Source of the DNA: Nautilus pompilius
Taxonomy: Eukaryota > Mollusca > Cephalopoda > Nautilida > Nautilidae
Direction: 5' to 3'
DNA: 64,000 nucleotides
NCBI GenBank assembly: GCA_018389105.1
Contig: JACATO010000311.1
Span: forward strand, 1,049,501 to 1,113,500
Of this stretch, positions 1 to 64,000 are shown in pieces. The notes beneath the pieces were generated by a model that searched no databases, was not told where the DNA came from, and saw nothing but the letters and a program-made list of their open reading frames with translations. The number at the start of each line of letters is the position of its first letter. Positions within the stretch are counted from its first letter, which is position 1. The position numbers and the translations under genes were made by a program.

Positions 1-1497
1 CTCCTGTCAGAAAAGAAACCCTGCCTCCATTCTACCCAAGAGCAGCCGGTATGAGTCTTAGCCTGTGATGTGCTGGTGTTAGGGAATGTAAAGTACTAGA
101 CGTCTAGCGCGCTGAGGTTCCTAATTTCAAACAATTTTTTTTTTTTGGAATGATCCAACTAGCACAATGATAATAAATTCTTGCAATCCCAACTTATATT
201 TCTCTCAGTGCCCCCCTGCTTGAGAGGTCCGGAACTCGCGACCCCCCCCAGATTGGAATCTGATTGCGATTTCGCACAATCTGGTCCGAGTTAGGGGTTT
301 CACAAACTGCCGAAATTAATTCTGGGTCGGTTGCGCTCAGATAGTGAGATCCTTCAAAGACACACAGTTGGTTTAACGGTTGTCTCAAGATTTGCGACGC
401 CATTTTGCTGAGTTTTCCCATGAAATACGAGCCGGTCAAGGTCAACTGACAAAACTGTGCTACACAGTTCACCAGCCTCGTTTGCGCCTGTCTATTTCCA
501 GCCCGTAGCCAGGGGTACATACACCCCCCCACCAAGAGATAAGGAGTTAGGGGGCAGCACTTGAGCCAATAAAATGGTCGTGCGAGGCAGGAAGCCTCGG
601 TTCGACAAAGGCCGAGCAGACTGCAAATAGGTATAGTAAACTCTCTTGATTAATAGAAACTAAAATTGTATTAGAATATTAGGCGTATTACCTTAAAGTT
701 TGTTGTTTTTTTTAATTTAAAGAAAGGGCTGGTTCAATGTATGGAGAAATAATTTAAAAAGTCTTGATTATAAAAAACAAACATTGGAAGTATTAAACAA
801 GTTTATAAATTCGAAAAAAATATTTATCGCGCAACCACATGAAATTGCGATAGTATATAACCTATACATTTTATGCTTATATGTGAAATAGGATGTCTGA
901 ATTTTTAAATATTATTAATGATATAGAATGATGAGTTAAAATATGACCAGTTGCTCTGGTGGCACGTGATCTATATCAGCACAATGGCGTTACGGCGGCA
1001 TCGTCCCGCCCACCACGTGAGATGTGTAAGCAAGCCGCGAGCTGTGAAAAGCTGTTCTGTTAAGCGAACTTCTCCCGGAGTCCAGATCAGCTGATCTGTC
1101 AGTAAACCGAGTTGTGCTACCAGGAAAATCGTCGGCAGTTCCGGGTTTTATTTCGGGCCCCTGAAATATTCCGCCCGGGAGAGGGGATTGGTTCGCATTC
1201 TTTTCTCTCCCTGTACATTGGTCGTTCAGGTCCCTGGTGACCGCGGACAGTTCGTGCGAGATGTGAGAGACTGCTTCGGGGCCGTGTTTGCCTGCTGGAC
1301 TTCGTGTGAGAGAAGCGCGACTGTTCAGCGACAGACGGAGCCACTGGGCAGAGTTACAGGTGATGGGGCTGGTGGCACTTTAGTTAGCAAATGGAACCCT
1401 TGCATACTGCCTTCCCTCCACACCGCTACCTATGCCGCTGGCCAGAAAACGGCATTAAATACAGGTAAATTGTCTCAGCTTTACAATTTCAAAAAGA
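1..1497. other. Unannotated non-coding stretch
   Basis: No gene could be supported. It is AT-rich between about 640 and 940 and more CpG-rich from about 960 to 1350. A 113-codon open frame on the minus strand (535 down to 194) contains a YPWL-type peptide but no recognisable domain; it is discussed in the findings. A plus-strand open frame running from 1188 to 1712 crosses a SINE-like repeat and is most likely chance. Confidence 0.5.
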
Positions 1498-1612
1498 AAT
1501 TATTATTATTATTATTCTCTCACCTCACACATGTGGGAAGAAGGGGTCCATTGCAACATACGACTCGAACCCTCAATGAAGGGTTAACAGCACGCGATAT
1601 GCTATCCCTTTA
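1498..1612 (-). repeat. tRNA-derived SINE-like element (tRNA-Asn-like head) with AAT tail
   Basis: Read on the minus strand, the unit starts with an A-box-like segment (1608-1593, GGGATAGCATATCGCG). It continues through an anticodon-like CTGTTAACC around 1591-1583, where GTT would be asparagine, and then a B-box GGGTTCGAGTC at 1572-1562. It ends in a short ATA/AAT run (about 1516-1498). A tRNA-like head, a short unrelated body and a simple-repeat tail are the usual architecture of short SINEs. The acceptor stem is not preserved, so it is not a functional tRNA gene. The assignment was made by eye and no second copy was found in the window. Confidence 0.45.
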
Positions 1613-2876
1613 TCTTCTTTACCCAATCTTCCTGTTTCTTCGTCATGCCTCTGTAGCTCTGACCCCAACTGGCATCACCTCCACCCTAACATCCAACTTT
1701 AGATCCTGGTAACTCATCATCTTTTCTTTGTAGTCTACAGAGTCGGATACGTTTATGTTTTTGCCGTCCTGCTGGTCTTCACGGACATTACGCCCGGTCT
1801 CTGGGTTTCTATCTGTTTTTCTGTCTTTGTGCCAAATGACGAAACCAAGATTCATCAGCGAACAGAACGGCCGTCAGAAATGCCATTAGGCCTGGTATCA
1901 TTTCTTGGGGCCATTTAAATCCACGCTTCACACCGGCTTCCTTAAGTACCGGTTTTCGCCTGGCCACAGCGCATGTTGTGACACATGCACATTGTTGGCG
2001 ACCTCTGAGAGCCTGTGGACCTCGCTTTTCGAATATTGGGTTCAGTGATGGCCGCCATGGCCAGCTGCTGTTTCAATTAACAACGGACTAAATGTTCCAT
2101 TCGCGAGCTCCAGGTTCCGCGCTATTTGCGCCCATGACTGCTCGCGCAACCTCGTCTAATGGGTAAGTTGTCACGAGCGCCAATTGTACGAGGAAGTTTA
2201 GCCATTCTACCAGCTCTATTGTCTTACGGAAACTGTCGTATACGGCTCGAGCGCACGGCTTTGTGGGTAACATTGTTTTATTGGGTGCTCAGTTTACTCT
2301 CCGTAGATTTCGATCGTCCCACGTACACGGGGTGACAGAACATTTGTGCACCATTCTTCGTCTTGTTCTCTATTTTGGTCTTAATTAGTCGACGGCCTAT
2401 TGCGTTCGTCTCTCTTCAAAACAGCAATCATGATATCGCACCTGTTCTTCCCTAACTCTGCCGCCATTCAGCCGTTAATTTCCTGCCGGTTTCATCTTTC
2501 TATCCAGTGCTCAGAATACAAACAACCAAACCTGAAGCTCATTTCTGCCTGACAGTAACCGGATTGACTTAATTACCAGCAGAAACTTGTCGACATGAGA
2601 TAGCAGCAGCAGGGTGTTCGGCTGGCTTGGCCAGGTTTGTGAGCTAGGAAAGGAAAGGCTGGAGTGCTAACTATCTAAGGTAGAGGATCCACTAAAGCGT
2701 CATCTTCTTAATTAGGCGCGGTTATCGTCTTATAGTTAGTCTATGAATCTGAATGTTTAGACCATTGAATGGCTTGATCTCAGCCTGAAAATTAAGATAA
2801 GAGTAGTGGTGGACCAAGTTCTTCTACAAGTTCTATAAAGCAGAAACCAGTAGTTTGATCCCAAGCTGAAGCTGAA
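1613..2876. other. Unannotated non-coding stretch
   Basis: No gene, RNA or repeat recognised. Only short open frames occur (up to about 70 codons). Confidence 0.5.
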
Positions 2877-2907
<31 letters not shown>

Positions 2908-2950
2908 TGTGTGTGTGCGCGTGTGTGCGTGTGTGCGTGTGCGTGCGTGT
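2877..2950. repeat. TG/CG-interrupted dinucleotide microsatellite
   Basis: A run of TG units interrupted by GG and by several CG steps, with alternating purine-pyrimidine sequence over about 74 bp. Such tracts can adopt Z-DNA, but nothing else indicates a function. Confidence 0.95.
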
Positions 2951-5900
2951 TAAGCTTATTCTGCGAATTTTTGTATTTCATGCATTTTGGGAATTATTTT
3001 TTAAAATAGATCTGAAATATTTAATTCTGTGTAATTCATAAGCATCTATATTTGAGCTTTCCCAGTCGTCTGGATCCTGGGTAGGGCTCCCTTTCCGTAG
3101 TGGACAATGACGTGAGTAGATACCGATAAACGGAACTGATAGCCATGCGCGCTGTATCCATGGCAACCTCAGGCGATTAGCATTTATTTACTTACGCTTT
3201 ATCTCAGCCCATTCGCGAACGTCTGACGGCGGTCCTCTTATTGGAATAACACCTAACTCCTCTTCTTGAAAGGCGTCTTCCTGGAAGACAAAAGTCTTAG
3301 TCGTAATAGTTAAAACTCTAAAGGATGAAGACAAAATTAAGTCAATGGGATCCGTGCACCGCCCCTAAACAGACCAATTAATTATTCGATGCACAGCACC
3401 TACGGACAACGAAAAGCGGGCGGCCATACGGCGTATGGGCTGATCGGTCTTGGATCATCCAGTTATTCCACTACAGGTAAATAAATATCCCGGCTACCAC
3501 ATATTCTAGACTATGTGAGCTGTACACTTTCTTTACACTGGCGTACAACCGTAAACTGCGCATACGTCAGCCTTGAAGAATACATTTGTTTGTTTGTTTG
3601 GATACATTTTGAATGTGCATACATTTTATGGTAAAATCTATCGGTTAACTGGAGAATATACTAATAGCGCATGCGCCACTACAGTCTTTCTTCCCTTCTA
3701 CAGGTGTTCATAAAGTCTTCGCTACTTTGATAATCGTTGAACTGCATCAGACAGAAAACAGAATGCTCAACGGTGTCGAGCGGTACGGCGACGGCCCCTC
3801 TAAGTTCTATAGAGCCGCCACCTCTGTGATGCGGCGTCTGCTGGTGTTTTGAACACATTTTCTAGCTGTTTGGGGCACGGGTGCGACTGATAACCGCTCT
3901 GACGTCACGACCTCACCTTTACGATTCTCTAAAGCGCTGGAAAGGAAGAGTTCCGTCACGATCGGTACCTTGTCCGCCGGACCATCCATTTTCTGTTATT
4001 AACTGAACCTGTTGGCATTCTCCAAACTGGTGAGTTGTCAAAGGGCGAATTCTCGCTGTGGTGCGCCCCTAACGCTCGTTTTCGCCGCAGTAACCTGTCT
4101 CAGCTCAGCAAACCACAAGACGTAGTTAGCTTTCTTCTCGTTCGTCGCTATTTTGGCTTCACGAAAGTCTGAACAAGAAGACAGAGGTTGGTCAAACCGT
4201 CAAGCACTCGTCGTTCATTTGTTCCATCCTATGTGCCATATTCTTTATAAGTAACCTCTAAATGGGCTTTAAACACGCACAGAGTTTATTAAGAATATAA
4301 CGTCTTTTTATCTTAGTTTATTAAACTCCACAAATATTTTATTCGCCAGAAACGGACGACGGACAGACTAAGCCAAACGAATGCGATTCTTCTGCTGGGG
4401 TTGCCGCGCGAGAAGCGTTCGTGGCGTAGCCGATTGATTGTCCGGGCGGCCATGCTAAGCTTCGCCAGACCGAGGCTGTTCTCCTTCGGGAGATCAATCG
4501 TTCGGCACGTCTTTACCAGTTTCAGAGAAAACCGGGATTTACCTAGCGCGATGTCTCGACAGAAACGAATTGACGTCGGCTTCCCGCTAACCGATTTAAA
4601 GCTGTGTTTACCGCTGGTTAGCTTCATGTTAATCGTCGTTCGGTTGTCTGTGGAACGAATGGGCCAAATGGTTTTTATGGCTTTCGCCATCTTTGCTTTC
4701 ATCCCAGTCTGTCCAACTGGGCAGAAGGGGGGGGGTATTTCTTCTCATTCTCTCTTAAAAACATGTTTCTTATGCACATCGCCGGTTGTTTCCATTATCT
4801 TTACTGCTTTTTCATTGACAAGCATCTGCTTCCATCGTTCTGTCTTGTTCGCGGCGAGCCGACTGGATCTCCAGCCCACCCATCGCCCTGACTGACGCCT
4901 CCCGTTTTCTTTAGTCGGCCAAAGGAAAATAACCATCGCGGTTGGGGGATACCGAGCGGTAATGTGAATTTAATTAGATTATTCCATGTAGACTTGGGAA
5001 TAACAGAAGACCCCTACAGAAACCGCTGGCTATAGTATTAAATTGTTTCCCCGATATTTACGGGGTGCTGCTTGTCTGGTGGTGTTTATTATTACCAATG
5101 ATGTCGTGTTTTTCGACAAAGGAATATCTTTGCTTTCCTTGGGCTATGGAATATGGATACCATCATTTCTGATTTAGTTTCTCAGCAGCGGTGAATAGTT
5201 CGGTGGTGTACGAGATAATGTTCCCAAGATAATAAATACGTCTTTGGTACTTTTGAAATACTATTTAGCCATCAGATAATCATTATTCATCGCCGTTTGT
5301 ATCCATCCCACTCACGCTCTGCTGGTTTTACTTGTTGAATAAGCTAATTTAGTGCCCCTTTTCCCCCATGTATTACCAACATCTGAGAGCCGGGAATTTG
5401 CTTACATCTGATTGTGAAAATGCGAAGTTGCGTCGTTAGAGAAAACGGGAGAAGCGGCGGTTAGTCAGGTCGGGGCCTGGTGCCCTGTCTGTCGGCTTGA
5501 TTTTAACCCCATCACGACACCGAGCGATAGCGATCATCAGTCAGGCTTTGCATACTTATCGAAAAACACGACGCAAACTTTCGCCGAGCAGTCGGTGGTG
5601 GGGGGATGGCGAAGTTTCGCTGATCACCTGAAGACACGGAAAACGGGGTCTTCGAGGAACAGTCGCGGAGTTCGCTGCACCTACTGGTATTTCGGATCAC
5701 GGCTTCGAGGGTAAAAAGGGGAGGTGCATAAAAATTATCAGGGCGATTTCAACCGGAATATTTGTGAAGAAACAGTGTATTATTGATATGGTGTCTGATT
5801 TCCTCCGGATGATGTACACCAACCTATAAAATCCCGACAGGGGTGGGCAGCAAGCACTCAAACACTACACTTAGCACCCACAATGCACCGCTCCCACAGA

Positions 5901-8635
5901 TCTCGAGTAATGGAGTACTACGACATATGGAAAGGCTGCATAGAAAGTATGGCATTACACCGTATAAGATATGAAGTATTGATGAAGGCGGAACAAATGC
6001 AGCAATACAGAAGCTGCTCAAAGTCCTTTCCTATAAAGGAAGATCGTGAAACTGGATGGTGAACGAGTGAGGTGAGAAAAAGAAAGGTGAAAAGTGTAAC
6101 AGACGTAGAAGTGCAACCGGAAACCACCTTGTACCTGTTCTCGTATTTCCACGGAAGAAACTTAATCCAGATCTCATGGCGGCCCCCTCCCGTGACACCT
6201 GTGGGGTGCTTCGTTGTTCAAACGTATGAAAACTTATTGCAATTTGGTTGAACGTTTGATGTTGTTGAGCGGTTGAAGGCTGTAACTGGCCGCCGATTTT
6301 GTAAGTTTGCCCTTTGACTCCGTACCAGCGACTTTACCCACCGATCGTCGTTCAGTTGACGGAAGTGGAGGATAAACGTTTTTGAAGGCTCGCAACAAAC
6401 ACAGCGAAAGGCGCCGAACGCTCGATTCTACCTACGGTCCTCGCCCGCCTCACAGGTAAAAACACGATTTAAAAAAAAACCAGCGCAAGACGAAAATTAC
6501 TCAGAAACCCATCAAACAACACTTTCGATGGTCGGAGGCAACTGTTGTGGTGCTCGCGATGTGGACTGGCTTTCGCTTTCTTTGGGCTAATGGAACAACG
6601 TCCGTCATTGGCTGCCTTGTGCTTCACGTGCTCTTCATGCAGAGGACGAACGTCACCAGGCGCTCACATTCGTCGTTCACAAGTCAGTGACTCGGCTGTT
6701 TTCATGTAATAAAAATATCGTCAGCCCTTAGAGCCAATTTCGCTAAAACTTCTTATTTCTTATGGTTAAAAAAAAAGCAAACCTGAAGAACAATTAAATT
6801 TTAATGATTTTTATTATTAACAATTAACGATGAAAGTAATTTAAAGCCTTCATTTTTAAGGTCCCGGTTTAGGTGGCGCAACCGCTGAAGACTCTGGGGT
6901 CCATCGCACCTCTTGTGTGGCACCTGACTGTTGCATGGGCCTGAGAGGAGAACCCGTCGCTGGCGTCTACTCAGCGCTTAGAACATCTCATGGCTATTTA
7001 ATCGGCTGGCGCCAGTTCACATCCAGAGTAAAGTGAAAGTTTGGCCTGTGGCAGATAACTAAGAACCCTGAGTATAACCGTTAGCCTCCCACCACTTGTC
7101 TATTTTGAGAGGAGGTACTTATCGACAAGAGCGCGATATCTTCCACGTGCCAATGCATTAATATGGGGAAATGTGATTAACTATTTGCATATAACTCGCA
7201 AAAACTTCAACAGCAATAAACCTATCCAGAAAACTGATTGGTCACACGAGACTGATAAAAGTTGACGACGAGATGATTCAGTCGTTCAGAAAAGAAGAAA
7301 CAGAGAGAGAAGTGGTACCGGGTCATAGTGAAAATTTCTACTGAGATAAACAACGAAAATGTGTAAAAGGGTTGAGACTGGAACCTCGCCGGCCGACGAC
7401 CAACTGTTTGTTATTCACCACTTCGACCCCTACGGTTCACCGCGATCGCGATCTGCGGCGAGCCGTTCTCCACGGAACGACTCCCTAGCGGCACTCATAG
7501 GGCCTGAGGGCAAAACCTATAAACCACTTTTAAAATTGAAAGTAAACAGGAAGTAGAATTTAAAAGTCAGATCTGAGCGAGCGTACGCGGGTAATTCGGA
7601 AATGCTTTGCTAAAGGTTACTGCCATAGTAATAATTCGAGGGAAACGTCAGCACTTTGTCGACACGTGATCGTGCTTTTCTTTTTTGTTGTTGACTTTAA
7701 TCTCTCACCCATACTGTTCTATAACTGTCCCTCTCTTTCCAACGTTAGGCCTGTGCTGAGATACGTCACCCGCCCGCCATCTCTTTGTACTTTTTTCTTA
7801 ATGGCGGTTACCGCGTACATTTTGTTATCGGGAGATCGATCCTTTCGTTAAGCCTCGCATTTTTGGCGTTTCCTCTGCTGTCTTCTCGGCCGATCCAATC
7901 TGGAGGATGTGAAAATGTTAAAACGAGCAATCGCTTCCGGGTTCTGCTGCAAGATTGAAACACTAGCAAGAACTTCCGGTTTCTTCCTACCGATTCGTCT
8001 GTATCTTTTTAGAGGTGCTTCATCAAAATCAGCACTTGGCGTCAGCGTGCTCCTCTTGTCTGCATCATCAAGTCCTGTTCCACCTTCCCCGCCCAAGAAT
8101 TTCAATACCATACTCACCGACGATGCTATCGAACTGCTCTCAGACAGTCTCCGCAAAAGAACCAGCAGTAAATAAAAGATACAGGTGAGCAGAATCTACC
8201 TTTGCACGACATTTAGCTATGGTGATATTCACTACCCAACTCATGTTCTCTTCTGTCTGGATCTTAATGTCCTCGCCAATCCGGTGGTAGAGCCGTCATC
8301 GGGACCAATCGTCCAGGACCCTCTTTTACAGGCCGTCTCACCTGGCGTTCAGATTTAAGAGCAGTTTTTTTACTATTTAGCGGGATTGGTCAGGACCAGC
8401 ACTCGCCAGTCTGGATACATTTCTACAATCTGTCGTTGTTTAGAGCGAGTAGACAAAGAAGGACGCATCAGAAAAGTTCAATGAGCGTCTCTCGTGCGAG
8501 TGAAGAACGAAGGACATGGTTATTGCGGCCGATTACTCAGCAGGCGCGTTTACTTGCATGACGATAGATGGCGTGTGTGTCGAAAGCCAGGGCTATACAA
8601 ACCAGGAACTCTGGGGTGAAGTCGGACGCGTGTCA
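2951..8635. other. Long unannotated stretch without recognisable genes
   Basis: About 5.7 kb was scanned on both strands. The longest open frames (164 codons plus at 4401-4895, 129 codons minus at 4313-4702, about 100 codons on both strands near 7848-8175) overlap each other antisense, match no family I recognise and lack convincing splice context. A nine-base G run sits at 4727-4735. Nothing else stands out. Confidence 0.5.
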
Positions 8636-9040
8636 CAGTTTGAGCGAAGTGCAGCCATCCGGTATTTCGCAAAAGCTGGCAAATCTGCCACAGACACAAT
8701 GTAGGTGTTGAGTGCAGCTTGAGTAAGCGACGACTTGACAGACTTAGAAACGTTAAAGCGGCTGCGAATAACGACCCAGCAGTTTTGAACCGCATCATCG
8801 GTGGACGAAAGATTGGGTTTACCTGTACGACCGCCAGATCTGTGCGAAACTCACATACTACACTGACCCCGATCTCCTGGTGAGCGGGAGTTTGATCCCC
8901 AAGGAAATAGAGACATTGCTGCTCTCTCAAGAACGTTCTCATTCATTTCATCAATGCTGTAAGACGCAAATATCATGATCTATTCAAGGAGCGAAGGTGG
9001 GTCTTTCAACACAACAATGCGCCATTCGCGCATCACTGTA
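8636..9040 (+). pseudogene. Mariner-like transposase relic
   Basis: A decayed copy of a mariner-family transposase, the enzyme that cuts and pastes mariner elements at TA sites. Three pieces appear in the expected order but in different frames. First is an N-terminal helix-turn-helix-like peptide IRYFAKAGKSATDTM (8653-8701), then a stop. Next is a PGEREFDPQG piece around 8876-8905 that corresponds to the usual EF-PPG segment. Last is a 26-codon piece at 8959-9036 starting VRRK and containing WVFQHNNAP, which matches the second catalytic aspartate region (usually HDNAP); here the aspartate position reads N. Stops and frameshifts between pieces, internal loss of sequence and the lost acidic residue make it non-functional. 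No terminal inverted repeats were found. The mariner rather than Tc1 assignment rests on the VRRK...W-FQHNNAP layout. Confidence 0.6.
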
Positions 9041-9689
9041 ATCTTCTTTAATTTTTTAGGTTATCCGCAACTTGTCTAGAATTGTCAAAATTTTTCGCGT
9101 TTGTTTCAAATGACATAGGAAAACGTCGTTGAGACTATAGCTCTACCTTAACCCTTAGCGTCACAGAAAGAGAGATGGTGCCCCCTTTTTACTCTTTACA
9201 CGAAAACTATGCAGTCTGCGTGACAGTCACACAGTAGAACGAAGCTTGAAGTGGCCGTGCTGAACTACTCCATTCTTGGTTGTTAATTTCTTCCATGCTC
9301 GTCTCGTGCGCACCTAAACTTATTATTTACATATTTATTTGCCTATTTATTGATGTCACAGCTTTAATAATTGTTTCAAAAACTGAAAATTCCGTGATGC
9401 ACATTTTATGCATTAAAAAGTGTATGTAAATAAAAAATAACTACATAAAATGATTACTTTGTGATTTAAATTACCAAACAGGAAAAATTAATACAAAACA
9501 TAACTAGGTCAATAATCTACTTGTAGGCCAGATTTTAAAAGCTCGTGGCTGGTTTTCCATGGCTGGATTTTTACCTTAACAACGAAAATCTGACTAAAGA
9601 TCCTTAAAACAGGCAACCGATAGAAAGCGAGGTCGAAACCATCGGCATTTCTGACATTTTGCTTTACTTTTTAAATGGTTTCAGGAGGC
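9041..9689. other. AT-rich unannotated stretch
   Basis: AT-rich sequence, especially 9310-9540, with several short T and A runs. No gene or repeat recognised. Confidence 0.5.
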
Positions 9690-9905
9690 GCTGTAGTCCG
9701 GCGGCGAATCAGCTCACTGGACCGCCAAGGTCGGGTCACGGTGCGAGTCCCGGTCGGTGCGGCCTCGGCCTCGGTCTGGCGGTACTCCGTAGCCTGGCTT
9801 CTTTTCGTTCCTTTTCTAACCAGCCACCTGCCCGCCCCCTCTCCCCTCGCGTGGCGTGGGCTTCCTCCAACACCCGCTAGCGATTTTCCGGGTGCTTGGT
9901 CACCC
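9690..9905 (+). repeat. tRNA-derived SINE-like element, copy 1 of a pair
   Basis: A CpG-rich unit with an A-box-like CAGCTCACTGG at about 9709 and a B-box-like GGTGCGAGTCCC at about 9739, some 30 bases apart as in tRNA promoters. Head and body align with the unit at 22535-22712: the CCAAGG...GGGTCA...CGAGTCC head pairs with CCATGG...GGGTCA...CGAATCC there, and a downstream CTTCCTCCAACACC...GATTTTCCGGGTGCTTGG body segment pairs with its counterpart. Two copies sharing head and body argue for a dispersed SINE family rather than a chance match. The overlapping open frames here are shadows of the repeat. Confidence 0.55.
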
Positions 9906-12105
9906 TGACAGATGGCCCCGCAGCTCTCTTTTGGGAGACGTCCTCAGCCTTGATATCAGCGCAGAAGTCCAAAACAACAACAGAAAGGAATCTGTTTATA
10001 TCTCTGATGGTTTCACTCTGTACTTTGACACCGGAACCCTTAGCCGCTCTCGGGGTCGGTAATTTTCCGCGAGTCTGGCTGAATAAAAATCTTCTAATTC
10101 GTTGATCAACTGTTGCATCAGATATTTTCCTTTTCCAATTTTGCTCCGTGACCTTTCACAATCTCGTGTATTTCAATTCACAATCGCAATTAATTATAGC
10201 TACATGCGGCGATAACGTGCGCGATTATTCCCCGCTAAGCTGGTCATCAATCAAGACGTAGTTATGCCCCTTTCGTCAGAAAATTATTATCTAAATATAC
10301 TGTTTAAAATTCAACATCTTTGCGATGACAGTCTATGGGTGAGGAAAATAGCTTTCAACATCAGAAAGGTTACTTTCAATTCTCGGCAGTTTTAATTGTA
10401 CAGAAAACCCGAATATGTTTGAGAGAAGTAGTAAAACAAACAAAATAAAGCGAGCAATTCCTGCCATTTAACTACGGTAAATTAATGGGGGAAAAAAACT
10501 TTACTAACCGCCTGGAGGCCTTTGTGCAAAAGAATCTGGAGTAACTTGTTGTAGTAGTGTGGCTAAACTATGGACAGATGACCCTTCTTACCAGCCCAGC
10601 ACAGAAATGGTGGAGTTGGCGTTGAGAAATATTGCCAGAGAGGCGCAAGACGACTGACTGGGCCTGTTTACAGCCGCTAAGAATGCGGCGTGCTGACGGT
10701 CAGACCGCAGGTGACAGCCCTCACTTTCCGGAAAAAACGTAGTAATTGTTAAAAAGAAAAAAAAAACATGTCTAGAGGTTGGAGCGTCCTGGTGTGTGCA
10801 GGGATCAATTACAACACGGTGACGCAGCGATATGAGATTTTGCTCTCACGCTATGCAAGATATTAAAACAGGATCCTACCAAACATATCTTCTTTTTTTC
10901 CCCCTCAGCAGTAATCAAGTAATTCCTTGACGACCAGCAGATTTGCGCCAGTAGACGACCAGCTGAAAGATGAGAGAGATAGACCTGTACAACGATCTAA
11001 CAAAACAAAACAAAAAATCTCTAAAGAAAATATATTTCCTTAATCTTTAGAACGGGCGCCATACAGCGTCACGTGAACAGGTGCTCTGCCAAAAATGAAG
11101 GCCGGCGGGCTTGTCTATCAGCTGATGATGGAACTGTACGACGTCACGTTCTTATCCGGGCAACCAAAGCATCTTTTGTGTTTTTTTTTTCAGGAAAGAT
11201 AATTTTTTTAAGTTTAAAACTTCAGGGTCAACATCGATTTGTCAATAAACCGAACATGGAAACGACTCGTGTGGGAGATACAGCCGGGCACTCAAGATCG
11301 ACCCACGTCACTCATTGATGCGCTCAACTCGTTTGGCTCTGAACATAAACATTTTGTCGCGTAAAATGAACTTTAAATCCACCAAGAAACATCTTTATAG
11401 AAGACAACATAAACAAAGAAGCAAAATTGAGGTTGTGATTAAAAATAGAATAGAAAATTATTTGAAAAAAAAGGAAAAACCTAAAACCGAAATATGCATG
11501 CGAGCCTCGTGGGTGTAGGTTTTATCATCTGCGGCGCATGAGCACCCAGCCACCCTTCATATCTGATTACTCGGCACAGGCTGAGCCATCAGTATCATCC
11601 TCATTAATACAGCCTCACGTGTTTTCCATTACGAGTGTGTAGGCTGGATATATAGCCGGTTCGACACAAATACTAATAAAGTGCCGTGTATTACACACTA
11701 TCCTGTATACTAAACGCCTCAATTCTGATCCTTAAACCCCCACAAAAGCGTATAATTTCCATTATAATACACAGGTAAATTTAGCTCATATTTCGGGCGC
11801 CGTCAGATTGGGCCAACCTGAAGGAGAACAGGTGTTATACAACAGACAAATAGCCATCTTCAACTTAAAATCAACTGAGAAATTACGACATCTTTCCTTT
11901 AGTGAAGCCATCCGGAATAAACTAAGTGTGGAGCTATTTTATGGGATGTAGGAATAGTTTCACAAAAATCCCGAAGATTCACTCACTTAGCTGCAGTAGT
12001 GACATGGTAAACCAATTCACTGGAATAAACAAATCAGGTTTTCATGAATACCTTGCGTATTATGCCATGGCATTCAAAGGTCTTTGCAAAAAAATTCCAT
12101 TTCAA
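9906..12105. other. Unannotated non-coding stretch
   Basis: No gene supported. Short open frames at 11073-11318 and 11315-11518 match no known protein and run through A-rich sequence. A small region at 10540-10720 looks less AT-rich than its surroundings but carries no recognisable feature. Confidence 0.5.
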
Positions 12106-12144
12106 TTACTATGCCACCTCGCCCACTACACAATGGCATAGTAA
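12106..12144. repeat. Perfect 11-bp inverted repeat (hairpin)
   Basis: TTACTATGCCA at 12106-12116 is the exact reverse complement of TGGCATAGTAA at 12134-12144, with a 17-base loop. A related palindrome (ATGCCATGGCAT) lies about 45 bp upstream. It could be a MITE end or a chance stem; no T tract or RNA gene context points to a transcript. Confidence 0.85.
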
Positions 12145-12234
12145 CCGAGGTATTATGGTAACATGTATATAAACTCTGCAGGAGATAATCTTCATTCAGT
12201 CCCTCTTTCTACGTACTGTTACCACAACCAGGCT

Positions 12235-12966
12235 GCCAACATGACGTATGAGCTACACTGCCACAGATAAACTCCAAACGATCAGCTGAACACAGCAACA
12301 GAGCTGCAGCCTGAAGGTCCGGAGTGAACGAGGCCAACATCAGGTCCTGGTGACGTTCTCAGAAAAAAATTGAGGCCAGGGCAAGGGTGCAGGCAATCCT
12401 AAGCTTGAGGAGGTACTTTCCTTCGTCTGAAAGGCGCATGCAGGGTATGTAGGTTACCACCACCAGAGATACACATGCACACTTTCTGTCTACAAAACTC
12501 AATCTATGCCTGACTTTAAAGCATCTGAGAAATGATGTGCACGCATCATGGCCCGCAACCAAATGAGCATATGCTGGTGGACCACCACTGCCCAGAAGCT
12601 ACCTCATGATTATGAAGATCAGCTGTTGAGGTACCAACAGTTTGTCATCAAACTGATAAAACAACATGAATACCACCTGAGCCACATAGGGAATGTCGAC
12701 AGGACATCTATGACGTTCGACCATTCCTACAACAGCACAGTGACCCCATCTGGTTGAAGACCATCACCATGAAGATGACTGACCATGAGAAGACCAGCCT
12801 CATAGTCATGCTGGGGTGTATGGCTGGCGGAAGTAAACTCGGGTGCTGTCTGTCCAATGCCATGGACGGAACCGAAGATGACGAGGCAGTTAAAGCATCA
12901 GAGGGCGACAACAATGATATCTACTACGACACAACTGCTACCCTGACTGATGAACAGTCCTTGTAG
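12235..12966 (+). pseudogene. Pogo/Tigger-like (CENP-B-type) transposase relic
   Basis: Decayed DDE transposase of the pogo/Tigger branch, whose relatives include CENP-B, Jerky and POGK. A start-like YTATDKLQT peptide near 12250 resembles the usual N-terminal helix-turn-helix. The second DNA-binding domain survives around 12519-12600: the peptide FKASEK is followed by a TGA where the family normally has tryptophan, then CARIM and WWTTTAQKLP. The catalytic domain begins with IGNVDRTSMTFD (12688-12723), where the family has IGN-DETP-FD, so the glutamate is lost. After a frameshift near 12757 comes KMTDHEKTSLIVMLGCMAGG (about 12766-12825). It then jumps straight to NAMDGTEDD (about 12856-12882), a typical C-terminal motif, and stops at 12966, so most of the DDE domain is deleted. 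Not functional. No terminal repeats were found. Confidence 0.8.
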
Positions 12967-15089
12967 TGGGGATGAGTTTGATGGGTTTTAATCTAGATGT
13001 ACATCATATCAATGCATGTCACTTATCCTGTATTATATTTATCAAATTTCATCAAATTTCGATAAAATTGTGAAAAAAATATGTTACTTGCGTTTTTGTT
13101 TTTGTAGTTAAATTTTGTATGAACTCCTTGTTCTGTTTCCACCCATTTCATTGCCAATATCAACGATACTCTACCCAGTGACATTCAACACTCGTATCCC
13201 CCAAAACACAACACGAACATCTTTCTTTTATTGATATTCAGTCAAATTTCCACGTGGGGTTTTCCGATGTATACCTATGTATTATCGCTCGCTCACCCGT
13301 CACCGGTGAAGGCCCCAGCCATCTGGGAAAAAGTGTGACATCTGATATCATGTATGGTAGGCGCTTTGCGGTAGAACTTCTAGGCTGGGATGCAGCCTCG
13401 TTAGTAAAAGTAAGACAAAAGTTGACTTGGTACACGGATGGGGAGGGTTAAAATTTATAGCACTTGCATTAAAAACACACATATTATGCCTTTTCCCTAA
13501 TTTCCTGTGTTAATTATTGCTTGGTTAGTAATTAATCGTTGTAGTCGAACCAGCGTGAAGGAAGGCGAAGCATCTTCAGGAGAGGAGAAGTGAACAAGGC
13601 AGAGGTTTCCGGCCTGCAGCTAGAAAACTAGCCGGAAGAGATGCTGGCTTAAATGCCCTAAGATTAGTTCTTGACATAGCAGAAACCCGCGATGAAGACG
13701 ACGGCATCACTCCAGCTATCGGCAGTTCACTGTCGTGTATCTGTCGTCCCGGGGCGAGTCCGTACATCGTCGGAATAGCTGGTCCATTTAAAGACTAATT
13801 ATCGCCGCGTACGTTAAGGCTTAATTCTTGTTTAACTCAGTAATTAGCCATTGGCCACGCGGGCTTCTCGTCACTCCTTGGTGATAAGTCTTTGACCTAG
13901 ATGGCAGCACAATGTGTTATGGCGTGTAATGTTTTCCATAACGACTCTCTCGGGTCGATAACTTTTCCGATATAAGTTGTTCATTTTTGCCTCAAATAAA
14001 CAAAACGTCGCCGCGAGCATTAAATTAATTCAGAAATCAATATTTCTAGCGAGGAGAGCGAAAGGGCTGAACTTCGAATTCTCCCCGAAATAAGCCAGCC
14101 CTTGTTCCAACCCGTGCGTGGTTTCTAAATAGCGACCTTAAAAAGCTGTCGGTGTGTGTTGGTCTGTGCCGGGCTGGAGCGACACCTAGGCGACCTGGGA
14201 CCGACGGTCTCCCAGCGTCACCGCATTATCGCGAACACGTGTAACGTGGCCTACTTCTGGTCGTGAGGAAGTTAAATACAACAAAGCCAAGCTTCTTTTT
14301 TCCCCTTCCCAATGGCGAAGCGAGGGTCGGATCGCTTCAGCACGAACTGGAGATCCTATCTACAGAGGCGAGTCTACTTCCGGATAAAGCGGATTAATTA
14401 TCCATTTCCCCCCCTTCTCTTGTACTTTAAAAATTAAAATGTAGCTCGAACGATCGGTTTGGCGCTTCAAGAATTTGGGTTTTAAAAAAAGGAAATTAAA
14501 TAGAAAATAATGAAAGGAAGGAAGCTTTTCTTTAGATTGTCTCGGTCGGTAGCGGGAGGTGAGTTGTGTCCTTCGTGAACTTGGTTATGGCCGTTCGATC
14601 GCCGAGGAACATTCACTTGGAATCTCGGTATTCTGTAAATGCCCGAACTTAGCAAAAATAGCCCCTACTTCCACGTCACAAGAAAGTAAGTAAGCAAACA
14701 TGATTAAGAAAGGGCGAGCGTACTGCCGGCTCATTTGGCACCGACTACTAATTTCTCTTCGTAGTCTTCGCGGGAAAAGCCTTTGAAGAAAATACCAAAA
14801 AACAAGGCCATGGCGATTGCCCGCCATTAACCTCAGTCAACCATAAAGCCGAAATCTCGGAACCAGTTGGATCTGTAATCGATACGGTTTCCATGCAAAG
14901 CTTCATTCAAAACATCTACAGCGAAGAAAGAACCCTGGGGGTTGATGCTGTGTCGCGCATGCGTGTTCGGTTGTAGGTGCAGCTACGTCTAGCTATAATC
15001 TCACGGACGTCTGCGCGATCTGTTGCATGACTTCTTTAGACTTTCTCGGTGTTTCGTGGTAGTATAGTCACTTAAAAGAGGACCAGCCA
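12967..15089. other. Unannotated non-coding stretch
   Basis: No gene supported. Overlapping sense and antisense open frames of about 65 codons at 13238-13451 and single frames near 13576 and 14585 match nothing known. GC rises around 14090-14260. Confidence 0.5.
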
Positions 15090-15490
15090 AGCCTCCTGTA
15101 CTCAAGCTCGAATGGCTGGAATTGGTCCTGGCCGATCCATCAGGGGAATGCTATAGACACGTTTTGGCGGCCATCTACAACAGATCGGCGACTACTCGCT
15201 TAACAGAAGGTTGTTCTTACGGCCACATGTGAGATTCTGCGCCACCAGTGGAGTATCTCAGGGCCTAACTTTTTGGGGCCTGTTGTTTGCAATCTATATC
15301 GATGATGTTGGAATCTCTAACGGTCATGAAATTCGTATAAAGTACCTGGAGCGGCGATGGTGGCGATTATAGTATTAAGATCACGCAGACTGGTCGAATG
15401 AATGGCGAATAAGATCTGACTTATGAAGTTTCATTCCATTACAAAGATTCCAGATAAAGAGCAGTCAGAAAGGAAAACTCATTGCTGAAA
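15090..15490 (+). pseudogene. Non-LTR retrotransposon reverse-transcriptase fragment
   Basis: A fragment of the palm and thumb of a LINE-type reverse transcriptase, the enzyme that copies element RNA at a nicked target. In the frame from 15199 to the stop at 15370-15372, the translation includes LNRRLFLRP, then CATSGVSQG followed by LTFWGLLFAIYIDDVGIS. That corresponds to the conserved TSGVPQGS-LGPLLF-IYINDL block of Jockey/CR1-type enzymes. The catalytic YADD box that should follow is not readable. After a frame change, a WSNEW peptide (about 15390-15405) and MKFHSITKIPDKE (15423-15461) match the following thumb segment, where Jockey-type enzymes have W...W-L--N--KC. The region upstream to about 15090 may be a more decayed part. 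It is a dead 5'- and 3'-truncated copy; the clade is not determined. Confidence 0.7.
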
Positions 15491-17230
15491 ATCTGCCGAA
15501 GGTCGTCATCATGGCGATGTTTGGCTTCCATGACTCGGTACTAATGGCAGGTAGTAGGGATAACAAGACGTCTGGTGGCAGATTGACATCGCAATATACC
15601 AAATCAATACTACCCCTAAAATCTGGTAAATCGCCTTGACAAACTACACGGAAGCCCTGAACTTTGGCTTAGGAAACGTGTAAATTTCCGTTGAATTGTT
15701 TGTCCTAACTAATGTCATTGGGAGACGCTGGGGATGCTTGTATATCAGCCACTGTTAATTACTATATACAGGTATATTAGATCGATAACAAAATTTCGCC
15801 AACCCTTTTCTCCGCAATATCTTTGATTGTGATATCGATAGTTTAATGCCTCTTAATACGAACAATGCGTATTCCTTTTTTAAAAAAAAAACCCGGATAT
15901 TTGAATCGATAAGTCTTTCATTTGGCAATAAACAAATTCAGGTATTTTGATCAAAAAGAGGAGAGAAATTATGCTTTTGGGACAGAATTGGCTGCCCAAG
16001 TTTAAGGTAGAGAAGGGAAACAGGCGTGGCTGTATTTATTTACAGAAAGGCAGCGTAGCGTTATTTCTTGTCACGGCTGCGGGAGAAACAGCTTTTCTTG
16101 ACCAGGTGGGCCATAGTTCCCGGCGCCACGGTCCCCACTGACCGCTGTTCCGAGTTCTGCCTGTGATGTTATCAGATGAGACGACGACCGACACGTGACA
16201 GGTTACGTTTGCCAAGTTTCACAAGAGAAGCTTTCATTTTTCGCATTACGTGTCTTAAAATTATTTACGGGGGAGGAGAATCAAGTGGCAACATTTAAAG
16301 CGTGTTTAATGACTAATAAATTTAGGGGGGAGAATAAGGCTTTCGTTTTAATTATCCGCTCTCTCGCTTCAAATGCCATAGCCGCCAGTCGGTCTTAATT
16401 AGACTCACGCCGCCTACGTAACCTAAAGGATTACAGAACTGTGGGTGTCCATTAGAACTCTTGATTCCACAGCAAGATGAGCATCATCGATATATGGCGC
16501 TGAATCAGCTGAAGTCTTTCCAGATAAATAGAGCCTTGTTTTAAGCCGGCTGTCAAATAACCGAGGCCGTAGATTGCACGAGCCGCCCGCCGCCTGTCGG
16601 CGATTAATCTTCATGGTATTTACGGCGGAATATTCGCCGAGCAATCGTCGGAAAAGGAGAAAGTGAAAGTTTAGGCGGCGGATCCGTGACACATTCATCA
16701 CACCAGCAACAACCCCCAGTCCGGTAAGACAAGAAAGAAGAAACAGTGTCAGGTGGGAAATTTAAGAAATAGAGAAGATTAATAAAAATGAGCAAACAAT
16801 GAAAAGTCTTTCTTAGCAGGGTCAGGGTTAAGTTTTGTTTCCCTTTTCATATTAATGTGCAGTGAACTGGTAAAGACTCCGGTTATTTTAGACTAAAACT
16901 TTAAGTGTCAATCATTTATTTAAATTATTACTCGCCTTTCCTCCGCCGTAATTACTGGTGAATCAGCAGTTCTCATCGGTGAAGATTGCCTTGGTAATTG
17001 CTTCCACCTTCGGCCAATTGGTAATGAAAATTATTCCTTATTCCGCTTAATGACAGGCCGAGCTAATCTCAAAGGTATCTCGTTCTCTGCGACGTGGCAT
17101 TTTCTGCTTCCATTCCCAGCAGCTTCGAGATGCAAAGATTAGCTTTCAATAAATTTTAGTTAATCTCTAAGATTTTGCCCGCCTGTGACTTTTTTTTCTT
17201 CTTTGTATGGCGGATGGATGAAGTAGAAGG
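15491..17230. other. Unannotated stretch with an AT-rich motif cluster
   Basis: No gene supported. Between about 16930 and 17170 there is a concentration of homeodomain-like and POU-like words: TAATTA/TAATTG, CTTAATGACAGG at 17046-17057 and ATGCAAAG near 17131. It reads like a possible conserved regulatory element, but that is inference only. Short open frames near 15947, 16195 and 16423 match nothing known. Confidence 0.4.
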
Positions 17231-17240
17231 AAGGAAGGAA

Positions 17241-17282
<42 letters not shown>
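17231..17282. repeat. GGAA then GA microsatellite
   Basis: GGAA units followed by about 19 GA units on the plus strand. Simple sequence repeat. Confidence 0.95.
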
Positions 17283-17287
<5 letters not shown>

Positions 17288-20200
17288 TTAGTGTCTTTTC
17301 AACAAGGTTTGGATAATATAATAATATCCGGTTAGTCCAACTGGTGTGCGCCAGTCAGTGAATAGGTTCAAAAGTCCTTCGGATGATGGGTATGCATTTT
17401 TCTCATTTCTTGAAAGAAAAGCTACTTATTTATCCTTTTTTCTTTTTCTGTAAATAGAAAAGATTGGCATTCGAGTTCGCAATATATAATTAAAGGCTAA
17501 CATATCAGACAGCTTGTCAACAGGTTTCTTCTTGAATATCGAAGCGAAAGCAAAAACTGCGTATCGCATCGCCAAGCAGCCAGTCAGCACATTATTTGGC
17601 GCTACTCGGCCAGGGTCGTAACAGAGGGCCCAGCCGTGCCGTGTTTCTAATTCTTCTCGTCCCAACAGCACCAATTGTACACTTTGATATGTATCAAAAA
17701 ACACCTTCTAGTTAAAAAGAAGGGCTTCAAACACGTGAAACAAAAAATATATATATATATATGCAACTCCGAAATCTAATCTGAATGAGCTGACACATTA
17801 AAGGATGTTTGGCTAGCGGGATGGCATCTGATGTGGATGGTCTGTGATCAGCCAACTCTTAAAATAGGCTATTTTAATTTTTAGAGCGACAATGAAAAAT
17901 GTTCGGCGGATTCGGTATTTCGAAATAAATATCACGTGTGTATTTGTAACATAGTAGAGGAGAAAATAAATAGGCGATTTAGTTGGAAGTTCTTCAGGTA
18001 AATATTCTAAAAGGAGCAGTATTTTATGTTCAGCAGAATTAAAATAACGTTGCATATTTTAGTAGCTGCGAGGCATCGGAAAGCCAACATGATTTTTGGC
18101 AAGGTCTGTCCGGCTAGCTGAGTGGCCATTAATACGGTATCCATACGTGTTAGAATGTTATTTATTGCTGATCTTTAGGATTAATAACTGCAGATAACCA
18201 ACAACATTTGTCCCAGTGCACAGACTCACAGCCCCTAATTATTATGAAACTCTCCATTAGGACGTTTCTTAAATATCTAGCATTCAAACTCAATAGATCA
18301 AATAATTCCAATCGTTCAGTGAATTCCAAATGCGTAAAATTTAAACATTCTGGTAAATCTATGCTGAACTCCCTATCTCTGATAAATCAGTCACTCGTTC
18401 AATCCGTATTCAAGATGTGAACGTAAAGGGGGGGGTTGATACAAAAAGACGCATTTTTAAGCAGACTTCTAGAAGAACAATCTTTTTACCGTCTGCGACT
18501 ACCCGTGAATCCAGGTTTCGTAAATTTCTGATTTTATATATACCGAAGTTCTTAAAACGAAAAACGGCTAAAATTTGTTTGAACTTTAATAATTCTGTTT
18601 TCTTGCCGTTGCTCCATCGACTGGCGGGGCAGCAGGTCTTCACAGCGCGGGGCCGATGCTTAATTGCATCCTTTGATCTGCTTAGAAAATGTTTCTCCCA
18701 ATATTAATTTTTCATCGTTTCAGCTAAACAGATAAATGGAATGAAATAACGGTCAGTAAAAATAGACGATAGTTTGGTTAATATTTATTCCTGAAGAAAG
18801 GTATTTAAAGAGTTTTGTACAAAAAAATTTTTTTTTCAAGATTGAGACGAAACCACTTCTTAGGAATGTAAAAATAGAAATAGAATCAGTTATCGAAACT
18901 CGTCGCGTGTCCAGCCCTAACATTTCCCCTGGTATGTGATCGATTCAAGCATCGCACTTGAAACCGGAACTAGCCATATTACACTGGCAGCATTTTTCCG
19001 GTTCAAATGAACTTGAGAGATTTTAAAGGATAATGATACCCTGTGCCCCATCGGTTCAGAGGCCTGAGTATCTGGCCAATTTTATGCAGTATAACGCTTT
19101 TCCTTCCTATTGCAATAAAAAAAAACCGAGACTTTCAGTGACCGTTATTTTTCCATTTTTTCTGCCTTCAAAAAATCTGTTCACATCGGTACCATCCAGA
19201 CTTTATTAGGGTCGGTACGCCCATTCAGACTTGACCCTGACCTGAGCTGCAGTTGCTAATTAGGTTGACCACATGATGTGACAAGTCATCCCTGCAGAAC
19301 TATACAGGAGTTGGATAAACACATTTGCTGTCAGTTTAACTTATATGCCGAAAGGAAAAGGTACAGCTTTCGAAAGAGATATGATAATGTGTGCACATGT
19401 AGCAAGTGCCCGTTTCGTTTGAAAGCTGCTCCAAGACAGATCGGTTATTCGTGTTTATCAGGAAGCGAACAATGTGAAGGCAATGGCTGCTCCAAAGAAT
19501 AACTGTGGCCGAAAACACGTAGTAGCATAAGAAAAGAAGGAAAAGACAAATAGACAAGATGGTAAAGTGTAGCCATCATCAAAGCAGAGCCGTCCGCTCC
19601 AGCGAGGACTATGGCAGGAGAAGATCGCTGTGCTAACCTCTGATTACAGTCAATGTTATGAAAACACTTAGTGCAGCAGACTTTGGACTGAAGTGGACTG
19701 GCGAAAAGTGATGCGGTCTGACGCTTCGCTCTCTCTACAGATGAGAGAAGACAGCCACACAAACCAGTTGTTCCCTCTCGTGCGATTGCAAATGTCCAAA
19801 CTTTTGGTGCTTTGCTATTTGTAACATGATAACCTCCGAGATAGTAATGCCCCGATTCACCGTGCCCACATTTCATGTTCAAGTTTGAGGATCATGGCCG
19901 AGATATAATTTCCGGATTTTTGATTCAGTTGATCCTGCGAGAAGAACTTTAAAAAAAAACGCATTTCCTATGACGATCCTCTGCGGACAATAACCGAATA
20001 GGTAGATATTCCTCAGAACGCCTTCCAGCACCTTGCGGATTCTGTGCCACCCCGAGTCATAGATAAGGGAAAAGATGACCCAACCCGCTATAGGTTCTAA
20101 TAAAGTGGCTGGCACGTGTACGGTGTGGTTCCCAACTAGCACAACTTGAGTCCCACCAGCACAGTATTGAGGAAACAAAAATCCTCTACAATATTGAACG

Positions 20201-21044
20201 AGGCGTAAGGAATCCACCAATATAATTAAATATTACAGAGAACCAACACAGGCCATTTATATAACGTTTAGATTATCTAAAACGTTATGCGCGTCCTCTA
20301 TCGGTAATTTGCAGCTACCAGAAAAGAGTACGTTTTCACATTTTACGACAATTGTCGCCGTCTGTACGAAAGCGTTCGACCAACTAAAAGCAGAACCACA
20401 ACGAGACGAGACCCTGCGACTCAACGGCTGCCCCGACCGATTTATTTCTACAGTCTGTTGGAGCAGTTTTCGGTTTTACCACCATTCTTCGATTAACCAG
20501 GTAATATGCTGCACCGAATGCCACAGCTTCTAACCGTAACTAATTTTGCTGAAGTACAATTTCTTTCATCAGCTGATTCTCTGTTAAATTTCTGAACTCC
20601 TGGCATTTCCCCCCTATGATTACCTGCGAGAGATCCTGCGTAATGAATAGCTTCTCGCGCTGTATTCGTCAAATGCGATTCACTGTCACAAAAATGGAAT
20701 GTTTTATAATTATAATATTTTACTTGGTTGTAATAATACCGATGATTTTCAGTGATTCGAAGAAAGTATTCAGCTACCTCAGAGTAGTGGCAGAGCTGAT
20801 TGCTGAAGTGTTTACCTGGCTGTAAAATAACCATGTTTTCATATATAAAAAATACAAAAGAAGTTTAAAAGTTGTGAATATCTCCACTTTCATCCGCCAA
20901 TTATGTATTGTTTATTTCAGCATTAAAATTTCTGATAAATAATTAATCAACCACCTGTCTAAAACTCCAAAATTCTTTCGTAATTAGTCTTCACATTGCT
21001 CATGTTTTGTGTGATCATCCTTAGACTTAATAACAGCTTTCAGA
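17283..21044. other. Unannotated stretch without recognisable genes
   Basis: About 3.8 kb scanned. It contains a short TA run near 17744-17762. Two minus-strand open frames at 20220-19879 (113 codons) and 19882-19445 (145 codons) abut with a four-base overlap in different frames; they match no family I recognise and have no clear splice or promoter context. Open frames at 18208-18707 are low-complexity and unremarkable. Confidence 0.45.
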
Positions 21045-21770
21045 AAATAAACTTCTAGAACGTTCAGTAGACACTGACTTCCCCATTCCAGCAATGACAG
21101 TTTCCTTTAACTAACTCATTGATGAAGCTTTTCTGATTTACGTTTTGCTTCATACCTTCCTATGGTCATTCTGGGGTGTTTAAATCTAGAGTCCGTGTAA
21201 GCCATTCCAGCATCTTTGCCTTTCTTTGAGGTGGGGAAATAACTTGTTTGAGATTCAACTTGGGATTACTGTCCTACTGTAAACTATAATTTGTCCAAAC
21301 AATTTCCTTGCCAATGTGAATAATTCTCTCTCCAGTGTTTGCTTGCATAATGTTTCTTTCCTTCTGAGGTGGTACAACCCCAAACCGCTCCCTTACCACT
21401 CTTAAAACTTGGATCTACAACCTTCTCCAATCTGCCCCCTGACCCAAGTTATACAATTTGAATAAAGTCTTTTTTTACTTCCATCATTCTATAAAATTTT
21501 ATCTAAAACATTTTGTAAATCGTAGTCATTATGTTCTCTTCTTATTATTAATTAATCTTTTTTAGCTACTCTTCCATGAAATCCTCTATCAAGCTTTCCA
21601 TCTCTTGCCATGAGGACTGATAATGGCTTCTTCTTTATCTTGTTTCTCTTTGGTGACCTAAGTAATTTTTAATCTATCTTCCCTGACCATTTTCTTGTCT
21701 TTTTACCTGTTCTCTCATTTATCACTTACGGACAACTATTTCCAGGCTTATTAATCACACTGTTAGTTAA
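21045..21770 (-). pseudogene. Tc1-like transposase relic, nearly full span
   Basis: A decayed Tc1-type DDE transposase on the minus strand, with motifs in order from high to low coordinates. GFHGRVAKK (about 21582-21558) matches the GRVAAKKP segment after the N-terminal helix-turn-helix domains. GKGAVWGC (about 21395-21371) matches the VWGC strand. DSNPKLNLK (about 21272-21246) matches the DNDPKHTSK block with the second catalytic aspartate. EWL followed by TRTLDLNTPE (21205-21170) matches EWPAQSPDLNPIE, including the last acidic residue. A C-terminal SFINELVK piece lies near 21125. Stops and frame changes separate the pieces, so it is dead. The whole region is AT-rich and nearly CpG-free, unlike its neighbours, which fits an old methylated or AT-biased insertion. 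No clear terminal inverted repeats were read. Confidence 0.75.
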
Positions 21771-22534
21771 TCTGAACTTCACGGTGACGCAGCGAGTGTT
21801 GGTTTGGGTAATAAAAAACAGCTATAGAATAATTACTGAGGAATAAAAAAATATTCGGAAGCAACTGTATACGATATTAGAGAGAAAACGTTTTTGACGG
21901 ACACCATTTACCAGGAAGTTTATAGATATGGTGTTACTGGTTACTTCAGTCAAATTAGTAAAATATGTATTAAAATAGGTACCTACCTGTTATTTTACCT
22001 GATCAAAGGAAATCTTTTGCAATAATCGCCGACATTTTAAAAATGGACCGGAAAATAGATTTCGTTCCTTTAAATCTTACAAAACAAAATCTAGAATTAC
22101 GTTACAATAGCGAACCTCAACAGACCAGAGGACTTTGGGATTGAAGCCGATCTATCAGAGACACTATCCCACTACACTTTGATATTCGAGCCACTCTCTT
22201 GAGTTGGATCGCTCTTTCTCTCGAAAAAGCAAAAACATTTGCCAATCCCCCCCCCTGTCTGTTTCGTGTTCAGATTCCATGATTTATCTGGCAGCAATGA
22301 GAAGTAATTTAAGATTCCAGCTTTAAATAAACAGAGACGTGCGGTAAGATATTAGACATGGGAGCAACCCTTAGTTGAGATGATACGTCTTAGTTTAAAA
22401 CTTGCGGTTGTCTCGTTGCACATTTTAAACCGAATCAATATATTTAAATTGTTTCTTAGCTGAGAGCTGTGGAAAATGTCTGATTCTGATTAAAATATGT
22501 CTTTTCTAGCGTAGAGTTTTCCTTATAATGAGAA
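21771..22534. other. AT-rich unannotated stretch
   Basis: No gene or repeat recognised. A short C run lies near 22246-22254. Confidence 0.5.
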
Positions 22535-22712
22535 CGGTCGGTGATCCGAAGGTTAGCCTATTAAACTGCCATGGCTGTGGGTCAGAGTTCGAATCCTGTC
22601 CGGAACCCGGTCGGTTCGCCGTACCTTCTTCTCGCTCTGCTCCATCAGTCGACCGCGTAGACTTCCTGCCAAACCTAAAAGCAGCGTTTTCCGGGTACTT
22701 ATGGATTGCGAG
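22535..22712 (+). repeat. tRNA-derived SINE-like element, copy 2 of a pair
   Basis: The second copy of the family at 9690-9905. It contains GGTTAGCC as an A-box-like start near 22550, then GGGTCAGAGTTCGAATCC (about 22579-22596) with a good B-box GTTCGAATCC. The body segment CTTCCTGCCAAACC...AGCGTTTTCCGGGTACTTATGG (about 22663-22704) aligns with the first copy. The B-box is better preserved here than in copy 1. Not a functional tRNA, because no acceptor stem closes the cloverleaf. Confidence 0.55.
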
Positions 22713-25531
22713 CGGTAGATTGTCTGGTCTTCTCGAATAGTCCTTGACACCCGGTTGGTTACACTACCTAATTGTGTGATTGCTGCGCAGGAGGCAGCTT
22801 CCACTTACTCTACAAAAATCTAATTAGCGAAGGGGTCATCTTCATTTACGAAAAGCGACTATTATATTACAGTAGGGGTAGGCGGACGTTTGCCCTTTAA
22901 ATCGTGTTTCCGATAAGAGTTGGTTTTTTCTATGTCTGCAGAAGCCATTTTGGAAAAAAAAAAATGAGATAACCTGTTATCAGTATCGTTGGGGTCGACA
23001 GTAAATAGAAAACATTTTTATTGATCTGTTCAAAATTCAAACGATTAAAGTAGTTTGTCGGTGTACGGAACTCAAAACCACAGAATTTTTCTTGGGCACG
23101 GAACGATCAGTTTCAAAGAAGTTCCAGATTACTCTCCTGCAAAGAAGACCACAAACAGCTTTGTTTGCGTCATGCTCGCGCAGAAAATGATGCTGTTCAT
23201 AAAAAAGGACGTTTTCTTCTGTCAAACACGCACAGCCACGAGATGTGGATCGCCGAGGTATCGATATGAGAGGATATGTAGCTAATTATATTTTGAAACC
23301 GTTTTATCATTACAACCGTGGACCTCTGTAGCTCATTAGGGCGATTTCGGCTGAAAAGATAAATTACCTTTCTCCTTTCCGGTAAAAATATCTAGACAGA
23401 TTATCTAGTCATGGTTTAAGTATCAAGTAGATTAACCAAATTCTGCTCTCTTAAGCTCCATAAACAATTATATATGTATACACGTTCCAACTAAACACAT
23501 CTCCCGTCTACTACCAGTGCGCAGGCTCTTAAGCGCCGAGGATGCGCCCAGCTGATCGATCATATGGAAAAGAAGCTTGTGAAGTAATCAGGCATCGTTA
23601 AATGATCAAAGCAAGACCGGTGGTTTCCTAGTTACGGCAGTCACCAGATAAAAATGACTTTTTGAAGATAATTTCAAAGTGATGTCATTGTAACACAAGC
23701 TTAAATGGAACTGCAACCTCTTATATACCAGATATTTTATAAGTATATAGTTGAACGCCAAGCAATTTGTCCTATTTTTCAATTTTAGGGGTTAATTTTG
23801 AAAAATCCCCAACTTTAGTTTCAATGTACTTAGCTCCTTCGCCCGTAAAAAATCCCGTTAGTGGATAAGCGATCGCCGGAATGATTGGCTGTAAATCACA
23901 TCCCATTATCAAAGCCCTGTCGCTGGACCAGTATTTATGTCTACGAAGTTTCTAAGAGCACCAATTTAGTAATCAAGGTGGAACTAAAGGGGCGGCAACG
24001 AATAGTACACGAAGCAATTACAGGTAAAGGCAAGTAAACGTTATTAATCTGAAATAACTCGCAATCGATAGCCAATGGACACATAAATAACAGCTTTCAC
24101 GTTTCTTTAACACGTTTAGTCCGAACACTGACAAAATGGACTTTAAGAAAAAGAGAGTGAGTTACTTCTGATCTGAGAGTATTTAAAACGTGATGATCTG
24201 TCTCTGATGTACAACGCCACAAAACAAGCCCAGCTGTAATCCTCAGTTGCGAGGGAAAGAAAAGTTCTCCACTTGCATTAAATGCCATCAAAGAGTCCGA
24301 CGAGAGTGTATCATCTTAGTCGTCATGTCGCCATCAATAATATCGCTGTCTGCCTATTTACGGTGAAATACGAATTTTGATATAAACATGTCCGATCATC
24401 AGCTTGTCCAACTGTTGGCATAGAAATTCAGTTTCGTTATTCGCTTTATAGAGCGAGAATGGAGCCAAGGAACTGTACTTATTAATTTATTCACGGTCTC
24501 TTTTCAGCGAATCACGTGACCTGCAGACCAACAAGGGTAGACGTGGGGGGGATGTAAACCGGTCTAAACCAGTTTCCCAAACTACCTGTCTGAAGAGGCC
24601 GTCATTTCGAGAAAATAGCATCCATTTAGCCGAGGATAAACATCTGCGTTTTACCCTAGAAAATCAGTCAACTCCGAAGCAGCTAGCATTAGTTTCGGCG
24701 TGGAGCAGATCCCACAGGCGTCCGCCTAACGTCAGCCGCGCCATATTTCCCGTTTGTCCCAAAGCTTCAACAACGGAGCGCATCACGTCCATCTTCGCTG
24801 CGGGAGAAAAACGAACGCTAAATGGTCGCGAGCCGCCATCTTGAAACTGTTGGCTTCGCCGAGAAGCGGTCAGATCATATCTATTAAACCGAGTCCGAAT
24901 TCCCCGCTTCGCGGCTAATGGTGGACCAGGGAGTTCTAATCGGTAAGCCGCAGCTAAGAATCGGCGACACGACGAAGGCGCACCTCGAATCCGGCGTGGG
25001 TCACTCGGGGTTACATAATAAAAGAGGGCAACAATCTATGCCCTCTTGTTTAGAAAGCAGACAAAAGTTGTATTATTTCCGCGTGCAGCAAATGGCGGCG
25101 GCGATCCGCGAGTTGACTGATTCCGGTGCTGTAAATACAGGCGCGTGGCTTCCGTTTACGGGGGGGGGGACAAAAACCGGCGCCGTGCTGCCGAAAAACG
25201 GGCATGAATAATTCTCAGAAAGGGTGCAACAGGCGGTCGTGTAAGGTTTCCAGAAAACACTTCCTTAACCCGATCTCTCCGTTTTCTTTCGCGACTTAAT
25301 GTTTACTTATAAATGCGGTCGGCTCATGTCCTCGGCAATAAAGTCGTCAGTGCCGTAAACAAATTTGGATACTGTATCGTTTCTAATAGGACTGTTTCGC
25401 TCTTTTAGTCTGATTTGTATTGAATCACTAAGCACAATTGAATTTCCAGTGTTTTTTTTTCAAATGATAAACTAATATATTCCGTTTACTGGCTGCTAAT
25501 TGTAAACTACGGCGGAACAATGGCGAGAGAG
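22713..25531. other. Unannotated stretch with a CpG-rich segment
   Basis: No gene supported. From about 24680 to 25210 the sequence becomes CpG-rich, includes a YY1-like site (separate entry) and holds a 97-codon plus frame (24918-25211) that matches nothing known. This could be a promoter-proximal CpG-rich segment, but no transcript structure can be read. Confidence 0.45.
24832..24843 (-). promoter_or_regulatory. YY1/Pho-type site in CpG-rich context
   Basis: GCCGCCATCTTG is the reverse complement of the classic YY1 consensus AAGATGGCGGC. In many animals this motif sits just downstream of transcription starts in CpG-rich promoters. The surrounding 150 bp is CpG-rich. Function is inferred from the motif only. 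Confidence 0.4.
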
Positions 25532-25660
25532 CGAGATGTAGATGAGAGAGAGAGAGAGATGAGAGAGGAGAGAGAGATGTAGATGAGAGAGAGAGGGGAG
25601 AGAGAGATGTAGATGAGAGAGAGAGAGAGAGAGATGATGATATATATATATATATATATG
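25532..25660. repeat. GA-rich compound microsatellite ending in a TA run
   Basis: GA tracts are interrupted three times by a GATGTAGATGAGAGAG-type module, then GATGAT and a run of TA units at about 25639-25659. Minus-strand open frames rich in SLSL here are translations of this repeat, not genes. Confidence 0.95.
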
Positions 25661-27445
25661 ACGAACCCACAAATACGGTCAGCTGCGTGCCTTTGAACTG
25701 AACGAAGGTAGATCGTAAATAAACCGACGATACTCCGCTGCACGGACGAGCTGTAGCCATGGATGCACGCTAGGAATATGATTAACACGAGCCGAGTTTA
25801 CATTCCTAATAGAAATTGTTCCTGGAGCTTGAAGTATAAAAATCATCCGTGGGATAAGAAATAAAAACGAAAAAGAAGGAAGAAGGGTTGGATAAAACGA
25901 TAGGGGGGGAGGAGGAAAGGAAAGGAACGTACCTTTGTTGGTAATTTGGTAAACCGTCAGCGAGTAGGGAGCGGATCGAAGTACCCGAGGAGACGGCCGG
26001 CTGCAGCAACATGTGCGCGTATCAGCACGCGACCGGGGGATCGAAAGACAGAGCGAACAGCTGATGTTGAGCGATAGCCGGCATGTAGGAGACACTTGTT
26101 CAAACTCCGGTGAGCTCGGCGCAGATGATTGATCGGCTAAACTCGGTGCTTTTCGGACTGCATTGTTTCGGAACAATGGCCGCAGTTTTTGGTGTGTGGC
26201 TTATCTTACACGTCTCGCTGGAAACTTTTCCGCTTTTGTTTCTTTTTTTATTTTTTTTAAAGCGAAGCCTCGTCTGGCCAAAAACAACAACAACAACAAA
26301 CCCGAAGTAGCTGGTCTAGTGAAGGAAGTCGTCGCTAGCCGCAGTGGCCGGTCTCGAGAAGGACAAACGCTGGAGCATCGAAGCTCAGTCGCTATAAGAG
26401 GCTGGTGGGCGGGTACATCTTTATTACAGAGGCGCATCTACTTTACCCGGGTGGACCTGCTTTTTCCCTATAGTAAATCCCCCCAACTCACAGTTTTGTT
26501 GGCGCCAGTGCATGGAGAATACTACTCACCTACCTACAACGCGGCCGTTGGCTTCCAAAAGTAATTTCGCTGATTATTGCATTAAAATTGGAGAAAATTT
26601 GGCGAAGAGAGAGAACGTGGGGAGGAGACTGGTCCAGATCAGAGAGAGACCCTATCAAGCTAAACATGACAGAAGCCTCTGCAGCCATCATTCGTCCATA
26701 AACTCTCTCGGGTAATCGCAGCAGCCAGAGTTCCACGAACTCTATTTAGCGCAGCAGTTTTCAGCGTATTAATCTAGCGGTGGTGGGACTGGCAGCGGTC
26801 CAGGGGGGAGCTGCTCACCGGCGTAAGTCTGGCAGTTTTCGCACAGCCCTCATTACTTTCTTAAAGCTGATCTATCGAGTTTTACTCTCGTTCGAATTAT
26901 TTATCTTTTTTGTGTGATAACGTTTACTAAAAAAGTCATCGATGGTCTGGAATATTCATACATAAAATGAGGCTGTGGTTATCGAGATGACAAAGAACGT
27001 ACGCATTCCGTAATTAAAACCCTGTTGGATAAGCTAACGTTTCCCATGGATGTCATCCCGCTCTCTCGATTTCAGACTGGGAGATATTGCAGAAAAGAGG
27101 AAATAGATTGAAGTATCATGGGGATACTTCTAGAAGAAACAATGAAGACTGCTTATGGCATTTACTCTTGTTTCGGACCTGAGGGTTTTGTTACAAAATA
27201 AATGAAATTGAATATATTTTTAAAATACAAAAATAAATTTAAAATATTAAAATTGTTGAGCAGGGAAATAAATACGTCAGTGAATAAACAACTTTCTTTA
27301 CCGTGTATTTAAAAAAAAAAAATAAAGCAAATTATATGCAAACTTTCTTAAGAAATCTAACAGAAGCGAACGGTTTACCAGTCTTACGTTTCACGTGTTA
27401 TTGGGTTAATATACATCGAGAATAAAGTAACTACATGTCAGTGCG
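25661..27445. other. Unannotated non-coding stretch
   Basis: Long open frames on both strands (165 codons minus, 133 codons plus) match nothing known and overlap each other antisense. GC-rich patches occur at 25960-26180 and 26320-26450. No gene supported. Confidence 0.45.
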
Positions 27446-27600
27446 TGCTCGATATCAAATTATCACACGAATACTTCTCGTCCAATGCTCGATATCAAAT
27501 TATCACACGAACACTTCTCGTCCAATGCTCGATATCAAATTATCACACGAATACTTCTCGTCCAATGCTCGATATCAAATTATCACACGAATACTTCTCG
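27446..27600. repeat. 40-bp tandem repeat, about four copies
   Basis: Units begin at 27448, 27488, 27528 and 27568, exactly 40 bp apart, each with CTCGATATCAAATTATCACA and then CGAATACTTCTCG. Copies differ by about one base (ACACTT versus ATACTT), so the array is young. Each unit carries the palindrome GATATC. The small open frames across it are repeat translations. Confidence 0.95.
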
Positions 27601-28453
27601 GCCGTTTTAAAAGTTCGAGTTAAAAAAGTGGTTTCCGTGAAAAGTCAGTTTAATTCGAAGAAAGGGAAACAGGGTTTTCTCAAGCTACAGATGTTTGCGC
27701 GGATAATCTCGCGAACGGGTCCAAGTTAGCGGACGTTAAAGAGTGCGTACCGGCTCTGTGCCAGTTCTAGCAGAAAAGAGAAGTCTACCATTTCCCCCGC
27801 AGAAGACTCCTTACCACCGATTCCAAGCAGAACCTCCAAGACGGTTTTTTTTTCTTTCTTTCTCTCTCGTAAGATTCCGGATGCTCTTTATAGCGGCTTC
27901 AGATTATAAATGATACAGAATTACCACGAAACCATCAAGCAGAGTCCTCGAGATTTTCACGAAAATTCTGGAAATCCGCCCCCGTTGCTCTGTGAAAAAT
28001 TACTATGGCGCTATGCTATTTCCTCAAAGCCGCTCGGTCTCCTCGTGGTCTCAGTTGCAGCGTGAATTTGGTTATAAAAAAACAGTCTGTCGACCAGATC
28101 TTAGTTCCGTGGTACCTGCAGCACCGCGGAACAATTCAGACGTCATCCATTTCCTTTGAGACCTAACATCATCAGATGTGTCAACGCCAGACACCAGCAT
28201 CGTTTATCAATTATCGATTTTTTATCCCAAGTAAATGATTTATATAATTTACTAAAAATACTTTCTCTACTTAATTACATTTTTTTAAAAAATCTAATAT
28301 TGCAGATGAGTGTCATGTGATTAGGTCATTTGATAGAACTTATGACTGTAGACATTTTATAGTTAGCATTACTTTTATTTATATAAAAATCATTGGTATG
28401 TTTACCTTTTATAAATGAAATTCTTTTAATAGCATTCATTTATAACTGTTGAA
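27601..28453. other. Unannotated non-coding stretch
   Basis: No gene recognised. The second half is AT-rich. Confidence 0.5.

Positions 28454-28495
<42 letters not shown>
28454..28495. repeat. ATT trinucleotide microsatellite
   Basis: About 14 uninterrupted ATT units, immediately upstream of the 33-bp minisatellite. Confidence 0.95.
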
Positions 28496-28585
28496 GAGTA
28501 TCAAATAATTCTGTATGCAAAATTAAAAAAGATTAACTTTATAAACCATAGCCATTTAAATACTTGCTTGTTTTGTGGCTCCAAA

Positions 28586-29497
28586 GGTTCCACGGTATTG
28601 CTCTCACGTTCTTCCGAAGGTTCCACGGAATTACTCTCACGTTCTTCCAAAGGTTCCACGATATTGCTCTCACGTTCTTCCATAGGTTCCACGGTATTTC
28701 TCTCATGTTCTTCCATAGGTTCCACGGTATTTCTCTGATGTTCTTCCAAGGGTTCCACGGTATTTCTCTCACGTTCTTCCATAGGTTCCACGGTATTGCT
28801 CTCACGTTCTTCCATAGGTTCCACGGTATTTCTCTCATGTTCTTCCAAAGGTTCCACGGTATTTCTCTCATGTTCTTCCAAAGGTTCCACGATATTGCTC
28901 TCACGTTCTTCCATAGGTTCCACGGTATTTCTCTCATGTTCTTCCAAAGGTTCCACGATATTGCTCTCACGTTCTTCCATAGGTTCCACGGTATTTCTCT
29001 CATGTTCTTCCAAAGGTTCCACGATATTGCTCTCACGTTCTTCCATAGGTTCCACGGTATTTCTCTCACGTTCTTCCAAAGGTTCCACGATATTGCTCTC
29101 ACGTTCTTCCATAGGTTCCACGGTATTTCTCTCATGTTCTTCCAAAGGTTCCACGATATTGCTCTCACGTTCTTCCATAGGTTCCACGGTATTTCTCTCA
29201 TGTTCTTCCAAAGGTTCCACGATATTGCTCTCACGTTCTTCCATAGGTTCCACGGTATTTCTCTCATGTTCTTCCAAAGGTTCCACGATATTGCTCTCAC
29301 GTTCTTCCATAGGTTCCACGGTATTTCTCTCATGTTCTTCCAAAGGTTCCACGATATTTCTCTCATGTTCTTCCAAAGGTTCCACGGTATTTCTCTCATG
29401 TTCTTCCAAAGGTTCCACGGTATTGCTCTCACGTTCTTCCATAGGTTCCACGGTATTTCTCTCATGTTCTTCCAAAGGTTCCACGATATTGCTCTCG
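28586..29497. repeat. 33-bp minisatellite, 28 units, with 66-bp higher-order period
   Basis: Units start at GGTTCCACG and recur exactly every 33 bp from 28586 to the last start at 29477, which is 27 whole periods with no insertion or deletion. Two main types alternate: one with GATATTGCTCTCACG and CCATA, the other with GGTATTTCTCTCATG and CCAAA, giving a 66-bp dimer through most of the array. Because 33 is a multiple of three, several frames stay open on both strands. On the minus strand one reads as an acidic 11-residue repeat (EPLEEHERNTV type, about 327 codons), and another as WNLWKNMREIP type with a non-repeat N-terminal extension to 29591. In each frame I checked, the variable positions change amino acids at least as often as not, so no frame shows protein-level constraint. 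I treat it as a minisatellite, with coding not excluded. Confidence 0.9.
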
Positions 29498-29803
29498 TGC
29501 TATCGTAAGAAAAGAAGTTTTTATAAATTGTCGCACCACCAATGTTGAGCGTATTTTTGAAATTCTCTGAGATAGCATTCAACAGTTCCAACGGCGTTGT
29601 AAATGGAGCACCTGTTTGGAGTGGCCATTCTCATCCAGCGGAAATTCCTGCACGTAGTCAGCTAATCTTTCGTTGTAGATGCCTGTGTAATTTGTGTAAA
29701 ATCTTTCAAATATATGTTGATTCTAATTTTTTCAAATCAAGGTATACACCAATTAAATTTTAAAAAAAATAACCGCCATTGTCCATATTCTGAATGTTTC
29801 ATT

Positions 29804-29807
<4 letters not shown>

Positions 29808-29853
<46 letters not shown>
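29808..29853. repeat. TG dinucleotide microsatellite
   Basis: About 23 uninterrupted TG units. Confidence 0.95.
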
Positions 29854-29855
<2 letters not shown>

Positions 29856-30722
29856 TGTCCAACTAGAATTTATCAGAATCTTAATTATAAAAGGAAAATG
29901 TGCAGTTTATCGCTGCAGAAGCTTGATTCTTTTAATCGCATCGCCGTCTAGCTCTTATTTGGCGACGAGGAGAGCCAGGATAAACGCTTACCTATGTAAG
30001 TCAAAGTTGAGTTTCTCGATGTATGCCAAAACGTCTTTATTCGGTGAAATAATGACGTGTTTGTGTCTTCTCACAAACACAACTGATATCGCAGACAGTA
30101 TATATGGGTGCTGAATTGGTTGTTAGATTAGAAACACCACGGAACAGCTCTGCTGTCGTTAAAACATTCTCTCCAAAATGCATGCATACCCGGTGCCGCA
30201 GACAAAGATAAAATTATTACTTATGACGTGAGCAGTTAATTTTTAAAAAGTATTTCGAATAATATTGCTAACTCTGAATTTGATTTTTTGTTAGTAATTA
30301 AGTATTTTGATGAGGAATAATAACAACACATTTCTACCCAGATATTCCAAACATCATTGTAACTTTTTTTTTCTTTCTTGATCTTTCTTTTACCGAATTT
30401 ACAATTAAAACTTCAGCTAAAGCCAGAACATTCCATGTCACCGTATCCCGCCAAATCATCAAAGCATCTTTAATGCATTGCGTCTTCATCCGAGCAAAAC
30501 ATATTTAGAGAGTCAGCAAAGTAAACAGCAAGCGTTGTCTGGCCGACCTGATGAGAAGACAGATTAATGAAGTAGTCGGTTTCAGCCGAATACCATAATT
30601 TGCCGACCAGACCCTGCTGCTGACAGCCCACACCTGAGCAGACCTGCTTAACTTGTTGTGTGTGTGAAGGAGCAATGTCAGCTATTTGTCTTTCGATGTC
30701 CAGTTATGCTACTTATGAATAA

Positions 30723-30755
30723 AGAGAGAGAGAGAGAGAGAGATGGAGAGAGAGA
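30723..30755. repeat. GA microsatellite
   Basis: GA units with one TG interruption. Confidence 0.9.
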
Positions 30756-32216
30756 TCTATTTCTGTTGCCTCCCCAATCTGTCAGAATATTTTACCAGCC
30801 CAGATAATCTTGTTTTATGTTCTTCCTATATTTGGCTTTTCTCCATCGAACACCGGAAATTTCTTCCCTTCCAGCTGGAAGCAGACTCACCTTTGCTATT
30901 GGATATTTAGCTCGATCACATAATAAATGAACACAGATGTGGAAAGTTGCTTTTTTAAAAAAAAATATATAAATATATATATCCAAACTCATTTCTTTCG
31001 CCAGTAGAAATATTCCCCAAAATCGTTTGGTTGCTTAGCTTTCTATCTTTGTCGTTCTCGTAAATCCCTGTACAAATTCTCCTCCCGCATTAATTACAAA
31101 AAACAAAAGGCACCGCTTTTCAAAATTCTACCTTTTTTTTGTTCATCTGTGGCTGGTGTTTGTTCGGCGCAGCGTCGAAGGGAATCAAGCTCGGCAGGTG
31201 GGGGGGGCCCCAAACCTTCTTCCAGCTCTGCTACACTACTGCTAGACGTTTTCCGTGCGGGTCAGAGAAAAGCTATTACCGGAAACTGGGGTCGCTCGTC
31301 GTGACGGAGTAGCGGCAGAATCAGTTTGAAGGTGTAGGTATGTAGTAGGTTGATTTTCATGGAGAAAAAATAAGAAATTTAGCTTTTATACGGAGTTCTC
31401 GGTCAGGGCGACATTGGTGCCCACCACTTCTCCAGAAGCGCCATTCGGAACCAGAGGAGCCACCGGCCTAAACTGGCCGATTATCTTATTCTTCTAAGGA
31501 AATGGCTCGCACATGGCATGATTTGTGATGCGATTCTGGTTCATTTAAGAATTTTTAATTTAAATTGTTCAAACAAAGAAAAATTATAAGGGGATTTTTT
31601 TTTTTATTACTAGAATCTGGTGATTGTAGGTTTGAAACAATAGCTCACAATGCGCGTGCGCGTGTCGTATAGCAATGGCGGCCAGGCGTTTTGTATCAGC
31701 CTAGAATTTTTAAATTTTGCTCGATAAAGTCGCATTAAACCTGATGGGTTTGCACAATAATGTCACGTTAACCTACCAGGGAGTATACCGGTTTGTAGTT
31801 AACGGGAAAAAAACAACAAAAGTTTGGAAACACGACAGCTCAAACTTGAACAGTGACTCAGGTATTCAGACGCGGACACGTGGAAGTGGTCACGAGTGCA
31901 GCGTCAGGTCACGTGAACACAGATCTGAGAATGGAGTCCGTTATTATTATTTCCAGGATGATGAAAAGCGTTTGGTCGCCGTAGCTACCTGCATGCGTGT
32001 GTCTCAGCAAAGACGAGGAAAATACCCCGGAATAGTAAAGGAAACCTGCAGGAAACGTGAGCGACCGAACAGACTTTATAGGCAACGTACAGAAAGGTTG
32101 GAGGGTTGGATACAGCAGTAAACGTTCTTTTAGAAGGACGCCTAGTAGATGTGAACAAGATCGGCTGCACGCGGTTTGCCAATTTTGAACTGTTTTCGTT
32201 TTGAGGGGAAACCTGG

Positions 32217-32219
<3 letters not shown>

Positions 32220-32265
<46 letters not shown>
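32220..32265. repeat. GA microsatellite
   Basis: An uninterrupted run of about 23 AG/GA units. Confidence 0.95.
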
Positions 32266-32266
<1 letters not shown>

Positions 32267-34437
32267 ATAAATCTACAAGTTTCACAAGTTGTGATGATGT
32301 CAGTCTCACTCTTTAAATGTTTTCCTTTTTCATCATTCTCCTTTATCTGGAACAGAATGGAGAGTAGGATATGCCACAGTAAATATTTAAGCTGAGTAAG
32401 GATATCATTTCAAGAAAGTACTGAGGGGGGCCCAGGTGCGATAAGCGTTAATTCTAGAAATGATTGCCAATAATCGCGGTTTCTTAAAGAACGTTCGCCG
32501 TGTGCTACTCTACTCTTGGTTTCTCCAAACAATTAAACCTATAATCTAGATAAAAGTGATGTAGTTCATGAAATTTACCTGGAGACTGATCAAAAGGTTT
32601 GATCCGGTTTATTAACAAAAAATCAGCACGGATCATTTATCACCGAAATATTCTCTTTTGTAAACGTTACCTAAAACACTGTCTTAGAGGGGTTTTTTTA
32701 AAAATTTTTAGGAAGGTTGTCTTCTGTTTTCGATACATGTAGATAATATGTATTTAAGGTTATCAGACAATTAAAGGGGTTTTTTTGTTGACTACATCAA
32801 GTTAAAGCTGATGATGTCGAGATCTTTAAAAAAAAGGAGAATGATAATATAATTCATCAAATAAAAGTGGTACCGAATGGCGAATAGCCATTATTTTCTA
32901 ATATGGATGTAATTATATGTTTACTAACATAAATACAAGTTTATTCATAAATTTCAAGAACTATTTTTTAAGATTGATCAGCAGATCGAACACTGTGTAT
33001 AGAGGTTCAAAATCATCATCTTAGCTTTTGTCATCGGGAAGACGCCTATTATTTCTGTAGCCATTTGTTGTTGTTGTTTACCTTTCCTCTCTTCTCTCAA
33101 ATTAAGCTTTGTGAGTCAGCTCTATGTCCGCCGTGCGCGCGCCAGAGCCGGCTAGCCAACCTTCCGCAGACGGGCTCTGTCTGATCTTTCTGGAAGCCGC
33201 CCATCTCCTGTGATCTCTCTGTCTGCTGCAAGCACACGTCCGCTGGCTGCGCGCTCGTAGAACTGGCGGTTTGTCGAGTTAAGTAAAAGAAAGAAAGCGA
33301 AAATCTTTTTATATAATTTGTTGTTGTTGTTTTTCCCTTACACTGCATTGTTCTAAGACGTAGTCTTTGAGTTGGCAGCTGTTTCTGTTGATTTTACCTA
33401 TTTCTGTTTTAGCCGCAGAATCACCCCGTTCTACATTAACCCTTTAACCGCCAAGGTCACATGAAAGCCGGATAACTTCGCTTAAAATTCTTATTTCTAA
33501 AAGAAATTGCATTAAGGAAAATAGATTTTATTTCAACCATGAATCTGTTTCGTGTAAATGAATATGTTTATGACCTAACCCATGACTACTTAAAAATGGG
33601 GGAACTCTTTGGTTTTTAACGTTTTTTTTTGGAATCTGTTACACAAACGGAATGGGTTCGTTATCTTTTTAATTCACTTCTGTACCTGCAGAGTTTAATG
33701 TAAAGGGCAGAACCAACAACTTTCTATGCTCACAGAACCTTAAAAAGTGGTTCATTTGGCGAACTCTTGTTATGGTTTCCTTCGGAATAACCAAAGAGAC
33801 AAACCGATGAAAGGAACGAAAAATAGAGCATTTAGGTCCCTGACAGTTCGCAGTCCAGTATATAATGCGCATCTTTCGGAGAGAGTAAATTCTGCTCTCC
33901 GAAACCGTTTGCAATGCAATCTGAGCCACGCTTTTAATTGAAAGGTGTAAAGATTCTGGATGGATTCTTTACTGTTTTCAAGGTAACAATCACAGAAAAA
34001 ACCTTTATCTATTAAATATTTCAAACTCATTCTCTTTCTTTATTGCCACTGATAGCAAACCGCGGTCTCTTTTCTTTTTATATCGTAAATTTTTATCGCA
34101 ACTAAAAAGAACCCGAGCAGCGGCCGGCTTTTGTTTAAATTTTGTTCCGCTACCACGGCCACTAATGCCGACTTCCTACGTTCTAGCGGAGATCCAGTTC
34201 TTCTGGTTCGCTCTTTTCTAATTCTAGGCCACTCCTCCTCCACCACCACCACCACCCCTCTCCCGCCCCATTTGGGACACTGAAGGACTCCAGAAAGCGA
34301 GCCGCACTCATGCGGAACTTTCACAGAAGGCCGGATCCCGTATTCCAGCGCCAGTCTAGACTAATTTGCAGTTGAAGCATCTGGCAAAGAGTTAAAAAAT
34401 TTTACTTCCTATAAACAGTGTATCGACGACGGATATT
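32266..34437. other. Unannotated stretch upstream of the 1.57-kb transposon
   Basis: No gene supported. It is AT-rich to about 33000 and more CpG-rich at 33100-33260. Open frames of 80-94 codons at 33097-34324 match nothing known. Confidence 0.5.
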
Positions 34438-34565
34438 ACACTGGTCAACAAATTTTTATTTTTTTTCTTTGGCAGACCATCTAGGAGTGTTTTCTGGGGT
34501 TTTGAAGGTCGCTGATTACGAATATAACATTGGTTTTGTCTGATTGGCTCTAGTTTAGAAGATAT
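34438..34565 (+). repeat. Left terminal inverted repeat
   Basis: Starts ACACTGGTCAACA. It contains TTTCTGGGGTTTTGAAGG and ATTGGCTCTAGTTT, matched in the same spacing by the right repeat. A TAG at 34556-34558, in frame with the transposase, closes the reading frame upstream. Confidence 0.85.
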
Positions 34566-35538
34566 TGATAGCCTCAAATAAGCCTAAACTGCTAAAATTC
34601 TCCCTGAAATACTTCAATATAGAAGCAGTAAATAATAATTTTCTGAAAGTTGTACTTTTGCATAATGGCAATAAGTTTGCTCCTGTACCACTTGGCCATT
34701 CTACCAAGATGAAAGAAGAGTATGATGGTATCCAATTTGTTCTTGAAAAGCTAAATTACAACACTCATAAATGGCTGATTTGTGTGGACTTGAAAATGGT
34801 GAATTTTCTGCTTGGTCAGCAAAGTGGGTACACAAAGTATCCCTGCTTTCTTTGTTTGTGGGATAGCAGAGCAAGAATCCAGCACTGGAGAAGGGAGAAC
34901 TGGCCAGAACGAGAAAGTCTCGAAGTCGGCACAGCCAACGTCATCAATGAGCCTTTGGTACCCAGGGATAGAATCATCTTCCCTCCATTGCACATAAAAC
35001 TAGGGCTCATGAAGCAGTTTGTTAAGGCGTTGAACAAAGATGGGGATTGCTTCAAGTACATATGCAGGCAATTTCCAGGTCTTTCCATCGAAAAGCTAAA
35101 GGTGGCATCTTCGATGGACCTCAGATTCGAACGCTCATGAGGGATTCTGACTTCACTAATCATATGAACATGGTTGAGTTAAATGCTTGGGTGTCCTTCA
35201 CAGATGTAGTGACAAACTTTTTGGGAAATCACAAAGCTGACAATTACAAGCAATTGGTCCGTAAGATGCTTACTGCATACGAAAAACTAGGGGCAAATGT
35301 GAGCATCAAAGTTCATTTCTTGTTTAGCCACCTCGACAGATTTCCTGGTAATCTTGGTGATTACAGTGAGGAGCAAGGAGAGAGATTCCATCAAGACATC
35401 AAAACAATGGAAGAGAGGTATCAAGGCAAATGGGATGAGCACATGATGGCAGACTACTGCTGGAACCTTTTGAGAGACTGCCCGAAAGTTGCTCACAAGC
35501 GAAAATCGTATAAACGTCAATTTCACTTTTGTGAATAA
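34565..35538 (+). pseudogene. Transposase-like protein of the 34.4-36.0 kb element, frameshifted and N-terminally truncated
   Basis: Two open frames form one protein interrupted by a single-base loss near 35098-35101: the first runs to a stop at 35140, the second to the stop at 35538. The first segment has LLHNGN (residues 31-36), a candidate catalytic aspartate in ICVDLK (residue 75), a CFLC zinc-knuckle-like pair (94 and 97) followed by LWDSRA, and PPLHIKLGLMK near residue 140. The second has GGIFDGPQIR, VHFLFSHLD and SEEQGERFHQD, where the glutamate is a candidate third catalytic residue, then KWDEHMMADYCW and a basic C-terminus. The D...CxxC...E layout suggests an RNase H-like DDE transposase (inference). 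From memory, closely similar proteins are widespread as uncharacterised predictions in arthropods, cnidarians and molluscs and are longer at the N-terminus, where the first acidic residue would lie. There is no ATG at the upstream end, and a TAG lies just before it. Dead copy but otherwise well preserved. Confidence 0.8.
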
Positions 35539-35539
35539 A
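35534..35539 (+). promoter_or_regulatory. AATAAA polyadenylation signal overlapping the transposase stop codon
   Basis: AATAAA begins two bases before the TAA stop at 35536-35538, so the signal and stop share bases. The nearest TG-rich downstream sequence (TTGTTTTGTGTG) follows within about 20 bases, as expected for cleavage. The 3' UTR would therefore be very short. Confidence 0.5.
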
Positions 35540-35892
35540 ATATTGTTTTGTGTGTTCATTGTAACTAAGAATCTAGTGTATAATAATGCTTTGCATTAAT
35601 TTATGATATATAACTGATTATGTAAATGTTTTTTTTCCCTTGGAGAATTAAAATTCAGCAAATTTTTAGCAAATTTTTTGTATATTCTCGAAATATATGA
35701 AAAGTGTTCATTTATTAATAAATGAAATGATGTTATATCTAACTTAACTTGTTAGATTGAGATTTTACACTGTCTTTGTGGTTTTGGATTATCATAAAAA
35801 TCAATATCTGACATTTTTGCACTATTTAGCCGTTTTTTGTACGTTTAGTTATGGTCGCGAATGGGTGATTTCAGACGAACGACCCCCCTGTG

Positions 35893-36010
35893 ATATCTCC
35901 AAAACTAGAGCCAACTTGAAAAACAAAATGTCAGATTCGGATTCAGCGCCCTTGAAAACCCCAGAAACCAGTCTCACTTTTCCTGCCAAAAATATTGTGT
36001 TGACCAGTGT
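35893..36010 (-). repeat. Right terminal inverted repeat
   Basis: Read from 36010 downward it begins ACACTGGTCAACA and continues with TTTTTGGCAGG, TTTCTGGGGTTTTCAAGG and GTTGGCTCTAGTTTTGGAG, in register with the left repeat. Confidence 0.85.
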
Positions 36011-38071
36011 TATCCACAAGAACTATTACCACTCCACTTTCCGGATATTTCTCTACGTATCTGGATACCATCTGTAACTCGTCCGCTTCTTTACGTGATG
36101 AGTGGTTTGTTTTGTTGTTTTTTTCTTCCTGTATTCTAATACTTTGAACGTTTCAAGAAGTACTCGTGGTCCATGAAGCAGCTGTAATTCTCTTGTCATA
36201 GCTTAGCCTTGTGCCGGAAATCAACGGAAGAGACCGGCGGATAAGCAATGAGTACCTCCAACATAAAAGTTCCGGGTGTCAAGTTCTTAAAGGGCGGATT
36301 ATTCCTTCGTTCCCGGTGAAGCGCTAATCGATCGAGGTAAACTCTCACTTCCGCAATATAGTAATCAACTAATGGAACTGTATAAGAGAAGTCCGTCCCA
36401 TCTCTGCTGAAATCTTAACTCCGGTTACCTGCTTTAAACCTCTGTGACGACTGTCATTGAGCACCTGCTTTGACCTTAATCTCACCTGACTTTGTTAAAT
36501 GTTAATAACTATAATAATTACCCTAACCCTAACTCTGACTCGTCCGGTGCCGCGAAACGATTACGGACTATGGCGGCATTAACTGCAGAGAGGCGAAAAG
36601 CTTTTTGATTGTCCCCGTGCTGTAAACCCTTAATAACCTCCAAATCTCTACCAGACTCTCCCCTCTCCCCCCCCCCAATCAAACACCTAGAATCCGAACT
36701 AAGCAAATTAAAATTTTCCAGTCGGTCGGATTATATTCTAAATGCTTAAGGTCTTGGAACATCCAGCCAACCGGAAGTAGTTTCTTAGTGACTGTCCGTG
36801 TTTAGCAGTCCGCAGCCACCAGGCTATCGCTTGAATTTCCGCTGAACGCTTTTAGTACCCAGTATCATTTCTGCGTACGAACAAAAGACTTGCACAATGA
36901 CAAGTGCTTTACCTACACCAACTGACTAATTAGTCACAGCGCCATTCCGACTTGTTGTCTCTCGCTGCTGAGGCCCCGCACTCCGAGATGAAAAATGAAC
37001 TACCTTTTCTGAGAGTAGGCCCTTATTTTCAGGCGAAGTGGGGGTCCCGCTACCGTAACGTTTCCAAAGCTTTGCAGGCTGTCAAACCTTGGAAAGAAAC
37101 CCAGTAGTTCGAGTGGATATTTAGAGTTGGCGTTAGCAGGGGGAGGGCGCTCGCGCATAAGAGCAGCCGAGAAGGTCATAATCCTGGAGGGCGGATGCCA
37201 CCTACCTAGCTGAGATTGCCAGGCGGTCGCCCTTTCCATTCCTGCCAGCCGCTACCATTTAGTTGCAGCGGTACTGCTGTTTAACTATCGTATTATATAT
37301 GTATATAAATAAAGCCTCATCTTCATAGTCAGTAACTGTTGTTGTGTACTGTCCAGCGCGCCTCCGAGATCCTCCTCTGAGTTCAGGTGTGTAGGCAGAA
37401 CACCTGGCTCATCCCTTTTCACGTGTATCTAACACTACATACTATAAGGTGGCTGGAAGTAAAGATGAGGTTTTCGTGAACACACCTGCGTGTTCTAGTG
37501 TCCTTTGTTGCTCGCCGTTTAGTGATTAATCGCATTCCTGCGGGGTTCCAACAGACCGCCTCCGACCCCCCCGCCAAGGATTCCCTAACCAGTGACGACG
37601 ATCTCAACCGGAACATGACTCGTTGTTGTTGTTTTTCTTCTGAGATGAGTTACGAGATACACCATTAGCCAAGACGCGCAGGACTCGTTACTGTCAGCGG
37701 CCGCTCTGAGGAACACGGCTGAGCCACGGTGAACAAGTGCGGTAGAAAGTCATAGATAAATAGCTGAACTACCCGTTCACCTGTACGGTTGGTCCGCACT
37801 AAAGACTAATGTTGAAGAACGCGTAAAAGAGGCAGGAGGCCGCAGTAACGGTGATGTATACCGGCGCTTCTCCTGTTTCCAGGAGGCCCCTTATCACCCC
37901 ATCTTAATCATGCATAAATTTTTGTGTTTTAAGATTCACCAATCAATTTTCTTTACTTTAAGCTTTTCGTGCTGTTTCTGTCTATTTTTCAAGACGCGTA
38001 ATCTAAGAAACTGAAAACTAAAGTATATAAAGAGACAGACTGAAACCGAGATAATTTTATTTGAAACAAAA
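36011..38071. other. Unannotated non-coding stretch
   Basis: No gene supported. It includes a short telomere-like CCCTAACCCTAAC at 36521-36533 and a ten-base C run at 36667-36676. GC rises at 36930-37240 and 37330-37620 without a recognisable exon. Confidence 0.5.
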
Positions 38072-38416
38072 TTAAGATTCAATATCTGAGAATAAAGAAT
38101 CGATATCGGGGTAAAAATGAAACAGCGAAATCGAAGCGAGTCGAGCGTATCTAGAGGAAAACGCCTTCATAGCTTCCATGGCAGCAGACCAATCGACAAC
38201 ATCAACAGAATTAATATTTCTCGCCAGTTCATTCTCAGTGCTTAAGGTTGTCAAATCAACCAAGCTTTCTTGGCCCATAATGCTGCTCAGATGGTTCTGG
38301 ATCAGCTTCATCTTACCAAAGCACCTCTCAGCTGTAGCAACAACACGCGCGAAGAGTGATCCATCTTCTAACTTCAGCTTTGTATCGAAAATTTCTAATC
38401 GAAAAGAGAAAAGCAG
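38072..38416 (-). pseudogene. hAT-family transposase C-terminal fragment
   Basis: A 114-codon minus-strand frame, open from just after a TGA at 38419-38417 to a stop at 38072. It carries the hAT C-terminal dimerisation block: VVATAERCFGKMKLIQNHLS, then MGQESLVDLTTLSTE, then ELARNINSVDVV. These match the usual V-SAERSFSKLKLIKN-LRS-M-Q-RL--LA-LSIE pattern of hAT and ZMYM-like transposases. Only this domain is present; the zinc-binding N-terminus and the DDE core were not found upstream, where stops intervene. The segment after the domain continues about 30 residues with no known motif. It could be a relic of a full element or of a hAT-derived gene exon; relic is likelier. The sequence itself is well preserved, with no internal stop over the domain. 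Confidence 0.75.
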
Positions 38417-41271
38417 TCAAAATGTCACTATTCTGACACCGTTCGCAAAATAAACACCATTTAGAGGCTTAGACTATCCAGAACCGTAACGAGGCGGGCT
38501 TTGTAAGACCTTCTGATTGGCTGATCAGTCAGGGATCGTATCCCAGCTACCCACCTTAAATTAAGGAGAGGATGTGTTAGGTCCTGAGGTGGAAAGCGAC
38601 GAAGGCGTGGTTTTGAGAGAACCGAAATTATCTGTTCGTGTCCGGACCTTGAACACAGCCCCAACTTCACAGGTTGAAAGACATCATGATCGAAAATAGC
38701 GAATGACATCCATCATGTTACTAGAAATAGTATCAGCGGTATCAAGTAAAAATCGTATATAATTCCTGTTGTCATATACTATCGTAGTAATGCAATTTTA
38801 GACTGCACTGAATGGCTGTCGTAGGTTCTGATAGTAAACATTAATGTCTATGCCCCATGTGCCTTCTCAGGAAAGCGAAAAACAACAACAATATGATGAC
38901 ACTTTCATAGCTCAGGATCAAGTTAGTCACAATCGGGAAGAAGTCAAATCCATTAAAATAAAGGAAAAAACACAAATTATAGAATCAAAAAACTTTTTTT
39001 TTTTTATTTTTCAGTCCGTGACTGGAAGATGGAAAACTCAAGAAAAAATTCTTTAAACTTTCTTTGTTTTCCCAAGTCTTCTAACCTCCTCGCTAGCGGT
39101 CGGGCTCCGAGCAGCTGCCAGCTGGTAGCAGTTTATCCCCTTTAACTCGATTAAGAATACAGGTTACTGAAGAACGGGATCTACTCTCGGTCTGTATTAC
39201 ACTAGTAACCGAAAAAAGGGGGGATATCAAAACATCTACCTTAAGTTCCGTGATCGATCAACAAACAGTTCTACACCGAAACGTTTTCTAAAGGCTGAGG
39301 ACGAGGAATAAGCGAGTTCCGGGTGTGGCAGGGGAATCCTTGGAACTGCGCAAGATCTACGGTCAGAAAAAAAACAAAATCTGCACGAGATCTTCGACTT
39401 TCTAATTCTGCTTAAAAACCAGTAAAACTCGGATCGAATAAATGATGGAGAAAGTATCAACAACAACAACAAGAAGAAAAAACGGAAATTATTCCTCAGT
39501 TTCACAACAACAGGACTTTTATGGTAAAGCCAGTAGAGTATCAGCTTTTATCGAAAGAAGCTGACGATGTTTCTGTATAAATGAAACACAAACAAGAGAA
39601 ATGATGTCACTGCTCTAAGGTTTCTATTGTTTGTGTGTGTGTTTTGTTTTTAAAATTCAGGCCGGTGGTTACAGCCGATACGAGCTTCTGACGGACTGCG
39701 GCTTAACATACAATTTGGGATCTGTGTTGAAATACAAGGGCCATTCTTACCGCACCAACGTCTCGGCCATCTTTCTGCTGCTCCCCCTTTCTTTACGGGA
39801 TGACGTCACAGCGGTAGACGAGTGCTTAGTCTTCCTCCTCTCAGAATGCATTATCATCATCTACTGCAACCGAGAGAGCGCGTCCATCGTCGTTCCGTCC
39901 GGCGAGATGCCAAAGAGTAGAAGGTTCAGAGCTGTACCCTAGAACTCCAGACTGAAACGTTTCGTCATTGATGATACTCCGCTACCAAGATACCTTTCAG
40001 AATTCTTCAGTTTTAGACGCGGGCGGGAAGAAGCCGAGCCAGGAAGGTAGCCAAACCGAGCCGTTGTTTCCTATTGGAAGAAAACTGGGGATGAGGGAGG
40101 GGCTTCTGAAACTTGGACCATAGTGCCGCCCTCTCCCCACTATTACTGCATACAGACGACGGTTCGCAGGTGGGGGTTATGGAAAGTCCCTTTTAGATGT
40201 TGCAGCATTGCCGCCTCTAGTTCAACGACTCCTGCGTGGACAGGAAGTATCTTGGGTGGTTTGCTCGGCGGATGGGAATCAAAACGTGATGTGACATGCG
40301 CGCTGACAGGTCCCGTGTGGGTATTGGACCAGTACAGCAGATTTAGAGCGAATAAGTTAAGGGGGACCACAGATCTTCCACTCGTTCATAGACTAAATCC
40401 AAATGGTCAGATATACACCTTTGGAATCCCCCTCGACCTGTAATTAATCACGGGGGTTACGCACCATATTTTGCAGAAGGATGCTATACACCCCCAGAAT
40501 CATCACAGCGAATAAAATTCGCGATAAATGTAGTTGCTTCCCTGGGCCCTATAGAGAATTGGTAAAACCTTACCGATTATTTACGGAGGCATTCCGATAG
40601 GGGACTTAGACTGAAACGACAAAGGACCAGCTTCATAGCAGCAATCGAGAGGAGACCTGCGGGACCCGGCTGCTGTTCATAATCTGATGGAATCCGCGCT
40701 TGAATGTTTACAAGTTGTAAATGGCAGGAGAGCTGCTGCCACTACGGAATACTGAAAATCACTTTTCAAACATCTCATGTACTCAGAATAAATGCACATG
40801 TGCAATGTACAAATTATCATGGAAAGGGATCTGCACTTACAATGGAAACATCAGTCTTAACCACTTAGTTATGTTTTTCGGACTGTTAAGAAAACCAGTA
40901 ATTGTCCAAGTCGATAATTCTCCCTTTAGTTGTTATGTCACATGGACTTTGGAATTATCTCATTAATATAATTTTCGAGAATTTTTGAGCTTTTGAAAAA
41001 CGGTGAGAATAAAATCTCCGTAACCTGCTTTCGTGTTCCAAAGATTTTTTTTTGAGTTTTGATGATTACACGTAAACTTGTTTGCTACGGTAACTTTTAC
41101 CGACAACCAATTTTTGTAATGTACGACTCTGGAAATAATTATAAAAGCACGCACAAGATATACACAAATAATGAGTATTTTCAACCGAGAAGCGTTTATA
41201 TAATACGTAAACAATACACCATTCATATAAATATACAAAAAGAACACAAAATGAATGTGTTGTATAGCGCT
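38417..41271. other. Unannotated stretch without recognisable genes
   Basis: Open frames of about 100 codons (39631-39942 plus, 40123-40443 plus) match no known protein. The first follows a pyrimidine-rich TTTAAAATTCAG that could act as a splice acceptor, but with no supporting homology I do not call an exon. A GTAAACATTAATGTCTATGC word near 38834 translates to NINVYAPC, resembling LINE endonucleases, but it is too short to call. Confidence 0.45.
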
Positions 41272-41945
41272 TTAGTATTTGGTATGTGAACCTGTTTTTT
41301 CTGTATGTAGAACATGGCCCCTTGTTTTCATGTTCCCATAAAGGCTATCAATGTTTGACCGTGGAATGTTGTTCCAAATTCCCTGGGACGCTGTTCATAA
41401 TTCCTCCAAGGTGTTTGGATGCCGTTTGACTTTTCTCAGTGGCCATATAACCTCATATACTGTTCATATCAGAACCTTGTGCAGGCCAAGCCTCTTTGCC
41501 AGGGTTCCACCAGCTCCTTTAGGTTCCGGATGGTGTTTCAGTTCGTTGACTGTGTGCTCGGGGTCACTGTCGCGTTAGATGAATCCTCGTCCAATGAGAT
41601 GTCTGTCTTTCTGAGAGAATGGCGTGATGTTGACGGCCAGTATATCTTCGATTCAGTTCAAGTCCACGACACTTCTAATTGATATGCGGCCCTACAGATG
41701 AACTGATCCGCCTTCAATGCGGCTGTTGTACGCTGATCTTTATAACGCCTTCGAACAAATCGGCAGCACCTTCTTCCCGGTTCGGCCATCCCAATGTTTC
41801 GTTCTCGCTGCTCATCCGTTTGGTTACCTCTTCTCAGCGAAGGTTTTCGGTCATCCACGGAGACTATACCACGCTAATGCGTACCATACTGTTGCTGAAA
41901 CAAAACCTACCTTGAGGAACTTAACGTCCATTTTGGAGAGGCTGG
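41272..41945 (-). pseudogene. Tc1-like transposase relic with deleted middle
   Basis: Minus strand, N-terminus at high coordinates. The peptide EQRERNIGMAEPGRRCCRFV (about 41810-41751) matches the first helix-turn-helix of Tc1/mariner transposases (EQR--IGML-AG-S---IA). After a short unreadable link comes WPAQGSDMNSI (about 41487-41455), matching WPAQSPDMNPIE. A one-base slip is followed by VIWPLRKVKRHPNTLEEL with a stop, then IWNNIP, SNIDSLYGNM and finally a TKY terminus with TAA at 41274-41272. This is the canonical Tc1 C-terminal end (PNTLEEL-W...WN-IP...S-P-R...GG-TKY). The catalytic centre with the first two aspartates is not found between the parts, so roughly 400 bp appears deleted. 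A MDVKFLK start-like peptide near 41937 may be the original beginning. Confidence 0.75.
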
Positions 41946-42399
41946 CCTCTCTTTCCCGACCGCGTCTAATGCTGGCTGTACCAGTTTCGAGTGTCTTCCA
42001 CACAGCTTCTTCTGAAACACGAAGCCTCCTACAATATGCTGCAAAAAGTATCCTTCACCTGCTGACTTCTATATGCTTTTAATGTGCCATTTCTTTTCTA
42101 GAAGCATCATCTTTTATATTTCTATAGTTCTGCGGGTTTGATGCTGTTTGGTTGCTTGAATGACAACCAACCAGTGTACCATATAAATGGATGACTTTAC
42201 CATAGATCATTTTTACATTTAAGATGCGATTCTGTCACCTTTGGAATTTCACATCCAGTTTTTCATCTGTTTATATAAATATTCTCAGGACATCAAATGC
42301 CGTTTACACGAGGTCACGTGACTGAAGAATCAGACAGCGGAATCTTAGACTCGCAGTTGAGGGAAGTCCAAACGTCACTGCTAACTTTCGTCAAGCGGG

Positions 42400-42770
42400 T
42401 GTAAGGGCGGCTAACTATCAATGGTTACACAACGAACGAAATCCCTCCTCGTTTGCCAGGCGAAGTCCAGTTCACACAAAAGACTTTCAGAGATCGCCAA
42501 TACTGTCAATATTCTGCAACGTACACCTGGACATCATTTGCATAAACTGGGTTACAATGCACGCGTGGCTCGGGGGAAAACCCTAGTAACAATGCAAAGC
42601 GCAGGTTTGCATGGGGCTCAGGTGAAATATACACAGACCTATGACAGCTTGGACGCTTGATCTGTTCTCGAAAATTTCCCAGTTTCGTCAATTCACGTCG
42701 AATCTACGGACATGGATGCGAAGAAAAAACCATTTGGAAATTTCAGAACAGATTAACAGGTAAGCTTTAG
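42400..42770 (+). pseudogene. Tc1-like transposase relic (central piece), copy 1
   Basis: The plus frame (ATG at 42421, stop at 42660) contains KRLSEIANTVN followed by HHLHKLGYNARVARGKTLVT and QSAGL. This matches the second helix-turn-helix and linker of Tc1-type proteins (TVRR-LHK-GY-ARVA-RKPL-T). Past the stop, another frame continues with SFVNSRRIYGHGCEE (about 42683-42727), which corresponds to the SF-LF-SRRIYVW-R segment just after the first catalytic aspartate. The region from 42410 to 42660 also aligns with 61690-61940, so this is a dispersed family. It lies about 450 bp from the minus-strand relic at 41272-41945 with the N-termini facing each other. Confidence 0.65.
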
Positions 42771-45022
42771 TGTAAAGGTGAAGGCAGGAATCTAGGACGA
42801 TGAAAAAGACTGACTTCCGACTTTGTATTAATCGAGAGACATCTGGATTCTGCTGTATACTTAGCCATTCTCAGTAATTATCTTGTGCTACTTTTCCCAC
42901 AGGGGACTTTTGAGTCCAAGTCACACTTACTGCGAGTTGATACTTTTCAATTCTCTCTCCAAAACTATTACCTTACACAAAATACAGTGGGAACTCTAAC
43001 ACGAATTCAGTAGAAGACATTTGAAAACACGGGTGATCTGAAGGAAACAATGACCGAACGCTGGCAAACCTTTGATCTTGGTAAGATATTATTTCCATGT
43101 CTTCCGTTATTTCGTGAGAGTCTAAAGGGCTGGTTCCACTACCGTGACAGATCGTTGGGGGCTGCCCCTGACCCGACAGCTACGCATTCTTTACTTTTCA
43201 GATTCTTCTCTGTCGGTTACATTGGAGAATCCAGATGCGGCGACCACCTGATTTATTTCACAGACAAACTGATCAATTTACGAGACGTTCAGCAAAATTT
43301 TGATTTACCATCTCCGGAGGTGGTGATGGAATAATGCGAATCAGCGGAGTGCCGGCCGAAGTTTGGCCGTTTACTCTCGTGAAAGGATAAAGAAAACAAA
43401 CCGATGTCCGTCATCGAGTCGCAGAAACTCAATAAATTAACCATTATTTTTTTTTTAAAAATGGCAACAGATTTGCTTATTGATGAGAACTTAAATTATA
43501 CGGATACCATTATAATCCCTCGCATCGTTTAGCGTATTAGGAAATGTGCGCTTAGGTCGAGAGGTCCGGGCGTAGATCTGTTAGAAAGACGATCATGAGT
43601 ATTTATTTAGACACGAGGGGCGACACCAAACCCCAGTCAGGGAGCGGAAACAAAAGGCGAATAATTCTTGTTTATTTAATTCCATTAATCCATCCTTTTG
43701 TTCTCCCCTCCCTCCGCGAACGGGTGAAGCTCGATCTCCCTCTGCAGAGTAAATCTTTCCGGAAATGTTTTCCATCCAGCCGGCGATCTTTTAACCCGTT
43801 TACGACCGATCCGAGCGGCAATTACCAGAGGTTAGCCACACGTGTTTATTGCACAATCTACCGGTTAAAATCGATCGTCCCAACCGCGCATTGTGGCGAC
43901 TGCTTCTTAGTTATCTGCCGAGCTACTATAATTCGATTAATGTTCTTCTATCAGATTCCAGGCCGCATTAAAGCTGCCCCTTTAATACGTCAGACGAGAT
44001 TTCCCGTTCGATAATTTGACGTATCACAAATATCAGATTCGATAAATTCGGAATTTTGTCTAAGTTAATTCAAATGCGCGCCTGGTGCAGTACTTTAAGA
44101 ATCAGAACCAGCTATTTATCTTGTCAAACCAACACCATGTTTACCGTCAAACGTCGTTTTTCTTCTTCTTCTTTTTTTTTTTAAAAACTATTTACTTATT
44201 TCCAGAGATAACGACCGGCTGCCGCTTAGCACCGATATGCCACGTGATAGTCGTCATGGGCGCTTTCGCTTTAAATCATTTCAGCCACATGACAATCTCG
44301 GAACACGGTGCCTAAGGTTCTTCTTAGACGTGAAGATAACTGAAGCTGCTATACCGACCGGCTGTCTTAGCAACCGACTTTATGTTAATTATGCGGTCCT
44401 GCGTCGGTTTAGGGCAACTGAGCGTGATAAACGAACTCTCTTACTCTTAAAATGTTTGGCCATCTCCCCTAGACCAGACCCATTTCACAACAGGTCTGAA
44501 TATCTCATCATGGTAGAAGCCGTTTGTCTTAGTACCGGCATTGTTACCAGAGACAGACGTTTGGCACTATGGCCGTAAGAACAGCCACCAGGTGAAGACA
44601 ACATGGCGCCGTGAGTTCAGCTCACGGGTTGAGAGAAACGCCCAGAACGGGAAATGAGATACTACGAGCTCGGCCGGCTTTCAGGTGTCTCTCCCTCCGC
44701 CTCCCCATCCCCTGTCAGGACTTAGACAATCACGCAAAAATAGCCGCCTCACATTGTCAGGTTTCTCGTCTCTGTTTGGTTAGAAAACAGCTGGAGCAAA
44801 TATCGAAGGTCGTCAGATTGTCTTTGGGGTTTCCAGCTCTGTTACCAGTCAAAGGATTTCCATTTGGTTCGCTTTATCGATATTTCGGCGGATCCAATTC
44901 GGCAGAACCCATGAAAACAGTACGGGGACAGTCTCCGAACGTGAAATATTTAAAATTTATGTATCGTAACAAATAAACACAGAAAACGAGCGATTTGGAA
45001 TGTATAAGTAACTTTCATTGCA
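42771..45022. other. Unannotated non-coding stretch
   Basis: No gene supported. Open frames of 94-139 codons at 43050-44976 on the plus strand match nothing known and lack domain signatures. There is a TTC/T-rich run near 44158-44185. Confidence 0.45.
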
Positions 45023-45072
45023 GCACACACACACACAGAGAGAGACACAGACACACACACACACACACACAC
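45023..45072. repeat. CA microsatellite with GA interruption
   Basis: CA units, a short GA stretch, then about 11 more CA units. Confidence 0.95.
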
Positions 45073-45400
45073 CAGTCATATGGAACAGCGGAACACATGG
45101 AATTAATTTCCAGCAGCCTCATAAAGACTAGGATATATTGTAGCATGGCTGTAAGGGGAGGTTGTATGAAAGCATAGTCCAGCGTCCCTAAGCGCTACCT
45201 ACACCACGACAAAGCACCGCGCTGACTGCTGCAAACAGTTTCCCTGAAATGCTTCAGTGACCTTTTACCAAATCCATTATTTTTTTTCATTTGACGTGAA
45301 TTGCGAAAATCGAGACTCATTGGAGAACAGAACAGACGTCCAACTGCCAAAGTAGCCGACTTCTACCGGGGATTGGGACCATACCTGGCGAAAAAGATAG
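45073..45400. other. Short unannotated stretch between microsatellites
   Basis: Nothing recognisable besides short open frames. Confidence 0.5.
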
Positions 45401-45757
45401 CCTCTCTTTCTCGCTCTCTCTCTCTCTCTCTCGATCTCTCTCTCTCTCTCTCTCTCCTCATCTTTCTCTCTCTCTCTCTCGCTCCCTCTCTCTCTCCATC
45501 CTCTCTCTCTGTCTCTCTCCCTCTCTACTCTCCATGCTCCTCTCTCTCCATCTCGCGCGCTCTCTCTCTCTCTGTCTCTCTCCCTCTCTCTCGCTCATCT
45601 CTCTCTCTTCCATCTCTCTCCATCTCTCTCTCCATTTCTCTCTCTCTCCGCCATCTCTCTCCATCGCTCTCCATTTTCTCTCTCTCTCTCCATCTCTCTC
45701 TCATCTCTATCACTCACTCTCTCTCTCCATCTCTCTATATCTCTCTCTCTCTCTCTC

Positions 45758-45804
<47 letters not shown>

Positions 45805-45818
45805 CTCTCTCTCTCATC
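45401..45818. repeat. Interrupted CT polypyrimidine tract of about 420 bp
   Basis: Almost entirely CT/TC units on the plus strand, interrupted by short CAT, GCTC and ATC words such as CTCCATCTCTCT. The serine/leucine-rich plus frame (200 codons) and the arginine/glutamate-rich minus frames are translations of this repeat. Confidence 0.98.
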
Positions 45819-46207
45819 TCGTCTGATGAACATTAATAAGGATGTTATCTACTACCCCATTTTGCGAGTCCAAGATTCTACGCTGTCTGCTTTCGACATT
45901 TAGCGCAGTCTGACTGTTCACTCGCACGGCCTCGTGATGTAAGGAAATCTTTAACTTCCCGCCTTCTCCATTGCCTCATGACGGGTACCGGGCCTATTCT
46001 AACCCACCCATAAGTCGTGTTTTAGTAACGATGACAACACGCTCAGAGAAAGAGCGCGTGAAGAGGCTGTTGTGAACCTACCAGAACGCGTGACGGCAGC
46101 AGCCTCAGCTGATCGCTCCGAAACTTACGCCTTGTCGATCACGTGGCCCAGCAACCATCCGTAGCCTTTCCCCCGCGAGTTTCTCGTCGCTACGCGTACG
46201 TGAAAAG
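45819..46207. other. Unannotated stretch
   Basis: No feature recognised. It is CpG-rich at about 46090-46200. Confidence 0.5.
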
Positions 46208-46353
46208 TAATCTGGTTTATCCACCCACAAGCGGAGTCGATATCGAGCCGCAAAACCTGTCCGCCCATGGGATCCCTGGATTCCGCGCCAGCCCGTCTGG
46301 ATCCTCCCCCCGGTGAGCGAGAACTCGCGAGAAACAGCCTGGGCCTCGTCCCG
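46208..46353 (-). repeat. Dispersed repeat, copy A (inverted relative to 61292-61462)
   Basis: On the minus strand it begins CGGGACGAGGCCCAGG and runs through GGATCCAGACGGGCTGG, GGGATCCCATGGGCGGACAG and GGCTCGATATCGAC to GGGTGGATAAACCAGATTA. The copy at 61292-61462 on the plus strand is nearly identical, differing by a few bases and by about 26 bases that are absent here after CGATATCGAC. Similarity stops abruptly at both ends. The minus open frame over this region is a repeat translation. Confidence 0.9.
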
Positions 46354-46619
46354 TCTTCTCAGTCCCCTAATTCTCTTAATGCCGGCCTGCATTATGTAGT
46401 TTTTCTTTCTAGGACAGAATGATTGCACACATCTTTGTTCAGCGTAAGCAGATTAAAGAAGTAGGCAATAATTAACTAGTAACGGCGGCTTTGTGCTTAC
46501 TTCTAGCGACCGAAGAGTCTCGTGTCCGCCCCTCCTCCTGTACTCGGCTCGGGTCTGACTTCAGAGAGAAAGATGGCCGACCACTTGTATCTGACCGACC
46601 CACGGGTGTTTCTGGGTAC
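46354..46619. other. Unannotated stretch
   Basis: No feature recognised. Confidence 0.5.
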
Positions 46620-46673
46620 AGTCGATAACACTCCAGCGTTTCTTGATAATTCTTTAGAATATCATTTTATTGG

Positions 46674-46716
<43 letters not shown>

Positions 46717-46726
46717 ACTACTATAC

Positions 46727-46759
<33 letters not shown>

Positions 46760-47385
46760 CAACAACAACAACAATGACTAAAAGCTTTGTCGGATCGGTA
46801 TCACGCACACATTATTCCCATCTGACGAGGAACTGCGAAGTGTCATTTTGACTCTGGTGAAGGCAGGAGAACTCTCTCTGCCAGGTCCATATTTGAGAAG
46901 CGATGGAAAAGCTAGCAACACTGGAGACGATTTCGGTCGCGGGGTAAAGGTGATCTAGTTTCGATAACCTGTTCTGCTTTCGTCTTTCATAAAGAGGGGA
47001 ACAAAGACAACAGCGTGTGATTAAATACACAGAAACTTTAAATAAATTAAACAAACTTGCACATTACGTGATGTGCAGAAAGAAACATTAAAAAATTTTA
47101 ATTTGATCGTCCTTTTTTTGATTTTGTATAACTCAGATAATGCAGCTTCCTGCGCACTCTCTCGTTTAAATACCTCCAACTTTACGTGATATAAAACGAT
47201 TCTAGGCAACGGAACCCTCCAATTAAATCGCTGGTGCATCTTTTCGTTTTTTGTCAATTCCCTCATGATAGCAATTACATAGTGACATAAATATATATAT
47301 TTGTTTTTTTAACGTAATCACTAGAGCTGTCGTCCCGGGCCCAAGACCAATTTGTGAGATCCATTACATCAAATGTCAGGGCTGA
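46620..47385. repeat. Old direct duplication, copy 1
   Basis: It aligns in order with 47850-48370. CGATAACACTCCAGCGTTTCTTGATAAT (46623-46650) is matched by AGGTAATACTTCAGCCG...TCCTGATAAT there. The shared order continues with TCTTTAGAATAT, a triplet microsatellite, GAGACGATTTCG with GGGGTAAAGG, TTTCATAAAGAGGGGA, GATTCTAGGCAACGGAA, AATCGCTGG and TACATCAAATGT. About 80-100 bp near 47250-47330 (AT-rich) has no counterpart in copy 2. Divergence is high, so the duplication is old. Confidence 0.75.
46674..46774. repeat. Compound TAC-AAT-AAC trinucleotide microsatellite inside duplication copy 1
   Basis: About 15 TAC units, then ACTACTATACT, then about 10 AAT units and about 6 AAC units. The plus frame with poly-tyrosine, isoleucine and threonine is its translation. 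Confidence 0.97.
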
Positions 47386-47849
47386 GTTTCCAGCCACTCA
47401 CATGTTGCTTCTCGCTCTGTTCTCAGGGGTTCAGAAAAGTAGTCCCACTGTAGGAGCTGTGATAAACGTCACATTCTTGCTAATAAAACGCTTAGCTGGC
47501 TGCCAAACTCAGCGGGTTCGTCGGTAAGGCTTCTGACATTTGCAGCGGAAAGAGCACTGACCGAGTCTGTGCTTTGGGACTTTACCCTCACGCGATCCGT
47601 ACGATCCCAGCGTTTTGGATGGGGTGACTTGTAGAATTAAAATACCGATGTGGCCCAGGCAGGTGACCGGCCAGAAATCCGAGAGGATTACCTGATTAGC
47701 AATATGATGTTAATTTACATTTTATATAATAAATAGGTAAATAAATGGATGGGAAGTATTCTGACCTAATTTCTTTAAAAGATTACTGTCATAAACCGGC
47801 GCTAATAAGTGTACTATTAAAATGATTGATAGTTCCCAGGTGTGCAAGG
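47386..47849. other. Spacer between the duplicated segments
   Basis: No feature recognised. A CpG-rich patch lies at about 47510-47600. Confidence 0.5.
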
Positions 47850-48370
47850 TAATACTTCAGCCGTTCCTGATAATCCAAAGGTTTCTTTAGAGTATTATTC
47901 TATAGGGATATAATGATGATGATGATGATGACGACGACGACGACAACAGTACAGTTAAAATACAGGTGTGTCGAGGTAATCAGCGAATTGATGCCGCGTA
48001 TACTATACCTACTGATATTAGAGACGGTAGTTTCGCTGGTGGGGTAAGGATAGCATTGTTTTGATAACCCATTTCTGTTTTAGTTTTTCATAAAAGGGGG
48101 AGAAAAGCAACAACATACGTTAGCAAATACGTACCCAATAAACATTCTAGAAAGTGAAGTACCATCGGTGTTTTGTCTCGACTAATTAACTCGCGGATTA
48201 AGGTAGCTTCTCGAATTTGTATACAATCTCTCAATATTTTCTTGTTTAACGACCTCTAACTTTAGATCTGAAATGATTCTAGGTAACGGAATCCTCCAGC
48301 TCAATCGCTGGCCCATCCCAGGCCAATGAACAACTTGTAAATTCCATTGCATCAAATGTAGAAAACAGAA
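47850..48370. repeat. Old direct duplication, copy 2
   Basis: Counterpart of 46620-47385. It shares TCTTTAGAGTATTATTCTAT before the microsatellite, GGTGGGGTAAGG, TTTTGATAACCCA, TTTCATAAAAGGGGGA, GATTCTAGGTAACGGAA, CTCAATCGCTGG and CATTGCATCAAATGT with copy 1, in the same order and orientation. Confidence 0.75.
47912..47945. repeat. GAT-to-GAC trinucleotide microsatellite inside duplication copy 2
   Basis: About six ATG/GAT units followed by about five ACG/GAC units, at the same relative place as the TAC/AAT array in copy 1. Confidence 0.9.
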
Positions 48371-50954
48371 GATTTTGCCGGGACATTGACCGACATTAGG
48401 GAAGAGTGCACGTTTTCAGCACTCAAGGGTCCTAGCAGACATATTTTATGAACAGACCTTTCGAAGTACTTTATTGGACGTAAATGTTTGTTTTTTTACG
48501 TACTATACACTTTCTGTAGCGATGGAGATGAAGTAGAACTGTTTTGAGGGGGAGGAGGGGCTTTTCATGTACGACGTTAGCGAGAGAATCTTGATGAGTG
48601 AGTAAGGACGTGGCAAGTAATGGCGTGTTCTTGTTGTGATGCCACTGTTGAAGGCCGCCCCGGTTGCTTTGCTTCGCTGCATCAGCGACATCTGGTGGGT
48701 GAACTTCTCAGTATTACTGGCGACGAATCCAGGAGGAATGTCAAGGCCTTTGGCGATCTGTCGTCGACTCTGAATACCGCGACCTAGAAAAAAAAAACAC
48801 AACCATAACTATTGCAGGAGCTACCTGTTTTCGGCGAGGGGACAGTGCCCACTGGTTACCTGCCACGTGGACATCCAATAAGAAACGATCGCACATAAAG
48901 TATGCAAACTTTGGTCAGGAGGGCGACCGAATAAATATGGCAGGGCGCTGTGGTTCTACTTTTAATAGGCTGGGCTCTGCCGGTGACCGTAAAACGCGAT
49001 GGCTACACTGTTCTTGCGGCTGAAAATCATTGCCAGAAAGCTCGAGGCTACCAATAAGTAGCTGTGGCTACGTATCCTCTCGAACTACCTGACACCGCTC
49101 TTGCATTTTCTAATCTCTACACTCGTGGCTGACCTGGCCATCAGGCGGGCACTGAAATCGTTAATTAGGAATAATCTCCACCACACGGTTGGCGGTACAG
49201 GACAGCGTTCGGACCTTTCGCCACTCTAAGAACTTCTGCTACAGCTTCAGCAGTTCAGAAAGAGACCGATCAGGCGGTCATTCGAATAATCTTCCTCTTC
49301 CTCCTCCCGTTAACCTAACATCACAGCCAATTGTACTTTTTTTCATTCCTTGACTTCGATTTGTGTGAATGTTTCCTGTTTTTAACTACCTGTTCGCTCA
49401 AAACTCTATCTCATTTCAAGTTCTTGCAGTCATTTTCCACAAAATCACAGGATTAAAAAAACAATTAAATAATTTATCTAAAACTTTTAGCCATAGTTTT
49501 AAGACCCAAGTCTTTTGCAGTAAATTTGAGAAACTTACCTATATACTGTATATACTATAAAAGAGGTCCTTTTTTATTACATTACAGTTTGCAAACACAG
49601 TCTCGAAACATTTTTTTTTCGTAAATGATGAATCTTCCCACCACGATGCTTCAGCGACCATAACAGCGGCGCCAATCCGCGCGCCAAAGAGCCCAGCGAT
49701 AAGCAAAATCCCTGCTCGCAATTCAATTAACTTCGTGGAGTAATTATAACCCAGGATAGCGCGCCCCCCAAAAAAAAACATCTAGCATCTAGTGCCTGCT
49801 TACCTCGGCTCATAAAAGTGAAAATAAAGAAAACCGCTTAACCATTTATCCACATCCTTTTGATGTCACTTGCGCTTTCACCGGGTTTTAATAAAATTAA
49901 AGACTTTCGCCAAAATCGTGGCTGCTGGTGGGGGGGACAGCATCGGCTCATCCCGCCCTCTCTCGACCTCATCTTTCTTTTGATGAAAACAGCGGAGCGT
50001 CGCTCGTGAAGAGGAACGGTAACCTTCTGACTTTCGCGAATCCAGTGAATATCGCCAAAATATTCGAAAAGAATTTTTTGTTGTTTTTTTTCCAAAAAAA
50101 AAAAAATCAATAAGTTGTTACAAGCGTGGTAGTCAAGGTTACCGGCAGAGATACAGAGACAGCTTTGTAAGGTAGAGAAGTCTGGTAGGAAAACAAGAAA
50201 TGAAATTATATATCAAATTTGCTGATTACTATTCCAAAAATAATATTATGGTGTTATAAGAATATCATTATCATTATTATTGTTGATTAAACGGATTTTT
50301 ACTCCATCAATATATACCGTAATAACCACGTGCGTCTCTTATGTAATAGGATGGTCCTACCTCTTGACGATCCTATTACCAGGACCTCCTCCCGGTCGCT
50401 TGGCGACGAAATTCTCTCTTGCTCAGCACCAACTTCTTTGACAATAAAAATCCTATCAACCCGACTACGAGCTTTTATTAAGTGCCCCCCCCACCCACGT
50501 GGGCACGATTATTGTATTACACCTACTTCGCGCCGCTCACGCACCCATATTCGACTCTGACGAAAGCGTAAACGGACCGTGTTCCGGACGGTTCGATATC
50601 ACGAGTCCCAGTCTCCAGCCACTGTAGATTTCTGCATCTCTGCTGAGGCTGCCTACGTACGATTCCACTATTCACAGACAGTAAACCACCGAAGCCTTGG
50701 CCAGTTAATTTGGCCCACTCATTAATTTAAAATCCTTATGCATTTTTACGGCTTAAAGCCGGATAATAAATTTTAAAGGTTTTTATGAAATATTTATTAA
50801 CAAGCTTGATTTTTTAATTAAAAAAACAACAAACTTTTAAATTTGAAGTTATAGCAACAAAAAATGAGTTAAAACTACAAAATCTTGGGTGTGTTTTTTG
50901 TTCATGTTTCGACCAGCAGCAGTCTCTTGTTTCTAATTACTGGTTTTATCCTTG
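48371..50954. other. Unannotated stretch without recognisable genes
   Basis: A 99-codon minus frame (48802-48503) and a 90-codon minus frame (50110-49838) match nothing known. CpG-rich patches occur at 48650-48800, 49660-49720 and 50380-50620. No gene supported. Confidence 0.45.
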
Positions 50955-51200
50955 TTCCTACTAATGTCCTGAAGCCTCTTTAATGACGTTTGGCCATTCT
51001 TCTTGATTTTTTTTATCATATATTTCCCAATCACTGTTCATATATTCAAATGGACTTAATTCAGGAGAATTTCCAAGCCCGCTTTTAAACCAAACTATCC
51101 TTGAGCCAAATGAAGACTTTCTTTGACTCTTCCCTGTCCTTAGGCTAAAAGTGTCCAGTTTTTAAAATAGTTCCGAAGACCCTGCCGACATTTCTTACTG
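50955..51200 (-). pseudogene. Tc1-like transposase C-terminal relic
   Basis: Minus strand. The peptide GLGNSPELSPFEYMNSDWE (about 51081-51025) matches the GNSPDLNPIENLW block that holds the last catalytic acidic residue. It is followed by YDKKNQEEWPNVIKEA (about 51019-50972), matching the C-terminal helical segment. One or more stops lie just upstream, and the DNDPKHTSK block is not clearly readable, though decayed sequence to about 51560 may belong to the same insertion. The sequence is AT-rich and CpG-poor, like the relics at 21 and 55 kb. Confidence 0.6.
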
Positions 51201-52911
51201 GAAAATCAAGTCGTTAAAACAATTTCTAAACGTGTAAGACCCATTTCAAACTATGCAGCGCTCTGCTGTTTATCACGGCCACACACACACACACACACTA
51301 TTTACCTGTATCTTCAAAATTCGAAAATTATCAGCATTGAACGAAAATGCGGATGCGAGGCCAGCTGTTTCAATAACAAAAGCTAAGAATCAATTATATA
51401 AATCTCCAAAATAATTTTTTTTAGGGTGAAAGGGAAGTTCCAACACTGTCCAGAACATAACAAAACGGTCGGGAATCATCTAGAATACAGTGGAAAATTT
51501 CAGAATATTCTGCTCGATGCCGATTTTATATCGTTGCAAATGCCTACTCGTTTTCAAACTGCCATTTCCTATATTTAGTGTTAGTTTTACAAATGTTTTA
51601 ATCACATGAAAAAGGAAAGGAGTTTAAGTGTTGGACAGTTGTTGAGCATTTAAATCGGAGGCTTTATCGCTAACACAAAGTAAACATGTTGAAAATTAGT
51701 TGTATCTGATGAAGCGATTTTTGATTACCTAAGGGTATTGAGAAACTTGGCTTATAACAATAAGTTAGAAGAACGACTGCTAACTTCTGTTCCTTACACC
51801 CGACCGTTTATGAGGTTTTGTTCATCAGGGAACAAATACAAGCCGGACTGATGTCATATACCGAGCGGACTCAAGTATACCGCCCAGGCGGGCACAGGAT
51901 ACAGACTGTCATTGGCGAAACTGAACAAACCGTCAAGGGCCGATGATGGCCGACCCAAAAGTGAGGAGCACATGACCACAAAAGGAAAACAAAGTACAAA
52001 CTGAAGATCTAAGTTAGTCACAGGTGAAACTTTAAGTCAACAGGAGTAGCTAGCATTCTCCATGAGCGTGGGAAGAGTTTATTTGTTGACAGACGGGGCT
52101 GAGATTGACAAATGTAACTAAGGTGGACACGACTTTGAGAAAGTAAAAAAGACGATTATAAAACAGGTCGGTTCGGAGGTGGGCTTATTCGGTGTAGCGA
52201 TGTAACGACTCAAAGAAAATTAAAAGGCCAGGTATTTAAAAAAACAACAAAAGACGAACTTAACCCGGATACTTTGGCGAAATATTTGTAGGCAGCAAAC
52301 AAACAAAAACCCCATTCCTGTTCGAATTCTGCGGGCCATACGGTCGCAAACGGTGAAGTTGGCAGCCGAAATACACCGGAAGCTTCTCGAATTACGTTTC
52401 GCAATCGAAGAGAGTGAATTTATTTCTGTTCACTGCGCCCCGCTTATTGAGTTTCTGGGAAACCTTTCAGCCCCAAACACATTAATTCACTCTGGGCCGC
52501 GAGCCGGGGAAGGGAATCGCAGCGAGTTGCTGGAAATAAGGTGCTGTTTATCGTCTGACGAGTCTGTTAAATGCTGAGAGTAATTCTCACCTGGAGGGAA
52601 GCAGACGTCATGGAGAGATACCACAGTGTGTGTGGGGGGGGATTTGTCTTCTTTACGGCATGAATAGCAGCCACGTAAAAACGTTCTTTTACAAAGGATG
52701 CGGGGGTGTGAGCAGCTTCTCAGGTGCGAGGACTTCCACGAGCCGAACATCCCCTCTCATTACAAGAGGATGGAGTCGTCTGCAAGCACTTACACAAATC
52801 CGACGGCTTCTTGATTCCTTTATTACTCTACTCATCCGTCTTCCCGCAGCCGAAGATAACTAACTTTTATGGAAAGCAACAACTCTATATAATTTCTTAC
52901 TTCTGAAATTA
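51201..52911. other. Unannotated stretch, possibly including more of the Tc1 relic
   Basis: A short CA run sits at 51281-51298. From about 52200 to 52860 the sequence is less AT-rich, with open frames of 60-87 codons on both strands that match nothing known. No gene supported. Confidence 0.45.
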
Positions 52912-52985
52912 TCAGCTTAGACTATAAGCACCGCATTGTCATGCGGCGGAACGCGGGTTCGATTCTTCTTCTCAATCAATTTCCC
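52912..52985 (+). repeat. tRNA-Asp-like pseudogene or SINE head
   Basis: CACCGCATTGTCATGCGG resembles the anticodon arm of tRNA-Asp with a GTC anticodon. It is followed by GGAACGCGGGTTCGATTC, a perfect B-box and T-arm 5' half. The D-arm (CAGCTTAGACTATAAG) is shortened, the anticodon loop has lost a base and the acceptor stem does not pair. It is thus a decayed tRNA or the head of a SINE rather than a working gene. Confidence 0.5.
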
Positions 52986-54639
52986 CTCAGCGAGTATCCG
53001 ACGTTTCCGCCACATATCGTCTGTGTCTAATCAAAAGGCCGGGGATTTCCTTCCGGCGATCCCGTTCCTCAGGTAAATAAGCTAATGGCCTTAAATATCG
53101 GCGTAATGGCCAAAATAATAAATATCTCTCTCTCTGTGTGTGTGTATTATTTCTAAAACTATAAAACTCATAAGAAGCATCATTTTCAATACTAAAAGAT
53201 TATTTCCTCGAAGCCTTGTGGCAGAGCCCCTATGGTGTCCTTCAGATAGTCGTCACCAATTAATAGCGGACCAGAGAATTTCTTGCTCTTAGAAAAGAGG
53301 TTTCCAACCCACAGACTGATCCCTGCTTTTCGATTCCCTAACGTCCTCGGCTGGGGCCAGTTTCTCGCGTGCCGAATCCGGGAAAGTTTCTTGGTCCACT
53401 GGCAAAATCCCCACTGCACGTTGTTCCCCATAGCGAACGTCTGCGAGTCTGGACATTTTGGTCTGAAGGCAAAAAGGGGTGTCGGGGGGGGGGGACCGTA
53501 ATTGACGTGTTCGCTGTTTCTGATACTAAAGTACGCGGGAATTAACCAACCAACCACCGACTGCGTGAGAACTGCTGCACACCTCCCGGCGGCTGCCACG
53601 TTGCCAGCCTCGGGGGCCCGGTCAGGACGTACAAACAAAGTTAATTTTCCACTAGACGAAGATTGATTTTTTCCCCCCACTTACTATCGAATTTAAAATG
53701 CAATATTAATCTCAGAACAACGCAAGCTATTAATTTTTTTAATATCCTTGCGTAAATGCGCGGCTGGAAGCGGATATTCTGCTCTGACAATTTATAGCTG
53801 TAGGATTCCGGAAGCAGACCTACCCCACCCCATTTGTTGCGATAAGGGGTAATGCCCCCCGAGGTCTTTGAAATCTCCGCAAATTCTCCGATCGGATTCC
53901 TAATGTCATTTTATGGTGGATAACTGAAACTTTCCAGCCCGAAATTTAATTAAGCATTGAAAGGGTCAATGTACGAGCGCCAAGAGTCACATTCCAAATC
54001 GATTTTAAAAATAAAAAAGGGGGGCCTCGAAATTTGCCTGCGATACGGAGCCCGTGTCCAGTTAGGCAAATGATACCTTTTTTGATATTTGTTTTGATTT
54101 TTTGTCCTTTTTTTGTTGCTTGTTTTAAATGGTAAAAATCTAAATTTCTATACCCCCTTTTTTAATGCGTAACTTCGTCGTCAGATTGTCTTAAATGCAC
54201 TGTAGTAGTTTACGTTTAAAAGCTATATGCCGTGTATGTACAGGACCACGTGGTCGGCTGCCAGCGGTTACCGTTGGTGTCGCATTCACGTGATTACCCG
54301 CTTCTCGTGAGCTGCAAACCTTGATTTCTCCGATCGATAGTTTCACGGTAAATAGCGAATCCGGAGAAGTATCCAACCACTTCAGTTGTGAGTCTTTGGC
54401 CGGCAGTTCTTTTTTTAGTTGAAATGTGTTGTTTGGTGGGTGTTTGTGAATTGTGTCACCCGAGGCTGCGATGTTTAACAGATACAACAGAAGTGTGTCG
54501 CGAATATTTCAGCATTTATACTTTAATTCCTTGTTGTTCACCGTAGCGGGAAAAATTCTTGCTAAATAAACATTTCACCAGTTACGCGACTTACAAATTA
54601 TTAATATCTATGTTCACATGCTCAAACCCTCGCACCATC
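52986..54639. other. Unannotated stretch without recognisable genes
   Basis: A CT/GT run lies at about 53125-53150 and an eleven-base G run at 53484-53494. A 162-codon minus frame (53680-53192) starts at GTG and matches no family I know. No gene supported. Confidence 0.45.
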
Positions 54640-55500
54640 GATCTTCAGGGTGAGCAACCTGAAGGCCTTAATAACAGCTGTCATGTGGTCTTGCCTGGAG
54701 GAAACAGAACTTCTACAATATTCGGGGGTTGACATCTTCCCCTTGACAACGAAATCTTTTAGCTAACTCTCTGATCGACCTTTTGACTGGTCCAGTCGTT
54801 GCTCCATAACATCCGACAGCCATTTCCGAAAGTTTCACCATTCAAGAACACTCAACTTCTGTGGTAAAATATTTCAAATATTCTTGGATGTCCTCCGAAT
54901 CATTATTCTAATGAAAATTACAATTTCATTTCAACAATATTCTTGTTAGTGTTAATTTGTTTCTTCCCAGTATGTTTTTATTTAATGGCTGTCCATAATT
55001 TCTTCTATCATTCTTAAAATGGCCAATTCCTTTTGCGGTCATGTAACCAAGAGTGTTTTCACCGTCACTCTTAGAATAGGGCACTACAAACTTCTCCAGT
55101 TTGCTTTCAGATTCAAACTATCAAATGGCTGAAGAAGATTTTTTTCATTCCAAAACTCTATGAGTTCTATAAACTGTAGTCGTTTTGTACCATTCCATTT
55201 ACCAAAGAATGGCGTCTGTTTAGATACACTTTCATACTGTGAGAGAAATTATAATGGCTTCTTCACTTCCCTACTGCTGTTTGGCCAGCTAAATAACAGT
55301 TCGTTTTTTTAATATATATATATATTTTTTCCCTTTAGTCCCCCTTTTTTTCCTATTTGTCTGTTTTGTCATTTGGCTTCTTGGAAGACCGTCTCTAGGC
55401 TTACTAATGACATTTTCTAGCAGCTTATCTTCGCGGCGATACTGCGGACTGCTGACGAGTGATTGCAATGTTTCACTGAGGACTTTACAAATTCCCTTTG
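54640..55500 (-). pseudogene. Tc1-like transposase relic, near full span
   Basis: Minus strand. A SKPRDGLPRSQMT peptide near 55400 fits the linker after the first helix-turn-helix (TGS--DRPRSGRP). GYMTAKGIGHFKND (about 55052-55011) fits the VWGCM-AKGIG-L block. NDSEDIQEYLKYF (about 54905-54867) fits DNDPKHTSK---EYL. The decayed stretch below that, to 54640, should hold the C-terminus. Stops and frame changes are frequent. AT-rich and CpG-poor. The catalytic aspartates cannot be followed in one frame. The identification rests on the order and spacing of these blocks and is weaker than for 21045-21770. Confidence 0.5.
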
Positions 55501-56943
55501 TTCATCAGGGCTGCTGTGTTAGGCACCATCTCAGACCACCGCCGCGCTGCTGTTTCATGTTGGAGAGTAAATAAATCACACCGAAACCACTTCATTTGTT
55601 CATATCTCTTACACGGTAAGAAATCATTTACATGCATTTATGGATGTATTAAAAAATCTTATTATATTATATTATTTTTTAAATATTTAGCAGCAATTTT
55701 TATTTTTTAATGGACAACACATAGTTATGATATGACACCCAGTGACTGATGAAGCAACGATCAAAACCTCTAGGCCAACCAACCCCTAAAGGACGACGCG
55801 GTTTAGTCTTCTCAGAAGAAGTTAAATGTATATTACGCGATTTCTACATACAACAGATATCTTTAGAGATAGAGCTACCTTTTGACCAAATTATTACACA
55901 GGTTCCTGCGACGTGACACCATCTTTCGCTCGGCAGGCTTAGCAATTTTGGGTGCCTCGCTTCACTTCAGCAGCTCTCCCAGACAGGTGTGAGAGCAGCA
56001 GCCCTCAACCGCCAGCGCCAGAAACTCGGAGGAAACTAGAACTTGCCTTCCCATTACGAAGTGATGTCCTTAAAAAAAGAAGAGAAAAATTAGTGCGCGG
56101 ACCGACATGCTGAAGATGCTGAGAGATGAATGGCCATAAAAGATGGTTTTAGATCCAAGAGCCGGCCATCAGTGAAGGTTCCGCCGGCTTATTAAAGACG
56201 AAGGGCAAAAACGTTTCCCAAGACGTGGTCTGTTACTGGAGAGAGGAAGCGGGGTTTTGTGAGAATAAACAGCAAGAGAAATTGATTACTTCCGGTTGAA
56301 ACAAACTGTAGCAAAATTACTTTTTTTTTAAAATTTAGAACTAGAAGACACTGACGATATAATGGAAAAGTTGTCTTTTCTTCTATAATCTCTATTCTTC
56401 CTACAGACGACGGAATCTTCGAGTTTATTCTGTACCTGTCTGTGACAATCCTCTGCCGTGCCATTAGCCTGCATCAACTACGTTCTTTCAATCTTTGATA
56501 CAGGGTTCCCCCAAAAGAATGTGTATTTTTAAAATAAAGGTAAAGTTATAATTTATGTTGCGAAAATGTCATATATAAAGAATAAAAGTACTTCAATGAT
56601 ATAAAGCCATTATGTTAAAATTTACCAAGATGACCGTATACAAACAGTTTATGCCACAGCGAACAGGACCAATGCAAGAATCATACTAGCTCCTCCATCA
56701 GTAAGAAGCAGCCTCGATGATTTATCATCCTCAGCAGAATCTTTCAGGGGGCAGTGAATAGAAACAAAAATATTTTTTCGCCCATAAGGTTCATTAAATG
56801 AACTCAGATAATCTGCCAGCACATACGAATTAAGAACCAATTATAAGATGATAATGGTCTTTTTTGTGGAAATTTATCGTCGTCCAAGTTCAATGATCCA
56901 CCCGACCGCGCGACTTTTGAGCGACACATTTCATCCGAGACTG
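55501..56943. other. Unannotated non-coding stretch
   Basis: No gene supported. Open frames of 63-90 codons near 55498, 56192 and 56649 match nothing known. The sequence is CpG-richer at 55880-56050. Confidence 0.5.
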
Positions 56944-57027
56944 ACGACAGGTAGGTTCACGTGACCAGCGGACTGGGGTATAAAAACGACAGGTAGGTTC
57001 ACGTGACCAGCGGACTGGGGTATAAAA
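56944..57027 (+). promoter_or_regulatory. Duplicated 42-bp E-box plus TATA-box module, candidate core promoter
   Basis: The unit ACGACAGGTAGGTTCACGTG (first 20 bases) followed by ACCAGCGGACTGGGGTATAAAA occurs twice in tandem with a period of exactly 42 bp (56944-56985 and 56986-57027). Each copy holds a CACGTG E-box and a good TATAAAA box; the TATA boxes start at 56979 and 57021. An initiator-like TCAGACT follows at 57060-57066, about 40 bases from the second TATA. The sequence is read directly; promoter activity is inferred. No confident downstream coding exon was found. Confidence 0.5.
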
Positions 57028-57130
57028 CAAGTCGGGCGCCCCAAGGACAACTTTTCTGCTCAGACTGCGTGGATTTTTGGGAAAATTTTAGTAGTCTATC
57101 AGTGAAACCCAGATTTTATTACCCTCCCCT

Positions 57131-57168
<38 letters not shown>

Positions 57169-57625
57169 GTACACGTGATCGTGAATTAATTTGGATATTA
57201 TTCATCGTATTCCAAATTTAGAGAAAGAAAAACCTGACGCTACCACGTCAGGTTCGTCCAAAAAATGGAAACGAGATAATATTGGTAAAATGTCTACTGA
57301 GTGCGTGTTGGGTGCCATGTGAGGTGGGGAAATCTAAAGACGTCTTAAACTTAATGAGTTTGTTTGTCAGACCCTATATATCGAAGCCTCGTCTTTCTGG
57401 AAGAAATCCTTCCCAGCGGTAACCATGGCAAATGAAATGCCGCGATTCTACATCTAGCGAAGGAAATGTATTAATAATTAAAGCTAAACAGAAATGGCAC
57501 AAAATAATGTAGAATTTTTCACACGTTTAAGTTTATAAAATAAAGTTTTTTTTTTGCTAGCTCAGTGTTCCGTTCTTTGTCTTGAGAAACGTGATTTGTC
57601 GCTTCCAGTTGCATGTTAGTGTATG

Positions 57626-57628
<3 letters not shown>
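57028..57628. other. Unannotated stretch downstream of the TATA duplication
   Basis: It contains a CA microsatellite at 57132-57168. A possible transcript leader would begin near 57050-57065. No coding exon recognised. Confidence 0.45.
57132..57168. repeat. CA microsatellite
   Basis: About 18 uninterrupted CA units. Confidence 0.95.
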
Positions 57629-57690
<62 letters not shown>

Positions 57691-57793
57691 TGATGATGAG
57701 AGATAGAGAGAGAGAGATGATGATGAGAGATAGAGAGAGAGAGAGAGAGATGATGAGAGAGATGAGAGAGCGAGAGAGAGATGATGATGAGAT

Positions 57794-57830
<37 letters not shown>

Positions 57831-57886
57831 CGAGAGAGAGAGAGAGACACGATGATGAGAGATAGAGAGAGAGAGAGAGGGGGGGA
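57629..57886. repeat. Interrupted GA polypurine tract of about 260 bp
   Basis: GA units interrupted by GATGATGAGAGATAGAGA modules, ending in a G run. It is the strand complement of the kind of tract at 45401-45818. Open frames on both strands across it are repeat translations. Confidence 0.98.
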
Positions 57887-59149
57887 CTTTATTTGTTAGC
57901 TTCCATACAAGTCCATCCCTTTACAATGTAACAGTTGTACGTACTCTAACTTTGAAGAAACACACAAAAACGAAAAAAAATCCAACAAACCTATCGACCA
58001 GATTCACGGGCGCTACCAGTTGTTTGCGAATGAAATACAGGCGCTTACCAAAAGTTATTAGCAAAGAGCTATTGGTTTATAAATGTCGTGATGGCTTAAA
58101 ATAGAATAAGTTTATATGCTGAAATCTTGTTCAATCGCACTAGAAACCGTGCTGCTATTTATTTTTTTTCCGGATGAACGTAGATTGATTAACAAATTCC
58201 TGGTCGTTAATATAGGTAAGACGAGAGCCTCCTTTTGGAAATCCTTTGATCTGATAGGAAGAGTTATCGTTCCTTACAGATACAAACAGGAGGTAATAGA
58301 AAGTTTGCGTGAGGTTTCTAAGGAATTTAGTTACTGAACGAAAACAGTGGCCACCCTTATACTAGTTACTCGTTGCCTACTTCTGTTATCTACTCTACGC
58401 TGTGAATCATTCTGTTCTAGAAGGACTGCATAGTGCAGCCCGATAGTATGGAGCAATGGCGGGTTAATGCACGGGCCATTTGGGCTCCAGTCAATTACCT
58501 AGGGCGCTTCAGAAAATAATTGCTGCAACACTACTTTTAATGGTAAAAAACAAACGTTTATTTAATTAACTTATTAATGGAAAAATACAATTTCCAAGTG
58601 TTTTTAGAAATAAAATTGTTTCGTTATTCCTTCGTAGAGAAGATATACAAATATTTATAATTAACTGGAAATTCCATGCATAAGCCGAGTACATTAAATT
58701 ATGATTGACAATTACATCACACCTCGTTTAAAGAAAAAAAGATTTTGTAATTAATTATAAATATTTATATATCGAAATAACGAAAGATAATTTAGCCAAA
58801 ACAAATGCATACGTTATTTCACTTTTGCTGTAGACCGAGGCACTCAAGAATCCAGATTGTTTACTGGCTGTGCGACCAGTTTGTCGGGGTTTAATACTCC
58901 GACAGTCGTCTCTGGTATTTGTATACAGAACATCCAGGACCAATATTTCAAGGACGAGAAAGAAACGAGAAACGGCTGATGAAGACTACAGAGCTGATAC
59001 GGCAGACAGCGCATCCGACGACGTAGAGACCTTCAACAATAGGAAGCTGCAGGCTAAGAACATCGGGAAGCGGACACTGAATGATGCAGCTATAACAAAC
59101 GCAGTCAGAGCCTGATGTAGCAATTATCAGGTTCTCAGGTAGGCGCGGA
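57887..59149. other. Unannotated non-coding stretch
   Basis: No gene supported. It is AT-rich at 58540-58780. An 81-codon plus frame at 58870-59115 matches nothing known. Confidence 0.5.
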
Positions 59150-59225
59150 CTCCCGTTCCGTGGCTCAGTGAATTGTTAGAGTCACTGCACAACGGAAACT
59201 ATCTGGGGGTATTAGAGCTGATTCT
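59150..59225 (+). repeat. Possible tRNA-derived SINE head
   Basis: CCGTGGCTCAGTGAATTGTT followed by AGAGTCACTGCAC resembles the A-box and D-arm of tRNA-derived SINEs (GTGGCTCAGTGGTTAGAGCACT). The expected B-box position reads GGGTATTAGAGCTGATTC, which is poor. A single element by eye, low confidence. Confidence 0.3.
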
Positions 59226-59780
59226 TAAGTTAGATGCATTTTTGGCAGATCATATGGCTAAATTTAGACAGAATGGAAAAAATAATCCTTCTTACCTGTC
59301 ACCAAGTATTTGTAAAGGATTCATTTAACTTAAATTGAAAGAAAATTAAAAAAAAAAAACAATAGCAGCGAAACTGCAACAAGTCAGATATTTTTTCAGT
59401 GGCTGCGTATTCATCACTATATTTATTGTAGGTTGGTCAGCTAACTTGCGTATTTAAATTTGCCAATTTAGGGGGGGAGAAATTGTAGAATTGGATTTAA
59501 GCCACCAGAGAATCATTCAGGTGAAATTTCTACCGACCGTGTACGTGCAATGGTGAAAAACCCGGTTATGGACATCTCTAATTGTCGCGGAGAATCGGAT
59601 GGGGATATCAGTAATAAATATGTCAGGAAGGTCTGCAGGCGCATCTAAATCGACTAAAGCTGTTTATTCGCTACATTCCTTGTGGTGCCCATCCTTTAAA
59701 TGTAGCATAACTTAACAGTACTAAAAAAGGCCGTTCAAACGCCATTATTGTTTTTATTTTTGGTTTCTTCAGTCGCCATG
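59226..59780. other. Unannotated stretch
   Basis: No feature recognised. It contains short A runs near 59350. Confidence 0.5.
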
Positions 59781-59932
59781 TTCTCCGCGATGACGGCGGC
59801 CACGTATCGCCGGAAACAGGTTCTCCGCGATGGCGGCGGCCACGTATCGCCGGAAACAGGTTCTCCGCGATGGCGGCGGCCACGTATCGCCGGAAACAGG
59901 TTCTCCGCGATGGCGGCGGCCATCCCTTGACG
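59781..59932. repeat. CpG-rich 40-bp tandem repeat, about 3.8 copies
   Basis: TTCTCCGCGATGGCGGCGGC then CACGTATCGCCGGAAACAGG, with unit starts at 59781, 59821, 59861 and 59901. The copies are nearly identical (the first has ATGACGG for ATGGCGG) and the last is cut after ATGGCGGCGGCCA. Each unit has several CpG sites and an ATGGCGGC word. Open frames here on both strands are repeat translations. Confidence 0.97.
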
Positions 59933-60334
59933 CCCAGAAGTCTGTCAGACTCTCGGCGGTGAGAAGCAGCCGCGCAGATTTCGCCACAACTCGGTAAAGG
60001 CTCAGCTCCAGAAGATCCATCGAAAGATACGAATCTGTGACGTGACACCCGACCGGGAAGTGACTTCTCCACCCACCCACACCCCTCATAGCAAGATGAA
60101 ACATCTGGAATCAGCGGCTACAGAAAGCGAGGTAGGTTGGTCTGGACATATCAGCTCGGTTACTGCGATCACCTGAACCTGAACCATTTCTTTGAGGTCC
60201 CCCCCCCAATGAGATCAGTCTGGGAGTTTTAGAAATGCGGAAATGTTCAACTAAAATTGTTAAAGTGATCCGACCCGTACGCGAAAATGAAAGCAGTTTG
60301 CAAATAGACAGATAGAACGGAAGACCTTACTTGA
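59933..60334. other. Unannotated stretch
   Basis: CpG-rich to about 60050, then unremarkable. A nine-base C run at 60199-60207. Confidence 0.5.
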
Positions 60335-60490
60335 AGGAAGCCAGAAGTTTCGCATTGGAACATTCTGTCTTGTAATTGCACAGTTATTAGCTGGTCTACA
60401 TCAGCGACTGGATGCCTATAGGATACTGAGAGTTCTGCTTGGACGCGACTTGTTGGGCATCACTGAAACCCAGAAGCTTGCTAATGAATT
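60335..60490 (+). pseudogene. Possible LINE endonuclease fragment
   Basis: The translation reads GSQKFRIGTFCL, then after a stop and frame change RILRVLLGRDLLGITETQKL. This resembles the N-terminal block of apurinic-type LINE endonucleases (FRIGTWNVRTL ... DI-GL-ETR). Stops and divergence make it a relic at best, and chance similarity is possible. Confidence 0.35.
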
Positions 60491-61291
60491 TGTCCCTGTT
60501 AACCCTAGCCCCCCTAATGATTTAGAAAAAAAAAAACCTTCCTAAAGAATTCGTAGCGGCAAATTCTTTCTACGAAGTAATACAGAAATCTCCAGCCAAA
60601 TTTCTGCAAGTTTTAAGACTAAGTGCACTTCGGTCAACCTCCTTTGACATACACAAGGTTCTCAGAATTTCCCCGAGCCCGGCTTCGTCGTGCATGATCT
60701 TTCCTTTCTCGAAGTTCAGAAGAAAGCAGCCATTTAAAGAGTAAGAGGTACGCTTTCACAAGGCTTTATATGATTGTATATTTTCACAAGATCAAAGCTC
60801 GCAGTATGAGACGAGTAGCACAAGTTCCGTGTTCAGGAATGACAGCCATTCACGCGTATCGATTTATTTTAAATTGTAAAACTCGATCTGTCAGTCCCCT
60901 AGTAGAGGCTATCGCTGTGTCCAGTATGCTTTGATCGTAGTTTACAGCAGTGTGCATTAAAATGTGTATTTATAAATGCCTCTGTTATTTTTTTAATGCT
61001 ACTACAATAGCAGAGACGACGGCTACATTGGTAAATAGTTTCAATGAAGAACAGCAGGAAGAGCCTCGTTCACTTCCGTGTTATTTCACTCGACTCTGTG
61101 TGGAAGTTGATTTAGACGCCGCATTATTGTGGTTTGAGTCATTATTATTAATGCAGCGTGAAAACATTCAATAAAGTCTACTTATTGATACACTTTGTCA
61201 CAGTCGTGTTTTTAATGGGGGCGGGAGACCCAAGTACTATTTTTTTCTTTGCGTCCAGGGCCCCAGGAAACGTTGATTCGACCCCCGAACA
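60491..61291. other. Unannotated stretch
   Basis: No feature recognised. A 74-codon plus frame at 60950-61174 matches nothing known. Confidence 0.5.
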
Positions 61292-61462
61292 CGGGACGAG
61301 GCCCAGGCTGTTTCTCGCGAGTTCTCGCTCACCAGGGAGAGGATCCAGACGGGCTGGCGCGGAATCCAGGGATCCCATGGGCGGACAGGTTTTGCGGCTC
61401 GATATCGACGCTTGCCTCCAGAAAAGTCGTCCTCTCCGCTTGTGGGTGGATAAACCAGATTA
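61292..61462 (+). repeat. Dispersed repeat, copy B (inverted relative to 46208-46353)
   Basis: Nearly identical to copy A read on the minus strand, from CGGGACGAGGCCCAGG to GGGTGGATAAACCAGATTA. It includes GCTTGCCTCCAGAAAAGTCG and a few more bases after CGATATCGAC that copy A lacks. Flanks on both sides are unrelated. Confidence 0.9.
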
Positions 61463-61689
61463 ACGATCAGCTTACGGGCCGATCGCTGAGGGAATGTTAA
61501 GTAGACAGCAGCACGTACATTTTGGAGGTGTACTGTTGCGGTCGATCCACTACACTTTACACCGTTCCGCGTTACCCAGGCTAGGTACGTGCTGTGAGAC
61601 AGAAGAGCAGGTAGGATGTCACGCGCGATTGAACTCTTAAGCCGTAAAATCTCGGTCAGTGCATAACGTTATTGTTCAGCAGCCAAATG

Positions 61690-61975
61690 AAAGGCCGGCT
61701 ACCGATGGTTACAGAACGAATGAGAGTTGCCCAGCTTCGCGCCGAGTGAAGTCCGATTCACGCACAGGGCTCGAATGTATATCCAACACTGTAAATGAGT
61801 CATAACGCACGGCCCCAGCAATTTTGTATAAACTGAGCTACAATTAACGCTTAGCTCGGCAAACCGCTGCTTAGGGGGGGGGGCTTAATACAAAGCGGAG
61901 ATTTGCATGGTCCGAGGAAATGATACACCGACCTGTGACATCGTGAACGTCTGTCTGCCGTCTCCGACACGCCTC
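61690..61975 (+). pseudogene. Tc1-like transposase relic (central piece), copy 2
   Basis: It aligns with 42410-42660. ACCGATGGTTACAGAACGAA is matched by ATCAATGGTTACACAACGAA there, and the collinear blocks AACACTGTAAATG, AATTTTGTATAAACTGAGCT, TTAGCTCGGCAAACC, GATTTGCATGGTCCGAGG and ACACCGACCTGTGACA pair with copy 1. The encoded peptide is more broken than in copy 1 and contains a ten-base G run. It is identified mainly through this alignment. Confidence 0.6.
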
Positions 61976-64000
61976 ATTTCCCTCCACACACCCGTGTCTC
62001 TTTTAAGTACAGTGCAGCTGCTGGCATAGACCTGGCACCGCTCTCCCAGAAAGTAACTGACCAGGCTACTTCCTGGACTGATCCCTTCGAGGTCAACAGT
62101 AACTCTTATATTAGGTCAGTCACAAAGATGGTCATGCAATAGGACAGAATCAGACTATGATGACGAAAACGACAACTTCTGGAAGGATTTGGAAACGTAA
62201 AAAAAAACCTCGATGCAGGTTTTTATATGAGATCAGCTTGGAACACGGCGAGATTTGCCACGCGACTAGGCAGGACAAAGAAAAGCCTTGGTTCGAGATT
62301 AAAGCAGAACTCCCAAATCCATCTTTAGTTTTCCCAAATGGGATAGGGTTGTTAGGGTTAGAAAGGAGCTGAGAAAAATAAAGATAAAACAAAGTCAAAA
62401 GAAGGGCCATGGGTGAGGAAAGGTGTATTAGAGAAAGCTGATAAAACTATGCATAGGTCAAAAGCTAAAATGGCCCTGACCATTACAGAGGTATCAGCTA
62501 TAGAAAATCGGTCAGATGGGTGACACTGAGAAGTCATCTAAACATCCAAGAAATTGTACTTTTTTGAAATTCCATTTTGGAAATTAAATAATGAGAAATA
62601 TTCAGGAAATGACGGCCTTACACCAAATTCCCCACGGAAGTACCTGATTATGCGTTCCAAACAGGGGCTTTCTTTATTTTCCAGCCCTGTGCTACAGTCG
62701 ATTCACTTTCAAGAAGGGAAATCGGGGATGTCGGGATAGTTTTCCGGTAAGGGCTGTTCAGAGGGGCACCGCGAGCTGATAATTGGGTCACTCAAAGGGC
62801 GGAAACCAAAATTAAAGAAAAGAATTGAAAAAAGCATCAAAACTACAAATCAGGCGACGGGAAATAAGAAGGGGACCGTTCCCCCCCCCCCAATATTTTG
62901 GGGAAAAAACTGTGACACGACTCGATATTTGTTCGAACTCGCAGTAAGCTTCCCTAACGGCGAACAGGGCTGTAGGTCCGCTCCCATAGAGCTGGTGTAT
63001 CGAAATCATAACCGAAAGCAACTACGAACCGATTACGCCCTCATTGATTCCAATGTTATCGACCTGTTCTGACCGATGGTTGATTATGCCCCTAATTCTG
63101 CACAGTGCGAGGACAGCACATGAGTTTAGTTTGATGTATGGTCCCTCTGGAAAGCCCTGTTCCGTACCGAGGCGTAAGTCCTACCCACGTGTATCAAGAC
63201 CGGAAGAAAGAACCATTCAGGGCTGGGGGCAGTTAGGGATCATATAGACAAATTTCAAGGTGATTCTGGACTTGTTCCAGCCCATCCCTACCTATAAACT
63301 TAATACATGATCCGCGCTAAAGACGAGCTTTCTTTTGTTAATCTACAGAGCTCTTTTTTTAAAAAAGCGAATTATACATGAAGATTAGTTTTCTTCTTTT
63401 AGAGCAGAAAATGTTACCAGAATAGTGTTTCGAGTTAACGCCGAGTGACCGGCCGCATATCACCCGGACCCGAAAATGTTCCGTTCACCTCATCAGCACA
63501 AGTTCTGTTCTCAAAATGTCCGCTTTATTTCGAATATGCGGCGAGTAAACTCTTGCGACGTCGCTTACGTATGCATTAAGAAATTTTGCTATTAGATTAC
63601 GGGCTGACAACAGAAAGCGAAGTTAAATGGGAAGGTGGGAATCGATTGATGGCCGATCATATTAAATCCACTTAAGATGAGCAGCCAGAGGGCACCAGCC
63701 ACACCAAACCTACTTGATCTCTTGAGTGCGGCTTGTTCAGAGCCTCTCGCCCAACCAGGATTAGCGGAGGAGGATAGGAAAAAAGGTATTGGCAGTCACA
63801 GATAATGGCTAATGACTTTTGCAGAGATATCTGAAATGACATCGCCTCGTGGAAGATTTAAAGTTATCGCGTGGCTGGCTGATGGCGTCGATCCGACAAA
63901 TGTCAACGTTCTGCATTCGTTACCGACAATCTTACTAGCCCTATCAGTTATTAGTCACTATAAATCGGCTACATTAAAAGTGGCTACGTTGATTACATTC
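61976..64000. other. Unannotated stretch to the window end
   Basis: No gene supported. A telomere-like TAGGGTTGTTAGGGTTA lies at 62344-62360 and an eleven-base C run at 62881-62891. Open frames of about 60-86 codons match nothing known. Confidence 0.5.

Follow-up and report, generated by a model that had tools for sequence, protein, structure and literature searches.

A probable Chapaev3-type DNA transposon in Nautilus pompilius, approached through one of its internally deleted copies

The stretch of Nautilus pompilius DNA analysed here (the window, 64,000 nucleotides of contig JACATO010000311.1) contains a pair of long inverted repeats that enclose the remains of a protein-coding frame. A sequence-only reading of the locus took the repeats to be the ends of a cut-and-paste DNA transposon, but could place it in no named superfamily. 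The locus therefore raises the question of what kind of element this is, and how it relates to other copies in the genome. Our answer is that the feature very probably derives by internal deletion from a young cut-and-paste transposon of the Chapaev3 type (CMC clade) and is non-autonomous; the hallmarks of that transposon are matched by a published description.

The limits first given for the element, 34438..36010, were off by a single base on either side. Because the A that precedes CACTGG is part of the target-site duplication, the element itself is one base shorter per end, as listed in Table 1. The inverted repeats of about 120 bp that had been claimed are well supported. Local alignment pairs 127 bp on the left with 117 bp on the right at a score of 54. 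For comparison, 1778 control pairs, each made of two 200-bp segments taken from the window, reached at most 36, with a 99th percentile of 18. The tips, 12 bp each, form a perfect inverted pair.

Table 1 Features of the element and of its transposase remnant, in window positions.
Feature	Position	Strand	Basis
Whole element, 1571-bp internal-deletion form of a probable Chapaev3-type transposon	34439..36009	+	Same ends in copies with different flanks
Target-site duplication, left copy, TTA	34436..34438	.	Direct reading; TWA duplications among other copies
Target-site duplication, right copy, TTA	36010..36012	.	Direct reading; TWA duplications among other copies
Left terminal inverted repeat, imperfect, tip CACTGGTCAACA	34439..34565	+	Local alignment against the reverse-complemented right end
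Right terminal inverted repeat, tip TGTTGACCAGTG	35893..36009	-	Local alignment with the left end
Transposase frame, 3' part (residue 266 of 562 to stop), frameshifted near 35091	34646..35538	+	Frame listing; comparison with sibling and full-length copies
Internal-deletion junction, one-base ambiguity; 945 bp of the 2516-bp form absent	34645..34647	.	Comparison with L019 and L061
Putative second catalytic Asp codon (ICVDLK), by motif	34787..34789	+	Published motif layout
C(2)C motif (CFLC); first Cys 19 residues past the second Asp	34844..34855	+	Motif
LH motif, within PPLHIK	34988..34993	+	Motif named in the passages of PMC4079192 drawn on here
H(4)H motif (HFLFSH)	35314..35331	+	Motif; HILDAH in relative L065, incompletely kept in L066 and L067
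SEEQGERFHQD block with likely catalytic Glu (exact Glu not fixed)	35365..35397	+	Motif; in L065-L067

The host assembly comprises 728 Mb in 2558 contigs. A DNA search of it gave 923 first-look candidates, with 40 scored and 144 matching pieces, which is a lower bound. At the protein level the query was an open frame of 354 residues from a sibling copy, and at least 115 matches of 92-100% identity were scored out of 7217 candidates, these counts also being lower bounds. An open frame of 572 codons is present in 2 of the 115 protein-level matches. Two full-length copies, L019 and L061 (on contigs C131 and C643), are 2516 bp long and identical to each other, and each has an intact 572-codon open frame, corresponding to 562 residues when counted from the first Met. 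A third full-length copy, on C2307 and read as two overlapping pieces, has a broken frame, and a partly read copy on C1094 contains the stretch that is absent from the deletion forms, with an internal stop.

From loci L001-L064, 54 distinct copies with both ends were extracted, with the ends set at CACTGG and CCAGTG in both orientations. The commonest form among them is 1752 bp long (25 copies, 21 of them identical); it keeps both catalytic Asp candidates but has lost the N-terminal part of the protein. The 1571-bp form, in which the first Asp has gone as well, is represented by eight copies, seven of them identical and the window copy being the exception. With many identical copies and two intact full-length ones the family looks young, and it was probably active recently. 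Because it looks young in this way, we regard it as a candidate active Chapaev3 element.

Extracting the ends of many genomic copies, which had been suggested as a way to define the target-site duplication, gave a clear result. A 3-bp direct duplication, TWA, flanks 52 of the 54 copies (31 TTA and 21 TAA), and a matching duplication is absent from the remaining two, L013 and L023. In 45 of the 52 the duplication lies in the context A-TWA-T, and 7 deviate. Transib elements make a target-site duplication of 5 bp, and the 3 bp seen in 52 of these 54 copies argue against a Transib/RAG-like element. PIF/Harbinger elements also duplicate TWA, and the duplication taken by itself is compatible with that group too.

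The joined flanks of the 52 copies were then compared with all loci retrieved by that point, which revealed paralogous empty sites for two insertions. One is L029: its joined flanks, minus one TAA, recur in both L018 and L014, with an exact match around the junction. The other is L014, whose joined flanks are matched in L018 and L029 with one base differing, in a T-run next to the junction. Matches spanning the junction of L060 were dropped as empty sites, being produced by a local tandem repeat. A search with the flanks of the window copy gave no other match, and no paralogous empty site was seen for it.

All of the motifs that the sequence-only reading had quoted from the window are present, but they are split over two frames by the frameshift near 35091, with LLHNGN, ICVDLK and CFLCLWDSRA in the frame 34559-35140 and EEQGERFHQD in the frame 35026-35538. 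The frameshift sits in a homopolymer run. Three sites set the window copy apart from its seven identical 1571-bp siblings. Each of them lies at or next to a homopolymer run, and one breaks the frame; in the 7 sibling copies read the transposase frame is unbroken. Because all the differences from the siblings fall at homopolymer runs, the frame break may be a sequencing error. The internal deletion of 945 bp is a different matter. It has cost the window copy the 5' portion of the transposase frame, including the putative first catalytic Asp. Cut-and-paste movement, which had been claimed for this copy, is well founded for the family, given the duplications in 52 of 54 copies and the empty sites, but the copy itself is internally deleted and not intact. 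Judged by its sequence, it is an internal-deletion derivative, non-autonomous, with full-length copies elsewhere in the same genome.

The intact 562-residue protein provides a better basis for comparison. Candidates for its DDE triad were assigned by motif, and are D259 in LFIDSS, D313 in ICVDLK and a Glu block at residues 507-511. Between the last two lie C332 and C335, L380-H381, and H489 and H494. The D...CxxC...E layout that had been read from the window copy recurs in the intact protein, as D313, C332/C335 and the Glu block. RAG1 has the same spacing of 19 residues from the second Asp to the first Cys.

The N-terminal region of the full-length protein is cysteine-rich. The one domain match that Pfam reported for the protein is zf-AD, at a sub-threshold E of 0.14, which was discarded, as was a match of one window piece to Glyco_hydro_18 (E 0.016, also below the cut-off). 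Searches of Pfam with the window pieces and with the whole protein gave nothing significant. In PDB sequence searches the window pieces had no match, and the whole protein only two chance-level matches. A structure predicted from a single sequence for a fragment of the window copy's protein, with an RNase H fold in question, has a mean pLDDT of 35.4 and was set aside. No relative was found in the viral contigs, which carries little weight as the bracovirus named in PMC4079192 may be absent from that set, nor in the prokaryote genomes searched. A search for the peptide EEQGERFHQD in one library of papers found none.

More distant relatives were sought in the host genome using a degenerate pattern for EEQGERFH, written with a His codon not used in this family. 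There were 27 hits, and none for the reversed control. Three of the 27 sites were retrieved (L065, L066 and L067, on C17, C123 and C120), and all are broken relatives of the transposase. L065 retains LFIDSS, the second Asp, CFLC, PPLHIK and HILDAH, and has both of the candidate Asp residues. In L066, which is decayed, LFIDSS is present, but LH is replaced by VH and H(4)H by QFLHLH. In L067, also decayed, PPLHIK is present, the first Asp is missing and H(4)H is no longer intact. No independent support comes from the EEQGERFHQ block in these three loci, because the pattern for that block was what located them. By their sequences, they are probably more distant relatives from two or more further families.

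The element can now be compared with what has been published. In the passages of PMC4079192 on which we draw, Chapaev3 elements are described as duplicating TWA, 'always' with A on one side and T on the other in all the elements examined there, and as having the motifs C(2)C, LH and H(4)H; CAC/GTG ends are given for Chapaev in general. The nautilus element has the TWA duplication, in 52 of 54 copies and at the empty sites, and has A before and T after it in 45 of 52 copies, against the 'always' of those passages. Its termini are CACTGGTCAACA...TGTTGACCAGTG, that is CAC...GTG, and the three motifs are found at residues 332/335, 380-381 and 489/494 of 562. Because the motifs, the CAC/GTG ends, the TWA duplication and the length match the published hallmarks, we assign it to the Chapaev3 type. 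On the hallmarks tested, the family that the sequence-only reading left unplaced already has a name, and the element represents a known kind.

In the same passages of PMC4079192, the Chapaev3 families Merrow, Garfield and Conan have CAC/GTG ends, duplicate TWA flanked by A and T, and carry the motifs C(2)C, LH and H(4)H; like the nautilus element, they also have internal-deletion derivatives. Full-length Merrow and Garfield proteins have 554-562 residues there, and the elements that encode them are about 2.1-2.5 kb long, against 562 residues and 2516 bp here; Merrow_PM, for example, is 2451 bp long with exons of 78 and 484 residues. There is one difference: by description, Merrow and Garfield have two exons, the first of 75-78 residues, whereas the nautilus protein is a single frame open from Met to stop (PMC4079192, in the parts drawn on).

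At a wider level, Chapaev3 belongs to the CMC clade and is related to Transib/RAG1. The relevant parts of PMC12730594 treat it as a sublineage of Chapaev, and state that EnSpm, Mirage, Chapaev, Transib and RAG1 have C(2)C and H(3-4)H in common. An N-terminal Chapa domain is described in Chapaev3 in the portion of PMC4411706 used here; this zinc domain is reported for relatives of RAG1 as well as for Chapaev3, and the N-terminal region here is cysteine-rich. Transib and RAG1 resemble the nautilus protein in that the region from the second Asp to the Glu holds C(2)C and H(3-4)H (PMC4411706 and PMC12730594, same parts).

A rival reading is an EnSpm/CACTA or Transib/RAG-like element in place of Chapaev3. 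The C(2)C and H(3-4)H motifs and the mostly CA..TG ends are common to all of these, and EnSpm and other CMC elements share CAC/GTG ends and 3-bp duplications as well, according to the parts of PMC12730594 consulted. We consider such an assignment very unlikely. The A-TWA-T context is the one reported for all the Chapaev3 elements examined in the passages of PMC4079192 cited above, and the protein length equals that of Merrow_PM. Set against EnSpm/CACTA as described in those sources, the nautilus element has a TWA target, one short protein and no EnSpm family reported by Pfam; set against Transib/RAG1, it has the 3-bp TWA duplication and lacks a second long frame.

A PIF/Harbinger-type element is likewise a very unlikely reading, despite the shared TWA duplication. 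The ends here are CAC/GTG. Harbinger elements carry a second, Myb-like gene, for which the 2516-bp form offers no candidate, its longest listed non-transposase frame having 102 codons. Pfam reported no DDE family, Harbinger included, for the 562-residue protein, with only zf-AD at E up to 10, a setting at which its filters drop most weak matches. The motifs, in addition, are those reported for Chapaev in the passages of PMC4079192 drawn on. Finally, the notion of a domesticated host gene or a processed gene lying by chance between inverted repeats, for which only the presence of a conserved protein speaks, is extremely improbable in view of the at least 115 matches at 92-100% identity, the copies with different flanks and target duplications, and the paralogous empty sites.

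For the Chapaev3-type element we propose the following mode of movement. The intact 562-residue protein, a putative DDE transposase with its cysteine-rich N-terminal region and its C(2)C/LH/H(4)H core, would bind the ends of about 120 bp and, by analogy, would cut at the CAC/GTG tips. The cut ends would be joined to an A-TWA-T target with a stagger of 3 bp, duplicating the TWA. We infer this enzymology of cutting and joining from the family, while the ends, the duplication, the empty sites and the intact frames are observed. The deletion forms, without the N-terminal part of the protein, would be mobilised in trans by intact copies; because they are near-identical at many places with differing flanks, they probably did spread in this way.

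A further feature of the full-length element provides a clue to how the deletion forms may arise. A perfect palindrome of 68 nt (two 34-bp arms) occupies positions 200-267 of the 2516-bp form, upstream of the transposase gene, and is intact in all three full-length copies read across it (L019, L061 and the copy on C2307). The 98-nt stretch that holds it, folded as single-stranded DNA, has a predicted energy of -32.4 kcal/mol (z -11.3, 200 shuffles). Six distinct deletion junctions were found in the 54 copies plus ten further pieces, a count that leaves most of the at least 115 matches outside it. In positions of the 2516-bp form they run from 184 to 936, 193 to 1112, 208 to 1153, 211 to 988, 227 to 989 and 276 to 794. 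Two further loci, L068 and L070, considered as new deletions, are one base off the main 1752-bp form and were excluded from the junctions.

All six junction starts lie within 50 bp of the palindrome centre. Under a null model in which starts are spread evenly from the terminal repeat to each junction's own end (500,000 trials), all six fall so near to the centre with a frequency of 2 x 10^-6, or 2.2 x 10^-5 when one junction that nearly shares the end of another is left out, the centre having been chosen as reference after the data were seen. When only the closeness of the starts to each other is considered, the frequency is 7 x 10^-5, or 4.6 x 10^-4 with one junction dropped.

Because the junctions cluster there, we suggest that the deletions come about through interrupted repair at the palindrome. 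Repair of the gap would stall at the palindrome hairpin, leaving internal deletions, and the hairpin may in this way explain the origin of the short copies. The palindrome and the clustered junctions together provide a simple and testable model for how non-autonomous copies originate. A stronger version would make the palindrome a built-in self-limiting device, in which repair after excision stalls at the hairpin and yields deletion copies with both ends but without the N-terminal part of the protein, and autonomous copies are thereby turned into mobile, inactive competitors. We think this version improbable.

The assignment has consequences for annotation. Because the anatomy is that of a Chapaev3-type transposase, predicted genes with the series LLHNGN...CFLCLWDSRA...EEQGERFHQD are best taken for transposons until proved to be something else. 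The Chapaev3 candidate described here would also be distantly related to the enzyme that gave rise to RAG1.

It is worth adding some observations on the rest of the window. An open frame of 114 codons on the minus strand at 38072-38416, which we take to resemble the end of a hAT transposase, had no Pfam match at E up to 0.01. A minisatellite of about 28 copies of a 33-bp unit, at 28580-29496, leaves four frames open over about 270-360 codons. Near-perfect tandem repeats are present at 27446-27600 (unit 40 bp), 56944-57027 (42 bp) and 59780-59922 (40 bp).
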